A stretch of 64,000 nucleotides of DNA from an uncultured Lutimaribacter sp. (lineage in GTDB: Bacteria > Pseudomonadota > Alphaproteobacteria > Rhodobacterales > Rhodobacteraceae), in NCBI GenBank assembly GCA_913061505.1, contig CAJXSO010000007.1:1-64000 (forward strand), in the 5' to 3' direction. A program made the position numbers and the translations under genes. The notes under the pieces are model-generated. The model was given only the letters and a program-made list of their open reading frames with translations, was not told where the DNA came from and searched no databases. Positions within the stretch are counted from its first letter, which is position 1; the number at the start of each line of letters is the position of its first letter. Shown here one piece after another: positions 1 through 64,000 of the stretch.

Positions 1-1
1 G

Positions 2-91
2 TGGCGGAGGAGGTGGGATTCGAACCCACGGAACGCTCTCACGTTCAACGGTTTTCAAGACCGCCGCAATCGACCACTCTGCCACTCCTCC
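2..91 (-). tRNA. tRNA-Ser (anticodon UGA)
   Basis: Read on the minus strand, the 90-base gene begins GGAGGAG and ends CTCCTCC-G-CCA, a perfect 7-bp acceptor stem with an encoded CCA tail. The T-arm holds GGTTCGAAT-type sequence (seen as gggattcgaaccc on the + strand). The anticodon loop is CTTGAAA, giving UGA, which reads UCA/UCN serine codons. The length of about 90 with a long variable arm is typical of tRNA-Ser. Confidence 0.96.
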
Positions 92-106
92 GGCTGGGTC
101 TTTGGT

Positions 107-135
107 GTAATGTTGGGAAACGCGCCGTAGATCAA
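107..135 (-). promoter_or_regulatory. Possible sigma-70 type promoter of tRNA-Ser
   Basis: On the minus strand TTGATC (130-135) and CATTAC (107-112) are separated by 17 bases and end about 15 bases before the tRNA 5' end. Spacing is ideal, but the -10 hexamer matches the consensus only weakly, so this is a tentative call. Confidence 0.35.
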
Positions 136-288
136 GGGGATTTTTGCCGATGCCTCAGGCTTTCACTTTTCATAGCGCGGCGTTGCGGCTAAGGTATGGG
201 GGCTGGCGCCTGTTTGGCGCTGGCGCAGGAAAAGACCGGAAAACCGGCGAAAACGCGCATTTTGCGTTCCTAGGGCAAAGGGCAAGAC

Positions 289-1143
289 ATGAGTTTTTTG
301 GTAACGGGCACAGGCCCGCGTTTGCGTATCATCCGTATGTCTTTGGGTGGGCTGCTGCTGATGGGCTGCGCCGCTTGCCAGCCGATGACAGAGTTGTCGC
401 TGTTTCAGCCCAAAAAAGAAGAAAGCGCGCCTGCGCAAACCGGCGCAGTCAAACTGGTCGAGCGTGATGTAGAGGCGCCCGATGTCTTTCAGATCACCGA
501 ACCGGGCCTATGGGACGGGCGGCCATCGCTGGGGGGTGTTTGGGTGGCCCATCCAGATGTGAAAGACCCCGAGCGCGTGATCATCCGCAACACGCAAAAC
601 GGCAGTTTCGTGATCGGCGCCCTATTCCGGCGTGAACGCAACAGCCCCGGCCCCGCGGTGCAGGTGTCATCTGATGCGGCCGCAACATTGGGCATGTTGG
701 CAGGCCAGCCGCAAACGCTGAACATCACCGCGCTGCGCCGCGAAGAGGTGCCCGACCCGGCCGCCACCGCCCCGCTGGCAAACCCACCCGCAGTGGGCGA
801 AACCACTTTGGGCCCTGTCGCCGGTGCTGCCGCCGCCATAGACGCAGCCGAGGCCAGCGCCGCCACCCCGCCCCAGCCCCAGCCCGCAGCGCGGCCCAAG
901 CCAAGCGGTTTGGAAAAGCCCTATCTGCAGATTGGCATTTTCAGCGTCGAGCAAAACGCACGCAACACCGCGCAGGCCATGCGCACCGCCGGCATGGTGC
1001 CGATCGTCAAGGCGCAAAGCAGCGGTGGCAAACCGTTTTGGCGGGTCTTGGTGGGCCCCGCGACAACCGCGGGGGAACGCGCCACATTGCTGCGCACGAT
1101 CAAGGACATCGGCTTTACCGACGCCTATCCAGTCACCAATTAG
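289..1143 (+). CDS. SPOR-domain lipoprotein
   Basis: 284 aa. After a basic N-terminus (RLRIIR) comes a short hydrophobic segment with the lipobox L-M-G-C, near residues 23-26, so an exported lipoprotein is likely. The middle is Pro/Ala-rich and low in complexity. The last 75 residues, from YLQIGIFS to the end, read as a SPOR domain, which in known proteins binds denuded glycan strands at the septum. The start has AAAGGG a few bases upstream. It precedes a D-Ala-D-Ala carboxypeptidase by 21 bases, which fits a cell-wall role. The precise function is unknown; an RlpA-like catalytic domain is not seen. Confidence 0.8.
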   Translation: MSFLVTGTGPRLRIIRMSLGGLLLMGCAACQPMTELSLFQPKKEESAPAQTGAVKLVERDVEAPDVFQITEPGLWDGRPSLGGVWVAHPDVKDPERVIIRNTQNGSFVIGALFRRERNSPGPAVQVSSDAAATLGMLAGQPQTLNITALRREEVPDPAATAPLANPPAVGETTLGPVAGAAAAIDAAEASAATPPQPQPAARPKPSGLEKPYLQIGIFSVEQNARNTAQAMRTAGMVPIVKAQSSGGKPFWRVLVGPATTAGERATLLRTIKDIGFTDAYPVTN

Positions 1144-1164
1144 ACCGACGCAAAGGAGCAGAAG

Positions 1165-2334
1165 ATGAGTGCATATGCCAAACGTATCGCGGCGCTGATG
1201 CTGGTGCTGGGCCTTTGGGCGCAGCCTGCCGCAGCCTTTGATACCCGCGCCACTGCGGCCTATGTGATCGATCTGCAAACCGGCACTGTGATGCTGGACA
1301 AAAACGCCAAACGCCCCATGCCGCCGGCCTCGATGTCGAAGCTGATGACGCTTTACATGACATTCGAGGCCCTGCGCGACGGGCGGCTGCGCATGAACGA
1401 AGAGCTGCCCGTATCGAGCCACGCCATGAGCTATGGCGGATCAACGATGTTCTTGGACACAACAGACCGGGTAAAAGTGTCGGATCTGGTGCGGGGCATT
1501 ATCGTGCTGTCGGGCAATGATGCCTGCGCGGTATTGGCCGAAACCCTATCGCCCGATGGCACCGAAGATGGGTTTGCCCGCCAAATGACCCTGCGCGCGC
1601 AGCAGCTTGGCATGACAAATTCGGTCTTTCGCAACGCCAGCGGCTGGCCCGCCCCCGGCCATGTGATGAGCATGCAGGACCTGGCCATTTTGGGCCAGCG
1701 CCTGATCGAAGATTTTCCAGAATACTACCCGATGTTTTCGGAAACCCGGTTCGAATTTGATGGCCGCGCGCCCCAAAACGTGACCAACCGCAACCCCTTG
1801 CTGGGCCTTGGGATTGGTGCCGATGGGCTGAAAACCGGCCACACCCAAGAGGCGGGCTATGGTTTGGTGGGCTCGGCCCGCCAAGGCGACCGGCGCATTG
1901 TGTTTGTGATCACGGGCCTCGCCACCGCGCAGGCCCGGGCCGAGGAAAGCCAGGCCATTGTGAATTGGGCCTTTCGCCAATTCGCCCAGCGCAAACTGGC
2001 AAGCCAGGGCCAGTTGATCACCACCGCCCCCGTATGGATGGGCGCCGAGCCGCGCGTAGGGTTGGTGCCCAAGGCCGATTTTAACGCGCTGCTGCCGGTT
2101 GTGGCTGGCAACCAGATCGAGGCCGAGGTGCAATTCAACGCGCCATTCCCGGCGCCGATTGAAAAAGGCGCGGAATTGGGGCAACTGGTTGTCAATGTCG
2201 AGGGGCTGCCCGAGATGCGCGTGCCATTGGTTGCAGATCGCAGCGTGGCGCGCGGCGGGTTTGTATCGCGGGTGGTAACGGCGTCGACAGTGTTGCTGCG
2301 GCGCCTGGAACAGGGGCCAGAGGACGCATTTTGA
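1165..2334 (+). CDS. dacA: D-alanyl-D-alanine carboxypeptidase (PBP5/6 type, S11)
   Basis: 389 aa with a cleavable signal peptide (LMLVLGLWAQPAAA, residues 11-24). All three penicillin-binding motifs are present: SMSK (Ser56, Lys59), SGN (116-118) and KTG (223-225). The C-terminal part, about residues 285-375, matches the usual PBP5 C-terminal beta domain. The enzyme trims the terminal D-Ala of peptidoglycan pentapeptides in the periplasm. The end ARRLEQGPEDAF is not a clear amphipathic membrane anchor. The gene overlaps tmk by 4 bases (TTGA), so the two are probably co-translated. Confidence 0.93.
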   Translation: MSAYAKRIAALMLVLGLWAQPAAAFDTRATAAYVIDLQTGTVMLDKNAKRPMPPASMSKLMTLYMTFEALRDGRLRMNEELPVSSHAMSYGGSTMFLDTTDRVKVSDLVRGIIVLSGNDACAVLAETLSPDGTEDGFARQMTLRAQQLGMTNSVFRNASGWPAPGHVMSMQDLAILGQRLIEDFPEYYPMFSETRFEFDGRAPQNVTNRNPLLGLGIGADGLKTGHTQEAGYGLVGSARQGDRRIVFVITGLATAQARAEESQAIVNWAFRQFAQRKLASQGQLITTAPVWMGAEPRVGLVPKADFNALLPVVAGNQIEAEVQFNAPFPAPIEKGAELGQLVVNVEGLPEMRVPLVADRSVARGGFVSRVVTASTVLLRRLEQGPEDAF

Positions 2335-2969
2335 CGACAACGCCGCCAAACGCTGGGCTGTTCATCAGCTTCGAGGGGATCGACGGCTCGGGGAAATCTA
2401 CCCAAGCGCGGTTACTGGCCCAAACCCTGCGCATGCAGGGCTTTGACGTGGTGCTCACGCGCGAGCCGGGCGGCAGCCCTGGCGCCGAAGAAATCCGCGC
2501 CCTGGTGCTGGAAGGCCCACCCGATCGTTGGTCGGCCGAGACAGAATTGCTGCTCTTTACTGCAGCGCGGCGCGATCATTTAGAACGCACCATACGCCCG
2601 GCACTGGCGGCAGGGAAAATCGTGGTTTGCGATCGTTTCGCCGATAGCACGCGCATGTATCAAGGGCTGCGCAGCGCCGGGCTGCGTGCCAAGGTGGATG
2701 AATTGCACAGGCTGATGATCGGGCAAGAGCCCGACCTGACGGTTTTGGTAGACATGGACCCCGATACCGGGTTGGCGCGGGCCTTGGCGCGGCAGGGGCA
2801 CGAAGAACGCTTCGAAGCTTTTGGCGCAGATTTGCAGCAGGCCATGCGCGCAGGCTTTCTGGATTTGGCCAAAGAGCAGCCCGACCGCTTTGTCGTGGTC
2901 AACGGGGCGGGCAGCATCGAGGATGTGGCGCAAGCCATCTGTGCCGCGGTCACGCCGCATCTGCCATGA
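2331..2969 (+). CDS. tmk: Thymidylate kinase
   Basis: 212 aa, the family's normal length. The P-loop GIDGSGKS lies at residues 16-23, the DRF motif at 101-103 and the TREPGG motif near 43-48. It phosphorylates dTMP to dTDP in the cytosol for dTTP synthesis. Translation starts at a TTG whose last two bases, with the next A, form the stop of dacA. The stop overlaps holB in ATGA. A tmk-holB pairing is common across bacteria and supports both calls. Confidence 0.96.
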   Translation: MTTTPPNAGLFISFEGIDGSGKSTQARLLAQTLRMQGFDVVLTREPGGSPGAEEIRALVLEGPPDRWSAETELLLFTAARRDHLERTIRPALAAGKIVVCDRFADSTRMYQGLRSAGLRAKVDELHRLMIGQEPDLTVLVDMDPDTGLARALARQGHEERFEAFGADLQQAMRAGFLDLAKEQPDRFVVVNGAGSIEDVAQAICAAVTPHLP

Positions 2970-4090
2970 GCAGCGCCGATCAGCCCCAGCCCGACCAGAT
3001 CGAGGGCGCCCCCCACCCCCGCGAAACCCGGCAGTTGCTTGGCCAAAACGCGGCACAGGGCGCATTTCTAGATGCGTTCCGCAGCGGCAGGTTGCATCAT
3101 GGCTGGCTGATCACCGGGCCAAAGGGCGTGGGCAAGGCCACCTTGGCATGGCAGATCGCCCGCTTTCTGCTGGCCACCCCCCCGGCCCAAGATGATGGGC
3201 TATTTGGCGCGCCCCCTCCACCAGACAGCCTGGATATCAGCCCAGACCACCCGGTTGCGCGGCGGATTTTGGCCCAATCCGAGCCGGGCTTGTTTCACAT
3301 CACCCGCAGTTACAATGACAAAACCAAAAAGCTGCGCGATCAGATCGTGGCAGACGATGTGCGCCGGCTGAACGGGTTTTTGCAAATGTCTGCCGCCGAT
3401 GGCGGGCGGCGGGTGGTGATTATCGACAGCGCCGATGAAATGAACACGCAGGCCGCCAATGCCTTGTTGAAAATGCTCGAAGAGCCGCCCGCGCGCACCA
3501 CGTTGCTGCTGATCAGCCACCAGCCCTCGCGGCTATTGCCCACTATCCGCTCGCGCTGTCGGGAATTGCGCCTGCATACTCTGCCCCCCCAGGTCATGGC
3601 GCAGGCCCTGGATCAGGCCCAGATCACAGCCCCCACAGACCCCGGCGCACTGGCCGCGCTGGCTGCGCTGGCCGCAGGTTCTGTGGGCGAGGCGATACGA
3701 TTGATCAATCTCGACGGTCTGGCCATTTATGCAGAACTGGTGGCCCTTTACGATGGCCTGCCCCGCCTTGACCGGGCCCGCGCGGTGCAATTTGCCAATG
3801 CCGCAGCCGGCGCCAGCGCAGCACGCCAAGATTTGCTGTTTCATTTAAACGATTTGTTTCTGGCGCGGCTGGCACGCTGCGGCGCCTTGGGCCAGCCCCC
3901 CAGCCCCGCCGCCACCGATACCGAGGCACGGCTGATGGCCCGTTTGGCGCCCAATGCACAAAAAGCCCGCGCATGGGCGGAATTGGCACAGCAGATCAAC
4001 GCCCGCATCACCCATGGCCGGGCGGTGAACCTTGACCCTGCCTCGCTGGTCCTAGATACGGTCTTCAGAATTCAAAAGACCGCCACCTAA
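2966..4090 (+). CDS. holB: DNA polymerase III subunit delta'
   Basis: 374 aa. N-terminal AAA+ domain with GPKGVGKAT (residues 51-59), a Walker-B/sensor-like stretch VVIIDSADEMN and the clamp-loader segment NALLKMLEEPP, followed by the sensor region SRCREL. The SRC motif shared by delta' and gamma subunits is visible. It is a clamp-loader component that helps load the beta sliding clamp. The start overlaps the tmk stop (ATGA) and the gene is followed by tatD after 22 bases, the usual tmk-holB-tatD order. Confidence 0.94.
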   Translation: MSSADQPQPDQIEGAPHPRETRQLLGQNAAQGAFLDAFRSGRLHHGWLITGPKGVGKATLAWQIARFLLATPPAQDDGLFGAPPPPDSLDISPDHPVARRILAQSEPGLFHITRSYNDKTKKLRDQIVADDVRRLNGFLQMSAADGGRRVVIIDSADEMNTQAANALLKMLEEPPARTTLLLISHQPSRLLPTIRSRCRELRLHTLPPQVMAQALDQAQITAPTDPGALAALAALAAGSVGEAIRLINLDGLAIYAELVALYDGLPRLDRARAVQFANAAAGASAARQDLLFHLNDLFLARLARCGALGQPPSPAATDTEARLMARLAPNAQKARAWAELAQQINARITHGRAVNLDPASLVLDTVFRIQKTAT

Positions 4091-4112
4091 GCCCAAGCAA
4101 AGGCCGCAGCCG

Positions 4113-4919
4113 ATGACCCAAGCCCCCACCATCACAGACAGCCATTGCCATTTGGATTTCCCCGATTTCGCCGATGAATTGCCACAGGTCGTGGCGCGGG
4201 CGGTGCAGGCGGGCGTGGCGCGGATGGTGACGATTTGCACCAAGCTGCGCAACGAGCCGCAGGTGCGCGCCATCGCCGAGGCCCACGCCCCGGTTTTCTA
4301 TGCCGCAGGCACCCACCCGATGAGCGCCGCAGACGAGCCGCTGGCCCAGGTAGACCAGCTGGTGGCCTTGTCACAGCACCCCAAATTTGTGGGCATTGGG
4401 GAAACCGGGCTTGATTATCACTACACTGCCGACAGCGCCGAGGTGCAGAAAACCTCGCTGAATGTGCATATTCGCGCCGCCCAAGAAACCGGGCTGCCGC
4501 TGATCATCCATTCCCGCGCCGCCGATGACGACATGGCCCAGCTGCTGCGCCAAGGCCATAAAGAGGCGCCATTTTCCTGCGTGATGCATTGCTATTCCTC
4601 GGGGCCCGAACTGGCGCGCGCGGCGCTGGATCTGGGGTTTTACCTATCGATGTCGGGCATTGCCACCTTTCCCAAATCCACCGAGGTGCGCGATATTTTT
4701 GCCGCCGCCCCGCCCGAGCGCGTGCTGGTGGAAACCGATGCCCCCTATCTGGCGCCCAAGCCCTATCGTGGCAAACGCAACGAACCGGCCTATAGCGTGC
4801 ACACCGCGCAGCTGGCCGCGGAACTTTACGGTATGGATTTCGCCGCTTTCGCGGCCCAAACTGAGCAGAATTTCAACCGCCTGTTTGCCAAAGCCGCTGC
4901 ATGGAAGGCCGCTGCATGA
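4113..4919 (+). CDS. TatD family metal-dependent hydrolase (YcfH type)
   Basis: 268 aa. Metal ligands recognisable: H11 and H13 in DSHCHLDF, the glutamate of GIGETGLDYHY, a histidine in IIHSRAA, another in VMHCYSS, and the aspartate of VETDAPYLAP. These are the TatD/YcfH signatures; family members are 3'-5' exonucleases or phosphoesterases acting in the cytosol. The exact substrate is not settled. The stop is interlocked with the start of the next gene in ATGA. Confidence 0.93.
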   Translation: MTQAPTITDSHCHLDFPDFADELPQVVARAVQAGVARMVTICTKLRNEPQVRAIAEAHAPVFYAAGTHPMSAADEPLAQVDQLVALSQHPKFVGIGETGLDYHYTADSAEVQKTSLNVHIRAAQETGLPLIIHSRAADDDMAQLLRQGHKEAPFSCVMHCYSSGPELARAALDLGFYLSMSGIATFPKSTEVRDIFAAAPPERVLVETDAPYLAPKPYRGKRNEPAYSVHTAQLAAELYGMDFAAFAAQTEQNFNRLFAKAAAWKAAA

Positions 4920-5716
4920 TGCCAGAGCTGCGTTTCACAATTTTGGGCTGCGGCTCGTCCGGTGGGGTGCCACGGCTGGGCGGGCATTGGGGCGACTGTG
5001 ACCCTAATAACCCCAAAAACCAGCGCCGGCGCTGCTCGATGCTGGTTGAGCGCATCACAGATGCGGGCACCACCCGGGTGCTGATTGACACCACACCAGA
5101 CCTGCGCAGCCAATTGCTGGATGCCAATGTAGGCACGCTGGACGGCGTGGTTTGGACCCATTCGCACGCCGATCACGTGCATGGCATCGACGATCTGCGC
5201 ATGATCGTGTTCAACATGCGACAGCGCCTGCATGTCTGGGCCGATGGCGATACGCAAAACGATCTGTTTTCGCGGTTTGGCTACGCCTTTATCCAACCCG
5301 AAGACAGCCCCTATCCGCCGATTTTGAACATGCACACCATTGCTGGTGATGTCTGTATTTCCGGCGCCGGGGGCGATATCACGCTGACCCCGTTCAAAGT
5401 GAACCATGGCTCGATCGATGCGCTGGGCTTTCGCGTGGGCGATCTGGCCTATCTGCCCGATGTGGCCAAGATCTACGATGCGGCATGGCCCGTGCTGCAG
5501 GGGCTGGATTGCTGGATTGTCGATGCGCTGCGCCGCACACCGCACCCCACCCATTCGCATCTGGCACAAACCCTGGACTGGATCGCACAGGTAGCCCCGC
5601 GACGGGCGGTGCTGACCAATATGCATATCGATCTTGATTACGACACGCTCGAGGCGGAAACACCCGCCCATATCACGCCCGCCTATGACGGCATGACCAT
5701 AAGCTACCCCCTCTGA
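4916..5716 (+). CDS. MBL-fold metallohydrolase (PhnP/RNase Z-like)
   Basis: 266 aa from the chosen start. The metal motif HSHADH lies at residues 82-87, preceded by GCGSSGGVPR, typical of the PhnP/Lactonase_B_2 group. Further ligands are in VNHGSID and DALRRTPHPTHSH. I chose the ATG at 4916, which overlaps the tatD stop in ATGA. An in-frame ATG at 4901 would only add five residues lying inside tatD. It is probably a cytosolic phosphodiesterase; the substrate cannot be told from sequence. TatD plus this MBL protein is a common alphaproteobacterial pair. Confidence 0.88.
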   Translation: MMPELRFTILGCGSSGGVPRLGGHWGDCDPNNPKNQRRRCSMLVERITDAGTTRVLIDTTPDLRSQLLDANVGTLDGVVWTHSHADHVHGIDDLRMIVFNMRQRLHVWADGDTQNDLFSRFGYAFIQPEDSPYPPILNMHTIAGDVCISGAGGDITLTPFKVNHGSIDALGFRVGDLAYLPDVAKIYDAAWPVLQGLDCWIVDALRRTPHPTHSHLAQTLDWIAQVAPRRAVLTNMHIDLDYDTLEAETPAHITPAYDGMTISYPL

Positions 5717-6645
5717 TGCAGGCGCTGATTGATGTCATCTTGCCGGTCTTTGTGTTGATCGGCTTTGGCTATTGGGCGGTTTGGCGCAAGTATTTTCCCG
5801 AAAGCGGCGTTGATGGGCTGATGCGCTATACCCAGCATTTCGCCATGCCGTGCCTGCTGTTTAGCGCTATTGCCAATATGGATCTGGGCGATGCGTTCAA
5901 CTGGCCATTGCTGGTGTCGTTTTACACCGGCGCCGCCTGCGGGTTTATGGCGGGGCTGTTTGGGGCGCGGTTTGTGTTTGGCCGCGACTGGGAGGAAAGC
6001 GTGGCCATCGGCTTTTGCTGCCTGTTTTCCAACTCGCTTATGCTGGGCCTGCCCCTGACCGAACGCGCCTATGGCCCCGAGGCCCTAAGCGGCAATTACG
6101 CCATTGTCGCCGTGCATTCGCCCTTTTGCTATGGGCTGGGCATTACGGTGATGGAAATTGTGCGCGCCAGGGGCAGCTCGGTGGCCGCCCTGCCTGGCAA
6201 GGTGCTAAAAGCGATGTTTCGCAACGCGCTGGTCATTGGCATTACCCTGGGTTTCATCGTGAATTTCAGCGGCCTGCCCCTGCCCACCCCCATGACCGGG
6301 GCACTTGATTTGATCGTGCGCTCGGCCCTGCCTGCGGCCTTGTTCGGGATGGGCGGGGTGTTGGTGCAATACCGCCCCGAGGGCGATTTAAAGGTCATCG
6401 GCTTTGTGTGCGCGGTGGCGCTGGTGCTGCACCCGGCCATTACCTACGGGCTGTCGCGGGTGCTGGATTTGGGCACCGCGGGCATGCGATCGGCGATTTT
6501 AACCGCATCGATGGCGCCGGGGATCAACACCTATGTTTTTGCCTCGATGTATGGCAAGGCGCGGCGGGTTGCGGCCAGCTCGGTTTTGTTTGCAACATCG
6601 CTGTCGATCATCACCATTTGGATGTGGCTGCACGTCTTGCCCTAG
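5716..6645 (+). CDS. AEC family transporter (auxin efflux carrier-like permease)
   Basis: 309 aa, nearly all hydrophobic, with about ten predicted membrane segments in two halves separated by a basic stretch near residue 160 (VRARGSSVAALPGKVLKAMFRN). Length and topology fit the AEC family, which exports or imports organic anions in bacteria. The start overlaps the previous stop (TGATG), so it is translationally coupled to the MBL gene. The substrate is unknown. Confidence 0.85.
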   Translation: MQALIDVILPVFVLIGFGYWAVWRKYFPESGVDGLMRYTQHFAMPCLLFSAIANMDLGDAFNWPLLVSFYTGAACGFMAGLFGARFVFGRDWEESVAIGFCCLFSNSLMLGLPLTERAYGPEALSGNYAIVAVHSPFCYGLGITVMEIVRARGSSVAALPGKVLKAMFRNALVIGITLGFIVNFSGLPLPTPMTGALDLIVRSALPAALFGMGGVLVQYRPEGDLKVIGFVCAVALVLHPAITYGLSRVLDLGTAGMRSAILTASMAPGINTYVFASMYGKARRVAASSVLFATSLSIITIWMWLHVLP

Positions 6646-6750
6646 GGCGGGCGAAACCTTGCCAACACAGCCACGGCAGCTGTGGCGCATGGCCAAGCGA
6701 TCCCATATATTGGCCATGATGCATCACCACACCAAGCCAGATCTGTTCCC

Positions 6751-8562
6751 ATGATGCCCCAGCATTGGGCCCTGCGCCGCTGCCTGGCGCTTTGCATTGC
6801 CTTGTTGGCGCTGGCCCAGCCGCAAGTGGCGCAGGCGCTCGAGCGGGTCGAGCTGCGCATAAGCGGCGCAGATGCCCCAGCCCTGCGCCCGGGGCTTGAG
6901 GCCGCAGCACAGCTTGCGCGCGCGCAGGCCGATGGGGTCAGCACCCCCCAAGACGTGCTGTCGCTGGCCTTGCAAGACTATTCAAACCTGCTGGATGCGC
7001 TTTATGCCCAGGCGCGCTATGGCGCGACTGTCTCGATCCAGATCGATGGGGCCGAGGCTGCGCTGATCGATCCTTTTGCCACGCCCCGCACCATCAAGGA
7101 TGTAATCATCGCGGTGCAGCCGGGCCCTGCCTTTCGGGTTGGCACCGCCGATATTGGCCCCCTGCCCCCCGGCACCCCCATGCCCGCTGCCTTTCGCCCC
7201 GGCGCACCGGCCGGTGCGGCCAGTTTGCAGCAAGCCATCGCAGATATTCGCGCCGCTTGGCGGCAAGCGGGCTTTGCCAAGGCCCGTGTCAGCGCCCAGC
7301 GCATCACCGCAAACCATGCGACAGCGCAATTGGCCCTGATGGTGCGTTTCGATAGCGGCCCGCCCGTGCGCCTGGGCACAATCACCCCCGATGCAGAAAG
7401 CGCTGTCAGCGCCCGGCGTGTGCTTAAAATTTCTGGCCTTTACCAAAACGAGGCCTTTTCCCCCCAAGCGCTGGACAAAGCCGCAAGCCGGCTGCGCCGC
7501 AGTGGCGCGTTTCAGTCTGTGCGCCTGATTGAGGCCGAAGATCTCAGCGCTGGCAACCGCCTTGATGTTGCGATCGATCTGGTCGATCAAAAACCCCGCC
7601 GCTTTGGCCTGGGGGCCGAGCTGAGCAGCATGGAGGGCCTGCAGCTGGGCGGGTTTTGGATGCATCGCAACCTCTTTGGTGGCGCCGAAAGGCTGCGGAT
7701 CGAGGGCGAGGTATCGGGCATCGGCGGGCAAAGCGGCGGCACCGATGCCAAGCTGCATACGCGCTACGACCGGCCAGCCAGCTTTGGGCCAGATACGCAT
7801 TTGTGGATCACCGGCGATCTTGCCCGGCTGAATGAGCCAGATTTCAGCAGCGACAGCGCCGAACTGGCCATCGGCATGCAACGGGTGATCACCGACAACC
7901 GCACCGCCGAAATAGGGCTGGCCCTATCCACACAGCGCAGCCGCGATGTGTTTGGGCGGCGTAATTTCAGCTTGGCAGCCCTACCCATGTCTATGACATG
8001 GGAGTTTCGCAACACCCTGCTGTCGCCCAGCGCGGGCAGCTATTTATCGGCCACGCTGGAACCTTATGCCAAGCTGGGCACCCCCGGGCATGGCCTGCGG
8101 GCCGGGCTGGATGCACGCCGATACTGGGCCCTGGGCCGGGCGGGCACCGTCTTTGCCGGGCGGGCGCAATTGGGCACGGTGATGGGCGAGGACCTGGCCG
8201 ATATACCACCAAACTTTTTATATTTCTCAGGTGGCGGCGGCACCGTGCGCGGGCACCCCTACCAATCGCTTGGGGTGGCGCAGGGCAGTTTGGGCCAAAG
8301 CGGGGGGCGCAGTTTTATGGCAACATCGCTGGAACTGCGCCAACCCTTGCACGGCAATTTCAGCATGGTGGGTTTTTGGGATGCAGGCTTTGTCGGCGCG
8401 GGCGAATGGGGCGCGGGCGGCGGGCAATGGCACGCCGGCGCCGGGCTGGGGCTGCGCTATGACACCACGCTTGGGCCCATTCGGCTAGATCTGGCAGGCC
8501 CGGTCAGCGGCTCTACAGGTGATGGGCTGCAGTTTTACATTGGCATCGGGCAGGCATTTTGA
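6751..8562 (+). CDS. tamA: TamA-like Omp85 outer-membrane assembly protein
   Basis: 603 aa. I chose the ATG at 6751 because it opens a clear signal peptide (LCIALLALAQPQVAQA, cleavage near residue 29). An in-frame ATG at 6682 would bury it. After about 260 residues of POTRA-type sequence comes a C-terminal beta-barrel with the Omp85 loop-6 motif GTVRGHPY and a terminal segment ending in Phe. With TamB it forms the translocation and assembly module that inserts certain outer-membrane proteins. It overlaps tamB by 4 bases (ATGA). A weak ribosome-binding site leaves the start slightly uncertain. Confidence 0.9.
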   Translation: MMPQHWALRRCLALCIALLALAQPQVAQALERVELRISGADAPALRPGLEAAAQLARAQADGVSTPQDVLSLALQDYSNLLDALYAQARYGATVSIQIDGAEAALIDPFATPRTIKDVIIAVQPGPAFRVGTADIGPLPPGTPMPAAFRPGAPAGAASLQQAIADIRAAWRQAGFAKARVSAQRITANHATAQLALMVRFDSGPPVRLGTITPDAESAVSARRVLKISGLYQNEAFSPQALDKAASRLRRSGAFQSVRLIEAEDLSAGNRLDVAIDLVDQKPRRFGLGAELSSMEGLQLGGFWMHRNLFGGAERLRIEGEVSGIGGQSGGTDAKLHTRYDRPASFGPDTHLWITGDLARLNEPDFSSDSAELAIGMQRVITDNRTAEIGLALSTQRSRDVFGRRNFSLAALPMSMTWEFRNTLLSPSAGSYLSATLEPYAKLGTPGHGLRAGLDARRYWALGRAGTVFAGRAQLGTVMGEDLADIPPNFLYFSGGGGTVRGHPYQSLGVAQGSLGQSGGRSFMATSLELRQPLHGNFSMVGFWDAGFVGAGEWGAGGGQWHAGAGLGLRYDTTLGPIRLDLAGPVSGSTGDGLQFYIGIGQAF

Positions 8563-11500
8563 TGCGCCACGCCACAGCACATATGGCCTGGGCCTGCAGT
8601 TTCGCACTGGCAACTGCGCTGCCGTTGGATCTGGCGGCGCAAACCGCCCAAACCACCACCGCCATCACCGCCGCCCGCGAGCGGGGCGTGCTGCAAGCCT
8701 TCATCGAAGATCAGCTGTCAGATGCCGGGCGGCATGTGGAAATAGAGGGGTTTCGCGGTGCGCTCAGCGGGCGCGCCGAAATCGATATGCTGCGCATCAG
8801 CGATGCGGCGGGCATCTGGCTGCAGATGCAAGATATCGTACTGGATTGGAACCGCGCCGCATTGCTGGGCGGGCGCCTGGAAATAGCCGAGCTTTCGGCG
8901 CAAACCGTGGCGCTAAGCCGGGCACCGCAGGCAGGCCATGCATTGGATAATACCGCAGCGCGCGCGCCCTTTGCCCTGCCCGAGCTGCCTGTTGCGCTGC
9001 AAATCGAACAGCTGAAAATCGGCGCATTGGCATTGGGCGCAGATCTGGCAGGCCAAGATCTGCAGCTGGCCGTCGAGGGCGCGGCGCAATTGGCCGCGGG
9101 CGCCGGGCAAAGCCAGCTATCGCTGACCCGGCTGACCGGGCCACAGGGCCAGTTTGCGATAAAGGCCGGTTACAGCAACGAAACCGGGCGGCTGCTGCTC
9201 GATCTGTCGCTGAACGAGGCGGCAGGCGGGCTGGCCGCCACCGCGCTGGGCCTGCCCGATGCCCCCAGCCTGCAAATCGCGCTGATGGGTGAGGGGCCCA
9301 TTGACAGCTTTCGCGCCGATCTCAGCCTGGGCACCGATGGCACCACCCGGTTCGGCGGTGCCGTGCAAATGCGCGCCGATCCAGCCGGCAACCGCAGCAT
9401 CGCGGCCGATATAAGCGGCGATTTACGGCCGTTTTTTGCCCCGCGCCTGCATGGGTTTTTTGGCGCCGACACCCGGCTGCGGGCCACAGCACAGCGCCGC
9501 GCGCAGGGCGGATTTGATCTGCAACAGCTTGATCTATCGGCCCGCGCCCTTTCGCTGCAGGCAAAGGGCCAGCTGGATGGGGCTTTATGGCCCGAACGGC
9601 TGTCGATCACGGCCCAAGCGGCAGCGCCCGACGGGGCACCGATCGCGCTGCCATTTGCACAGCCCGGCACCCAATTGGGCCGCGCCACCCTGACGTTGCA
9701 GTATGACCGCGCCGCCGGTGACAGCTGGCGCGCCGATGCGCAGCTGCGCGCCCTAAAGCGGCCCGACTGGGGCGCCGAAACGCTAGCGCTGCGCGCCAAT
9801 GGCCGCTTGGGCACGGGTAAGGGCAAAATGGGCGGCACTTTGGCCCTGGCGGCCGATGGGCTGCGGGCCCCAGACCCGGGCTTGGCCCGGGCCCTGGGCC
9901 GGGATTTATCGGGGCGGATGGTGTTTTTCACCCAAGGGGATGGTGGTCTGGCACTGCGCAATATCGCGCTGCAGGCAGGCGATGCCCGCTTACGCGGGCA
10001 GGCTGATATCGCACCGCTTAGCGCCACCGCGGGCACCGATATCGGCTTTTCGGGCCACGCGGCGGTGGGCGATCTGTCGCGTTTTGCCACGCTGCTGGCC
10101 CGGCCCTTGGCCGGGGCGGCAGAGCTGGCGCTAGAGGGCCAGCTGAACCCGCTGACAGGGGCAGGCCAAATCAGCCTAGAGGGCCAAACGCAGGCGCTGC
10201 AAACTGGCCTGGCACAGCTGGATGGGCTGCTGGGCGATGGCGCCAGCACGCTGCAGCTGGATATGGCCCGCAGCACCCGTGGCACCGATCTGCGCAAGCT
10301 ACGCCTGCGCAGCAGCACCGGGCAGATGCAGGCCAGCGGCGCATTGGCCCCCGATGGTGCCGGCCGCCTGCAGCTAAGCGCAGAAATCGCCGATTTAGGG
10401 CTGATCGAGCCGCGGTTAAACGGGCCTGCGCAGCTTGCATTGCAGGCAGATGGCGATGCACAGATGTGGGGCTTTACCGGGCAGGCCAGCCTGGCGGGCG
10501 ATACCACAATTGGCCTGCAGGGGCAGCTGGCCCAGCCCCGGGGCAGCCTGACCACCGAGGCCACAGCGCAGCTTAGCGCGCCCGATCTGGCCATCTTTTC
10601 AGCGCTGGCAGGCCGCCCGCTGCGCGGCGCAGCCCTTGGCACAGCGCGCTTAGGCGGCAGCCTTGCCGGTGGCGCGCTGGCCCTGCAGCTTGATGCCAAA
10701 ACCCAAGATCTGGCGCTGGGGCTGCCAATGATCGACAGCCAGCTGGCAGGCCAAGGCACCCTGGCGCTGCAAGCCAGCATCCCCCCCAAAGGCCCGCCGC
10801 GGCTGGGGGCCTTGCACATCAAGACCGCGCAGATGCAGGCCCAAGCCACCACCCCCCAAGGCCAAGACACGCTGCAAGCGCAGCTAGAGCTGCAAGATGG
10901 CAGCTTTTTGGCACCGGAATTGGCAGGCGGGCTTACCCTAAGTGGCCGCGCCACACCACAGCCGCAGGGCGGCTGGGACATCAGCGCAAATGCCCGTGCC
11001 CGCGCGGGCACAGCTGCGCAAATGCAAGGCCGCATCGCCGGCGATTTCAGCACCGCCAGCTTGCAGCTGCAGGGCCAGGCACCGCTGGGGCTGGTCAATG
11101 CGCGCATCCGCCCCCGCAGCATCAGCGGCATGGCAGATTACGATTTGCGCCTAGAGGGGCCCTTGCGCCTAAGCTCGGTTGCGGGAACGGTGCGCACCAC
11201 CGGCGCGCGCCTCTCTTTGCCGAAACTGGGCCAGTCGCTGGATGCGATCGGCGCCCAGATCACTTTGCAGCGCGGGCAGGCACAGCTGGCGGTGCAGGGG
11301 GCTTTGGGCAATGGTGGCAGCGTGTCGCTTGGCGGGCAGCTGGGCATGGCGGCGCCCTATGTTGCGGATCTGCGCCTGGGTTTGGTGCAAGCGGTGCTGC
11401 GTGACCCTACGCTTTATCAGACAGTGGTCGATGGCACATTGGCGCTGCGCGGGCCATTGGCAGGCGGTGCGGTGCTGGGTGGCCAACTGCAACTGGGGCA

Positions 11501-12338
11501 AACAGATGTGTTTATCGCAGCCAATAGCGGCCCCAGTTTTGGCAGCTTGCCCGGGCTGGTGCACGTCAACACCCCATCCGAGGTGGCGCGCACCCGCACT
11601 TGGGCGGGCCTAAGCGATACCGCACACACAGATGCGCCCGGCCCAATTTATCGCCTTGATATGCAAATTAACGCGCCTGCGCGCATTTTCGTGCGCGGCC
11701 GCGGGCTGGATGCCGAGCTGGGTGGCCAATTGCGCCTGCAGGGCCAAAGCGATGCAATCGCCCCGCAGGGCAGTTTTCAGCTGATCCGCGGGCGGCTCGA
11801 TGTGCTGGGCCGCAGGCTGACATTGACCGAGGGCAGCTTGAACCTGCAGGGCAGTTTCGACCCCACCATTCGCTTTGCCGCCACCAGCCAAACCGAAGAT
11901 ACCAGCATCACGCTGGCCCTGCAGGGCGTGGCCACAAAGCCAGAATTGCAGCTTAGCGCCACGCCCGAGCTACCCCAGGACGAGATTTTGGCCCGCCTGT
12001 TATTTGGGCGAAACCTGGCGCAAATCTCGCCCCTGCAGGCGGTGCGGCTGGCGGCGGCTTTGCGCAGTTTATCAGGCGGCGGCGATGGGCTGGCAGGCAA
12101 TCTGCGGCGGGAATTGGCGCTGGATGATTTTGACATCAACACAACAACCGATGGCCAGGTCGAGGCGCGCGCCGGCAAATACCTGTCTGATCAGCTCTAT
12201 TCCGATGTGATCTTGCGCGGCGCCGGCGAAACCGAGGTGCAGCTGAACCTGCAGCTAAGCCCAGATGTTACCTTGCGCGGGCGGGTGGATTCGCGCGGCG
12301 ATACCGGCATTGGCTTGCATTTCGAAAAAGATTACTAG
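8559..12338 (+). CDS. tamB: Translocation/assembly module protein TamB
   Basis: 1259 aa, the largest gene here. An N-terminal hydrophobic stretch (ACSFALATALPLDLAAQ) serves as signal or anchor. The body is long, Ala/Leu/Gln-rich and repetitive, as expected for the beta-groove that spans the periplasm. The last 330 residues hold the DUF490/TamB domain (LPQDEILARLLFGR, then a C-terminal strand ending GIGLHFEKDY). Overlap with tamA supports the pair. Its TAG stop interlocks with the stop of the convergent ackA in 4 bases. Confidence 0.92.
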   Translation: MMRHATAHMAWACSFALATALPLDLAAQTAQTTTAITAARERGVLQAFIEDQLSDAGRHVEIEGFRGALSGRAEIDMLRISDAAGIWLQMQDIVLDWNRAALLGGRLEIAELSAQTVALSRAPQAGHALDNTAARAPFALPELPVALQIEQLKIGALALGADLAGQDLQLAVEGAAQLAAGAGQSQLSLTRLTGPQGQFAIKAGYSNETGRLLLDLSLNEAAGGLAATALGLPDAPSLQIALMGEGPIDSFRADLSLGTDGTTRFGGAVQMRADPAGNRSIAADISGDLRPFFAPRLHGFFGADTRLRATAQRRAQGGFDLQQLDLSARALSLQAKGQLDGALWPERLSITAQAAAPDGAPIALPFAQPGTQLGRATLTLQYDRAAGDSWRADAQLRALKRPDWGAETLALRANGRLGTGKGKMGGTLALAADGLRAPDPGLARALGRDLSGRMVFFTQGDGGLALRNIALQAGDARLRGQADIAPLSATAGTDIGFSGHAAVGDLSRFATLLARPLAGAAELALEGQLNPLTGAGQISLEGQTQALQTGLAQLDGLLGDGASTLQLDMARSTRGTDLRKLRLRSSTGQMQASGALAPDGAGRLQLSAEIADLGLIEPRLNGPAQLALQADGDAQMWGFTGQASLAGDTTIGLQGQLAQPRGSLTTEATAQLSAPDLAIFSALAGRPLRGAALGTARLGGSLAGGALALQLDAKTQDLALGLPMIDSQLAGQGTLALQASIPPKGPPRLGALHIKTAQMQAQATTPQGQDTLQAQLELQDGSFLAPELAGGLTLSGRATPQPQGGWDISANARARAGTAAQMQGRIAGDFSTASLQLQGQAPLGLVNARIRPRSISGMADYDLRLEGPLRLSSVAGTVRTTGARLSLPKLGQSLDAIGAQITLQRGQAQLAVQGALGNGGSVSLGGQLGMAAPYVADLRLGLVQAVLRDPTLYQTVVDGTLALRGPLAGGAVLGGQLQLGQTDVFIAANSGPSFGSLPGLVHVNTPSEVARTRTWAGLSDTAHTDAPGPIYRLDMQINAPARIFVRGRGLDAELGGQLRLQGQSDAIAPQGSFQLIRGRLDVLGRRLTLTEGSLNLQGSFDPTIRFAATSQTEDTSITLALQGVATKPELQLSATPELPQDEILARLLFGRNLAQISPLQAVRLAAALRSLSGGGDGLAGNLRRELALDDFDINTTTDGQVEARAGKYLSDQLYSDVILRGAGETEVQLNLQLSPDVTLRGRVDSRGDTGIGLHFEKDY

Positions 12339-13513
12339 TCCGCCCCGGCAAGGGCCACAGCGGCGCGGGCGATCACCAGCTCTTCGTTGGTGGGAATACA
12401 CAGCACCCGCACCCGGCTAAGCGGCGTGCTGATCACGGTTGCGCCCGCTTGGTTGGCGGCTGCATCCAGCTCGATCCCGATCCAGCCCATACCGGCGCAG
12501 GTGCGCGCGCGGATCTCGGCTGCGTTCTCGCCAATGCCCCCGGTGAACACCACCGCATCCAGCCCTTCTAGCGCGGCGGCCAAGCCGCCCAATTCGCGCC
12601 GGATACGAAAGCAGAAATAATCGACCGCCTCGCGCGCCTGCGGTGCATCTGATGCCAAAAGGCTGCGCATGTCATGGCTGATACCCGACAGCCCCAAAAG
12701 GCCAGAGCGCCGATAAAGCAGATCCGAGATCTGCGCCGCACTCATGTTTTCCTGCTCCATCAGATAGAGCAGCACACCCGGGTCCATCTGCCCCGACCGG
12801 GTGCCCATGGGCAGGCCATCAAGCGCTGAAAACCCCATCGACGATGCCACAGACCGCCCCGCCTGCAACGCGCACATCGAGGCGCCATTGCCCAAATGTG
12901 CCACCACCACACGGCCTGCGTGCAATGTGGGCGCCATTTCTTCCAAGGCCCCGGCGATATAATCATAGCTGAGGCCGTGAAACCCATAGCGGCGCACACC
13001 CTTTTCGTAATAGTCGCGCGGCAAGGCGAAGGTATCGTTTACAAACGGGTGGTGGCGGTGAAAGGCCGTATCAAAGCAGCCAATTTGCACCGCCCCAGGC
13101 AGCAAGGCCATAGCCGCGCGCACACCCGCCAGATTATGCGGCTGGTGCAAGGGCGCAAAGGGCACCAAAGCGGCCAGCGCCTGCATTTCGCTGGCCCCCA
13201 GCACAACAGGCGCCACAAAATCGCGCCCGCCATGCACGATGCGATGGCCCACCGCAACGATATGGGCCTGGGCAAAATGCTGCCCCACATGCTGAAAGGC
13301 CGCGGCCAGGGCGCCCGCATGATCGGCCGCTTGCGCAGCTGGCACGGCGGCATCATATAACACGCCGCCATCATGGCTGCGCAGGCGCATATGCGCAGGC
13401 CCGCCAATACGCTCGACCAGCCCTGTGGCCAGGGGCTGCGGCGCCTTTTCAGCGGTAAACAGCCCAAATTTCAACGAGGAACTGCCCGCATTCAACACCA
13501 GAATATGCGCCAT
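12335..13513 (-). CDS. ackA: Acetate kinase
   Basis: 392 aa from the ATG at 13513, where family homology starts (HILVLNAGSSSLKFGLF). Key motifs: the N-terminal NAGSSS phosphate loop, HRIVHGG, CFDTAFH, HLGNGAS and the C-terminal GIGENAAEIR. It interconverts acetate + ATP and acetyl phosphate. It lies one base downstream of the MaoC-Pta fusion gene, so both enzymes of the acetyl-CoA/acetate switch are in one operon. The stop overlaps tamB. Confidence 0.96.
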   Translation of the reverse strand: MAHILVLNAGSSSLKFGLFTAEKAPQPLATGLVERIGGPAHMRLRSHDGGVLYDAAVPAAQAADHAGALAAAFQHVGQHFAQAHIVAVGHRIVHGGRDFVAPVVLGASEMQALAALVPFAPLHQPHNLAGVRAAMALLPGAVQIGCFDTAFHRHHPFVNDTFALPRDYYEKGVRRYGFHGLSYDYIAGALEEMAPTLHAGRVVVAHLGNGASMCALQAGRSVASSMGFSALDGLPMGTRSGQMDPGVLLYLMEQENMSAAQISDLLYRRSGLLGLSGISHDMRSLLASDAPQAREAVDYFCFRIRRELGGLAAALEGLDAVVFTGGIGENAAEIRARTCAGMGWIGIELDAAANQAGATVISTPLSRVRVLCIPTNEELVIARAAVALAGAD

Positions 13514-13514
13514 G

Positions 13515-14900
13515 CTATTGCCCTTTCTGCGCAGCCCGATAAAGCACGGCCACCGCGCAAGAGGCCAGCCGCGCCATATCATCATCGGCGCGTGAATTCA
13601 AAATAACCGGCACCTTGGCCCCCAAAACCAGCCCCGCGCCCTCGGCGTGGCTGATATATGTCAGCTGCTTGGCCAGCATGTTTCCGGCATCCAAATTGGG
13701 CACCACCAGCACCTCGGCGCGGCCGGCCACCGCCCCTGCCAGCCCCTTGGTGCGCGCAGCCGCCAGATCAACGGCATTGTCCATCGCCAAAGGCCCATCG
13801 ACCAAGCCACCGCGGATCTGCCCACGTTCGGCCATTTTCGACAAAAGCGCCGCATCGATCGACGAGGGGATATCGGGGTTGACCGTTTCTACCGCCGACA
13901 GCACGCCCACCTTGGGCTGATCAAACCCGATGGCGCGGGCCAGATCGATGGCATTTTGCACGATATCCACCTTGGTTTTCAGATCAGGGGCAATGTTGAT
14001 GGCCGCATCCGTTACCAACAGCGGGTGCGACAGGCCGGGCACATCCATCACGAAAACATGGGTCAACCGCGCACCGGTGCGCAGGCCGTCTTGTTTATCT
14101 AAAAGCGCGCGCAGCAATGTGTCGGTGTGCATATGCCCCTTCATCAGCGCATCGGCACGCCCCTGGTGCACAAGGCCCACCGCAGCGCGGGCGGCGGCCA
14201 GATCATCGGCTGCGGCAACAATGGCTGTGCCGCCCAGATCGGCGCCCAGCGCCTGCGCGGTTTGGGCAATGGCCTGCGGGTCGCCCACCAGCACCGGCGC
14301 GATCAACCCATGGCGCTGCGCCAGCAACGCCCCGTTCAGCGCATGGGGCTGATGCGGGCAGATCACCGCTGTCACCAGGGGGGGCATGTTTTCTGCTTGC
14401 GCCAGAAGCTTTTCAAAATGCCGATGGCGCTGCACCACAAGGCCCGGCACATCATGGCTGGAATAGCTAAGCTTGCGCCGGGGCGGTTCAACAATGGCCG
14501 TGCCAGACACGATCAAGGCATCATCGAGCGGCCGGCGGATTTCGGTTTGCAAAGTAACGGCGTAATCCGCGGCCGATTTGGCCATCACCGTGACCCGCGC
14601 GATCAATTCATCGCCGGCCTGCGCTGGCTGGTGAAACCGCAGATCTTGCGCGCGATAGACGGTGCCAGCCCCGGGCAGCAAATTGCCCAGCACAGCCGAG
14701 ATCAAAGCACCCAAAAACATGCCCGGCACCTGCGCCTCGGGGGTGCCATCACCATCGCCATCGCGGTGCCATAGATGCAAGGGGTTGTGATTGCCCGAGA
14801 TATTGGCAAAGGCCAGCAAATCATCTTGGGTGCACAAACGGCGAATTTCGCGCGTGGCGCCAAGCTGCAATTCGTCAAAAAGCTGATTTTCTAGGTCCAT
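13515..14900 (-). CDS. Bifunctional MaoC-like enoyl-CoA hydratase / phosphate acetyl(butyryl)transferase
   Basis: 461 aa. Residues ~1-140 form a MaoC-type hot-dog hydratase domain (LLAFANISGNHNPLHL, with the D/H-containing hydratase signature). Residues ~155-461 form a phosphotransacetylase domain (PLVTAVICPHQPHAL, GLIAPVLVGD, MKGHMHTDTLLRA, DGPLAMDNAVD, GAKVPVILNSRADD). This fusion is known in alphaproteobacteria. The Pta half makes acyl phosphates for AckA, encoded next. The role of the hydratase half is not established by sequence. Confidence 0.92.
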   Translation of the reverse strand: MDLENQLFDELQLGATREIRRLCTQDDLLAFANISGNHNPLHLWHRDGDGDGTPEAQVPGMFLGALISAVLGNLLPGAGTVYRAQDLRFHQPAQAGDELIARVTVMAKSAADYAVTLQTEIRRPLDDALIVSGTAIVEPPRRKLSYSSHDVPGLVVQRHRHFEKLLAQAENMPPLVTAVICPHQPHALNGALLAQRHGLIAPVLVGDPQAIAQTAQALGADLGGTAIVAAADDLAAARAAVGLVHQGRADALMKGHMHTDTLLRALLDKQDGLRTGARLTHVFVMDVPGLSHPLLVTDAAINIAPDLKTKVDIVQNAIDLARAIGFDQPKVGVLSAVETVNPDIPSSIDAALLSKMAERGQIRGGLVDGPLAMDNAVDLAAARTKGLAGAVAGRAEVLVVPNLDAGNMLAKQLTYISHAEGAGLVLGAKVPVILNSRADDDMARLASCAVAVLYRAAQKGQ

Positions 14901-15070
14901 CCCAGCCCTTTCCTGGCCGTGATACAGCCATAGCGCGAAAAATACGCATTGTCATCCAGGGCAAATTTGACAAGCGCAGATGTCAGGCAGATGAAAACAA
15001 AGGTTTGCATCCCCCCCGCCTTCTGGCAGGGTCCAGCGCGAACAAACGCCACGTTGGACAGACCCCCTAT

Positions 15071-15691
15071 ATGCGCCCTATTGCCCGCCATACCCTGCCC
15101 TTTGCCACAAAAGGCCAATGTATCGGCCTGTTGGGCGGCTCGTTCGACCCGGCCCATGCGGGCCATGCCAATATCACCCGCGAGGCGCTGCGCCGTTTTG
15201 GGCTGGATGCGGTATGGTGGCTGGTCACACCGGGCAACCCGCTAAAGGCGCATGGCCCCGCACCTTTGGCCCAGCGCATGGCACAGGCGCGCCAGGTTAT
15301 GCGCCACCCGCGGGTGAAAATCTGCGATATCGAGCGGCATCTGCAGGCGCGCTTTACCGCCGATACGTTGCGGCACATGCAGCGGCTTTATCCGGGGGTT
15401 CATTTCCTGTGGCTGATGGGGGCTGACAACCTGGCACAGCTGCACCGCTGGCAAAACTGGCAAGATATCGTGCAGCGCGTGCCCTTGGGTGTTTTGGCCC
15501 GGCCTGGCCAACAAATTTCGGGGCAGGTATCGAAAGCCGCCCAAGTTTACAGCCATGCGCGCCTGCCCAGCAGTGCCGCGAAATTACTGGCGCATCGGGG
15601 GGCGCCGGGGTGGTGTTTTGTGAACGTGCCCATGCGCGATATCTCGTCTTCGGATCTGCGCGCAAAAACCGGCTGGGGCGCAACGGGCTAG
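15071..15691 (+). CDS. nadD: Nicotinate-nucleotide adenylyltransferase
   Basis: 206 aa from the ATG at 15071, leaving a normal N-terminus before GLLGGSFDPAHAGH, which carries the nucleotidyltransferase HxGH motif (His29-His32). The C-terminal ISSSDLRAK matches the ISSTxxR signature. It adenylates nicotinate mononucleotide in NAD synthesis. The longer frame from 15005 adds 22 unlike residues and was rejected. The 170 bases upstream, shared with the divergent MaoC-Pta gene, contain a TTGACA at 14967 but no good -10. Confidence 0.94.
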   Translation: MRPIARHTLPFATKGQCIGLLGGSFDPAHAGHANITREALRRFGLDAVWWLVTPGNPLKAHGPAPLAQRMAQARQVMRHPRVKICDIERHLQARFTADTLRHMQRLYPGVHFLWLMGADNLAQLHRWQNWQDIVQRVPLGVLARPGQQISGQVSKAAQVYSHARLPSSAAKLLAHRGAPGWCFVNVPMRDISSSDLRAKTGWGATG

Positions 15692-15774
15692 GGGGCGTGC
15701 GGGCGCTTGGCATGCATAAATTTCGCCCAAAACACCCCTTGTGCCATAGGGCGTGGCAGAATTAGGGTGCGGGC

Positions 15775-17292
15775 ATGAGTGTGTCTTTGTCCCGTCGTTT
15801 TCTGCTTTGCTCTGCTGCCGCTTGGGCCGGCTGCGCGGGGGTTGCTGCCGCCAGCCCACCCAAGGCATCGGTGCGCCCCATGCTGCGCCCACAGCCTGCC
15901 AGCATAGCGCCAAGCACCGGCACCAAAGCCACGGCACAGGCCTTGCAAATCATCGAAACCGCCAATTTGGGCGGGCAGGTCTGCTATGCTGTGGCCGATG
16001 CCAAAACCGGCGACATCCTAGAAGAATTCGGCGGCGAAAAGGCCCTGCCGCCCGCCAGCGTGGCCAAGGCGATAACCGCGCTTTATGCGCTAGATATGCT
16101 GGGGGCAAAGCACCGGTTTCATACCCGCGTTATGGCCACAACACCGCTGAAAAACGGTGTGATTGACGGCGATTTGGTGTTGGTGGGCGGGGGCGATCCC
16201 AGCCTTGACACCGAGGGGCTGGCCGAATTGGCACGGCAGGTAAAGGCCACGGGCCTGCGCGAAATTCGGGGGCGGTTTTTGGTTTGGGGCGGTGCGCTGC
16301 CCACAACGGCACAGATCGACCAAGACCAGCCCCAGCATGTGGGCTATAACCCGGCGATCAGCGGCCTGGCGCTGAACTACAACCGCGTCTTTTTTGAATG
16401 GAAGCGCAGCAGCAGCGGCTATGCCATTACGATGGATGCCCGTTCGTTAAATTACCGGCCCGACGTGCAGATTGCGCGCATGAGTGTGGCCGAGCGCAAT
16501 GCGCCCGTATACACCTACAGCCGCCGTGGCAACGTGGATCACTGGACAGTGGCGCGCAGCGCCTTGGGCAATGGTGGGGGGCGCTGGCTGCCGGTGCGGC
16601 GCCCGGCGCTTTATGCAGCCGAGGTGTTTCGCACCCTGATGCGCGCCCATGGCATTGTGCTGCCCCCCGAGGCCGAAACCACCAGCGCGCCCAGTGCACA
16701 GGCGACACTGGCCGAACTGCGCAGCGCGCCCTTGGCAGATTTGCTGCGCGAGATGCTGAAATATTCGACCAACCTCAGCGCTGAAATGATCGGTTTGGCC
16801 AGCAGCCAGGCGGATGGCAGCCGCATGCCCAACCTGGCCGCATCGGCCAGAAAGATGAGCCGCTGGGCCGAACAGGCCGCGGGGGTTGGGGGCATTGATT
16901 TGGTAGATCATTCCGGGCTGGGCGATACATCGCGCCTGAGCCCCCGGGCTATGGTGGCGCTGCTGCAAAAGGCCCATGCCGATCAAAACCTGCGCCCGCT
17001 GATGAAGCCATTTTTGCTGCGCGATGAAAAAGGCCGCCCCAAGCGCAACCACCCGGTGCAGGTGGCCGCGAAAACCGGCACGCTGAATTTTGTCTCTAGC
17101 CTTGGGGGCTTTGCCACCTGCCAGGGCGGGCGCGACGTGGTTTTTGCGATCTTTGCCGCCAATACCCAAAGGCGCGCCGCGATACCCGAGGCGCAAAAAG
17201 AGCGCCCGCGCGGTGCGCGTGCCTGGAACGGGCGTGCCAAAATGCTGCAGGCGCGGTTGATCGAGCATTGGGACCAGCGTTTTCACGCCTAG
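15775..17292 (+). CDS. dacB: D-alanyl-D-alanine carboxypeptidase/endopeptidase (PBP4 type, S13)
   Basis: 505 aa. The N-terminus has SRRFLL followed by a hydrophobic stretch ending in AWAGCAGVAAA, suggesting export, possibly by Tat or as a lipoprotein. Catalytic motifs: SVAK (Ser95, Lys98), STN (331-333) and KTG (433-435), in the wide S13 spacing caused by an inserted domain between the first two motifs. Cleaves D-Ala and peptide cross-links in the periplasm. It is a second, distinct carboxypeptidase from the one at 1165. Confidence 0.93.
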   Translation: MSVSLSRRFLLCSAAAWAGCAGVAAASPPKASVRPMLRPQPASIAPSTGTKATAQALQIIETANLGGQVCYAVADAKTGDILEEFGGEKALPPASVAKAITALYALDMLGAKHRFHTRVMATTPLKNGVIDGDLVLVGGGDPSLDTEGLAELARQVKATGLREIRGRFLVWGGALPTTAQIDQDQPQHVGYNPAISGLALNYNRVFFEWKRSSSGYAITMDARSLNYRPDVQIARMSVAERNAPVYTYSRRGNVDHWTVARSALGNGGGRWLPVRRPALYAAEVFRTLMRAHGIVLPPEAETTSAPSAQATLAELRSAPLADLLREMLKYSTNLSAEMIGLASSQADGSRMPNLAASARKMSRWAEQAAGVGGIDLVDHSGLGDTSRLSPRAMVALLQKAHADQNLRPLMKPFLLRDEKGRPKRNHPVQVAAKTGTLNFVSSLGGFATCQGGRDVVFAIFAANTQRRAAIPEAQKERPRGARAWNGRAKMLQARLIEHWDQRFHA

Positions 17293-17296
17293 CCCG

Positions 17297-17347
17297 CTGC
17301 CCTTAGCCCCCTGCCCTTAGCCCCCCTGCCCTGGCCCCTGCCCTGAC
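17297..17347 (+). repeat. Short imperfect tandem repeat (~14 bp, about 3.5 copies)
   Basis: Just after the dacB stop, the unit CTGCCCTTAGCCCC occurs at 17297-17310 and again at 17311-17324. Two decayed copies follow (CTGCCCTGGCCCC, CTGCCCTGAC). It sits between the convergent dacB and TerB-like genes and has no coding role that I can see. Confidence 0.8.
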
Positions 17348-17360
17348 TTGCAGCACAGGC

Positions 17361-17786
17361 TTATTCCGATAGGTGCCGCGCCCGCGCCCCGCGTTCGATG
17401 GCCGCGGCATGCAGCCGGTCGATTTCCAGCTCGTAGCGGATTTCTTCCAATAGCCGCAATTCGCTGTCATTCAGCGTGCCATCGGCCGCGGCCACATCGC
17501 AGGCCATGGCATAGGCGGTTTCAAACAGATGCGTGGGCAGGTTTTCCCGCACCAGGCCAAACAGCGCATCCAGCCCATCTTCTTCGGCAAACAGGTCAAA
17601 CACGGTTTGCGCAATCAGGTTCATGCGGTCGATATCGTAGGCGGCAAAAATCGGCAGGTGGTTGACGGTGGCCTGAATTTTTACCAGCTCCGAGGTGCGG
17701 ATATCTTCATCCGAGGCCGAAACGGCGATCATGACCGCAACAAGGCAATCCTGTGGGCTAAGCGGGTGGGGTATTGCGTCGGTCAT
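17361..17786 (-). CDS. TerB-like (tellurite resistance/DjlA N-terminal fold) protein
   Basis: 141 aa from the ATG at 17786; the longer frame adds 20 residues overlapping the lysS upstream region. It is acidic and helical, with the TerB pattern LVAVMIAVSASDEDIRTSE near the N-terminus and a second related half, AYAMACDVAAADGTLNDSE, around residues 90-110. These D/E-rich helix-loop segments are the metal-binding-like repeats of the TerB family. The cellular role is unknown; no other ter gene is nearby. It is divergent from lysS across 116 bases. Confidence 0.78.
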   Translation of the reverse strand: MTDAIPHPLSPQDCLVAVMIAVSASDEDIRTSELVKIQATVNHLPIFAAYDIDRMNLIAQTVFDLFAEEDGLDALFGLVRENLPTHLFETAYAMACDVAAADGTLNDSELRLLEEIRYELEIDRLHAAAIERGARARHLSE

Positions 17787-17902
17787 GGAAGTATCCTGAA
17801 CAATGATGTTGCGGTGCAGAATATTGACTGCGCCGCCCTGCCGCAATAGGAAGCGGCGGTCTGCTGTGCATGGGGCACTGCGGACCGATGGAGTATTTCT
17901 GC

Positions 17903-19477
17903 ATGACCACCCTGCGCGACGCCGCCCTCATTTCCAAAGCATGGCCTTTCGAAGAAGCGCGCAAGCTGGTCAAACGCTACGAGAAAGCGCCGCCAGAAAA
18001 GGGCCATGTGCTGTTTGAAACCGGCTATGGCCCGTCGGGCCTGCCCCATATTGGCACCTTTGGCGAGGTGCTGCGCACCACGATGATACGCCGCGCCTTT
18101 GAGCTGATCAGCGACATTCCGACACGGCTGATCTGCTTTTCCGACGATATGGATGGCATGCGTAAAGTGCCCGAAAACGTGCCAAACCCGGAATTGCTGC
18201 AGGCGAATCTGCAAATGCCGCTTACGGCTGTGCCCGATCCCTTTGGCACGCATGACAGTTTTGGCGGCCATAACAACGCCATGCTGCGCCGCTTTTTGGA
18301 TACGTTTGGGTTTGACTACGAATTCTATTCGGCCACCGATTACTACAAAAGCGGGCGCTTTGATGAAACCCTGCTGCGCGCCACAGAACGCTATGACCAG
18401 ATCATGGCGGTGATGCTGAAATCGCTGCGCGACGAGCGTGCCGCCACCTATTCGATCTTTTTGCCCATCCACCCCGAAACGGGCCGGGTGCTTTATGTGC
18501 CGATGAAAGAGGTCAATGCCAAGGATGGCACCATCACCTTTGACGATGAAGACGGGCGGGAATGGACCCTGCCTGTAACGGGCGGCAATGTGAAATTTCA
18601 GTGGAAGCCCGATTTCGGCGCGCGCTGGGCGGCGCTGGATGTTGATTTCGAGATGTATGGCAAGGACCACAGCACCAACACGCCCATCTATGACCGGATC
18701 TGCGAGATCTTGGGCGGGCGCAAGCCCGAACATTTCACCTACGAGCTGTTTTTGGATGAAAATGGCGAAAAGATCTCGAAATCAAAAGGCAACGGCCTGA
18801 CAATCGACGAATGGCTTAGCTATGCGGCCACCGAAAGCCTGTCGTATTTCATGTATCTCAAACCCAAAACCGCCAAGCGCCTGTGGTGGGATGTGATCCC
18901 CAAGGCGGTGGATGAATACCACCAACAGCTGCGCGCCTTCCCCAGCCAGGACGAGGCGGCACAGCTGAACAACCCGGTGTGGCACATTCATGGCGGGCAG
19001 GTGCCCAACTCGAATATGGTGGTGCCTTTCTCGATGCTGCTGAACCTGGCCAGCGTTTCCTCGGCCGAGGATAAAGACCAAATGTGGGGCTTTATCCGCC
19101 GCTATGCCCCGCAGGCCAGCCCCGAAACCCACCCCGACCTAGACCAGGCCGCCGGGTTTGCGGTGCGCTATTACAATGATTTCGTAAAACCCAGCAAAAC
19201 CTATCGCGCCCCCACAGATCTGGAACGCGAAGCGCTGCAAGATCTGCGTGCGCAGCTGGCGGCCTATGATGGCCCGATCGAAGACGAGGCGCTGCAATCG
19301 CTGGTCTATGCCGCCGGGCGCGACCGGTTCGACCCGCTGCGCGATTGGTTCAAAGCACTTTACGAAGTGTTGCTCGGCGCCAGCCAAGGCCCCCGCTTTG
19401 GCGGCTTTATCGCGCTTTACGGCCTGCAGGAATCGATCGCGCTGATCGACAAAGGGCTGGCCGGCGAACTGGGCTAA
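17903..19477 (+). CDS. lysS: Lysyl-tRNA synthetase, class I
   Basis: 524 aa from the ATG at 17903, preceded by GGAG about 10 bases upstream. Class I signatures are explicit: PHIG (residues 48-51, the HIGH motif) and KISKSKG (290-296, the KMSKS motif), with no class II motifs. Charges tRNA-Lys with lysine. Most bacteria use an unrelated class II enzyme; the class I form is known in a subset including many alphaproteobacteria. The C-terminal half is alpha-helical anticodon-binding sequence. Confidence 0.95.
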
Positions 19478-19531
19478 GCCCGGCCCTTGCCAAACCTCCC
19501 CCCCGGCCTAGCTGTTGGGGCGGAGGTGATC

Positions 19532-19933
19532 ATGCGGCATCTGGCCTTGGCATTTATGCTGTTTTTTACAAGCGTTCTGCCCCTGCGGGCCGACAGTGCG
19601 GCCATTACAGCCACGATCAACCAGCAAATTGCGGCCTTTCAGGCCGATGATTTTGACCGCGCCTTTGAATTTGCCAGCCCCACAATTCGGCAAATTTTTC
19701 GCACAGCAGAAAATTTTGGCCAGATGGTGCGGCAGGGCTACCCCATGGTTTGGCGGCCGGCAAAACTGCGGTTTTTGGAACTGCGCCGCATTTCCGGCAG
19801 CTTATGGCAGCGGGTGCAAGTGGTTGACCAGCAAGGCCAAGTGCATGTGCTTGACTACCAAATGATCAAGGGCCCGGATGGCTGGCTGATCAATGCCGTG
19901 CACCTGCTAAAGGCACCGGGCGCGGCCGCCTGA
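19532..19933 (+). CDS. DUF4864-like secreted protein
   Basis: 133 aa from the ATG at 19532, with GGAGG ideally placed at 19522-19526. Signal peptide ALAFMLFFTSVLPLRA, then a small NTF2-like/DUF4864-type domain (INQQIAAFQADDFDRAFEFASP, then YPMVWRP, and DYQMIKGPDGWLINAVHLL near the end). This arrangement is common in alphaproteobacterial proteins of unknown function. It follows lysS by 54 bases and may be co-transcribed. The ligand and role are unknown. Confidence 0.75.
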   Translation: MRHLALAFMLFFTSVLPLRADSAAITATINQQIAAFQADDFDRAFEFASPTIRQIFRTAENFGQMVRQGYPMVWRPAKLRFLELRRISGSLWQRVQVVDQQGQVHVLDYQMIKGPDGWLINAVHLLKAPGAAA

Positions 19934-20040
19934 TGGCAGGGCACCGTTACGGTGGGCCTAGGCCGCATTAACCCTTTTTTTGTTAGGCCCCAGCGCATTG
20001 GGCGGCCCCGGTGCCGCCAGGCTGCACAAAGGGACTGGCA

Positions 20041-22326
20041 ATGAACAAGGCAATTACCGAAGGTCTGCAATTTACCCCCGCACCATTCAGCGCGGGGCTG
20101 CAAAACTGGTCGTCTGGGGCGGGCACCGCGGGCGCGCCCAGCTACGAGAATGTGGTCAACGCAGCCTTTGTGCCGGCCGACCCAGATTTTGGCGGATGTC
20201 TGGAATTGCTGAAAAGCAGCAGCACACAATTGCTGCGCAGCTTTACCACCACGCCCATTTTACCCGGCTGCTACCTGCGCGTATCGGCCCGGGTCAAGGC
20301 GATGGCGGGCGCAATGCCCAGCCTGCGGGTTTCGATCTTGCCGCTTGATGCCCAAGGTGCGCCCCTGGCCGATGCGCCCAACACCGGCCCGGCGGTGGCG
20401 CTGCAAAGCTATGGCCAAGAGGTAACAGTCAGCGCCATTTTGGGCACGGGCACACGCGTGGGTGTAGATATGGCGCTGGGGCTTGGGGCGGTGGCGGCCC
20501 ATATTGGCCTGCAGCTTGAGGGGCCAAATGGCGGGGTGGTGCGCATTGATGACATCGAGGTGGAAGATATCACCGCCGTGTTTCTGCGCGACATGCTGGG
20601 CTGGGTTGATGTGCGCGATTATGGCGCTGTGGGCGATGGCACCACAGATGACAGCGCCGCCTTCGAGGCCGCCGATGCCGTGGCCGATGGCCGGGTGGTG
20701 AAAGTGCCTGCAGGCCAATATTTTCTTGGCCAAAACGTTACTTTTGAAAACCCGGTAGAATTCGAAGGCACCGTGATCATGCCTGACAGCGCATTTTTGT
20801 CGCTGACCCGCAATTTTGACCTGCCCAGCTATATCGCCGCCTTTGGCGACGAGGTGCAGGCCTTTCGCAAGGCGTTTCAGGCGCTTTTGAACAATGCCGA
20901 TCACGAGGGGCTAGATCTGGGGGGGCGGCGCATCAACCTGCGCGCACCGATCGATATGCAAGCGGCCGTGGCCAACCGCACCGAATATGCCCAGCGCCGC
21001 CATATTCGCAACGGCCAGTTCTATGTGGAAAACAGCACAGATTGGGATAGCGAGGTGGCCACCAGCCTTGCCACCTATTCCCAAAGCGCCCCGCTAGAGT
21101 TGAGCAATGTGGCGAATGTGGCCAATATCGCCGTGGGCGCCTTGGTCGAGGGGGCGGGCGTGGGCCGCGAGGTTTATGTGCGCGAAAAAAACGTGGCCCA
21201 GGCGCGGCTGGTGTTGTCGGCCCCGCTTTATGATGCGGTGGGCACGCAGGAATTCACCTTTACCCGGTTCAAATATATTCTTGATTTCAGCGGCTTCGAG
21301 AAACTATCGAAATTCTCGATCTCGGATGTCGAATTCTTGTGCCGCGGTCGGGCCAGCGGCATTTTGATGGCACCCGAGGGGCTGATCTTTCAGCTGCGCG
21401 ATTGCTTTATCACCGATCCCAAAGATCGCGGGCTGACCAGCCCGGGGCGCGGCTGCCAGGGCATGCTGGTGGATCGCTGCCAGTTTCTATCGAATGAAAC
21501 CGGCCAACCCGCCCAGACCCGCACAACCATTGCGCTGAATGCCAATGCCAATGATGTAAAGCTGCGCGATAACCGCATCACGCAATTTCGCCATTTTGCC
21601 GTGCTGGGCGGCACCAGCAGCCTGATTTTGGGCAATCACTGGTTTCAGGGCGATGACGAACCCGAAGGTGTGCGCACCGCCGGGCTGGTGCTGACCTCGT
21701 CACATAACCGCGCCACTGTGACCGGCAATTATATCGATAATTGCTCGGTGGAATGGACAAATGAACACGACCCCGACCCAGATTTTGCCAACGAGTTTTC
21801 CTTTTCTGGGCTGAGCATCACCAATAATATCTTCCAGACAATCGGCGTGGCGCCCTGGTTTCGCTTTATCGTGGTCAAGCCTTATGGGCAGGGGCATTTT
21901 ATCAGTGGGCTGACGATAACGGGCAATATTTTCCGCGCGATCCAAGGCGATATCGAGCGGATTGACCATGTCGATACCAGCTTTGCCAGCCTGAATTATG
22001 CACGGTTCCGCAATATCTTAGTGCAGGGCAACGCGTTTAATTCCATCGAGCGGGGCACCCGCAACCCGGCGGTTATTCGCCACAGCCAAAACACCCCCGC
22101 CAGCACATGGGTGGTCGATTGCGCCGGGCCATTGCCCTTTGGCGGCTGGGCGCAAAACATCGAGGCAGTGGTCTCGCTGGCGCCGCAGCTTACCGCGGCC
22201 GGGGCCACGCGCCACGATATGCCCCATTGCACCACCGCCCAGGGTGCGGCGCGCGATCAGGTGACGCTGGGCTTTGGTGCCCCCGTTTCTGGCGAAATGG
22301 CGCTTACAGTGCGCATCGATAATTAG
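20041..22326 (+). CDS. Pectate-lyase-3/GH28-related right-handed beta-helix protein (tailspike-like)
   Basis: 761 aa. Residues ~1-185 form a beta-sandwich-like N-terminal region (VWSSGAGT-type motif, ending RIDDIEVEDITAVF). Residues ~195-215 hold the hallmark DVRDYGAVGDGTTDD of Pectate_lyase_3 and phage tailspikes. Residues ~420-690 are beta-helix rungs rich in N and G (LTITGNIFRAI, VTGNYIDN). The start is preceded by AAAGGGAC. No signal peptide is visible at MNKAITEGLQF, so the export route is unclear. It probably binds or cuts a polysaccharide; no other phage genes are nearby. Confidence 0.75.
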   Translation: MNKAITEGLQFTPAPFSAGLQNWSSGAGTAGAPSYENVVNAAFVPADPDFGGCLELLKSSSTQLLRSFTTTPILPGCYLRVSARVKAMAGAMPSLRVSILPLDAQGAPLADAPNTGPAVALQSYGQEVTVSAILGTGTRVGVDMALGLGAVAAHIGLQLEGPNGGVVRIDDIEVEDITAVFLRDMLGWVDVRDYGAVGDGTTDDSAAFEAADAVADGRVVKVPAGQYFLGQNVTFENPVEFEGTVIMPDSAFLSLTRNFDLPSYIAAFGDEVQAFRKAFQALLNNADHEGLDLGGRRINLRAPIDMQAAVANRTEYAQRRHIRNGQFYVENSTDWDSEVATSLATYSQSAPLELSNVANVANIAVGALVEGAGVGREVYVREKNVAQARLVLSAPLYDAVGTQEFTFTRFKYILDFSGFEKLSKFSISDVEFLCRGRASGILMAPEGLIFQLRDCFITDPKDRGLTSPGRGCQGMLVDRCQFLSNETGQPAQTRTTIALNANANDVKLRDNRITQFRHFAVLGGTSSLILGNHWFQGDDEPEGVRTAGLVLTSSHNRATVTGNYIDNCSVEWTNEHDPDPDFANEFSFSGLSITNNIFQTIGVAPWFRFIVVKPYGQGHFISGLTITGNIFRAIQGDIERIDHVDTSFASLNYARFRNILVQGNAFNSIERGTRNPAVIRHSQNTPASTWVVDCAGPLPFGGWAQNIEAVVSLAPQLTAAGATRHDMPHCTTAQGAARDQVTLGFGAPVSGEMALTVRIDN

Positions 22327-22329
22327 GCG

Positions 22330-22974
22330 CTAGCGGCTTTGCCATAGCGCAATTTTCACCCCGCTGCTGCGCGGCCCATTCAGGCCCTGCAGCAGCCCCA
22401 GCTCTAGGCGCATGGCCCCGCGCGCGCCCAGGCTGAACACCCAGCTTGGGGCAAATCGGGCATGGCTGCGCCCGCGCATATCCTGGCCCGCCTGCAGCGC
22501 CAAAATCAGGCTGTGGCGTGGGCCAACATGCAGCCCCCACAGCGCCTGTGCCTGGCTGTCTGGGGCGGAATGCGCCGCCGGGCGCAGCAGCTGGCCATCG
22601 AGCACCCACCAACTATCGCGCCCAAAGACCGGCATACCGGCCCCCATGGCAGCGCCAAAACGCAAAACGCCCAAGTCACCAAAACGCCCAATTCCCGCAT
22701 CCAAGGAATAGCGCAGGCTGGTGCGGCCTTGGCCCACGGGCCAGCGTATAAAGCTGATCAGCTTGGCACTGCGCCCGTGGCTATCGGCGCCGATATCCAT
22801 GCCCATGGTCAGGCCATTGGGCGTGCCCCATTCGGTGTAAAACCCGTGATACTGCCGGCCTTGCGCATGGCTGCTGGACAGGGCGGCATATACCTGGCCT
22901 GGCTGGCGCGGCCACGGGCCGGCCTGGGCCACCAAGGGCCAAAGCGACAAAATGATAACAATAAAGTAGCGCAT
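22330..22974 (-). CDS. Small exported beta-barrel-like protein, function unknown
   Basis: 214 aa. Signal peptide FIVIILSLWPLVAQA. The mature part alternates short amphipathic strands rich in G, W and Y (QVYAALSSS, FYTEWGTPNG, MDIGADSHG), repeated to the C-terminus, which looks like an eight- to ten-stranded outer-membrane barrel. I recognise no named family. It is the third gene of a trxC/YgaP-like/this run and its stop lies 3 bases from the convergent beta-helix gene. Its ribosome-binding site lies in a hairpin (22976-22997). Confidence 0.6.
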   Translation of the reverse strand: MRYFIVIILSLWPLVAQAGPWPRQPGQVYAALSSSHAQGRQYHGFYTEWGTPNGLTMGMDIGADSHGRSAKLISFIRWPVGQGRTSLRYSLDAGIGRFGDLGVLRFGAAMGAGMPVFGRDSWWVLDGQLLRPAAHSAPDSQAQALWGLHVGPRHSLILALQAGQDMRGRSHARFAPSWVFSLGARGAMRLELGLLQGLNGPRSSGVKIALWQSR

Positions 22975-22975
22975 G

Positions 22976-22997
22976 GCCTGCCCCTTTCAGGGCAGGC
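22976..22997 (-). promoter_or_regulatory. Hairpin covering the ribosome-binding site of the beta-barrel-like gene
   Basis: Perfect 8-bp inverted repeat: GCCTGCCC / 6-base loop / GGGCAGGC. On the mRNA (minus strand) the loop and 3' arm contain the AAGGGG Shine-Dalgarno and the stem ends about one base before the ATG, so folding would hide the ribosome-binding site. Confidence 0.55.
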
Positions 22998-23031
22998 TGC
23001 ATGCTCTTGGTAAAGAACCGGTTAATGTGCC

Positions 23032-23235
23032 TTATTGAAAGGCGCAGCCGGTTTTCACACCCAGTTTGCGAAACACAATCGCCGCCGGGCAAAACCCGGT
23101 AAAGGACGATTGGATCATGTTAAACCCGATGAACACGGTGAACCACATGAACAGCGGCGACACCCACAGGGTCAGCGCAACCGACAACAGGGTCATTATC
23201 CCGGCAAACACCATCACGGCACGGTCTAGGGTCAT
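23032..23235 (-). CDS. YgaP-like inner-membrane protein (DUF2892)
   Basis: 67 aa from the ATG at 23235. Two hydrophobic segments (residues ~5-25 and ~28-50) flank a short loop; the signature TLWVSPLFMWFTVFIGFNMIQSSFTGFCP-type core ends with a conserved Gly-Phe-Cys-Pro, as in DUF2892/YgaP C-terminal proteins. In relatives this membrane domain is fused or linked to rhodanese or thiol-redox proteins. Here it lies 35 bases downstream of trxC, which fits a thiol-related role. Confidence 0.82.
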   Translation of the reverse strand: MTLDRAVMVFAGIMTLLSVALTLWVSPLFMWFTVFIGFNMIQSSFTGFCPAAIVFRKLGVKTGCAFQ

Positions 23236-23270
23236 CTTTTTTCCTTTCAACAGATCAGTTTAGGGGCAGC

Positions 23271-23699
23271 CTACACTGCCGATTTGACAAAATTCACAAG
23301 CGCCGCGGCGGGCATTGCCCCCGACTGGCGCGCCCGTTCACGGCCCCCGGCAAAAGCCGCCACGGTGGGGATACCGCGAATTTGGTATTTCGCCCCCGCC
23401 GCCTGGTGGGCATCGGTGTTCAGCTTGACCAGCCGCGCCTTGCCTGCCAGCTCTTGTGCAGCTTTTGAAAACTCGGGCGCCATCGCGCGGCAGGGCCCAC
23501 ACCACGGGGCCCAAAAATCGACAACCAGGGGCACGCCATCGTTGCGGGCCGCTTTTTCCAACGTGGCCAGATCCACCTCGATCGGTTTACTGGGCATCAG
23601 ACCGGCCCCACAGGTGCCGCATTTGGCCCCATGGCCCAGTTTGTCATCTGGCACGCGGTTTAATTGACCACAGTCTAGACAGGTTAGCTTGACAGGCAT
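23271..23699 (-). CDS. trxC: Thioredoxin 2 (zinc-ribbon thioredoxin TrxC)
   Basis: 142 aa from the ATG at 23699. An N-terminal zinc ribbon has CLDC (7-10) and CGTC (27-30), the feature that separates TrxC from TrxA. The active site is WCGPC (66-70), with the conserved cis-proline segment RGIPTVAAF downstream. Cytosolic disulfide reductase, oxidative-stress linked in other bacteria. It heads a run with the YgaP-like and beta-barrel-like genes. Confidence 0.94.
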   Translation of the reverse strand: MPVKLTCLDCGQLNRVPDDKLGHGAKCGTCGAGLMPSKPIEVDLATLEKAARNDGVPLVVDFWAPWCGPCRAMAPEFSKAAQELAGKARLVKLNTDAHQAAGAKYQIRGIPTVAAFAGGRERARQSGAMPAAALVNFVKSAV

Positions 23700-23728
23700 G
23701 ATCGCTCTCCAAATCACATTCCAAAACG

Positions 23729-23756
23729 TATATATGAATTGTTCAGGCTTTGTGAA
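23729..23756 (-). promoter_or_regulatory. Possible promoter of trxC
   Basis: On the minus strand TTCACA (23751-23756) and TATATA (23729-23734) lie 16 bases apart, about 30 bases ahead of the trxC start. The 215-base gap shared with the divergent kinase also holds an inverted repeat TTTCGTA/TACGAAA (23764-23798 area) and a 7-bp hairpin GTGCAGG/CCTGCAC (23808-23830). No specific regulator can be named. Confidence 0.35.
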
Positions 23757-23914
23757 GGGGCATTTCGTAAATCAAGCTGGTGGCACACCTATACGAAAGG
23801 TAGGGCTGTGCAGGGCCGAAAAACCTGCACAAAGCTTTTGTTAGTGATAAACTGCCAGCAAAGCGCCGTGCAGCGCGGATCTAAGTTTAGGTAATTGGTT
23901 TTAGGTTTTTAGAC

Positions 23915-25222
23915 GTGCACGAGGAAAGTATTGCCCATCATAACAGCCGGCGCCTGCGTTCGGTTTCAGACATGCTTATTTACATGGGCCTGTTCTGGAC
24001 AGCTGTTTGGACAGTCATTGCTATTTTGCTGGGCTCAAAGATCGGTATCTTTGCCGCCTCGACCGCCTTTACCGGCTTTGCCTTTGCCTATTTCATGTTT
24101 CGCCGCGGCCTGTGGCTTAGCGCCTCGCTGGTTTGGCTGATCAGCACCAATGTGGCGATTTTCATCAGCACGTTTTCGGCCCATCCAGACAGCAAATTAG
24201 ACGTCATTTTCTTCGGCATGGCGGGGCTGCCGTTTTTGCTGTTTTACCTCAACCGTAACCTCAGCATGATTATCGTGCTGGCGGCACTGCCTGTGGTGCT
24301 GTGGATGGTGCGCTTTATGCTGGGGGTCGATATTATCGAAACCTACGATGTCGGGGCCGAGGTTGCCGGCACCTATGTGGCGCCGCTTTCGGTGATCATG
24401 ACCTTTATCATCGTGATCTATCAGGTTGCCTATTTCGCCATCATTACGGGCCGGTTTGCCAAACATCTTGAACATGCCCGCCGCGACGCCGAGCAATCGA
24501 ACCGCGCAAAGACCGTGTTTTTATCGGGCATCAGCCACGAATTGCGCACGCCGCTGAACGGGGTGATCGGGCTGGCCGATGTTATTCGCCACACCGCGGT
24601 GTCACGCGGCGATGTGCAATTGGCAGGCTATGCCACCCAGATCAGCGCCGCCGGAAACGACCTGCTGGGCACGGTTGAAAAAACCGTGCATTTCGCCGAT
24701 CTGGCGGCCCGCCGCGCCCCCGTGGGCCGGGCGCCTGTGGTGCTGGCCAGTGTTGTTGGCCGGGTGATCGAAGCCTACGAGCGTGAGGCCATTCAGAACC
24801 ATATCGTTATTCACACCGAAGGGCTGGATGTGCAGGTGCTGGCCGATGCAACCTTGCTGCAAGATTGCATTGCCCAAGTGGTGGAAAATGCCATTCGCTA
24901 TGCGGGCCACGGCAGCCATGTCTGGATCAGCACCGCCGAGGCCAGCCCCAAAACCCGCCATATCACCGTGCGCGACAATGGCCGAGGCTTTGGCAATTCC
25001 GACCCAGACATGGCCTTTCAACCCTTTGAGCGGCTAGAACGCGCCAGCGGCACCACCTTTGGTGCGGGCATGGGCCTGTCTATCGCCCGCATCAAGGCCG
25101 AGGCCATGGGCGGCAGTATCTTGATGCGCAATCTGGCCGAAGGCGGGGCCGAGGCGATCATTACCCTGCCCACGCCCGAGGCCGATACCACCGCCACCCA
25201 TGCCGAGGGCACTGCCCCCTAG
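23915..25222 (+). CDS. Membrane sensor histidine kinase (orphan)
   Basis: 435 aa, starting at GTG. About six membrane segments fill residues ~20-180 without a large periplasmic loop. Then comes a HisKA domain with the phospho-acceptor H208 in SHELRTPLNG and a HATPase domain with N-box (VVENAIRYAG), G1 (DNGRGFG) and G2 (GAGMGLSIAR). No response regulator or receiver domain is adjacent, so its partner is unknown. An in-frame ATG at 23972 would remove the basic N-terminus; GTG is kept because the preceding charged residues suit a membrane protein. The stop lies in an 11-bp tandem repeat. Confidence 0.87.
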   Translation: MHEESIAHHNSRRLRSVSDMLIYMGLFWTAVWTVIAILLGSKIGIFAASTAFTGFAFAYFMFRRGLWLSASLVWLISTNVAIFISTFSAHPDSKLDVIFFGMAGLPFLLFYLNRNLSMIIVLAALPVVLWMVRFMLGVDIIETYDVGAEVAGTYVAPLSVIMTFIIVIYQVAYFAIITGRFAKHLEHARRDAEQSNRAKTVFLSGISHELRTPLNGVIGLADVIRHTAVSRGDVQLAGYATQISAAGNDLLGTVEKTVHFADLAARRAPVGRAPVVLASVVGRVIEAYEREAIQNHIVIHTEGLDVQVLADATLLQDCIAQVVENAIRYAGHGSHVWISTAEASPKTRHITVRDNGRGFGNSDPDMAFQPFERLERASGTTFGAGMGLSIARIKAEAMGGSILMRNLAEGGAEAIITLPTPEADTTATHAEGTAP

Positions 25223-25237
25223 CCACCCCCTAGCCAC
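25216..25237 (+). repeat. Perfect 11-bp tandem duplication at convergent gene ends
   Basis: CCCCTAGCCAC occurs at 25216-25226 and again at 25227-25237. The CTAG of copy 1 supplies the TAG stop of the histidine kinase (25220-25222). The CTAG of copy 2 supplies the stop of the opposing arylesterase (25230-25232). Confidence 0.92.
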
Positions 25238-25934
25238 CCTCTGGCAACTGCTTTAACAGCTGCAAAACATACGGGCCCAGCCCCTCGACAATGCGCGCAA
25301 CCCCTGTCGCATTGGGGTGAATACCATCGGGCTGCAAAAGCGGCTGCAGACTGGCGGGGTCGGGCGCATCGCCCAGCCCAACGAAAAAGCTTGGCACCCA
25401 AAGCACCCCGTATTTCGCCCCCATATCGGGCCAAATCGCGTTGAACGCATCGGCATAGGCGGGGCCAAAATTACCCGGCGCCTGCTGGCCCACCAACAGC
25501 GCCGGCACTTGCGCCTCTTTGGCAGCTGCCAAAATACCGTCGATATTGGCGCGCGTGACAGCCGGGTCGATGCCGCGCAGCATATCATTGCCGCCCAAGG
25601 CCACGATGATGGCATCTACATCAGGGGTCAGCGTCCAGGCGATGCGCGACAAACCGCCCGCGCTGGTATCGCCCGAGACACCGGCATTGACCACCCGCAA
25701 GGGCGGCGCACCATTTTCCGCAAGCCAGCGGCGCAGCTGCGGCACAAAGCCATCATCCTCGAACAACCCATAGCCTTGGGTCAGGCTATCGCCAAAGGCC
25801 ACCACGACCGGCCCCGTGGTGCTATGCGCCCCGGCCATGGCAGGGCCCGACAGAAAAACACACGCCGCCAGCATCTTGCCCCACCGTGCAAACGCCCCAT
25901 ATGAACCAAAGAGTTTAGAAAGGCCTGCAGTCAT
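25230..25934 (-). CDS. Arylesterase / TesA-like GDSL (SGNH) hydrolase
   Basis: 234 aa from the ATG at 25934. Signal peptide (MLAACVFLSGPAMA), then SGNH blocks: GDSLTQG (Ser nucleophile), NAGVSGDT (Gly), GGNDMLR (Asn) and DGIHPN (catalytic Asp/His). It is a periplasmic esterase or thioesterase of the TesA group. The start shares bases with the divergent ABC gene (CATG, 25932-25935). A shorter start at 25874 would also keep the signal peptide. Pairing of tesA with ybbA/ybbP in opposite orientation is conserved in proteobacteria. Confidence 0.9.
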   Translation of the reverse strand: MTAGLSKLFGSYGAFARWGKMLAACVFLSGPAMAGAHSTTGPVVVAFGDSLTQGYGLFEDDGFVPQLRRWLAENGAPPLRVVNAGVSGDTSAGGLSRIAWTLTPDVDAIIVALGGNDMLRGIDPAVTRANIDGILAAAKEAQVPALLVGQQAPGNFGPAYADAFNAIWPDMGAKYGVLWVPSFFVGLGDAPDPASLQPLLQPDGIHPNATGVARIVEGLGPYVLQLLKQLPEGG

Positions 25935-26625
25935 GAGCACCCCCGTTATTTCGTTAAAAGATGTGTCTTTATCGCTAGATGGCAATGCCGGTCGGGTGGA
26001 TATCCTACATCACATAAACCTGAATGTCCTGCCCGGCGAAACCTTGGGCCTTGTTGGGCCATCAGGGTCGGGGAAATCATCGCTGTTGATGTTGATGGGC
26101 GGGCTGGAACGCGCCAGCAGCGGGCAGGTGCAGGTTTTGGGCCAGGATCTCAGCCCGATGAGCGAAGATCAGCTGGCCCGCTTTCGCCGTGGCACCATGG
26201 GTGTGGTGTTTCAATCCTTTCACCTGATCCCTACCCTGACCGCGCTGGAAAACGTGGCAACGCCGCTTGAACTGGCCGGCCACCCCGATGCCCATGCCCG
26301 CGCGCAAGAAGAACTGCAGGCCGTGGGGCTGGCCCATCGCGCGGGCCACTATCCGGCGCAGATGTCAGGGGGCGAGCAACAGCGCGTGGCACTGGCCCGC
26401 GCCGCAGCCCCCCGCCCCAAGCTGCTGCTGGCAGACGAGCCGACAGGCAACCTCGATGGCAGCACGGGCGCGGCCATCATCGATTTGCTCTTTGATCTGC
26501 GCGATCGCCACGGCGCCACCTTGGTGCTGGTCACCCATTCCAATGAATTGGCCGCCCGTTGCGACCGTGTGATCCGCCTGCGCGATGGCCATATCGAAAC
26601 CCCTGCCGCGGCAGGTGCCGCATGA
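25933..26625 (+). CDS. ABC transporter ATP-binding protein (YbbA/LolD type)
   Basis: 230 aa. Walker [10 protein letters not shown] (42-50), signature SGGEQQRVALARA, Walker B LLLADEPTGNLD and the switch histidine in VLVTHS. The short size and LolD/MacB-like sequence fit the YbbA subfamily, which works with an FtsX-like permease rather than a classical importer. GAAAGG lies about 10 bases upstream. The stop overlaps the permease gene (ATGA). Confidence 0.92.
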   Translation: MSTPVISLKDVSLSLDGNAGRVDILHHINLNVLPGETLGLVGPSGSGKSSLLMLMGGLERASSGQVQVLGQDLSPMSEDQLARFRRGTMGVVFQSFHLIPTLTALENVATPLELAGHPDAHARAQEELQAVGLAHRAGHYPAQMSGGEQQRVALARAAAPRPKLLLADEPTGNLDGSTGAAIIDLLFDLRDRHGATLVLVTHSNELAARCDRVIRLRDGHIETPAAAGAA

Positions 26626-29147
26626 GCCTGGCCATCGCAGCCCGCTTTGCCGCGCGCGAATTGCGCGGCGGCTTGCGGGGGTTTTGGGTGTTTCTGGCCT
26701 GCCTGTCACTGGGCGTGGCCGCAATTGCCGCCGTAGGCTCGGTGCGTGCCGCGATCGAAGCGGGCCTCGAACGCGAAGGCGCCACATTGCTGGGCGGCGA
26801 TGTCGAGATGGAATTCACCTACCGCTTCGCCACCCCCGAAGAACGCGCCTGGATGGAACGCCACGCGCTCTACCTGTCCGAAGTAACCGATTTCCGCTCG
26901 ATGGCCGTGGTCAACCGCGATGGCCAATCCGAACGCGCCCTGACGCAGGTAAAATCAGTCGATGGCGCCTACCCCCTGCTGGGGGATGTTGGCCTGGCGC
27001 CCGCCATCCCGCTCGATCAGGCGCTGGCGGGCCAAAATGGCCTGCCCGGCGCCGTGATGGCCCCCATTCTGGCCGATCGCCTGGGGCTGAAACAGGGCGA
27101 TACATTCGCCCTGGGCGGCAGCCAATTCGTGCTGGGCGCCATTCTCACCCGCGAACCCGATAACGCCGGTGGCGGCTTTGGCTTTGGCCCGCGCACCTTG
27201 GTGGCCACCAGCGCCCTGGCCGGCACCGGCCTGCTGGCGCCGGGCACGCTGTTTTCCACCGAATACCGGCTGGTCCTGCCCCCAGATGCCGATCTAGAGG
27301 CGCTCAAGGCTGAGGCGCTGGATGCCTTTGAAAACGCCGGGCTGCGCTGGCGCGATGCCCGCAACGGCGCGCCGGGCGTGGCCCGGTTTGTCGATCGGCT
27401 GGGCGCCTTTTTGATCCTTGTGGGCCTGTCGGGGCTGGCGGTGGGCGGCGTGGGGGTATCGGCGGCCGTGCGCGCCTATCTGGCACGCAAAACCACCGTG
27501 ATTGCCACCCTGCGCAGCCTTGGCGCCGAACGCCGGATGATTTTCCAAACCTACATGCTGCAAATCGGGGCGCTTTCGATCGTGGGCATCAGCCTTGGGC
27601 TGGCCCTGGGCGGGCTGGTGCCGCTGGCCCTGGCGCCCTTGATCACCGCGCAATTGCCGGTGCCTGCGGTCTTTGCCCTGCATCCGCCCCCCCTGATCGA
27701 GGCGGCGATCTATGGCATATTGACCGCGCTGTTGTTTACCCTCTGGCCCCTGGCACGCACCGAAGACATTCGCGCAGCCACGCTGTTTCGCGACGGCAGC
27801 AATGCCGCCTCGCCCCTGCCGCGGCCGGTGTTTTTGGCCGCCACACTGGCGCTGCTTGCGCTTTTGGTGGGCGCGGCGGGGTGGTTTTCAGGCAATTGGC
27901 CCCTCACCCTATGGACCGCCGCCGGGCTGCTGGCCGCGCTGGCGCTTTTGGCACTGGCCGCCATCGCCTTGCGCAAACTGGCCGCCAGCAGCCGCAGCGC
28001 CAGCCGCACCCCCGCCTTGCGCTGGGCCTTGGGCGCCATCGCCACCCGCCGCGACGAGGCCACATCGGTGGTGCTCTCGCTGGGCCTCGGGCTTACGGTG
28101 CTGGCCGCAGTGGGCCAAATCGACGGCACGTTGCGCGGCGCCATCGCACGCGACCTGCCCGATGTGGCGCCGTCGTATTTCTTCCTCGACATCCAGCGCG
28201 ACCAAATGCCAGCCATCGCCCAACAGCTGCAAAGCGACCCCGATGTCACCCGCATGGACAGCGCCCCAATGCTGCGCGGTGTTGTGACCCGTATCAACGA
28301 CCGCCCCGCGCTCGAGGTGGCGGGCGAGCATTGGGTGGTGCGCGGCGACCGTGGCATTTCTTACGCCGATGCGCTGCCAAAAGGCACCACAATCGTGGCC
28401 GGCCAATGGTGGCCCGAGGGCTATCAGGGGCCGCCCCAAATCAGCTTTGCCGCCGAAGAGGCGGCCGAGCTGGGGGTGGGGCTTGGCGATACGATCACCG
28501 TCAATATCCTCGGGCGCGAGATCACTGCCACCATCACCTCGCTGCGCGCGGTCGATTTCTCAAATGCCGGTATGGGCTTTGTGATCGTCATGAACCAGGC
28601 GGCCCTGGCCAGCGCACCGCACAGCTTTATCGCCACGGTCTATGCCGCCCCCACCGCCGAGGCGCGGATCCTGCGCAGCGTGTCAAACGCCTATCCCAAT
28701 ATCACCGCCATCAGCGTCCGCGAGGCGATCACCCAGGTCTCGACCGTGCTCGATGGCATCGCGGCCGCCACCCGCTGGGGGGCCGCCGCCACCCTGCTGA
28801 CCGGGTTTTTGGTGTTGATCGGTGCTGCCGCCGCGGGCGAGCCCGCGCGCCGTTACGAGGCCGCAGTGCTGCGCAGCTTGGGCGCCACCCGCCGGCAAAT
28901 CCTCAGCAGCTTTGCCCTGCGCGCAGCCCTCTTGGGCTTGGGTGCCGCGGTTGTGGCCCTAGGCGCTGGCATCGCAGGTGGTTGGGCCATCAGCCATTTC
29001 GTGCTTGATACCCGCTACAGCGTGGTCTGGCCATCAGCCATCGCCATTCTGGCAGGGGGCGTCTTGGCGACATTGGGCGCTGGCATGGCCTTTGCCTGGC
29101 GCCCCTTGGCCGCGCGCCCGGCTGGCGTGTTGCGGGCGCGCGAATAG
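26622..29147 (+). CDS. ABC transporter permease, FtsX/YbbP family
   Basis: 841 aa. One N-terminal membrane segment (FWVFLACLSLGVAAIAAVGSV), a large periplasmic domain (~55-265), a cluster of three segments around residues 270-380, further segments near 405-470, and a final FtsX core at ~715-835 (LRSLGATRRQILSSF motif). The two-FtsX-core layout matches YbbP. Together with the ATPase just upstream it probably forms an exporter or lipid/lipoprotein-handling machine; substrate unknown. Confidence 0.9.
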   Translation: MSLAIAARFAARELRGGLRGFWVFLACLSLGVAAIAAVGSVRAAIEAGLEREGATLLGGDVEMEFTYRFATPEERAWMERHALYLSEVTDFRSMAVVNRDGQSERALTQVKSVDGAYPLLGDVGLAPAIPLDQALAGQNGLPGAVMAPILADRLGLKQGDTFALGGSQFVLGAILTREPDNAGGGFGFGPRTLVATSALAGTGLLAPGTLFSTEYRLVLPPDADLEALKAEALDAFENAGLRWRDARNGAPGVARFVDRLGAFLILVGLSGLAVGGVGVSAAVRAYLARKTTVIATLRSLGAERRMIFQTYMLQIGALSIVGISLGLALGGLVPLALAPLITAQLPVPAVFALHPPPLIEAAIYGILTALLFTLWPLARTEDIRAATLFRDGSNAASPLPRPVFLAATLALLALLVGAAGWFSGNWPLTLWTAAGLLAALALLALAAIALRKLAASSRSASRTPALRWALGAIATRRDEATSVVLSLGLGLTVLAAVGQIDGTLRGAIARDLPDVAPSYFFLDIQRDQMPAIAQQLQSDPDVTRMDSAPMLRGVVTRINDRPALEVAGEHWVVRGDRGISYADALPKGTTIVAGQWWPEGYQGPPQISFAAEEAAELGVGLGDTITVNILGREITATITSLRAVDFSNAGMGFVIVMNQAALASAPHSFIATVYAAPTAEARILRSVSNAYPNITAISVREAITQVSTVLDGIAAATRWGAAATLLTGFLVLIGAAAAGEPARRYEAAVLRSLGATRRQILSSFALRAALLGLGAAVVALGAGIAGGWAISHFVLDTRYSVVWPSAIAILAGGVLATLGAGMAFAWRPLAARPAGVLRARE

Positions 29148-29160
29148 CGCGCCCGCCCCC

Positions 29161-29649
29161 CTATAAATACGGGCGCAAGGCGCGCAGCGCCTGCTCGTAA
29201 ACCCCGCGTTTAAACGGAACGATCTGGGCCACCACATCATCGGGGGCCAACCAGCGCCACCTGGAAAACTCGGGGTGTTCACCAGCAATATTGATCTGCC
29301 CATCATCACCAAGATAGCGCAACAACACCCATTTCTGCTCTTGCCCGCGGTATTTGCCTTTCCAGATCCGTGGCACCAGATCATGGGGCAGGTCATAGCG
29401 CACCCAGTCTTCGGCCTCGGCCACAAACTCTACCAGATCCGCACCAACCCCGGTTTCTTCCCATAATTCCCGCAAGGCCGCCGCGCGCACATCTTCGCCT
29501 GCGTCGATCCCGCCCTGCGGCATCTGCCATGCCGGCACCTCGCTATCTATCCTTTGGCCCACAAATATGGCGCCATCGGCATTGGCCAGCATCACCCCCA
29601 CGCAGGGCCGATAGGGCAGTTTGGCTATGTCTTCGGCTTGCATCCCCAT
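29161..29649 (-). CDS. rppH: RNA pyrophosphohydrolase (Nudix)
   Basis: 162 aa from the ATG at 29649, preceded by GGAAGG at good spacing. The Nudix box runs [22 protein letters not shown]. The N-terminal [13 protein letters not shown] and the middle QMPQGG are typical of RppH, which removes pyrophosphate from triphosphorylated mRNA 5' ends and can also cleave diadenosine polyphosphates. Alternative in-frame starts at 29667 and 29643 differ only by a few residues. It is the last gene of the gpmI-envC-ctpA-rppH run. Confidence 0.92.
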
Positions 29650-29687
29650 GCCTGCGCCTTCCTTCATCTTGCTCTAAATACTCATCA

Positions 29688-29720
29688 CCCCGCCACCGCC
29701 TTGCACCAACGGTGGCGGGG
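29688..29720 (-). terminator. Stem-loop after ctpA, possible terminator or attenuator
   Basis: Perfect 11-bp stem CCCCGCCACCG / CGGTGGCGGGG with an 11-base loop, 5 bases beyond the ctpA stop. No U-tract follows on the minus strand, so efficient intrinsic termination is doubtful. It may instead protect the upstream mRNA. Confidence 0.5.
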
Positions 29721-29725
29721 GCCGC

Positions 29726-31069
29726 TTATTCTGCAGCCGGGCTAAGCGCGGTCAGGCCCTTTAGAATATCCACGGCATAGGCCAGCTGATAATCGTCTTG
29801 GCGCAGCTGTGCGGCGGCCTCGGCGCGGGCGCGGTCTTCTTCGATCTGGCGCACCTCGTCTTCGGACAGGGAATCGTTTTCCAAACGCCCGCGCAAATCG
29901 GCCTCGCTGCGGGTGCGGCGGGCGGCGGCGGCGCTGTCTTCCTCTTCGGTTGGCGCCACGCGGCGGGGCTGTTCCACCACGATATCGGGCGAAACGCCCA
30001 AGTTCTGGATCGAACGGCCCGAGGGCGTGTAATAGCGCGCGGTGGTCAGGCGCATGGCCCCATCGCCGCGCAGGGGCATTACCGTCTGCACCGAACCTTT
30101 GCCAAACGATTTCGTGCCCACGATGATTGCGCGGCGGTGGTCTTTCAGCGCGCCTGCCACAATCTCCGAGGCCGAGGCCGAGCCGCCATTGATCAACACC
30201 ACAATCGGCTTGCCAGCGGCCAAATCACCGGGGGTGGCATTGTAGCGATCGCCATCATCGGCGTTGCGCCCCCGGGTCGAGACGATTTCACCCTTTTCCA
30301 AAAACGCATCCGATACACGAATGGCCTGCGTCAGCAGCCCGCCAGGGTTATTGCGCAGATCCAGCACAATCCCCGATACGTTTTCCATGCCGCCCAGCTC
30401 TTCCACCTGTTTTTTCAAGCCCTGCTCTAGGTTGGGGTAGGTCTGGTCGTTAAACGTGGTTACGCGCAGCACCACGGCATTGCCTTCAACCCGCGCGCGC
30501 ACGGCCTGCAATTTGATCGTGGCGCGCACCAGCGATACGTCAAACGGCTCTTGCTCGCCCTCGCGCACAACGGTGATCACAATTTCCGAGCCAACGGGCC
30601 CGCGCATCCGATCGACCGCTTCGTTCAAGGTCAGGCCCAGCACGCTTTCGCCATCGACATGGGTGATAAAATCGCCTGCCTCCATTCCGGCTTCGGCGGC
30701 GGGTGTGCCATCGATGGGCGAGACCACTTTCACAAACCCGTCTTCCTGGGTCACTTCGATACCCAAGCCACCAAATTCGCCGCGGGTTTGCACCTGCATG
30801 TCTTCGGCTGCCGCCGGGGGCAAATAGCTGGAATGCGGATCAAGCGAGGTCAGCATGCCATTGATCGCCGCCTCGATCAGGTCTTTCTCGTCAACCTCTT
30901 CGACATATTGCGCGCGGATCCGCTCGAAAATATCCCCAAACAGGTCCAGCTGTTCATAGACCGATGCGCTGCGGCTGGTTTCCTGCGCCACCAACGGGCC
31001 GGCCACCTGGGTGGTGGCGATGATCCCGGCCAAGGTTCCCCCCAGCGCGGCCATGGCGAATTTCTTCAT
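29726..31069 (-). CDS. ctpA: Carboxy-terminal processing peptidase (S41, CtpA type)
   Basis: 447 aa from the ATG at 31069. Signal peptide/anchor (FAMAALGGTLAGIIATTQVAGP), PDZ domain around residues 90-170 (GGLGIEVTQEDGFVKVVSPIDGT-type carboxylate loop), then the S41 core: GGSASASEIVAGAL with the catalytic Ser, and GTKSFGKGSVQ with the catalytic Lys. Periplasmic protease that cleaves at C-termini; relatives regulate cell-wall hydrolases. It follows envC after 5 bases. The Glu/Arg-rich tail (residues ~370-430) is unusual but fits alphaproteobacterial members. Confidence 0.94.
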   Translation of the reverse strand: MKKFAMAALGGTLAGIIATTQVAGPLVAQETSRSASVYEQLDLFGDIFERIRAQYVEEVDEKDLIEAAINGMLTSLDPHSSYLPPAAAEDMQVQTRGEFGGLGIEVTQEDGFVKVVSPIDGTPAAEAGMEAGDFITHVDGESVLGLTLNEAVDRMRGPVGSEIVITVVREGEQEPFDVSLVRATIKLQAVRARVEGNAVVLRVTTFNDQTYPNLEQGLKKQVEELGGMENVSGIVLDLRNNPGGLLTQAIRVSDAFLEKGEIVSTRGRNADDGDRYNATPGDLAAGKPIVVLINGGSASASEIVAGALKDHRRAIIVGTKSFGKGSVQTVMPLRGDGAMRLTTARYYTPSGRSIQNLGVSPDIVVEQPRRVAPTEEEDSAAAARRTRSEADLRGRLENDSLSEDEVRQIEEDRARAEAAAQLRQDDYQLAYAVDILKGLTALSPAAE

Positions 31070-31074
31070 TCCAA

Positions 31075-32241
31075 CTATCCTTCCTGCATGGCGAACCATA
31101 GTGCCGGATCGACCGGCTGGTTGTTTTCCCTGACTTCTATATAGAGCGTTTCGCTGCGCGTGTTTCCAGCCCCTTCGCCAGATTGCACCACAATTGTTCC
31201 CGTCTGCGGCTCTTGCCCCCCCATCAGGCCCACCGGGCTGCCTGCCGGCAGCACCTCGCCCGGGGCGCCAAATACCTGGTCTAATCCGGCCAAGACCAGC
31301 AATAACCCGGCCTGCGGCTCTAGGATCATCACATTGCCGTAATCCAACAAGGGCCCGCGATAGCGCACGGTGGCGGCGGCAGGTGTTGTGACCAAGGCAT
31401 GGGGGCGGGTGGCCAGCAAAATGCCCGGGCGTGTCAGGCCCGCGGCATCGGCCTCGCCCGCCCGGCGCAGCAAGGCGCCTTGCACCGGCAGGGGCAACGC
31501 CCCTTTGCGATGCGAGATATCGGGCAAGCCCTGATCCGGCTCGCCCCGGGCAATTTGGCTCAGGCCGCTGGCAAACCCCTCTAGCGTTTCGGCCGAGGCG
31601 ATCAAAATCGCGGTGCGCACCGGGTCTTCGACAAAGCGGCGCGGCAGCGGTTTACGATCGGCAATGGCCTGGCTTAATTCGGTGCGGGCCTCTTGGGCGC
31701 CTTGCAAGCCACGGCGCAGGGTATCGGCGGCGCTATCTTGCAGCAGGCGCAGGGTTTGCATTTCTTCCAGCTGCGCGCGCAGCACCTGCGCGCGTTGGGC
31801 CAGGGCCGGGGTAATATCGGCCAAGATCATACCAGCACGCGCCGTGCCCGCAGGCCCCGAGGGGTGCAGCATCAGCACCGGGGCGGGGGCATGGCCCATG
31901 GTTTGCAGCGCCGCCAACAGGCGCGCCACCTCGGCCTGTTGTGCCTGCAACCCGGCCAAAAGCGCCTGTTCGCGGATCGCCGCGCGGCGCATACCCTCGC
32001 GCATGGCCTCAAGCCCGGCCTCAAAGGCGCGTGTTGTCTCGGATAGGGCGCGCACCCGGTCGCGGGCAGTATCGGCCTGGGCCAGCGCTGTGGCTGCGGC
32101 ATCCAGCTGTTGGGCCGCAGCACGGGCGGCAGCGGCCGCATCTGGGGTTTCACTGGCCAAGGCTGCAGGGCATCCCCCCGCCACCAGCCCCAAAGCAAGG
32201 GCCAAAGGCAATAGCGCGCTGGCGATCCGGCCCATTCTCAT
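31075..32241 (-). CDS. envC: EnvC-like murein hydrolase activator (degenerate LytM)
   Basis: 388 aa from the ATG at 32241, which overlaps the gpmI stop (ATGA). Signal peptide (LPLALALGLVAGG), then two long coiled-coil stretches (~30-130 and ~150-215) and a C-terminal LytM-like domain (~290-385; YRGPLLDYGNVMILEP). The usual HxH zinc ligands of M23 peptidases are missing, as in EnvC, so it should activate amidases rather than cut murein itself. The neighbour ctpA supports a cell-separation role. A longer frame reaching 32439 lies inside gpmI and was not used. Confidence 0.88.
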   Translation of the reverse strand: MRMGRIASALLPLALALGLVAGGCPAALASETPDAAAAARAAAQQLDAAATALAQADTARDRVRALSETTRAFEAGLEAMREGMRRAAIREQALLAGLQAQQAEVARLLAALQTMGHAPAPVLMLHPSGPAGTARAGMILADITPALAQRAQVLRAQLEEMQTLRLLQDSAADTLRRGLQGAQEARTELSQAIADRKPLPRRFVEDPVRTAILIASAETLEGFASGLSQIARGEPDQGLPDISHRKGALPLPVQGALLRRAGEADAAGLTRPGILLATRPHALVTTPAAATVRYRGPLLDYGNVMILEPQAGLLLVLAGLDQVFGAPGEVLPAGSPVGLMGGQEPQTGTIVVQSGEGAGNTRSETLYIEVRENNQPVDPALWFAMQEG

Positions 32242-33758
32242 TGCAACAAGCTGCGCCCTGTCATTTCGGGCGGCTGTGGCAGGCCCATCAACTGCAGCAG
32301 CGTGGGCGCCAAATCGGCCAAACGCCCGCCCGCGCGCAGCCGGGCGCCCTGTGGCCCGCCCACCAAAATCACCGGCACGGGGTTGGTTGTGTGGGCGGTA
32401 TGCGGCCCGCCTGTGGCCGGGTCGCGCATCAGCTCGCAATTGCCATGATCGGCCGTGACAATCATCGCGCCCCCAGCCGCCTGCAGGGCCTGCAGCACAC
32501 GGCCCAGGCCCTGATCAACCGCCGCGCAGGCCGCCATGGCTGCGGCCAGATCGCCGGTATGGCCCACCATATCGGGGTTGGCATAGTTGGTGATGATCAG
32601 ATCATAGCCATCCGCGATAGCCTGCACGAAGTGATCTGTCACCTCGGGCGCGCTCATTTCTGGCTGCAGGTCATAGGTGGCCACCTTTGGGCTGGCGGCC
32701 ATATAGCGGTCTTCGCCCTTTTCGGGCTGTTCCTTGCCACCGTTCAGAAAGAAGGTGACATGGGGGTATTTCTCGGTTTCGGCCAGGTGAAACTGCCGGC
32801 GGCCATGTTTGGCCACCCATTCGGCCAAGGTATTGACCAGATCGCGCGGGGGAAACATGGTGCGCATCCACGCGCCATGGGCCTGCGAATATTCCACCAT
32901 ACCCAGCAGCGCGGCCCAGTTCGGGCGGGGGCCTATATCGAAGGCGTCAAACCCCGGCTCGGCCACGGCGCGCAGAATTTCACGGGCGCGATCGGCGCGG
33001 AAATTCAGGCAGAAAAAGCCATCGCCATCGCGGGCGCCTGTGTAATCGGCCAGCACTGTGGCGGTGATAAATTCATCGGTTTCCGAGTTTTGATAGGCCA
33101 TATCCACCGCCGCATGGGCGCTGCCTGCATGCCGCCCCCGGCCCAGGACGATGGCATCATAGGCCTCTTTAACCCGCTCCCAGCGGTTGTCGCGATCCAT
33201 GGCGAAATAGCGCCCTGTCACCGTGGCAATACGCGCGCCCGCGGGCAATGCATCGGCCAGGCTGTTTAGATAGCCATAGGCCGATTTCGGCGCCACATCG
33301 CGCCCATCGGTGATGGCGTGCAAAACCACGGGAACACCGGCATCGGCAATGGCGTGAATGGCCGCCAGAATATGGGTGATATGCCCATGCACCCCCCCAT
33401 CTGACACCAGCCCCATCAAATGCGCTGTGCCGCCACTGGCCTGCAGCTGCGCGATAAAGCCCTGCAGGGCGGCATTGCGGCCAAAGCTGCCGTCTTCGAT
33501 GGCCAGATCGATCTGCCCCAGGTCCATGGCCACCACCCGGCCCGCGCCAATATTGGTGTGGCCCACCTCGGAATTGCCCATTTGGCCGGTGGGCAGGCCC
33601 ACATCGGGGCCATGGGTGATCAGCGTGTTGCGCGCGCAGCTTTGCCAGATACGATCGAAATTTGGCGTATCGGCCAGGGCCACGGCATTATCTGCGCGCT
33701 CTTCGCGGTGGCCCCATCCATCTAGAATGCACAAGACAACGGGTTTGGGCGTGCTCAT
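32238..33758 (-). CDS. gpmI: Cofactor-independent phosphoglycerate mutase
   Basis: 506 aa. N-terminal LCILDGWG with the metal Asp13, and the phosphoserine site [14 protein letters not shown] (Ser63). Later metal motifs are [14 protein letters not shown] and VTADHGNCE. It interconverts 3- and 2-phosphoglycerate in glycolysis. Normal length. Start ATG at 33758. First gene of a four-gene minus-strand run; the link between glycolysis and cell-wall genes is a known synteny in alphaproteobacteria. Confidence 0.96.
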
Positions 33759-33856
33759 CTGGGGCCTCCGGCGGGTGGTGTTGGGGGCTTTCTAGCCGTT
33801 TGCAGCGGCCGGGTGAACCGGTTTTCCTGCCGCAGGCAGATAACGGCAGGGGGGGG

Positions 33857-33884
33857 TTGCGCCGGGCCTTTTGTTGACTATAAC
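33857..33884 (+). promoter_or_regulatory. Likely promoter of carB
   Basis: TTGCGC (33857-33862) and TATAAC (33879-33884) are separated by 16 bases, ending about 75 bases before the carB start. The 201-base gap between the divergent gpmI and carB also has a 7-bp hairpin CCTGCCG/CGGCAGG (33826-33850). Confidence 0.42.
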
Positions 33885-33959
33885 CCACGTCAATTTGCGC
33901 GGCCCGACTCTGCCATGGGTCTGGCCTTGCCTGCGCGCACGAAACTAGGGGTCAAAACC

Positions 33960-36900
33960 ATGCCAAAAAGAACCGATATCAACTCGATCATGATCATCGG
34001 CGCCGGGCCCATTATCATCGGCCAAGCCTGCGAGTTTGACTATTCCGGTGCCCAGGCCTGCAAAGCGTTGCGCGAAGAGGGCTACAGGGTGATTTTGGTC
34101 AACTCGAACCCGGCCACAATCATGACCGACCCGGGCCTGGCCGATGCCACCTATATCGAGCCGATCACCCCCGAAGTGGTGGCCAAGATCATTGAAAAAG
34201 AGCGCCCCGATGCCCTGCTGCCCACAATGGGTGGTCAGACCGGGCTGAACACGTCGCTGGCGCTGGCCGATATGGGCGTGCTGGAAAAATTCAACGTCGA
34301 GCTGATTGGCGCCAACCGCGCGGCCATTGAAATGGCCGAAGACCGCAAGCTGTTCCGCGAGGCCATGGACCGGATCGGGCTGGAAAACCCCCGTGCCACG
34401 ATTGTCAGCGCACCCAAAACCGCCAAGGGCTTTGATATCGAAGCGGGCGTGCAAATCGCGCTCGAGGCGCTGGATGACATCGGCCTGCCCGCCATCATTC
34501 GCCCCGCCTTTACCCTGGGCGGCACCGGCGGTGGCGTGGCCTATAACCGCGATGATTACATCCATTTCTGCCGCACCGGCATGGATGCCAGCCCGATGGG
34601 CCAGATCTTGGTAGATGAATCGCTGCTGGGCTGGAAAGAATTCGAGATGGAGGTCGTGCGCGACAAGGCCGACAACGCCATTATCGTGTGTTCCATCGAA
34701 AACATCGATCCGATGGGCGTGCATACGGGCGATTCCATCACCGTGGCCCCGGCCCTGACCCTGACCGACAAAGAATACCAGATCATGCGCAACGGCAGCA
34801 TCGCCGTGCTGCGCGAGATCGGCGTGGAAACCGGCGGCTCGAACGTGCAATGGGCGATCAACCCAAAAGACGGGCGCATGGTGGTGATCGAGATGAACCC
34901 GCGCGTGTCGCGCTCGTCGGCTTTGGCATCAAAGGCCACAGGCTTTCCCATTGCCAAGATCGCCGCGAAACTGGCGGTGGGCTACACGCTGGACGAGCTG
35001 GACAACGACATTACCAAGGTCACGCCCGCCAGCTTTGAGCCCACCATCGATTACGTTGTCACCAAGATCCCGAAATTTGCCTTTGAAAAATTCCCCGGCT
35101 CAAAGCCGTATCTGACCACCGCGATGAAATCGGTGGGCGAGACCATGGCCATTGGCCGCACGATCCACGAATCGATGCAAAAGGCGCTGGCCTCGATGGA
35201 ATCGGGGCTGACCGGCTTTGACGAGGTGGAAATCGAAGGCGCGCCCGAAAAATCGGCGGTGATCAAGGCCATCAGCCTGCAAACCCCCGATCGCATGCGC
35301 ACCATCGCCCAGGCCATGCGCCACGGGCTAAGCGATGATGAAATTCAGGCCGTCACCATGTTTGACCCCTGGTTCCTGGCCCGCATCCGCGAAATCGTTG
35401 CCGCCGAAGACGAGGTGCGCAAAAACGGCCTGCCAGTCACAGAAGACGGGCTGCGCAAACTGAAAATGATGGGCTTTACCGATGCGCGCCTGGCCAAGCT
35501 GACCGGCCGCACCGAGGGCAATGTGCGCCGCGCGCGCCAGAACCTGGGCGTGACTGCCGTATTCAAACGCATCGACACATGTGCCGCCGAATTCGAGGCC
35601 CAAACGCCCTATATGTATTCCACCTACGAGGCCCCTGCCATGGGCGATGTGGAATGCGAGGCGCGCCCAAGCGAGCGCAAAAAAGTGGTCATCTTGGGCG
35701 GCGGTCCAAACCGCATTGGCCAAGGGATCGAGTTTGATTACTGCTGCTGTCATGCCTGTTTCGCCCTCACCGATGCGGGCTATGAAACCATCATGATCAA
35801 CTGCAACCCCGAAACCGTATCGACCGATTACGACACGTCAGACCGCCTGTATTTCGAGCCGCTGACATTTGAACATGTCATGGAAATTCTGCGGGTCGAG
35901 CAGCAAAATGGCACGTTGCACGGGGTGATCGTGCAATTTGGCGGCCAAACTCCGCTGAAACTGGCCAATGCGCTGTATGAAGAGGGCATTCCAATTCTGG
36001 GCACCACGCCCGATGCGATCGACCTGGCCGAAGACCGCGAGCGTTTCCAGCAGCTGGTTCATCGTTTGGGCCTGAAACAGCCCCATAACGGCATTGCCTC
36101 CAGCGATGCGCAGGCGCTGGCGATTGCCGATGAAATCGGGTTTCCGCTGGTGATCCGCCCCTCGTATGTGCTGGGCGGGCGTGCCATGGAAATCGTGCGC
36201 GACATGACCCAGCTCGAGCGCTATATCCGCGAGGCTGTGGTGGTGTCGGGCGACAGCCCTGTGCTGCTAGACAGCTACCTGTCTGGCGCCATCGAATGCG
36301 ATGTTGATGCCCTGTCTGACGGCAAAACAGTGCATGTGGCGGGGATCATGCAGCATATCGAGGAGGCGGGCGTGCATTCGGGTGATAGCGCCTGTTCGCT
36401 GCCCCCCTATTCGCTGCCGCGCCACATCATCGATGAAATCAAACGCCAAACCGAGGCGCTGGCCCTGGCCTTGGGCGTGGTTGGCCTGATGAACGTGCAA
36501 TTTGCCGTCAAAGACGACGAGATTTACCTGATCGAGGTAAACCCCCGCGCATCGCGCACCGTGCCTTTTGTGGCCAAGGCCACCGACAGCGCCATTGCCT
36601 CTATCGCGGCGCGGCTGATGGCGGGCGAACCGATGGAAAACTTCCCGCTGCGCGGCAGCTATCCGGCAGGCGCCAAACCCGGCTCGCAGCCCCTGGCCAA
36701 CCCGCTGACGCTGGCCGACCCCGATATGCCGTGGTTCTCGGTGAAAGAGGCCGTGCTGCCCTTTGCCCGTTTCCCCGGTGTCGATACCATTCTGGGCCCG
36801 GAAATGCGCTCGACCGGCGAGGTGATGGGCTGGGATATCTCGTTCCCGCTGGCCTTCCTGAAAGCACAGCTGGGCGCAGGCACCGTTCTGCCCACCGAGG

Positions 36901-37298
36901 GGCGGGTGTTTGTATCGATCAAAGACGCAGACAAAAGCCAGCAAATGGCCCAGGCCGCGCAAACCCTTGTGCAGCTGGGCCTCGATATCGTGGCCACCCG
37001 CGGCACTGCTGCATGGCTGGGCGAACACGGTGTGGCCTGCGAGATTGTCAACAAGGTCTACGAAGGCCGGCCCAACATTGTGGATCTGCTGAAAGACGGG
37101 CAAATCGCGCTGCTGTTTAACACCACCGAAGGCACCCAAGCGGTGGAAGACAGCCGCGAGATCCGCTCGGTTGCGCTATACGATCGCATCCCCTATTTCA
37201 CCACCGCCGCTGGCGCGATTGCCGCAGCCCAAGCGATGGAGGCCCGCGCCAAGGGTGATTTTGGGGTGATGGCGCTGCAAGGCACCGCCGCCGAATAG
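33960..37298 (+). CDS. carB: Carbamoyl-phosphate synthase large subunit
   Basis: 1112 aa. Two homologous ATP-grasp halves: [21 protein letters not shown] near the start and [19 protein letters not shown] at ~residue 575, each with MGGQT/FGGQT motifs. The final ~140 residues form the MGS-like allosteric domain. With the small subunit (not in the window) it makes carbamoyl phosphate for arginine and pyrimidine synthesis. Start chosen at 33960, where homology begins; the open frame from 33813 has no family sequence. A strong terminator follows. Confidence 0.97.
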
Positions 37299-37321
37299 GC
37301 CGGCTGACCCAGAAAAACACG

Positions 37322-37352
37322 AAAACGGGGCCATGATGGCCCCGTTTTTTTT
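37322..37352 (+). terminator. Rho-independent terminator of carB
   Basis: Perfect inverted repeat AAAACGGGGCCA / TGA / TGGCCCCGTTTT followed by TTTT, 23 bases after the carB stop. The opposite strand has only a short U run, so it mainly stops + strand transcription. Confidence 0.92.
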
Positions 37353-37372
37353 GGCGAAATTTCGCAGCAGCC

Positions 37373-37834
37373 TTAGGCGGGTTTGGTGGTATCGGCCTCT
37401 AGATGCAGCTTCATATCAATCAAAACTTGCTGCAGCGCCACGGTTTCCTTTAGCAGCCGCTTGGCCTCGTTCACCGAAATCACCCCATCGTCGATCGATT
37501 GGTGATATTCGGCCATCAACATGCCAAAGCGCTGGCTCAGCGCGATGACATCGCTATTCACCCCGCCATTGCGGGTGTTTGGGCGGCGGGTGTCGTGGCT
37601 TAGGGTGCTGCCGCGCAATTCTGCCAGGGCGCAGGTGACATGGGGGAAACTGGCAGCCGCCTCTAGCGCGGCAACCGCATCAACGGGCATGTAGCGGCCG
37701 CTATGCTCGTCGCTGTCAGAATAATAGCGCCCCAGCGTGGCCTTTGATTTGCCCGTCAGTTTGCAGGCCTGTTCGATACCTACATCCTTTACCAAGGCTT
37801 CTGTGTGCTTTTTCAGATAGTTACCAATATTCAT
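37373..37834 (-). CDS. Small helix-turn-helix protein, function unknown
   Basis: 153 codons including the stop, from the ATG at 37834. Residues ~15-40 (GIEQACKLTGKSKATLGRYYS) read as a CII/XRE-like helix-turn-helix. A following segment, DEHSGRYMPVDAVAALEAAASFPHVT, resembles a conserved alphaproteobacterial block. The C-terminal 55 residues form a helix pair that could be a coiled coil. I recognise no named family. Isolated gene, convergent with carB and divergent from tdk across 223 bases; a DNA-binding regulator is the best guess. Confidence 0.6.
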   Translation of the reverse strand: MNIGNYLKKHTEALVKDVGIEQACKLTGKSKATLGRYYSDSDEHSGRYMPVDAVAALEAAASFPHVTCALAELRGSTLSHDTRRPNTRNGGVNSDVIALSQRFGMLMAEYHQSIDDGVISVNEAKRLLKETVALQQVLIDMKLHLEADTTKPA

Positions 37835-38057
37835 ACCAAAACCAACCCATGTGACCCGCGCAAGCGGGGAAGCGCGCGGGTATTTTCCCATTCACCACAT
37901 TGTATCGATTTGGCATTTTCCAGCCTGTCAAGGCAAGGTTAATCCGCACCCCTAGCCCGTGTCAGCAACCTCGTTATGGCGCGGCATGCTCTCATTCCAA
38001 ACTGCAAGGTGTGTTGGGCATCTTGCCTTGGCACCTGCCCTGGCAGTAAAGGGCGGC

Positions 38058-38636
38058 ATGGCTAAGCTTTATTTCAACTACTCGACAATGAACGCCGGCA
38101 AATCCACGATTTTGCTGCAGGCCGCGCATAACTACCGCGAACGGGGTATGCAGCCCTATTTGCTGACAGCACTACTGGATAACCGTGCGGGCGATGCGCG
38201 CATTGCCAGCCGCATTGGCATTGGCGCCGAAGCCGATACATTCGCCCCCGGCCAAGATCTGTTTGCCACCCTAGAGGCCCGTTTGGCCCAAGGGCCGGTG
38301 GATTGCGTGTTTGTGGACGAAGCGCAGTTTTTGGAAAAACAGCAGGTCTGGCAATTGGCCCGCGCGGTCGATGATCTGGGCCTGCCGGTGATGTGCTACG
38401 GCCTGCGGGTGGATTTCCGCGGCGCGCTTTTCCCCGGCTCGGCCGCGCTGTTGGCATGGGCCGATGAAATGCGCGAGGTGCGCACCATCTGCCATTGCGG
38501 CAAAAAGGCCACCATGGTGGCCCGCCGGGGCGCCGACGGGGAATTTTTGCGCGATGGCGCACAGGTGCAAATCGGCGGCAACGAGACCTATGTCAGCCTG
38601 TGCCGCCGCCATTGGCGCGCAGCGGTGGGCGATTAA
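38058..38636 (+). CDS. tdk: Thymidine kinase (TK1 type)
   Basis: 192 aa from the ATG at 38058. P-loop MNAGKST (11-17), the DEAQF motif (Walker B and catalytic Glu) and the lasso/structural zinc cysteines CHCG plus a late SLCRRHW. It phosphorylates salvaged thymidine. The longer frame from 37959 adds 33 residues unlike the family. The TAA stop interlocks with the stop of the convergent amidohydrolase. Confidence 0.95.
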   Translation: MAKLYFNYSTMNAGKSTILLQAAHNYRERGMQPYLLTALLDNRAGDARIASRIGIGAEADTFAPGQDLFATLEARLAQGPVDCVFVDEAQFLEKQQVWQLARAVDDLGLPVMCYGLRVDFRGALFPGSAALLAWADEMREVRTICHCGKKATMVARRGADGEFLRDGAQVQIGGNETYVSLCRRHWRAAVGD

Positions 38637-39805
38637 CCCGCCGCAGGGGCCAAACGCCGCTCGACGATACGCGCCATAATGGCTGCGCCCACCGGCAACA
38701 CCTCGGTGCCCAAAACGAAACCGGGGTTGTGCAGGGGCAAGGTGCCGGTATGCCCAATACGGCAATAGGCGCCGGGCACCACCTTTAGCATATCGGCAAA
38801 ATCTTCCGATCCGGTGGCGGGCTGAATGCCGGTTTCGATATTTTCTGCCCCCACAACATCGGCCGCGGCCTGCATATAGGCATCTGACAGCGCATCATCA
38901 TTGACCAGCACATCGAAGACATTGCGCAGCTGGCAATCTACCTCTACCCCGTAAGACAGGGCAACGCCGGCGCAGATTTCTTTCATGCGGGTTTCGGCTG
39001 TGGCGTAAACCTCGTCTTTGAAATAGCGGATCGTGCCGCCAATATGCGCGGTTTCGGGCACCACGTTATAGGCGGTGCCCGCGTTCAGCTTGGTTACAGA
39101 CAACACGCAGGTATCCAAAGGCGCCACGTTGCGGCTGACGATGGTTTGCAACTGCCCCACCAAGCTGGCTGCAATCACCAGCGCATCGCGCGATTGCTGG
39201 GGCATGGCGGCGTGGCTGCCACGGCCCGTGATGGTGATATCAAAAAACGCAGCCCCCGCCATGGCAGCACCTTTGCAAATACCCACGCTGCCCGGCGCTG
39301 TATTTGGGGAATTATGCATGCCATAGACCTCGTCACAGGGGAACCGCTGGAACAACCCATCGGCCAGCATGCCCCGCGCACCGCCCAAGCCCTCTTCGGC
39401 GGGCTGAAAGATCATCACGGCGGTGCCATCAAAATTGCGGGTTGCGGCCAAATGCTTGGCCGCGCCCAGCAGCATGGTTGTGTGGCTGTCATGGCCACAG
39501 GCGTGCATTTTGCCGGCATGTTTGCTGGCATAGGGCAGGTTGGTTTGCTCGTCGATCGGCAGGGCATCCATATCGGCGCGCACGCCAATGCGGCGGGTGC
39601 CTTGGCCCGTGCCATGAATAATGCCCACAACGCCGGTTTTGCCGATGCCGGTATGCACCTCGTCAACCCCGTAATCGCGCAGCTTTTGCGCCACGATGGC
39701 AGAGGTGCGCACCTCTTCCAGGCCCAATTCGGGATGGGCGTGCAGATCTTTGAAGATCTCAACCAATTCATCGGTGCTGTCTGCAATAATGGGCATAATA
39801 TTCAT
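38633..39805 (-). CDS. M20 family amidohydrolase (hippurate hydrolase-like)
   Basis: 390 aa from the ATG at 39805, with GGAG eight bases upstream. Zinc motifs: GVRADMDALP, MHACGHDSH, PAEEGLGGA and GSEDFADM, with the dimerisation domain in between (GRGSHAAMPQQSRD). Such enzymes hydrolyse N-acyl amino acids, hippurate or related amides; the true substrate is unknown. Cytosolic. The stop shares 4 bases with tdk. Confidence 0.92.
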   Translation of the reverse strand: MNIMPIIADSTDELVEIFKDLHAHPELGLEEVRTSAIVAQKLRDYGVDEVHTGIGKTGVVGIIHGTGQGTRRIGVRADMDALPIDEQTNLPYASKHAGKMHACGHDSHTTMLLGAAKHLAATRNFDGTAVMIFQPAEEGLGGARGMLADGLFQRFPCDEVYGMHNSPNTAPGSVGICKGAAMAGAAFFDITITGRGSHAAMPQQSRDALVIAASLVGQLQTIVSRNVAPLDTCVLSVTKLNAGTAYNVVPETAHIGGTIRYFKDEVYATAETRMKEICAGVALSYGVEVDCQLRNVFDVLVNDDALSDAYMQAAADVVGAENIETGIQPATGSEDFADMLKVVPGAYCRIGHTGTLPLHNPGFVLGTEVLPVGAAIMARIVERRLAPAAG

Positions 39806-39941
39806 CGCGCGTCTCCTGTTGCGGGCGGCCGGGCCGGGGGTGGTGCTAGGGTAGAAAGCGCAGCGGGGCAAAGTCAACCAAACTGGGGGCTTGCGCGGCT
39901 TTTGCTTGCCAATATGGGGGGCTTGGCGCCATAGCTGGGGC

Positions 39942-40319
39942 ATGACCCAAGACAGCCCACACAGCCCCCCACGCCTGCGCCTGCGTATCCAGTTTGGCGA
40001 TGATGCCATGCTGGGGCCGGGCAAGGCCGATCTGCTAGAGCAGATACAGGCCACCGGCTCGATCGCGGCGGCGGGCCGCGCCATGGGCATGAGCTACAAA
40101 CGCGCGTGGTCGCTGGTCGAGGAAATGAACGCAGCCTTTCAACCTGCCTTGGTCGATCGTGCCCGTGGCGGCGCCCAGGGCGGCGGCGCGGCGCTGTCGG
40201 AAACTGGCCAACAGGTGCTGGCCCATTATCGGCGCATCGAGGATATCGCCACCCAAAGCAGCACCGCCGAGATGGATGCGCTGCGCCAGTTGCTAAGCGA
40301 TATGTCTGGCGGGAAATAA
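39942..40319 (+). CDS. ModE-like winged-helix regulator (DNA-binding domain only)
   Basis: 125 aa from the ATG at 39942. The sequence QIQATGSIAAAGRAMGMSYKRAWSLVEEMN (residues ~37-66) is the ModE/LysR-type winged helix. ModE proteins usually also have paired molybdate-binding (Di-MOP) domains; these are absent, so it must sense molybdenum differently or not at all. It lies 59 bases upstream of modA in the same direction and probably controls modABC. A Gly-rich GGAQGGGA stretch sits in the wing. Confidence 0.87.
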   Translation: MTQDSPHSPPRLRLRIQFGDDAMLGPGKADLLEQIQATGSIAAAGRAMGMSYKRAWSLVEEMNAAFQPALVDRARGGAQGGGAALSETGQQVLAHYRRIEDIATQSSTAEMDALRQLLSDMSGGK

Positions 40320-40378
40320 CGATTTGACAGGCCCCGCCCCCGCAGGCTACGCCGGTAGGGCAACAGCACGGAACGCAC

Positions 40379-41158
40379 ATGCCCCCGCATCGCCTTTTTC
40401 TTGCCGCGCTTTTCAGCCTCGGCTTTGGCCACATGGCCTGGGCCAGCGGGCAGGCGGTTACGGTATTTGCTGCAGCCAGCCTGAAAAATGCGCTAGACGC
40501 GCTGGTGCCGCAATTCGAGCGTGACACCGGGCACCGTGTAGATGTGTCATTGGCAGGCTCTTCGGCCCTGGCCCGCCAAATTCAACATGGGGCGCCGGCG
40601 GATGTGTTTATATCGGCCAATGCCGCCTGGATGGATGTGCTGCAAGAACAAGGCCTGCTAGAGCCGCAGAGCCGCCATATATTGCTGGGCAACCGCCTGG
40701 TGCTGGTGGCGCCCCGCGGGCCGCACCCCGCCTTGGGCCAACTGGGGCCACAAACGCGGCTGCTGCCCCTGCTGGGCGGGGGCAAGCTGGCCATGGCGAT
40801 GGTGAATGCCGTGCCCGCCGGCATTTATGGCAAGGCCGCGCTTATGCACTTTGGCCAATGGCAGGAATTGGCCCCCCATGTGGCCCAAACCGACAATGTG
40901 CGTAGCGCTTTGGCCCTGGTGGCCAGCGGGCAGGCCCCTTTGGGCATTGTCTACGCCAGCGACGCACTGGCCGAGCCGCGCGTGCAGGTATTGGCCGATT
41001 TTCCCCCGGGCAGCCACCCAGCCATTACCTACCCCATTGCCGATCTGGCCAATCGTGACAGCGCCGCCGAAGATGCCTTTATCGCCTACCTGCGCAGCCC
41101 GGCTGCGGGCGGGGTGTTTGTGAAACACGGCTTCACCCTGCCCGGTGACGGGCAATGA
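40379..41158 (+). CDS. modA: Molybdate ABC transporter substrate-binding protein
   Basis: 259 aa. Signal peptide (LFLAALFSLGFGHMAWA, residues ~6-22), then the ModA opening VFAAASLKNALDAL and the ligand segment VSLAGSSALARQIQ, with GAPADVFISAN. Periplasmic oxyanion-binding protein for molybdate/tungstate. It overlaps modB by 4 bases. No molybdenum-cofactor riboswitch is seen upstream. Confidence 0.96.
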   Translation: MPPHRLFLAALFSLGFGHMAWASGQAVTVFAAASLKNALDALVPQFERDTGHRVDVSLAGSSALARQIQHGAPADVFISANAAWMDVLQEQGLLEPQSRHILLGNRLVLVAPRGPHPALGQLGPQTRLLPLLGGGKLAMAMVNAVPAGIYGKAALMHFGQWQELAPHVAQTDNVRSALALVASGQAPLGIVYASDALAEPRVQVLADFPPGSHPAITYPIADLANRDSAAEDAFIAYLRSPAAGGVFVKHGFTLPGDGQ

Positions 41159-41850
41159 GCGGCTGGCTGGGCCCTGACGAATGGCAGGCGGTTGCGCTGT
41201 CGTTGAAAGTGGCGTTTTGGGCCATGGCGCTGAGCCTGCCCTTGGGCATTTTCACCGCCTATGCGCTGGCGCGCTGGCACTTTCCCGGCAAGGCGCTGGT
41301 GAACGGGCTGGTGCATCTGCCGCTGATCCTGCCGCCGGTGGTGACGGGCTATATCTTGCTGGTGGTTTTTGGCATCAACGGCCCGCTAGGGGCGCTGCTG
41401 TCGCAGCTGGGCATCACGCTGGCCTTTCGCTGGACGGGGGCGGTGCTGGCGGCGGCCATCATGGCCTTTCCGCTGATGGTGCGCGCCATTCGCCTGTCGA
41501 TCGAGGCGGTTGACCCAAAACTGGAACAGGCCGCCGCCACCTTGGGCGCCTCGCGGCTGTGGGTTTTTGTCACCATCACCCTGCCGCTGATCGTGCCGGG
41601 CATCATTGCCGGGGCGGTGCTGGCCTTTGCAAAAGCGATGGGCGAATTTGGGGCAACGATTACATTTGTCTCAAACATCCCCGGCCAAACCCAAACCGTG
41701 CCATCGGCCATCTACGCGTTTTTGCAGGCCCCCGGCGGCGAACCTGCGGCACTGCGGCTGGTGATGGTGTCGGTTGTTGTGGCGATGGGGGCTTTGCTGG
41801 CCTCGGAATGGCTGGCGCGGCGCGCCGCAAAACGGGTGCAGGGCACATGA
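41155..41850 (+). CDS. modB: Molybdate ABC transporter permease
   Basis: 231 aa with about five membrane segments. The EAA loop reads LEQAAATLGASRLWVFVTITLP, where the coupling helix contacts ModC. Overlaps modA and modC by 4 bases on each side (ATGA), so the three are translated together. Confidence 0.96.
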   Translation: MSGWLGPDEWQAVALSLKVAFWAMALSLPLGIFTAYALARWHFPGKALVNGLVHLPLILPPVVTGYILLVVFGINGPLGALLSQLGITLAFRWTGAVLAAAIMAFPLMVRAIRLSIEAVDPKLEQAAATLGASRLWVFVTITLPLIVPGIIAGAVLAFAKAMGEFGATITFVSNIPGQTQTVPSAIYAFLQAPGGEPAALRLVMVSVVVAMGALLASEWLARRAAKRVQGT

Positions 41851-42929
41851 GCCTGTCTGTGCGCCTCACCCATAAGCTGCCGCGCTTTCAGCTGCAGGTC
41901 GATTTTGCCGTGCCCGCCGGGCTGACGGTTTTGTTTGGCAGGTCCGGTTCGGGCAAAACCAGCGTTATCAATGCTGTGGCGGGGCTATTGCGCCCCGATC
42001 AGGGGCAAATCACGCTTGGGGGGGAAACTGTATTTGACAGCGCCCGCGGCCTGCACCTGCCCACGCACAAGCGGCATCTGGGCTATATCTTTCAAGATGC
42101 GCGGCTGTTTCCGCATATGAGCGTGCAGCAAAACCTGCTCTATGGCCGCTGGATGCGCCGCGCAGATCGCAGCTTGCACACACAGGTGATCGAAATGCTG
42201 GGCCTGGGGGCGCTGCTGGCGCGGCGCCCGGCACAGCTGTCGGGCGGCGAGAAAAGCCGCGTGGCCATTGGCCGTGCACTGCTGGCCCAACCGCGCATCT
42301 TGCTGGCAGACGAGCCGCTGGCCGCCCTGGACGAGGCCCGCAAAGCCGAGATCTTGCCCTATTTCGAACGGCTGCGAGACGAATTCAACATCCCCATCCT
42401 TTATGTCACCCATTCCCCTGCCGAGGTTGCGCGGCTGGCCACCACGGTTGTGGCGCTGGAAAACGGGCGCAGCGTGGCGGTGGGCAGCGCAACCGATATA
42501 TTGGCCGACCCCACCATCACCCCCTTGGGGGCGCGATCGGCCGGGGCGGTGATGCAGGCGGTAATCACCCGGCAGCACAGCGACGGGCTGACCGAGATTT
42601 CCGCCAATGGCGTGGCGCTATTTATCCCCCGCGTGCCCGGCCAGCCTGGGCAAAAGCTGCGGGTGCGCATTGCCGCCCATGACGTGATTTTGGCCAGCGC
42701 CCCGCCTATGGGCCTTTCGGCCCTGAACATCATCGAAGGCCGCGTGGTTGATATTCGCATGGGCGCAGGGCCCGGCGCCCTGCTGGCGCTTGATACCCAA
42801 GCCGGCCGGTTGCTGGCGCGCGTCACGCGCCGCTCGATGGGGGTAATGGGGCTGCAGGTGGGCAGCCGCGCCTATGCGGTGATCAAAACCGTGGCCATGG
42901 CCCCCGAAGACGTGGGCGGCATGGGCTAA
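41847..42929 (+). CDS. modC: Molybdate ABC transporter ATP-binding protein
   Basis: 360 aa. Walker A GRSGSGKTS (~residues 31-39), signature LSGGEKSRVAIGRALL, Walker B ILLADEPLAALD, switch His in VTHS. The C-terminal ~75 residues form a MOP/TOBE domain (SALNIIEGRVVDIR) that can bind oxyanion for regulation. Its TAA stop interlocks with the TAG stop of the convergent FkbM gene. Confidence 0.96.
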   Translation: MSLSVRLTHKLPRFQLQVDFAVPAGLTVLFGRSGSGKTSVINAVAGLLRPDQGQITLGGETVFDSARGLHLPTHKRHLGYIFQDARLFPHMSVQQNLLYGRWMRRADRSLHTQVIEMLGLGALLARRPAQLSGGEKSRVAIGRALLAQPRILLADEPLAALDEARKAEILPYFERLRDEFNIPILYVTHSPAEVARLATTVVALENGRSVAVGSATDILADPTITPLGARSAGAVMQAVITRQHSDGLTEISANGVALFIPRVPGQPGQKLRVRIAAHDVILASAPPMGLSALNIIEGRVVDIRMGAGPGALLALDTQAGRLLARVTRRSMGVMGLQVGSRAYAVIKTVAMAPEDVGGMG

Positions 42930-43795
42930 GCCGCGCCTGCGCCACCCCCCGCCGCCACGATATCTTGCAGCTGCCGCACTTCGGCTGCGCCCAACGCCCC
43001 GCGCGCCTGCAGCAAATCAGCCAGATAGCACACCGCGCTCAGCGCGGTTGTGACGCAGGCCAAAAGCAACAGCAAATGCTGCAATTCGCTGGTGCTTAGG
43101 CCCGGCCATTGCGCGATCTGGCGGATATAAAGCGCATCGCCATCCACCCACGGGCCGGCATCACGCCGCCGGCTTTGGCGGCGCAGGCGCGGCGGCACGC
43201 CCGCCAGCGGAAAGCGATTGACCGATTGCATGGCAAAAAACTGCAGGCCCAGCGCCTGCAACGCGCGGTCTTGGTCCGCAAAACTGGGCTGGTTTTCGTA
43301 AAACGGCCAAAAAGCCACCTCGGTTTGCACCGCCAAGCAGCGCGCCAGCTTGGCCTGCCCGCCGGTGAACACGGCCGTTTCGCCACCCTGAATATCGATT
43401 TTCAGAAAATCCACTGCCGCGATCTGATCGAGATCATCCAAGCGTTGGGTGTCTACGCCCAAGCGATCGCGCAACGCCATATGGCCAGAAAACCCATGGA
43501 TCAGCGCCGCCACATCTGCATTGGGCGCCAAGGTGGAACAAAACCCCGGGGTCTGAGTGATATAGAGCTGCGCCTGCCCGCCCTGCCCCAAAGCATAAGG
43601 CAAATAGCGCCTGTTCTCGGTTTGGGGCAGTTTGGCAAATTCATCTGGGTTGGGCTCAAACCCGGTCACACGGGCGGCACCGGCCTGCACCAGGGGCATA
43701 TAGGGCGGCTTTTGGCCATGTTCCAAATCGGCAGCCCCCACATCGACGATTTCAATACGCCGTTCAGGCTGTAAAAGCGCAATCAGATCTTTCAT
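42926..43795 (-). CDS. FkbM-family methyltransferase
   Basis: 289 aa from the ATG at 43795, overlapping the glycosyltransferase gene by 4 bases. Rossmann SAM motif IEIVDVGAADLEHG (~residues 14-27), followed by VTGFEPNPDEF and the conserved DFLKIDIQGGE. Relatives methylate sugars or other hydroxyls. The C-terminal 70 residues (LLACVTTALSAVCYLADLL) are an atypical helical extension. It probably acts with the neighbouring glycosyltransferase on a cell-surface glycan. Confidence 0.85.
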   Translation of the reverse strand: MKDLIALLQPERRIEIVDVGAADLEHGQKPPYMPLVQAGAARVTGFEPNPDEFAKLPQTENRRYLPYALGQGGQAQLYITQTPGFCSTLAPNADVAALIHGFSGHMALRDRLGVDTQRLDDLDQIAAVDFLKIDIQGGETAVFTGGQAKLARCLAVQTEVAFWPFYENQPSFADQDRALQALGLQFFAMQSVNRFPLAGVPPRLRRQSRRRDAGPWVDGDALYIRQIAQWPGLSTSELQHLLLLLACVTTALSAVCYLADLLQARGALGAAEVRQLQDIVAAGGGAGAA

Positions 43796-44736
43796 TTGGG
43801 GGCCTGTTGGTTTGGGGGGGCGGGCTGCAGTTTGGCCACGCATTCCGCAGCAAAACCTGCCAATTTTAGCGCCAGCGCATCTTGCTCGTTCACGCTATGG
43901 CGCAAATCTCGCGCACCGATGGCCACGGGCAGCGGATCGTTTACCAATGTAACGGGGGGGTGGTTTGGCCGCGCGGCATAATGGGCGGCTGCGTGCAGAA
44001 ATTGCGCCTGGCTTAGGCCTGCGCCGCTGGTCAGCTGCTGATAAAGGCTGTGCCACTGCGCGCCTTCGCCCTGCGCCGCGCCTGTGCGCAGGCGCATGTT
44101 CAGCGCCCCAATCACCACCTTGGCCCATAGCTGGGCGGGGCTGCGAATGGGAAAATGCGCCAGCGCCAGCCCCGCGACCAGCTGCGGGTCAAAGGCGCGC
44201 TGGCGCGCCACCGAATGGCTGCCCGCCTTAAGCCGGGTTTGCCCCAAAAGCGCGCGGGGAAAGGTGGTTTTGTAATATTGCCCCGCTTCTTTCTGGCGCC
44301 TGTGGGTGATGCGCAGCACCGGGTTTGGCTGGCTGGCATCATCGCTGGCGCTGGGGCAATAGGTGATCCATGGCAGATGCACGGGCCGGGTTTCGGCCAA
44401 AAGACAGCTGCGCAGCTGCGCGCGATCGGCGTGCAAGAATTCGTCGGCATCCAGGGGCAGAAAACAGGCGATATCGTGATTTGCCCCCAATTCGCGCAGC
44501 AAAGCGTTTAATATTTGCTGTTGCACATGGCCCAGCCGCGGATCGTGGCGCAGCTGCAAGCGGCCAGAAAATTCTGGCACAAGCGCCCCCACAATCTGCG
44601 CGGTTTGATCCGCGCTGGCGTTATCCACCACAACCAGCGCATCAAGAAATTGCAAATTATGGCGGATCATCGCCTCGATGATATCGGCCTCGTTCTTGAC
44701 AACGGCCAGCCCCACCAGCCCGCTAAAACCCGCCAT
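43792..44736 (-). CDS. Glycosyltransferase family 2-like protein
   Basis: 314 aa from the ATG at 44736 (AAGG lies 8 bases upstream; the GTG at 44745 is an alternative). N-terminal VGLAVVKNEADIIEAMIRH and VVVDNASADQTA are typical GT2/DUF4422-like nucleotide-binding segments, and PLDADEFLHAD supplies the DxD-type metal motif. The second half is less conserved. It probably transfers a sugar to a cytosolic acceptor for surface polysaccharide. Paired with FkbM. Confidence 0.84.
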   Translation of the reverse strand: MAGFSGLVGLAVVKNEADIIEAMIRHNLQFLDALVVVDNASADQTAQIVGALVPEFSGRLQLRHDPRLGHVQQQILNALLRELGANHDIACFLPLDADEFLHADRAQLRSCLLAETRPVHLPWITYCPSASDDASQPNPVLRITHRRQKEAGQYYKTTFPRALLGQTRLKAGSHSVARQRAFDPQLVAGLALAHFPIRSPAQLWAKVVIGALNMRLRTGAAQGEGAQWHSLYQQLTSGAGLSQAQFLHAAAHYAARPNHPPVTLVNDPLPVAIGARDLRHSVNEQDALALKLAGFAAECVAKLQPAPPNQQAPK

Positions 44737-44875
44737 CGGCGCCACCTTTTACACTACCCAGCAGGCCAGGCCCGCGCGCCCCATGTGCATAGCGGCCCAC
44801 GCCCTGCCACGCAAGCCAGCCGCAAAGCGCGCAATCGCGCAGCGCTGTGTTTTTCAAAGGTTATCTAGGGGAAAG

Positions 44876-44952
44876 TGGCGGACTGGGGAGGATTCGAACC
44901 CCCGACCCCTTGATTCGTAGTCAAGTACTCTATCCAACTGAGCTACCAGTCC
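44876..44952 (-). tRNA. tRNA-Arg (anticodon ACG)
   Basis: 77 bases on the minus strand, beginning GGACTGG and ending CCAGTCC-G-CCA (encoded CCA). The anticodon stem-loop is CTTGA-CTACGAA-TCAAG, giving ACG, and the T-loop is GTTCGAATC. The A at position 34 is expected to be deaminated to inosine. Confidence 0.96.
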
Positions 44953-44963
44953 GTGGAGGCGGG

Positions 44964-44991
44964 GTTTAGACTTGGTGCCGGGGCTTTGCAA
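44964..44991 (-). promoter_or_regulatory. Possible promoter of tRNA-Arg
   Basis: Minus-strand TTGCAA (44986-44991) and CTAAAC (44964-44969) separated by 16 bases, ending about 11 bases before the tRNA 5' end. The -10 is a partial match only. Confidence 0.33.
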
Positions 44992-45078
44992 GGGCAAAAG
45001 TGAAAAAACTTTTCTTACCGGGAATTTACCCAATTTGCGCCCCAAGCTGCCACAGCGGCGCAGGCGGCCGCGGGGCGA

Positions 45079-46473
45079 TCATACGCTGTGCGAAACATCG
45101 CTGATGGGCAGGGTAATCTTGAAAACTGTGCCCGCATCGCTGCTGTCTTCCAGCGTCAGCTGCCCGCCATGGCCGCGCACCAATTCGGCCGAGATGGCCA
45201 GCCCCAGCCCCGAGCCGCCTTTGCGCGCGCCGCCCTGAAAGGGCGTAAACAGGTGTTGGCGCGCCTTGGCGGGCAGGCCGGGGCCGGTATCGGCCACGCG
45301 GATCACCCATGCATCGGGCGCCTCTGTGGCGGCAATGCTGATCTCGCCCCCGCTGCCCGATTGCGCCAGGGCCTGACGGGCATTGCGCACCAAATTGGAC
45401 AGCACACGATACATTTGTTCTGCATCGACCCGCACCATCATGCTGGCGGGCACATCGGCTGCCAGGCTGATATCTTGCCCATCGGCGATGGCCAGCCGCT
45501 CGCTATCCAGCACATCGGCCACGATATCGGCCAAGGCCACGCGCGCCAGCCGCGGTGGCGGCTCTTCTGCTTTGCCAAAGGCCAGGGTAGATTCGGTGAG
45601 ATGCACCGCGCGGGTGATCTGGTTTACCAGCTTGGGCGCCAGGCGCTGCACGCTGGGATCTGTGCTGGTTTCGATCCGGTCGCCAAACAGCTGGGCCGAT
45701 GTCAGGATATTGCGCAGATCGTGGCTGATTTTCGCCACCGCCTCGCCCAGCTGCGCCAAGCGCTGCTTTTGCTTCAACGCCCCGGTCAGGTCTTGCTGCA
45801 TCTTGGCCAAGGCCTCTTCCGCCTCGCGCAGCTCGGTCACGCCGGCGCTTGGCATGATGATGCGCCGGGCATCTTCGGGGTTTTCCGCATAGCTTTGCAC
45901 CGCCCGCACCACGCCTTTGATGGGGCGCACCAAAAACACCTGCACAGCCAAAAACAGCAGCACCGCCGTAAAAACCGAGATCACCGCCGACAAAGCCAAA
46001 ATGCGCATGCCATAGCCCAGCATCGCATCGCGCAATGGGCCGGTTTGCATCGTGACCTCAATCAACAGCCCCGCTTCGCGCACGGGGTTGCCAATCACCC
46101 GGATCACCCGGTTTTCACGATTGACAAGGCTGGCCATGGCATCGCGGATCAGGGCAAAGGCGCTGGCTTGGCGCAGGTCGTAGGTGGCATAGATGGGCTG
46201 GGGCACGGGGGATTGCAAAATCAGCTGGCGCAATTCATTGCGGCGCAGCACCACGTTGAACACCTCGGCGTTGCGCAGCAATTCTGCCTCGAGATCGGCG
46301 CTGATCATATCATCAGCCAGCAGGGCCAGGCTGGCAATTTGCGCGCGCTCGAGCCGCGACAGCAGATAATCTTCGCGGAACCGGGCAATCGAGGGCACGA
46401 AAATCAATACTTCGGCCAACATCACAAAGATGATGGTCAATACCAAGAACCGTCCCGACAGGGTGCGCAGCAT
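45079..46473 (-). CDS. Sensor histidine kinase with HAMP domain (orphan)
   Basis: 464 aa. Two membrane segments (~residues 9-27 and ~165-185) border a periplasmic sensor domain of about 130 residues. Then HAMP (~180-230), a coiled segment, a HisKA-like H-box KISHDLRNILTS, an N-box LSNLVRNARQAL and G-boxes DTGPGLP and GGSGLGLAISAE. No receiver protein is nearby. It is the third gene of a TVP38/oxidoreductase/kinase run, 17 bases after the oxidoreductase stop. Confidence 0.9.
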   Translation of the reverse strand: MLRTLSGRFLVLTIIFVMLAEVLIFVPSIARFREDYLLSRLERAQIASLALLADDMISADLEAELLRNAEVFNVVLRRNELRQLILQSPVPQPIYATYDLRQASAFALIRDAMASLVNRENRVIRVIGNPVREAGLLIEVTMQTGPLRDAMLGYGMRILALSAVISVFTAVLLFLAVQVFLVRPIKGVVRAVQSYAENPEDARRIIMPSAGVTELREAEEALAKMQQDLTGALKQKQRLAQLGEAVAKISHDLRNILTSAQLFGDRIETSTDPSVQRLAPKLVNQITRAVHLTESTLAFGKAEEPPPRLARVALADIVADVLDSERLAIADGQDISLAADVPASMMVRVDAEQMYRVLSNLVRNARQALAQSGSGGEISIAATEAPDAWVIRVADTGPGLPAKARQHLFTPFQGGARKGGSGLGLAISAELVRGHGGQLTLEDSSDAGTVFKITLPISDVSHSV

Positions 46474-46490
46474 CTCTACCTCTGTTCTGG

Positions 46491-47915
46491 TCAGGGCAGC
46501 CAGCGTTGCACCAGCCTGACCACTTGTTTCACCCTTGGATTATCAAACAGCCGCGGCGAGAAATAGCCCCCCACTGCGCGCTTGTTCATCTCCCAAAGCG
46601 TGGGATAGGGCGCCACCATGCTGGCCAGGGCCGCCATTTTCATGCGTTGGGCAATGGCCAGCGACCACAGGCCAATCAGCTCGCCCGCCTGCGCCCCCAC
46701 GATCGAGGCCCCCACCGGGCGGCCGCGCACCACCATCAGCTTTAGCAGGCCCGCGCCCTGCCCCGTGGCCAGCGCACGGTCGTTTTGGGCCATATCCACC
46801 CGCACCACCTGCAGCGCATCGCCATGGGCTGCGCGGGCCTCGGCCTCGGTCAGGCCCACCTGCGCCAGTTCCGGCGCGGTATAGGTGACGCGGGGCAAAT
46901 GCGCCGTGCTGTGGCGGGCGGGCAGCCCAAACAGAATTTCGCGTATCACCAGCCCCGCGTGATAGCCCGCAACATGGGTAAATTGCATGCCCCCGGCCAC
47001 ATCGCCAATGGCATAGACCCGGCGATTGCTGCTGCGCAGGCGGGCATCGACCTCGATGCCTGCGGCCGTGCTGCGCACCCCGGCGGCTGGCAGGTTTAAC
47101 TGCTCGATATTCGGGCGCCGCCCCACCGCCACCAGCAAATGGCTGCCCTGCAGCCGGCGCCCATCGGCCAGCTGCAGGCATACCCCCGCATCATCCGCGC
47201 CCCGTTCAACCGCGCTGACCGCGCAGTTTTCAATGATCTCTATCCCCTCGGCCCGCAATTGGGCCAGCGCGATTGCGGCCAGCTCTGGGTCGTCACGGCC
47301 AAAGGCGGGGCCGGCATCCACCACGCTGACTGCGCAGCCAAGGCGGCGATGGGCCTGGGCCATTTCCATGCCAATGGGGCCTGCGCCCATAATCAGCAAA
47401 TGCTGGGGTTTCTGCGGCAGTTTAAACAGGGTTTCATTGGTCAGATAGGGCACATCGGCCAGGCCCGGAATGGGTGGCACCACCGCGCGGGCGCCCGTGG
47501 CCACCACGATGCGGCGCGCGGTAATGCGGGTGCCCCCCGCCTCGACACAGCGCGGCCCTGTAAAGCGGCCATAGGCGCGGATCACCTGCACGCCCAGGCC
47601 TTCGAAACGCTCTTGGCTGTCATGCGGGGCGATGGCGGCAATCACCCGCGCCACATGGGCCTGCGCCTGGGCATAATCTACCTGTGGGTCAGCGGGCGCC
47701 ACGCCCATCGGCTGGCCCGCCCCCATGGCATGGGCCGCGTGGCCCGCCGCCAGCAATGCTTTCGAGGGCACACAGCCATAGTTCAGGCAATCGCCCCCCA
47801 TCTCGTGGCCTTCCAACAGCACCACGCGCGCGCCCATCTGCGCAGCCCCCGCCGCCACCGACAACCCGCCCGAGCCTGCGCCGATCACCAACAGATCAGT
47901 TTTGATCGCATCCAT
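46491..47915 (-). CDS. FAD-dependent pyridine nucleotide-disulfide oxidoreductase (mercuric reductase/Lpd-like)
   Basis: 474 aa. FAD motif GAGSGGLSVAAG near residues 13-24, redox disulfide GGDCLNYGCVPSKALL, NAD(P) motif GAGPIGMEMAQAHRRLG and the second FAD motif VYAIGDVAGG. The dimer-interface His is replaced in a C-terminus (NPRVKQVV) unlike Lpd, and no HMA domain is present. The substrate is unknown. Lies 3 bases after a TVP38/TMEM64 membrane protein; that pairing is frequent in proteobacteria. Confidence 0.87.
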   Translation of the reverse strand: MDAIKTDLLVIGAGSGGLSVAAGAAQMGARVVLLEGHEMGGDCLNYGCVPSKALLAAGHAAHAMGAGQPMGVAPADPQVDYAQAQAHVARVIAAIAPHDSQERFEGLGVQVIRAYGRFTGPRCVEAGGTRITARRIVVATGARAVVPPIPGLADVPYLTNETLFKLPQKPQHLLIMGAGPIGMEMAQAHRRLGCAVSVVDAGPAFGRDDPELAAIALAQLRAEGIEIIENCAVSAVERGADDAGVCLQLADGRRLQGSHLLVAVGRRPNIEQLNLPAAGVRSTAAGIEVDARLRSSNRRVYAIGDVAGGMQFTHVAGYHAGLVIREILFGLPARHSTAHLPRVTYTAPELAQVGLTEAEARAAHGDALQVVRVDMAQNDRALATGQGAGLLKLMVVRGRPVGASIVGAQAGELIGLWSLAIAQRMKMAALASMVAPYPTLWEMNKRAVGGYFSPRLFDNPRVKQVVRLVQRWLP

Positions 47916-47918
47916 CGC

Positions 47919-48653
47919 CTACAGCCCCTTTCGCCCGCGCCAAACACTTAACCCCACAGGCAACAGCGCCAGCGCACACAGCCCCAGCAATGGGCCCAGG
48001 ATATGAGGCTGGAAAATAATCCCCAGATCCGGGCGCGCCCCGGCGGCAAACACATCGCCCAGCCCAGCGCCCACCGAGGTATAAACCAGCCCCGCCGGGA
48101 TAATGCCCAAAAATGTTGATACCGCGAAGCGCACCAAAGGCACGCCCACCAGGGCCGGCACGATATTGGCCACGAAAAAGGGCACGGCCGGCACCAGGCG
48201 AATCAAAAACAGCATCGACCACTGGTTTGTATCGATCCCCTGTTTGATGCGGCCCACCAGGCCGGGGCTGTTTTCCATACGCGCCGCCAGCTTTGCCCCA
48301 AAGCCCATGCGCACGGCGCTGAAAATCAGCACAGCGCCCAGGGTTGCCGCGCTGACATTCACCACCGTGCCCACCCATGTGCCAAACAAAAAACCGCCCG
48401 TCAGCGTGGCCATCGTGGCACCGGGCAGCGAAAAGGCCACAATCAACACGTAAAGCGCGACAAACCCCGCAATGGTGGCGGCATAATGGCTGTCGCGCAG
48501 CGCCAGCAATGTCTCGCGGTTATCGCGCAACGCCTCGAAGCTTAGCGTATCGCCCAGCGCCCAGGCGCCAATAGCGGCCCCCAGAGCTAACACAAATAGC
48601 GGGGCTGCGCGCCGCAAGCGGCCCCGCGGCGGGTGGCTGTGATCTGGGTGCAT
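47919..48653 (-). CDS. TVP38/TMEM64 family (VTT domain) membrane protein
   Basis: 244 aa with about six membrane segments. VTT signature: GGFLFGTWVGTVVNVSAATLGAVLIFSAVR, and IRLVPAVPFFVANIVPALVGV. The family includes scramblase-like and DedA-related proteins; here it is 3 bases upstream of the FAD oxidoreductase and probably co-transcribed with it. N-terminal His/Pro-rich start (PDHSHPPRG). Confidence 0.87.
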   Translation of the reverse strand: MHPDHSHPPRGRLRRAAPLFVLALGAAIGAWALGDTLSFEALRDNRETLLALRDSHYAATIAGFVALYVLIVAFSLPGATMATLTGGFLFGTWVGTVVNVSAATLGAVLIFSAVRMGFGAKLAARMENSPGLVGRIKQGIDTNQWSMLFLIRLVPAVPFFVANIVPALVGVPLVRFAVSTFLGIIPAGLVYTSVGAGLGDVFAAGARPDLGIIFQPHILGPLLGLCALALLPVGLSVWRGRKGL

Positions 48654-48784
48654 GGGCGGGCTTGGTCCTTTTTATACTTTGCGCCAAGATGCGCCCTTGC
48701 GCGCCACTTTGATAGCCCACTCACGCCAGCTTGATCGCACCGGGCAGAAATGGCATTTTTGTTTCAATCCATGATCAAGCGGGT

Positions 48785-48813
48785 TTGACATATGCCCAGA
48801 CCCCGCCTATAGA
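48785..48813 (+). promoter_or_regulatory. Strong sigma-70 promoter of rpmH
   Basis: Perfect -35 TTGACA (48785-48790), exact 17-base spacer, -10 TATAGA (48808-48813). The predicted transcript has a leader of about 85 bases with a small CTGATG/CATCAG hairpin (48872-48886) before the GGAG at 48901. An 8-bp inverted repeat GCTTGATC/GATCAAGC (48729-48780) lies directly upstream of the -35, which could be an operator. Confidence 0.85.
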
Positions 48814-48906
48814 CCGGGCTTCGGAACACTGGCCCCGTGCGAATCTGCGCGGCTTGGTCGCTTACATACGACTGATGCAACATCAGACTGACCTGGAGAC
48901 GGAGCG

Positions 48907-49041
48907 ATGAAACGCACCTACCAACCCTCGAACTTGGTTCGCAAGCGCCGCCACGGCTTTCGCGCGCGCATGGCAACCAAAGCTGGCCGCAAGATTCTTA
49001 ACGCACGTCGCGCGCGTGGCCGCAAAAGCCTGAGCGCCTGA
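48907..49041 (+). CDS. rpmH: 50S ribosomal protein L34
   Basis: 44 aa, very basic: begins [18 protein letters not shown] and continues [20 protein letters not shown], the canonical L34 sequence. Normal length. GGAG just upstream. It heads the rpmH-rnpA-yidD-ttcA-EAL-yidC-MOSC-engB run, transcribed from the promoter at 48785. Confidence 0.98.
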
Positions 49042-49117
49042 TAGGCACGACCAGACGCAAATTTTGCCGCCGGTGGCCCCCAACCGCGCTGATGCGCCAA
49101 GGGGATAACGCCCCCGG

Positions 49118-49149
49118 CGGCTTGCGTTTGTCTCGGCTTGCGTTTGTCT
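49118..49149 (+). repeat. Perfect 16-bp tandem duplication upstream of rnpA
   Basis: CGGCTTGCGTTTGTCT at 49118-49133 is repeated exactly at 49134-49149, in the 130-base gap between rpmH and rnpA. Confidence 0.93.
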
Positions 49150-49171
49150 TTGCATCTGCGATTGGCGCGCC

Positions 49172-49513
49172 ATGGCCTATGATATTTTAAAAAACCGTGC
49201 TGATTTTCTGCAAGCCGCGCGCGCCTTGCGCCGCGGCACGCAAGGCATGATGGTGCAGGCCCGCCCCCGTGGCGATGATAGCCTTGCCGTTCGTGTGGGG
49301 TTTACCTGCTCGAAAAAAGTGGGCAACGCGGTGGCGCGCAACCGCGCCAAGCGCCGCCTGCGCGAGGCCGCGCGCATGGTGCTGGCGCACCAGGGCCGCC
49401 CCGGCTGGGATTATGTGCTGATCGGGCGGCGCGATGAAACTGCAGCGCGCCCCTTTCCTGCCTTGCTGGATGATCTGGAATTTGCCCTGAAAAAACTGCA
49501 TCAGCAGGGGTAG
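49172..49513 (+). CDS. rnpA: Ribonuclease P protein component
   Basis: 113 aa. The RNR motif [15 protein letters not shown] (~residues 53-67) and [11 protein letters not shown] are diagnostic. Binds the RNase P RNA and helps cut tRNA 5' leaders. Four bases separate it from yidD. Confidence 0.96.
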
Positions 49514-49517
49514 CGCG

Positions 49518-49781
49518 ATGCGGATCTTTGCCCAAATTCTGGCACTGCCAATCCGGGCCTATCGGCTGCTATGGTCGCCCTGGGTGGGGCATAATTGCCG
49601 CTACCAGCCCACCTGTTCGGCCTATGCGCTAGAGGCGCTGGAACGCCATGGTGCCCTTAAGGGCGCTTGGCTGGCCATGCGCCGAATCGGGCGGTGCCAC
49701 CCGTTTGGCGCCAGCGGATACGACCCTGTGCCCCCCAAAAAAGGGCAAACACCCCCGCAAACCCCACCCCCTGCCCCCTGA
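49518..49781 (+). CDS. yidD: Membrane protein insertion efficiency factor YidD
   Basis: 87 aa. An amphipathic N-terminal helix is followed by the family core [19 protein letters not shown] and [10 protein letters not shown]. It associates with YidC-dependent insertion; yidC is four genes downstream. The Pro-rich tail [16 protein letters not shown] is extra but common. Confidence 0.95.
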
Positions 49782-49842
49782 AACACAGCCCGCGCCCGCG
49801 CCCACGCTTGCGGGGCGGGCGGGCTTGCACTAAGCGATAGCC

Positions 49843-50709
49843 ATGCTTGATGATGCCGACGAAATTCACCCGCTGTTCTATGGTGCCCCCAAAAGCACCG
49901 AGTTCAAAAAGCTGCGCAAACGCATCGTGCAACACACGCGCGAGGCGATCGAGCAATATGGCATGATCCAACCCGGCGCGCGCTGGCTGGTGTGCCTGTC
50001 GGGGGGCAAAGACAGCTATACCTTGCTGGCGGTGCTGCACGAGCTGAAATGGCGCGGCCTGCTGCCTGTCGATTTGCTGGCCTGCAATCTGGATCAGGGG
50101 CAGCCCGGCTTTCCCGCCACTGTGCTGCCTGAATTTCTGGAAAAAATGGGTGTGCCCCATCGCATTGAATACCAAGACACCTATTCCATCGTGATGGATA
50201 AGGTGCCGCAGGGCCGCACCTATTGCGCGCTGTGCTCGCGGCTGCGGCGCGGAAACCTGTATCGGATCGCCCGCGAAGAAGGCTGCAGCGCTGTGGTGCT
50301 GGGCCATCACCGCGATGATATTTTGGAAACATTCTTCATGAATCTTTTCCACGGCTCGCGCTTGGCCACGATGCCGCCAAAACTGGTGAATGAAGAGGGC
50401 GATTTGTTTGTCTATCGCCCGCTTGCCCATGTGGCCGAGGCCGATTGCGCCCGCTTTGCCACTGCGATGAACTACCCCATCATCCCCTGCGATCTGTGCG
50501 GCAGCCAAGACGGGCTGCAACGCATGCAGGTGAAGGGCTTGCTGGATCAATGGGAAAAAAACCACCCCGGCCGGCGGCAAAAGATGTTCCGCGCGCTGAT
50601 GAACATTCGCCCATCGCATATGCTGGACCCAGATTTGTTTGATTTCGCCAGTTTGGTCTGCACCCCCAAAGACGATCCCCCCCCCGAGGGAATTCCGGTT
50701 TTGCGTTAA
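49843..50709 (+). CDS. ttcA: tRNA 2-thiocytidine(32) synthetase TtcA
   Basis: 288 aa. PP-loop [10 protein letters not shown] (~residues 46-55), the Fe-S cysteine motif [11 protein letters not shown] (~residues 126-136), and a further CDLCG. It thiolates C32 in certain tRNAs, using ATP and an iron-sulfur cluster. Start ATG 49843. The cluster position between yidD and yidC is shared by other Rhodobacteraceae as far as I know. Confidence 0.93.
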
Positions 50710-50761
50710 ACTTGCATTCAGGCCCTTGCCCTAATCTGCCCCCGTCGCAGAAGGGAAAGCC

Positions 50762-52192
50762 ATGCAGCAGCCAACACCGCGCCTTACGCCGCACAATGAC
50801 AGATTTCCGCCAAAGCGTTTTGGCAGGCTACGCGCATTTTGGCGCCGGCTGGCCACTTGGCTGCGGCCGCCCCCCAGCGCACAGGGCCCGCAACCTGCCT
50901 TGCTGGCCTTTATGCAAGGCGCACGCAGCCTGGGCCAGGATTGCGCGTGCCTGTTTTTGGCGCTGGATCAGGCCGATGATCTGCGCCGCGATCTGGCACC
51001 TGCGCAGCTGCAGCACCTGCGCGAAGATATTATCACCCGCCTGCGCCCGGTTTTGCGCAGCGAAGATCGGCTTGGCCCCGATGGGGCCACTGGCATTTGG
51101 GTGGCCTTGGCCCCAACAGCCAAAATGAATTTGGAAAGCCTGATCGCCATCGCAGGCCGGTTGATGGCGGCGGCTGATCAGCCCTTTGATGGGGCCGGGC
51201 GCATGCTGTATCCCAGCTGCTCGATCGGGCTGGCGCTGGCCAGCCAATGCCCGGGCGACGGCCCGGCACAGCTGGAATATGCCGCGCGCCAAGCGCTGCA
51301 GGCGGCACAGGCCCACGCCCCCGCCGCGATACGGCTTTATTCTGCCAGCCTGCCGCCGGCTATGCCCCTGCCCCAACCCAGCCGCAGCGTGATGACACAG
51401 GCGCTGCAAAAGGGGCAAATGCAGCCGTGGTTCCAGCCCCAGATCAGCACCGATACGGGCGATATCAGCGGGTTAGAGATGTTGGCCCGCTGGCACCACC
51501 CCAACAATGGCATTCTGCCCCCGGCAAATTTCTTGCCTGCCTTGGGCGATGCGCATTTGTTGCCAAACTTATGCGAATTGATGGTGCAAACCGGGCTATC
51601 GTGGCTGTCGCAATGGGATCGCGAGGGGCTGGGCATACCAGAGATTTCGGTAAACCTGTCAGCCCAAGATCTGGCCGATCCCGGCCTGGCCGACCGTATC
51701 GCATGGCATCTGGACAGGGTTAACATTGCCCCCCACAGGTTGCGGCTGGAAATCTTGGAAACCATCGCCGCCGCCCCGCCCAACGATGCCAGCACCCGCG
51801 CACTGGGGCAGTTGGCGGCGCTGGGCTGCCCCATCGACCTGGATGATTTCGGCACCGCCAATGCCAGCATCAGCGCCATTCGCCGCTTTCACGCGACCCG
51901 CATCAAAATTGACCGCTCGTTCATCAGCCATATCGAAACCGACCGTAGCCAACAGCAATTGGTGGCTGCCATGATCAGCATGGCCGAGCATCTGCAAATC
52001 GCCACCTTGGCAGAAGGGGTTGAAACCGCCGGCGCCCATGCGATGCTGTGCCAATTGGGGTGCCAACATGTGCAGGGCTTTGGAATCGCGCAGCCTATGC
52101 CGGGGGGCGATTTGGGCAAATGGCTGGCAAGCCACCGCGCAAAACAGGGATCGATCGAAAATTGGGGGCCAAAGCTGCGCCAAGCGCGCTGA
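50762..52192 (+). CDS. EAL-domain protein with degenerate GGDEF half (c-di-GMP phosphodiesterase candidate)
   Basis: 476 aa; no membrane segment. Residues ~45-200 resemble a GGDEF domain but the GGDEF motif is lost (only RLGPDGATG near residue 104). Residues ~215-460 form an EAL domain: EML in place of EAL (Glu239 kept), Asn298, Glu330, DDFGT (Asp361-Asp362), KIDRSF (Lys382) and EGVET (Glu418). Most catalytic residues are retained, so c-di-GMP hydrolysis is plausible, but loop 6 reads DDFGTANAS instead of DDFGTGYSS. AAGGGA lies upstream. Confidence 0.87.
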   Translation: MQQPTPRLTPHNDRFPPKRFGRLRAFWRRLATWLRPPPSAQGPQPALLAFMQGARSLGQDCACLFLALDQADDLRRDLAPAQLQHLREDIITRLRPVLRSEDRLGPDGATGIWVALAPTAKMNLESLIAIAGRLMAAADQPFDGAGRMLYPSCSIGLALASQCPGDGPAQLEYAARQALQAAQAHAPAAIRLYSASLPPAMPLPQPSRSVMTQALQKGQMQPWFQPQISTDTGDISGLEMLARWHHPNNGILPPANFLPALGDAHLLPNLCELMVQTGLSWLSQWDREGLGIPEISVNLSAQDLADPGLADRIAWHLDRVNIAPHRLRLEILETIAAAPPNDASTRALGQLAALGCPIDLDDFGTANASISAIRRFHATRIKIDRSFISHIETDRSQQQLVAAMISMAEHLQIATLAEGVETAGAHAMLCQLGCQHVQGFGIAQPMPGGDLGKWLASHRAKQGSIENWGPKLRQAR

Positions 52193-52291
52193 ATCCGCAC
52201 GGTTTGCCCCTTATCCCCCATATCCCCCTTGACCTTTGGGGCCGCACTCTGTTGAACCGCCTTGACACGATCAGGACAGGCGACATCCACA

Positions 52292-54134
52292 ATGGACGAT
52301 CAGAACAAGAACCTCATTCTGGCCACCGCACTTAGCTTTGCGGTTATTCTGGTGTGGTTTCTGCTGTTCCCACCCCCGGAAAAACCGGTCGACCCCAATG
52401 CCGGGGCCGTGGCCAGCCAAACCACTGAAACCGCACCCGTGGCCCTGCCCGGGCCAGGCGGCCGCCAGTGGCGCCACAGCCGCGGCCGAAAGCACCGCTG
52501 CGCGCGTGGCCATCGAAAGCGACCGCATCACCGGCTCGATTTCGCTGCAGGGGGGGCGCATCGACCAGCTGTCGCTGAAAGATTACCGCGAAACCCTGGA
52601 TGCCGGTTCGGATATTGTGACATTGCTGTCGCCGATTGGGTCTGAAAACGTTTATTACGCGGTCTATGGCTGGGCCCCCGGCACAGGGCTGAACGCCGAT
52701 CAGGTGCCCGGCCCCAACACCGTGTGGAGCGCGCCCGCCGGCGCCGAACTGACCCCAAACTCCCCCGTCACCCTTAGCTGGAACAATGGCGCCGGGCTGG
52801 AATTTTTCAGAACCATCTCGGTGGATGAAGATTACATGTTTTCGGTCAGCCAATCGGTGCGCAACACCGGGGCGGCACAGGTGGCGCTGGCGCCCTATGG
52901 CATTTTGGCCCGCCATGGCGAGCCTGCAGGCCTGAAAAAGTTTTTCATCCTGCACGAAGGTCTGATTGCCATGGCCGATGGCACGCTGACAGAAACCAGC
53001 TATGACGATCTGGATAAAGCCGGCCAGCATACCGATATCGAAGTGGCCGAAAGCGGCTGGATCGGTTTTACCGATCACTTCTGGATGGCCACAATGGTGC
53101 CCACCGAGGGCCAAGGCGCCAAATTCAGCGCCTTCCACGACGAGGCGCGCGATATTTACCAAACCACCATGCGCCTTGGCACCCAAACGCTGCAGCCGGG
53201 CCAGGAAATTTCCGTGTCCAGCCAGCTATTTGCCGGCGCCAAGGAATGGGAAACCATCCGCAACTACGAGGCAGGCAAAAAGCTGGACCCGTTCTTTACA
53301 TCGCTGATGTATGGCTTGGGCATGACCGATGCCGCCCCCCAGGGTGTAAACGGCTTTCTGGATTCGATCGACTGGGGCTGGTTCTTTTTCCTGACCAAAC
53401 CAATCTTCTTTGTCCTGCACGAACTGAACGCCGCCATCGGCAACATGGGCCTGGCCATCATTGCGCTGACCATCGTGATCAAAATCTTGGTCTTCCCGCT
53501 GGCGTATAAATCTTATGCCAGCATGGCAAAGATGAAAGAGCTGCAGCCAGAAATGGAAAAGCTGAAAGAGCGTGCGGGCGACGACCGTGCCCGGATGCAA
53601 AAAGAGATGATGGAGCTGTACAAGCGCGAAAAGGTCAACCCGGCCTCGGGCTGCTTGCCGATTCTGATCCAGATCCCGATTTTCTTTTCGCTCTACAAGG
53701 TGATCTTTGTCACGCTCGAGCTGCGCCATGCCCCCTTCTTTGGGTGGCTGCGCGATCTTTCCGCACCTGATCCCAGCTCGATCTTTAACCTGTTTGGCAT
53801 CCTGCCCTGGGCCGCCCCCGAGCCGCAAAGCCTGCTGGCAACCATCTTTATCGGCATCCTGCCTATCTTGCTGGGCGTCAGCATGTGGTTGCAGCAAAAG
53901 CTGAACCCGGCCCCCACAGATGCCACACAAAAGATGATCTTTGCCTGGATGCCCTGGGTGTTTATGTTCATGCTGGGCGGCTTTGCCAGCGGTCTGGTGG
54001 TGTACTGGATCACCAACAACACCATCACCTTTACCCAGCAATATCTGATCATGCGCAGCCACGGCTATAAACCAGACGTGTTCGGCAATATCCGCAGCTC
54101 GTTCCAACGTGGCGCCAAGAGCGCGAAAAAATGA
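52292..54134 (+). CDS. yidC: Membrane protein insertase YidC, frame broken by a one-base shift
   Basis: The family start MDDQNKNLILATALSFAVILVW opens in one frame at 52292 and reads family-like sequence to about PVALPGPG (near 52460). From about 52462 the sequence continues in the next frame (ASGATAAAE, then AIESDRITGSISLQGGRID) to the stop at 54134. Joining the two by removing one base in the G-rich tract near 52457-52462 gives 613 aa, the normal size. The downstream part has the full periplasmic domain and five membrane segments (ending TNNTITFTQQYLIMRSHGYKPD). The first frame alone would stop at 52645. Confidence 0.9.
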
Positions 54135-54871
54135 ACGTGACAGTCGCGCAGCTTTGGCGCCACCCGATCAAGGGTATTGGCGCCGAAGCCCTAGAGCACA
54201 CATTTTTAACGCCGGGCAGGCCACTGCCCGGCGATCGTTCTTGGGCCGTGGCCCATGCGGCCGCCAGCGCCGCGCCTGGCTGGCAGCCCTGCCGCAATTT
54301 TCTGCGCGGCGCCGCCAGCCCACAGCTGATGGCCATTACTGCCGAAACATTGGCCAATGGTGATCTGTGCCTGCGCCACCCCCAGCGCGAGGCGCTGCAG
54401 ATCAACCCCGCCACCGGCCAACAGGCGCTATTGGCCTGGCTTGGCCCGCTTTGGCCGGCCGACAGGCCTGCCCCCACGCGGCTGGTGCAAGCCCCGCCCG
54501 AAGGCATGAGCGATGCGCCCTACCCTTCGGTTTCGGTGCTAAACATGGCATCCTTGCGGGCGCTTTCGCAGCGCTTGGGCGTGGCGCTGGAAAGCCGCCG
54601 CTTTCGTGGTAATATCTGGCTGCAGGGGCTGGCCCCTTGGGAAGAATTTGACCTGATTGGAAAAACCATACAGATCGGCGATGCCCAATTGCAGCTGCGC
54701 GAGCCCATCACCCGCTGCCGCGCAACCGAGGCCAACCCCGATACCGGCCTGCGCGATGCCGCCACGCTGGATATGCTGCAAAGCGGCTGGGGGCACAGCG
54801 AATTTGGTGTATATGCACAAGTTATCACCGCTGGGCAGGTCTGCACCGGCGACGCCGCAAAGGTAGTATAA
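54131..54871 (+). CDS. MOSC domain protein
   Basis: 246 aa. The N-terminal VAQLWRHPIKGIGAEAL and the C-terminal part (~120-240; FRGNIWLQGLAPWEEFDLIG, CRATEANPDTG with the conserved cysteine) match the MOSC beta-barrel found in molybdenum-cofactor sulfurases and related proteins. It starts inside the yidC stop (ATGA) and runs into engB. The substrate is unknown. Confidence 0.85.
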   Translation: MNVTVAQLWRHPIKGIGAEALEHTFLTPGRPLPGDRSWAVAHAAASAAPGWQPCRNFLRGAASPQLMAITAETLANGDLCLRHPQREALQINPATGQQALLAWLGPLWPADRPAPTRLVQAPPEGMSDAPYPSVSVLNMASLRALSQRLGVALESRRFRGNIWLQGLAPWEEFDLIGKTIQIGDAQLQLREPITRCRATEANPDTGLRDAATLDMLQSGWGHSEFGVYAQVITAGQVCTGDAAKVV

Positions 54872-54872
54872 A

Positions 54873-55523
54873 ATGCAAATGACCTTCCCCCTGGCCCCCG
54901 CGCCCGACGAAGCCACCAGCGAACGTGGGCGCAAACTATTTGCCGGCCAAACCGATTTTTTAAAGGGTGTCGTTGCCATGAACGGCCTGCCGCCGGCAGA
55001 CCGTATCGAGGTATGTTTTGCCGGGCGTTCGAATGTTGGCAAATCCAGCCTGATCAACGCCCTGACCGGGCGCAAGGGGCTGGCGCGGGCCTCGAACACG
55101 CCGGGGCGCACCCAAGAGATTAACTTTTTCACCATGGCCGAAAGCCACTACCTGGTTGATTTGCCGGGCTATGGCTTTGCCAATGCGCCGGTGGCCGTGG
55201 TGGAAAAATGGCAGCGCTTGCTAAAGCAATACCTGTCGGGCCGCCCCACGCTGCGCCGCGCCTTTGTGCTGATCGATGCGCGCCATGGTATAAAATCGGT
55301 CGATGAAGAAATCATGCAACTGCTTGATAAATCAGCTGTTACATTTCAGGTGGTGCTGACCAAGGCAGATAAGATCAAGCTGTCAGATCACGAAAAACTG
55401 CTGGCGCAGGTGCGCGGAAAACTGGCCAAACACCCCGCCGCATTCCCCGAAATTGTGATGACATCTAGCGAAAAAGCCGAAGGCCTGGCCACTTTGCGCG
55501 CCATTATCGCCACGCTGGATTAA
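54873..55523 (+). CDS. engB: Ribosome biogenesis GTPase EngB (YihA/YsxC)
   Basis: 216 aa. G1 GRSNVGKSSLI (~residues 51-61), G2/G3 NTPGRTQEINFF and DLPGYGFA, G4 TKADK. TrmE-Era-EngA-like GTPase that assists large-subunit assembly. One base after the MOSC stop. A 12-bp direct repeat straddles its stop codon. Confidence 0.94.
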   Translation: MQMTFPLAPAPDEATSERGRKLFAGQTDFLKGVVAMNGLPPADRIEVCFAGRSNVGKSSLINALTGRKGLARASNTPGRTQEINFFTMAESHYLVDLPGYGFANAPVAVVEKWQRLLKQYLSGRPTLRRAFVLIDARHGIKSVDEEIMQLLDKSAVTFQVVLTKADKIKLSDHEKLLAQVRGKLAKHPAAFPEIVMTSSEKAEGLATLRAIIATLD

Positions 55524-55550
55524 GGGCTGTGGATTAAGGGCCGCGGCCCT
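55516..55550 (+). repeat. Direct repeat and palindrome between engB and the SDR gene
   Basis: TGGATTAAGGGC occurs at 55516-55527 (carrying the engB TAA stop) and again at 55530-55541, a 14-base period. It runs into a palindrome AGGGCCGCGGCCCT (55537-55550) that reaches the stop of the convergent SDR gene at 55549. It could weakly act as a two-way terminator, but no U-tract is present. Confidence 0.7.
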
Positions 55551-56283
55551 ATACGTGCTGGCCGCCGTTAATTTCTATTTCCGTGCCGGTAATATAGCTG
55601 CTGTCTTTTGAGCATAGGAAAAAGATGGTCGCGGCCACCTCGTCGGGTTGGCCCAGGCGGCGCAGCGGCAATTGCTCGACAATCTTTTCAGTGCCCGGTG
55701 ACAAGATCGAGGTTTCCACCTCGCCGGGCGCAATGGCATTCACGCGCACGCCCAATGGGCCAAAATCATGGGCCATTTCCCGTGTCAGCGCCTTAAGCGC
55801 GGCCTTTGATGTGGCATAGGCCGCCCCCGCAAACGGGTGCACCTGATTGCCAGCAATCGAGGTCACATTCACCACCGCCCCCTTGGCCGCGGCCAGTTCT
55901 GCGCGCAGCCCCCGCGCCAACACCACCGAGGCAAAGAAATTCACATGAAACACCTGCCCCCATGTGCGCAGGTCAGTTTCCAGCGTGTTCAGGCGCGCGC
56001 CATCTGGCCCCTTGGGCGAAATGCCGGCATTGTTCACCAGCGCATCCAGCCGCCCACCCAAACGGGCGCGAATTTCTTCGACCTTGGCGATGGTGTCGTT
56101 TGGATCGGCCAAATCGATTTGTATATGCGTCTCGGCACCACCACCCCAGGGGCATTCCTTTGGAAAGGGCTGGCGCGAACAGGTGATCACGCGCCACCCC
56201 TCGGCGCTGAAGCGGCGCACCGTGGCATGGCCAATGCCGCGGCTTGCCCCGGTCAACAGCAGTGTTTTTTGATGCGTGCTCAT
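55549..56283 (-). CDS. Short-chain dehydrogenase/reductase (SDR)
   Basis: 244 aa. Nucleotide motif TGASRGIG (~residues 11-18), NNAG (~86-89), catalytic Ser in NVTSIAG, and YATSK with the catalytic Tyr and Lys (YxxxK). A classical SDR; the acidic residue after the Rossmann strand is replaced by CSRQ, suggesting NADPH use. Substrate unknown. Divergent from argB across 111 bases. Confidence 0.87.
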   Translation of the reverse strand: MSTHQKTLLLTGASRGIGHATVRRFSAEGWRVITCSRQPFPKECPWGGGAETHIQIDLADPNDTIAKVEEIRARLGGRLDALVNNAGISPKGPDGARLNTLETDLRTWGQVFHVNFFASVVLARGLRAELAAAKGAVVNVTSIAGNQVHPFAGAAYATSKAALKALTREMAHDFGPLGVRVNAIAPGEVETSILSPGTEKIVEQLPLRRLGQPDEVAATIFFLCSKDSSYITGTEIEINGGQHV

Positions 56284-56394
56284 GATGCCCTCTTTGGGGA
56301 TAATATCTATACGATCGCGTCACAATTACAACGCCCACTTGGCAGCGGCACCCACACAGGCTAACACAAGACCGTTTGCTAAGGATGCCGCCAC

Positions 56395-57291
56395 ATGAGA
56401 AAGCAGAATATGAACAGCGACTGGATTGCAACCGCCCGCACCCTTTCCGAGGCCCTGCCCTATCTGCAGCGCTACGCGGGCGCCATTGTGGTGGTGAAAT
56501 TTGGCGGCAACGCCATGGGCGATGCCGATGCAATGGCCGAATTTGCCCGCGATATCGTGCTGATGCGCCAGGTTGGGCTGAACCCCGTTGTGGTGCATGG
56601 CGGCGGGCCCATGATCAACGAAATGCTTGATAAGCTTGGCATTAAATCAGAATTCGTGCGCGGCAAACGCGTGACCGACAAGGCCACCGTCGAGGTGGTG
56701 GAAATGGTACTGACAGGGCTGGTGAACAAACGCATCGTTCAAGCCATCATGGATGAGGGCGGCCGCGCGGTGGGCCTGTCTGGCAAGGATGACGATTTGA
56801 TCGTCTGCCAGGCCGACGACCCTGAACTGGGCTTTGTGGGCAAGCCGGTCGAGGCGAATGTGCAGGTGCTGCACGATCTGTTTGCCGCCGGCATTATCCC
56901 GGTTGTGGCCCCCGTGGCCACGGGCATGGATGCCAATGAAACCTTCAACGTAAACGGCGATACCGCCGCGGGGTTTCTGGCCGGGGCGCTGCGCGCCGAT
57001 CGTTTGTTGCTGCTTACAGATGTGGCCGGGGTGAAAAACGCCGAAGGCGCGGTGATTACCGAAATGTCGCCCCAAGACGTGGAAGCGATGATTGCCGATG
57101 GCACCATCGCAGGCGGCATGATTCCCAAAACCGAAACCGCCCTTGCCGCCATTGCCGCAGGCGTGCGCGCCGTGGTCATTCTGGATGGGCGTGTGCCCAA
57201 CGCCTGTTTGCTGGAATTGTTCACCGAACATGGTGCAGGCTCGCTGATAAAACCCGCCAACCTGCCACCGCGCGAACACCGGCCCCGCTAG
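56395..57291 (+). CDS. argB: Acetylglutamate kinase
   Basis: 298 aa. Motifs [38 protein letters not shown] and NVNGDTAAG. It carries out the second step of arginine synthesis. Start at 56395 has AAGGA nine bases upstream; the in-frame ATG at 56410 is a possible alternative. It fits carB elsewhere in the window, which supplies carbamoyl phosphate for the same pathway. Confidence 0.95.
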
Positions 57292-57294
57292 CCC

Positions 57295-57918
57295 ATGCTG
57301 GCCCAGATCGAACAGGCCCTACCGCCCCATGGGCTGATGCTGATGGGCGGGCTGACAGAGGGTGCCGAGACGCTTTATTTACTGGGCTGCACCGCAGATT
57401 TTTGGGCCATCTTCACCACCAGCGACGAATGGCGCGATGGCCAGCCCCACCCTGTCGATCGGTGGTCGATGCGGGTGTTGGGCGCGCTTGCGCAGCAGTT
57501 TGGCGGGCGGGCCGAATACCCGTTTGGCGGGCCGCCCTATGCGCCTTTCATCCGCTACGCCAAGGATGGCGGGCAATGCCACCAAAGCCCGGTTGGCATG
57601 TTGGTGCATGGCACCGCGGGCATGATGATATCGCTGCGTGGCGGGCTGTGGGTGCCGGGCCATCACCCCCTGCCGCCAAGCAGCGCCACCCCCTGCAAAG
57701 GCTGCGCCCAGCCCTGTGCCAGCGCCTGCCCGGTGGGGGCATTGGTGCCGGGCCAGCCCTATGATGTTGCCGCCTGCAAAGCCCATATTGCCAGCCCCGC
57801 AGGCGCCGATTGCCTGCAGGCCGGCTGCCTGCTGCGCCGCGCCTGCCCGGTATCGCAGCGCTTTGGGCGCCTGCCCGCGCAATCCGCCCATCATATGGCG
57901 GCGTTTTTGGCCGGTTAA
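57295..57918 (+). CDS. 4Fe-4S protein (ferredoxin-like)
   Basis: 207 aa. Residues ~1-135 form a domain of unknown type (DEWRDGQPHPVDRWS). Residues ~143-205 hold two cysteine clusters, CKGCAQPCASACPVGA and CLQAGCLLRRACP, about eight cysteines, enough for two 4Fe-4S centres. Three bases after argB. It resembles ferredoxin-like proteins of Rhodobacterales; it is too short to be QueG. The role is unknown. Confidence 0.75.
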   Translation: MLAQIEQALPPHGLMLMGGLTEGAETLYLLGCTADFWAIFTTSDEWRDGQPHPVDRWSMRVLGALAQQFGGRAEYPFGGPPYAPFIRYAKDGGQCHQSPVGMLVHGTAGMMISLRGGLWVPGHHPLPPSSATPCKGCAQPCASACPVGALVPGQPYDVAACKAHIASPAGADCLQAGCLLRRACPVSQRFGRLPAQSAHHMAAFLAG

Positions 57919-57925
57919 GCCAGGA

Positions 57926-58702
57926 TCAGGCCGCACAGGGCCCAAGGGCGGCATCGGCAGATAGATCCAGCCGCACCAGCTGGTTTGGCGCCACCTCGGC
58001 CCAATGGGCCGAGGGGCCATCCAAAGGCTCGGAGGCAACAACCAACCCACCGCGCACAAATTGGCGCGATACATACAGGCTGGGGCAGCGGCCATCACTG
58101 GCATAGCGGTAGCAATACAGGTGGCGCCCATCGCTGAACACGCATGTCTGACGCAGCAGCGCCACAACCCCCAGCTGCCGCGCCGTTTCGTTTAGCAGCT
58201 GCAAAACCGCCTGGCAGGCCGCCTGCGGATCTGCAGCCAAGCCATGGCTGAGCAGCAGCAAAAACAACAATTCAGAATCCGTGCTGCCACGGCGCAGGGC
58301 ATAAAGCGGGTCGGGCAAACGCGCCTCGAGCGCGCGGCGCATTGCTGCGAAACTGCCGGTTTGGCCATTGTGCATGAATGCCCAATTTTCATAGGTGAAG
58401 GGGTGGCAATTGGCCTGCGACGTGCCGCCACCGGTCGAGGCGCGCACATGGGCCAAAAATAGTGGCGACACGATATGCTGGCAAAGAGACAGCAAATTGC
58501 CATCTGACCACGCGGGCAAAATATTTTTGTAAAGCCCCGGGTCGGGCCGCGTGCCATACCATGCGATGCCAAACCCATCACCGTTGACGGTTAGTTTTGC
58601 CTCTAGTGCGGCCTTGCTTTGCATGATCAGCGAATGCGGCGGGGCGATAATGATATCTTCCAGCGCAATCGCAGGGCCCAAATAGGCGGCAAGGCGGCAC
58701 AT
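57926..58702 (-). CDS. Class II glutamine amidotransferase (YafJ/EgtC-like)
   Basis: 258 aa. N-terminal catalytic Cys2 in MCRLAAYLG, and the class II glutaminase pattern LFLAHVRAST, FTYENWAFMHNGQTG and STDSELLFLLLL. A standalone glutaminase domain; the acceptor is unknown, and ergothioneine partners (EgtB, EgtD) are not in the window. Its start is interlocked with the stop of the DUF6356-like gene (TGATG). Confidence 0.85.
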   Translation of the reverse strand: MCRLAAYLGPAIALEDIIIAPPHSLIMQSKAALEAKLTVNGDGFGIAWYGTRPDPGLYKNILPAWSDGNLLSLCQHIVSPLFLAHVRASTGGGTSQANCHPFTYENWAFMHNGQTGSFAAMRRALEARLPDPLYALRRGSTDSELLFLLLLSHGLAADPQAACQAVLQLLNETARQLGVVALLRQTCVFSDGRHLYCYRYASDGRCPSLYVSRQFVRGGLVVASEPLDGPSAHWAEVAPNQLVRLDLSADAALGPCAA

Positions 58703-58914
58703 CAGCTGCGCCGCCCCAGCCGGGCATTCAACTGCCCCACCCTGCGGCTGGCGGTTTTTTCAAACAGGCAGGGAATCAGCGCATGCACCAGCGCCGCCCC
58801 CGCCGCCAAAAACAGCTGCCCGGCAAACCAGCCGGCAAAGCGCATGTGTTGGAAATATGTTTCGTCTACCGATTGCGGATGGTCCACAAAAACGCGCTGG
58901 AACATTCGGGGCAT
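58702..58914 (-). CDS. DUF6356-like small membrane protein
   Basis: 70 aa. One membrane segment (~residues 28-48: AGWFAGQLFLAAGAALVHALIPCLF) preceded by the conserved VDHPQSVDETYFQHMRFA block, the DUF6356 pattern. Capsule- or lipid-related roles have been proposed for relatives, not shown. Shares one base with the amidotransferase gene. Confidence 0.72.
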   Translation of the reverse strand: MPRMFQRVFVDHPQSVDETYFQHMRFAGWFAGQLFLAAGAALVHALIPCLFEKTASRRVGQLNARLGRRS

Positions 58915-59015
58915 GGGGCACCTATACCTGTTTTCTATGGTCTACACCGCAGCGCCGCAAAACAGATCCCATTTTTGATTGTGATTTTGCTAAATTTGTG
59001 GATATTTTCCCAACT

Positions 59016-59477
59016 ATGGACATAAATATCGACGAAACAGATCGCAAAATTCTGAACCATTTGCAGCAAGACGCGGCGCTTAGCCTAGATGCGCTGGCAG
59101 CTTTGGTGCATCTGTCACGCAACGCCTGCTGGCGGCGTATCAGACGGCTAGAAACCGAAGGGGTTTTAACCAAACGCGTGGCGCTGTTGAACCCGGCCGC
59201 CCTGGGGCTGGGGCTGCAAGCCATCGTGATGATCCGCACCAATGACCACAGCGCCGAATGGCTGCAGGCCTTTCGCCAAGCAGTGCGCGGCATGCCCGAA
59301 ATTGTGGCCGCCCAGCGGATGACGGGCGATTTAGATTATGTGCTGCGCGTACGTTTGGCCGATGTGCCCGCCTATGACCGGTTTTATCAGCGTCTGATTA
59401 AGAAAGTAAAAATTGCCGATGTTTCGGCCAGTTTCGTGATGGAAGATATCAAGGAAACCACCGCCTTGCCCCTATAA
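59016..59477 (+). CDS. Lrp/AsnC family transcriptional regulator
   Basis: 153 aa from the ATG at 59016. HTH (~residues 9-55: TDRKILNHLQQDAALSLDALA, then RNACWRRIRRLE) and an AsnC/RAM ligand domain with MTGDLDYVLRVRLAD. It is divergent from the DUF6356/amidotransferase pair across 101 bases and convergent with bztD; it may regulate either side in response to an amino acid. The 160-residue size is typical. Confidence 0.92.
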   Translation: MDINIDETDRKILNHLQQDAALSLDALAALVHLSRNACWRRIRRLETEGVLTKRVALLNPAALGLGLQAIVMIRTNDHSAEWLQAFRQAVRGMPEIVAAQRMTGDLDYVLRVRLADVPAYDRFYQRLIKKVKIADVSASFVMEDIKETTALPL

Positions 59478-59480
59478 GGG

Positions 59481-59507
59481 AAAAAGGCGCGCCACAGGGC
59501 GCGCCTT
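59481..59507 (-). terminator. Rho-independent terminator of the bzt operon
   Basis: 10-bp stem AAGGCGCGCC / 4-base loop / GGCGCGCCTT, followed on the minus strand by TTTCCC. It lies 31 bases beyond the bztD stop. On the + strand only a weak T-run follows, so it probably serves bztD first and the regulator second. Confidence 0.85.
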
Positions 59508-59537
59508 GGTTCTGCCGCAGGGGTGGGCTGCTTGGGG

Positions 59538-60305
59538 TTAGTGGCCCAAAATCTGACTTAAGAACAGTTTTGTCCGCTCGTTTTGCGGATTGTTGAAAAA
59601 CTCTTCCGGTTCGTTTTGTTCCACAATCTGGCCCGCATCCATAAAGATCACGCGGTTGGCCACCTGCCGGGCAAACCCCATTTCATGGGTCACGCACAGC
59701 ATGGTCATGCCCTCTTCGGCCAGTTCCACCATCGTATCTAGAACCTCTTTGATCATCTCGGGGTCTAGCGCCGATGTCGGCTCGTCAAACAGCATGATAC
59801 GCGGGCGCATACACAGCGAGCGCGCAATCGCCACGCGCTGCTGCTGCCCACCCGACAATTGGCCGGGGTATTTATGCGCCTGATCGGGGATTTTCACCTT
59901 TTCCAGGAAATGCATCGCCGTTTCTTCGGCCTGTTTCTTTGGCACCTTACGCACCCACAGCGGTGCCAGCGTGCAGTTTTCCAAGATGGTCAGATGCGGA
60001 AAGAGGTTAAAATGCTGAAACACCATCCCCACTTCCGAGCGGATCTTGTCGATGTTTTTCACATCCGACGACAGCACCGTGCCATCTACGGTAATGCGGC
60101 CTTTTTGATGCTCTTCCAAGGCGTTGATGCAGCGGATCAGCGTCGATTTACCCGAGCCGGATGGCCCGGCAATCACGATCCGCTCGCCGCGGTTCACGGT
60201 CAGGTTGATATCGCGCAGAACGTGAAACTGACCGTACCATTTGTTCATGTTCTCGATGGTGATGGCGATTTCGTTTGAAACGCCCATGTGTGCCGCTTCA
60301 GCCAT
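59538..60305 (-). CDS. bztD: Amino acid ABC transporter ATP-binding protein (BztD/AapP)
   Basis: 255 aa from the ATG at 60305 (AAGG eight bases upstream). Walker [10 protein letters not shown], signature [15 protein letters not shown], Walker [13 protein letters not shown], switch His VTHE. Polar amino-acid importer ATPase. Last gene of the four-gene bzt layout seen in Rhodobacter (SBP, two permeases, ATPase), which imports glutamate, glutamine, aspartate and asparagine. Confidence 0.93.
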
Positions 60306-60320
60306 GATACACACCTTTCC

Positions 60321-61772
60321 TTAACGATGATCGCGCTGCAGCTGACGTTCCAGCCACTGCGAATATTGCGAAATGCCGTAGCAAACGACGAAAAACAGAA
60401 CCACGGCAAAGCCCCACAGTTCCCAATACACGCCGTTCCATTCGGTCGAGGCCAAAATCGGGCCGCGGATCATGCCCACCAGATCGAACATGGAAATCAC
60501 CGAAACCAGCGTGGTATCTTTGAACAGGCCCACCGCCACGTTCACGATACCGGGGATCGAGATTTTCAGCGCCTGGGGCAAAATGATCAGCCGCATGCTT
60601 TGGGCATAATCCAGGCCCAAACTATCGGCTGCCTCGTATTGGCCCGCAGGCAGCGCCGCCAACCCGCCGCGGATCACCTCGGCGATATAGGCCGAGCTGA
60701 ACATCGTGATCATGATGATCACCCGCAAGATCAGGTCGAAATTTGTGCCCGGCGGCAGGAAATAGGCCAGCACCACATTGGCCACAAAGAGCAGCGTAAT
60801 CAGTGGCACACCGCGGATAAATTCGATGAAAACCACGCAGATCCATTTGATGATCGGCATGTCCGACTGGCGCCCCAGCGCCAGCACGATACCGATGGGC
60901 AAAGAAAGCGACACACACACAGTGCCCAGCATCATGTTCAACATGAAACCGCCCATATCGCGGCTGGGCACCTCGGGCAGGGCCAGCACGCCTTCGGCCG
61001 CGGCGGTTAGAAACCCGCCCAGATACCAAACCGCAAAGGCCGCCACCACAGCGCCCAAAAGGCCCATGGCGAAACTGGCCGCCTCGAACCGGCGAAAGGC
61101 CATGTAGCCCGCCAAAACACCGGCCAGCGCCAGCACCGGCGCCAGCACCGTGCCGCCCCAGATCAGCCAATAGCCAACAAAGGGGAATAGCCCGGTGAGC
61201 AGCAGTAATTTGCGGCTGACCGCAATGCTGCCCCCGCGCTGCGCCGCGCCAAAGCGCGCCAGCGCCCAATAGCCCAGCCCGCCAATCACCACAGTGGGCA
61301 CGGCCAGGCCTGCGGCCCCGGCCAGCAATTCAACCACCACCAGCGTTGCAATCACCGCAGCGGTTGCCACAAACAGGCGGGGCAGTTCCTGAAACAATAC
61401 CGGCGTAATCGCCACCATCAGCAGCACAAAGGCCAGCGTGGGGCGCCAATATTCTTCCACCGGGTATTTGAAACCGAACAGCAGCTGGTTCCAGCGCTCG
61501 GTCAGCACCGAAAAACACCCGCCGGTTTGGCCCTGCAGCACCTCGCGGCATTCCGCCAGCGACGAGGTTGTCCAAACGCCATTGGCCAGCCAAGGGGTAA
61601 TGCCCGCAAGGATTTTGTAGATGACCACCAGCGAGATCAGCGTCATCACGGTATTGATCGGCCCGGCAAACAGGTTTTCGCGCAGCCATTTCACCACGCC
61701 CTGTTCGGTCACAGGCGGGGCCTGTTCGGGCAACATTTCCGTGCGAACGAAGGATAGATCAGATTTCGACAT
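60321..61772 (-). CDS. bztC: Amino acid ABC transporter permease (BztC/AapM)
   Basis: 483 aa, much longer than a typical HisM (about 240). An extra N-terminal membrane segment and inserted hydrophobic region occupy residues ~30-260. The permease core (~280-475) has LPIGIVLALGRQS and the EAA loop EAADSLGLDYAQSMRLIILPQAL. The extra length matches BztC. Its N-terminus carries EQAPPVTEQGVVKWL. Confidence 0.93.
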   Translation of the reverse strand: MSKSDLSFVRTEMLPEQAPPVTEQGVVKWLRENLFAGPINTVMTLISLVVIYKILAGITPWLANGVWTTSSLAECREVLQGQTGGCFSVLTERWNQLLFGFKYPVEEYWRPTLAFVLLMVAITPVLFQELPRLFVATAAVIATLVVVELLAGAAGLAVPTVVIGGLGYWALARFGAAQRGGSIAVSRKLLLLTGLFPFVGYWLIWGGTVLAPVLALAGVLAGYMAFRRFEAASFAMGLLGAVVAAFAVWYLGGFLTAAAEGVLALPEVPSRDMGGFMLNMMLGTVCVSLSLPIGIVLALGRQSDMPIIKWICVVFIEFIRGVPLITLLFVANVVLAYFLPPGTNFDLILRVIIMITMFSSAYIAEVIRGGLAALPAGQYEAADSLGLDYAQSMRLIILPQALKISIPGIVNVAVGLFKDTTLVSVISMFDLVGMIRGPILASTEWNGVYWELWGFAVVLFFVVCYGISQYSQWLERQLQRDHR

Positions 61773-61773
61773 C

Positions 61774-63003
61774 TCAGCGCTCCTTCAGCTTTACGGCATT
61801 GTTATAGACATTCATCACCGCCGAGATGGCCAAGCTGATTGTCAGGTAAAACAGCATCAACAGCAGCACGCATTCAATGGCGCGCCCCGTTTGGTTCAGC
61901 GTGATGCCGCCCAGGGTGCCGGTGATATCCATATAGCCCACCGCAATTGCCAGCGACGAGTTCTTGGTCAGGTTCAGGTATTGCGAAATCAGCGGCGGGA
62001 TGATCACCCGCAGCGCCTGTGGCAAAACCACCAAATTCATAATGCGATTGGGGCGCAGGCCCAGGGATGCGGCGGCCTCGGTCTGGCCCTTGGAAATGGC
62101 CAAGATACCGGCGCGCACGTTTTCAGCAATAAAGGCGGCTGTGTAGATCGACAGCGCAAACCACAGCGCAATCAGCGAGGCACGCGCAAAGATGCCACCC
62201 TGAAAGTTAAACCCTTTCAGCGCGGGGTATTCCCATGCCAGCCCCTGCACATAAAGCACCACCGCCAGCGGCACCAGCCACAGCGCGGCCGTGATATACC
62301 AGGTGGTTGGGCGCTGGCCTGTGGCCTCTTGGGTGCGCGCGGCCCAGCGGCCCAGGGCGCGGGCGGCCAGCCAGCTGCCCACAAGCACAGCCAACACCAC
62401 CACCCAGCCAGCGGCCCCCTGCGCAAAGCCCGTTTCAAAATAGGGCATCGGCGCGTAAAACCCGCGGCCAGTAAAGGCAAACATATCCCCCACCATCGAT
62501 GCGGTGGCATTCGCGCCGCGGAAATCGCGGGGCTGGGGCAGAACGGCGGTAAACACCGCCATGATGATCAAGATCCAGATCAGCACCGGCACATTGCGGA
62601 AGATTTCCACATAAACCGACATCAACGTGCGGATCAGCCAGTTGCGCGACAGGCGCAGCACGCCCACCACAACACCAATAACCGTGGCCATGGCACAGCC
62701 CAAGACAGCCACCAAAAGCGTGTTCAACACGCCCACAATAGCGGCGGTGAAATGGGTGGATTGGCTGCTGTATTCTATCAAACGCTGGTTGATGTCATAT
62801 CCGGCAGGTTCGCCCAAAAACTGGTACGAAATATTCAGGCCGGCGGCCTGCAAATTGTTGATCAGGTTACTGATTAAATAGCCCAGCAGCAGCATTATGC
62901 CGATCAAGGCGATCACCTGAAAGGTATACGAGCGGTAGCGAGTGTCGTTGATAAGCTGGGAAAGCTTGAACGACTCCGCCGGCGGGTCGGAATACGTCGC
63001 CAT
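61774..63003 (-). CDS. bztB: Amino acid ABC transporter permease (BztB/AapQ)
   Basis: 409 aa with about eight membrane segments, again longer than common HisQ because of an insertion (~residues 160-250) between the first membrane segments and the core. EAA loop: TEAASLGLRPNRIMNLVVLPQAL. One base separates it from bztC (stop/start adjacent), so the two permeases are translated together as a heterodimer. Confidence 0.94.
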   Translation of the reverse strand: MATYSDPPAESFKLSQLINDTRYRSYTFQVIALIGIMLLLGYLISNLINNLQAAGLNISYQFLGEPAGYDINQRLIEYSSQSTHFTAAIVGVLNTLLVAVLGCAMATVIGVVVGVLRLSRNWLIRTLMSVYVEIFRNVPVLIWILIIMAVFTAVLPQPRDFRGANATASMVGDMFAFTGRGFYAPMPYFETGFAQGAAGWVVVLAVLVGSWLAARALGRWAARTQEATGQRPTTWYITAALWLVPLAVVLYVQGLAWEYPALKGFNFQGGIFARASLIALWFALSIYTAAFIAENVRAGILAISKGQTEAAASLGLRPNRIMNLVVLPQALRVIIPPLISQYLNLTKNSSLAIAVGYMDITGTLGGITLNQTGRAIECVLLLMLFYLTISLAISAVMNVYNNAVKLKER

Positions 63004-63094
63004 TATTAAGGTTCCCTTATGTCCGTTTTATTGGGCCGGGCGGTTTTAGCACCGCTCTGTTGGCCGTATCGGAACTTATGCTTTGGCAAGATAA

Positions 63095-63125
63095 AGAAAG
63101 GGCGCGGATTGCCCGCGCCCTTTCT
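63095..63125 (-). terminator. Strong stem-loop between bztA and bztB
   Basis: Perfect 13-bp stem AGAAAGGGCGCGG / 5-base loop / CCGCGCCCTTTCT, starting 10 bases after the bztA stop and 92 bases before the bztB start. The minus-strand run after it (TTATCTTG) is a poor U-tract, so partial termination or mRNA stabilisation of bztA is more likely than full stop. Confidence 0.72.
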
Positions 63126-63135
63126 GGGTAACGTC

Positions 63136-64000
63136 TTAGCGGAACGGGGGCGAGTACAGCAGGCCGCCGTTTGTCCACTGTGCGTTCAAGCCACGCGACA
63201 GGCCAATCGGGGTGTTCTCGCCGATGTTACGCTCGAACAGCTCGCCGTAGTTGCCCACCGATTTGATGGCGCGGCGTGCCCAGTCTTTGTCCAGGCCCAG
63301 CATTTCGCCCAGCGTGCCTTCGGTGCCCAACAGACGGTTGATTTCCGGGTTGTTGGTGCCGCCAGCCATTTCATCGACATTGGCCGAGGTCACGCCCAGC
63401 TCTTCTGCAGCGATCAGCGCGTTCAATGTCCAGCGCACGATATCACCCCAGTCGTTGTCGCCATGGCGCACAAGCGGGCCCAGCGGCTCTTTCGAGATGA
63501 TTTCGGGCAGAACCACGTGATCTTGCGGGTTTTCAAAGGCAGCGCGGGTTGCGGCCAGGCCCGATGCGTCGGTGGTGTAGACGTCGCATGCGCCTTCCAG
63601 ATACAGCGGCTGCGCTTCGGCGTTGGTTTCAATCGGAACCGGCTCGTAGCTGATGTTGTTGGCGCGGAAGAAATCGGCCAGGTTCAGCTCGGTCGTGGTG
63701 CCGGTTTGGATACACACGGTGGCGCCATCCAGTTCCTTGGCCGAGCTTACGCCCAGCGACTTGGGAACCATAAAGCCCTGACCATCGTAATAGTTGACGC
63801 CCAGGAAATCGAATTTCAGGTCAACGTCACGCGAGAAGGTCCAGGTGGTGTTACGTGCCAGCACGTCGATCTCACCCGAGGCCAAAGCGGTAAAGCGGGT
63901 TTTGCCGGTGGTGGGCACAAATTCTACGGCGGCAGCGTCGCCCAGCACAGCAGCGGCGATGGCGCGGCATACGCCTACATCAAAGCCATCCCAGTTGCCG
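63136..64000 (-). CDS. bztA: Amino acid ABC transporter substrate-binding protein (BztA/AapJ), 5' end outside window
   Basis: Partial; 288 codons including the stop are in view and the frame continues past 64000. The visible part reads as SBP_bac_3 from GNWDGFDVGVCRAIA. Key stretches: TGKTRFTALASGEIDVLARN, GATVCIQTGTTTELNLADFF and GDNDWGDIVRWTLNALI. Periplasmic binder of Glu/Gln/Asp/Asn feeding BztBC-D. Signal peptide and start lie outside the window. Confidence 0.93.
   Translation of the reverse strand, partial: GNWDGFDVGVCRAIAAAVLGDAAAVEFVPTTGKTRFTALASGEIDVLARNTTWTFSRDVDLKFDFLGVNYYDGQGFMVPKSLGVSSAKELDGATVCIQTGTTTELNLADFFRANNISYEPVPIETNAEAQPLYLEGACDVYTTDASGLAATRAAFENPQDHVVLPEIISKEPLGPLVRHGDNDWGDIVRWTLNALIAAEELGVTSANVDEMAGGTNNPEINRLLGTEGTLGEMLGLDKDWARRAIKSVGNYGELFERNIGENTPIGLSRGLNAQWTNGGLLYSPPFR

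Follow-up and report, generated by a model that had tools for sequence, protein, structure and literature searches.

Genes whose reading frame is broken in one species only have been described in prokaryotes as the singletons among GeneTack fs-genes (Antonov et al., PMC3711429). Shifts of +1 are also known from programmed frameshifting, exemplified by bacterial prfB and by Listeria phage PSA, where proline codons act as shift sites, and some indels, mainly in mitochondria, are compensated by frameshifting (PMC5009743). The YidC/Oxa1/Alb3 proteins are described as essential in one account of the family (PMC5766551); a search of the literature, going by titles and abstracts, found no frame-broken yidC. 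In the current study, we examined yidC in a stretch of 64,000 nt (hereafter, the window) that forms part of contig C7 of genome G000 (3,011,428 bases in 100 contigs, 99.46% complete, 0.03% contamination), where the start and the body of the gene are recorded in different frames. The locus resembles the GeneTack singletons in that the break occurs in one species only, the sequences on either side of it match a single protein in relatives, and a conserved shift signal is lacking; nothing distinguishes it from them except that the gene is essential. It is like the +1 shifts of prfB and phage PSA in its direction and in having the proline codon CCC at the junction, but differs from them in lacking a stop codon at the shift site, conservation and an unusually stable structure. 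Compared with YidC of other Rhodobacteraceae, the signal anchor, the Ala/Thr/Pro-rich linker and the periplasmic and insertase domains are all conserved, whereas the N-terminal ~53 codons lie one frame off, in this record only.

On the forward strand, yidC begins at ATG 52292 in a frame that we term frame A. Its translation opens MDDQNKNLILATALSFAVILVWFLLFPPPEKPVDPNAGAVASQTTETAPVALP and gives an N-terminus typical of Rhodobacteraceae YidC (MDDQNKNLILATALSFAVILVWFLLFPPPEKPVDPN...). This 5′ part of the gene (52292-52450, + strand) comprises the start codon, the first transmembrane segment (a signal anchor) and the beginning of the periplasmic linker, and 51 of its 53 residues are the same as in YidC of G001, the only other genome compared from the same genus. 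After approximately 53 codons, frame A turns into unrelated sequence and ends at TGA 52643-52645 (+); were the frame left unchanged, the product from ATG 52292 would be 117 aa long, and it has no Pfam match. The remainder of the gene (52451-54134, +) is open in the +1 frame up to TGA 54132-54134, according to the ORF listing, and encodes the large periplasmic domain of Gram-negative YidC (PF14849, E = 7.4e-75) and the 60KD_IMP insertase domain (PF02096, E = 5.1e-63). As recorded, the gene is not an intact, continuous yidC: the signal-anchor segment is present from 52292, one frame off the body, and the net shift between the two is +1. A codon-usage likelihood built from genes of the window assigned the junction for the most part to 52445-52469 (+) and favored 52451 most (CTG CCC / G / GGC CAG). 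The GC content of 52430-52500 is 80% (80–83% at the site itself) vs. 62% for the window, and homopolymers at the junction are short, with only CCCGGG present. Between 52338 and 52642, neither frame A nor the +1 frame contains a stop codon. The initial annotation had assigned the start and body of yidC to different frames, which the translation, the ORFs and the relatives confirmed, and it was right about the coordinates, the codons CCC GGG CCA GGC and the 613-aa length of the protein after a net change of one base. Its proposal that removal of one G mends the gene held in part; a one-base change does work, but other lesions fit equally, since the linker is 8 nt shorter than that of G001 and the alignment places this difference exactly at the junction. 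Judging from that alignment, a 9-nt in-frame length difference combined with one added base would fit equally well, as would a net loss of 2, 5 or 8 nt, and the extra G is therefore just one of several equivalent descriptions.

The yidC of G001, which is 92% identical in DNA sequence to that of the window, is continuous over 616 codons, and the bodies of the two proteins share 98% amino acid identity. In all of the ~108 other relatives fetched, the N-terminal segment and body likewise lie in a single frame. These loci range from Lutimaribacter and Roseovarius to more distant alphaproteobacteria and come from two collections with one genome per species, although a few species may occur in both. 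Outside its own genus, the YidC of the window is closest to that of Lutimaribacter. By these alignments, the match of both N-terminus and body to one continuous protein in G001 and in the ~108 relatives is beyond chance. After residue ~36, the linker is rich in Ala, Thr and Pro and differs between genera in both length and sequence, and length changes in multiples of three are therefore normal there. Nearly all relatives in the family begin with an MDDQNKNL-like sequence, and frame A of the window encodes it too. This conservation bears on the idea that the body is translated from an internal start, either TTG 52338 or a codon past the junction, yielding a YidC devoid of its normal first transmembrane segment. 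A 598-aa ORF from TTG 52338 does exist mechanically, but its extra N-terminus results from reading the conserved start out of frame and bears no resemblance to a membrane segment, and we regard such initiation as highly improbable. One of the records retrieved, JAHVJD010000009.1 (L038), is titled Nocardioides marinus and carries a Leisingera-like Rhodobacteraceae yidC; that genome is probably mislabelled.

Substitutions between the window and G001 were counted on both sides of the break. Over the 545 codons past the junction, 121 synonymous and 12 non-synonymous base differences were observed, and the first 53 codons contain five synonymous and two non-synonymous differences. This pattern indicates that both parts have been kept up as protein. 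No further stop codon or frame break was found in the body. Upstream of the gene, a promoter-like block (TTGACC - 17 nt - TTGAAC; 52229-52257, +) is intact; it lies inside 52177-52388, a segment identical in G001, and when 109 yidC leaders were aligned, its place and spacing proved conserved across Rhodobacteraceae relatives. When the genome was searched with the protein and with the PF02096 profile, each search matched this locus only, so that yidC is single-copy and redundancy does not excuse the break. On the strength of these counts, yidC was evidently under purifying selection, strong in the body, until very recently, and old decay is excluded. The frame break itself is what would recommend a decaying pseudogene, but relaxed selection, added lesions and a covering copy are all wanting in what is the single copy of an essential gene, and the probability of decay is, in our estimate, close to nil. 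The initial annotation had likewise thought decay unlikely and had preferred a sequencing or assembly indel, with a programmed +1 shift as a distant alternative. The alignment with close relatives that it called for and the search for a second intact yidC, both given above, left the break confined to the record of the window and the gene without a duplicate, and its order of preference is upheld by this singleton status, by the selection acting on the gene and by the lack of any conserved frameshift feature.

If the break were real, it might be bypassed by a +1 ribosomal slip at CCC GGG, with full-length YidC being made by a compensatory, species-specific event. Shift sites at proline codons and compensation of indels have precedents (PMC5009743), and with both frames free of stops over 52338-52642, the protein would be tolerable wherever in the linker the slip took place. 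However, CCC and GGG are both in common use here (29.7 and 22.1 per 1,000 codons, respectively), the frame-A stop lies ~190 nt downstream rather than at the site, the predicted RNA fold is no stronger than those of dinucleotide shuffles (z = -1.23), and the arrangement occurs in none of the relatives. A programmed +1 site was therefore rejected, given the absence of conservation, a stop at the site, an unusual fold or rare codons. We consider real recoding of any kind, leaky slippage included, to be very unlikely, and its strongest form, in which efficient +1 slippage, at CCC GGG or at another point of the linker, would supply the cell with the only YidC it has, as lineage-specific recoding of an essential gene, to be less likely again. 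It would be surprising for an essential insertase to depend on ribosomal slippage, and nothing observed here requires it.

In our assessment, a singleton indel in the linker of yidC, most likely an error of sequencing or assembly within low-complexity, GC-rich DNA, accounts for the break with a probability of roughly three in four. This reading is favored because the gene is the only PF02096 member of its genome and belongs to an essential family, because its body is under selection and bears no second lesion, and because the relatives are continuous, the leader is intact, and the break is a singleton in GC-rich sequence. The break thus combines a selected gene with a difficult site (80–83% GC) and is unique among the relatives. 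We infer that the record most likely errs at this base and that the cell's own sequence is sound. The locus would then be an ordinary single-copy alphaproteobacterial yidC with a single frame-breaking indel, as recorded, in the unconserved linker that follows the first transmembrane segment, and the living cell would most likely encode one continuous YidC of ~613–616 aa. An error of this kind would matter for annotation only, in that the record would wrongly present yidC as a frameshifted gene or give it a false start and a truncated product of 598 aa.

To gauge how common such breaks are, 262 kb of the genome was aligned to G001, and ~350 start-to-stop ORFs with coding-type substitutions were screened for a lasting change of phase. 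Within the 262 kb aligned, the window's genome showed no clear interior frame break other than that in yidC, and a generally error-ridden assembly was rejected on this basis. Approximately 10 further automatic hits in the same genome were judged, by inspection rather than by a formal test, to be upstream extensions of ORFs into non-coding DNA or antisense ORFs. The lack of another break over this distance means that assembly errors are rare here, which counts against an error in yidC, as does the want of a long homopolymer at the site; long homopolymers are the usual place of indel errors. Nevertheless, the assembly is good rather than perfect, and a single event of this kind in a few hundred kilobases is nothing unusual. 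The same rarity of errors can be read in favor of a genuine and very recent indel in the strain or population, or of a mixed population within a metagenome-derived assembly, the gene being either impaired or rescued only by low-level leaky frameshifting. The linker is in addition a natural indel hotspot, differing in length in nearly every relative, with the net 8 nt relative to G001 as the nearest example. On the other hand, a second yidC to cover the loss was not found and the body has experienced no relaxation of selection, and we consider a recent indel conceivable but unlikely. G001 has one clear interior break of its own, in a ComM/YifB-like gene (named by eye from its sequence) at L154 ~12282-12375 on contig C3; the gene is intact in the window's genome (L221, 16413-17927).

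Two further features of the locus were recorded. The stop codon of yidC and the start codon of the gene behind it, an ORF of 246 aa, overlap as ATGA (54131-54134), and the two genes may therefore be coupled in translation. In addition, positions 52177-52388 are identical in the window and G001, constituting the second longest exact run in the 262 kb aligned. The identical 211 nt comprise intergenic sequence and the first 97 nt of yidC, and the rest of the locus is ~92% identical. Other identical runs of more than 200 bases between the two genomes occur at 63066-63273 of the window and at 5987-6242 of L214.
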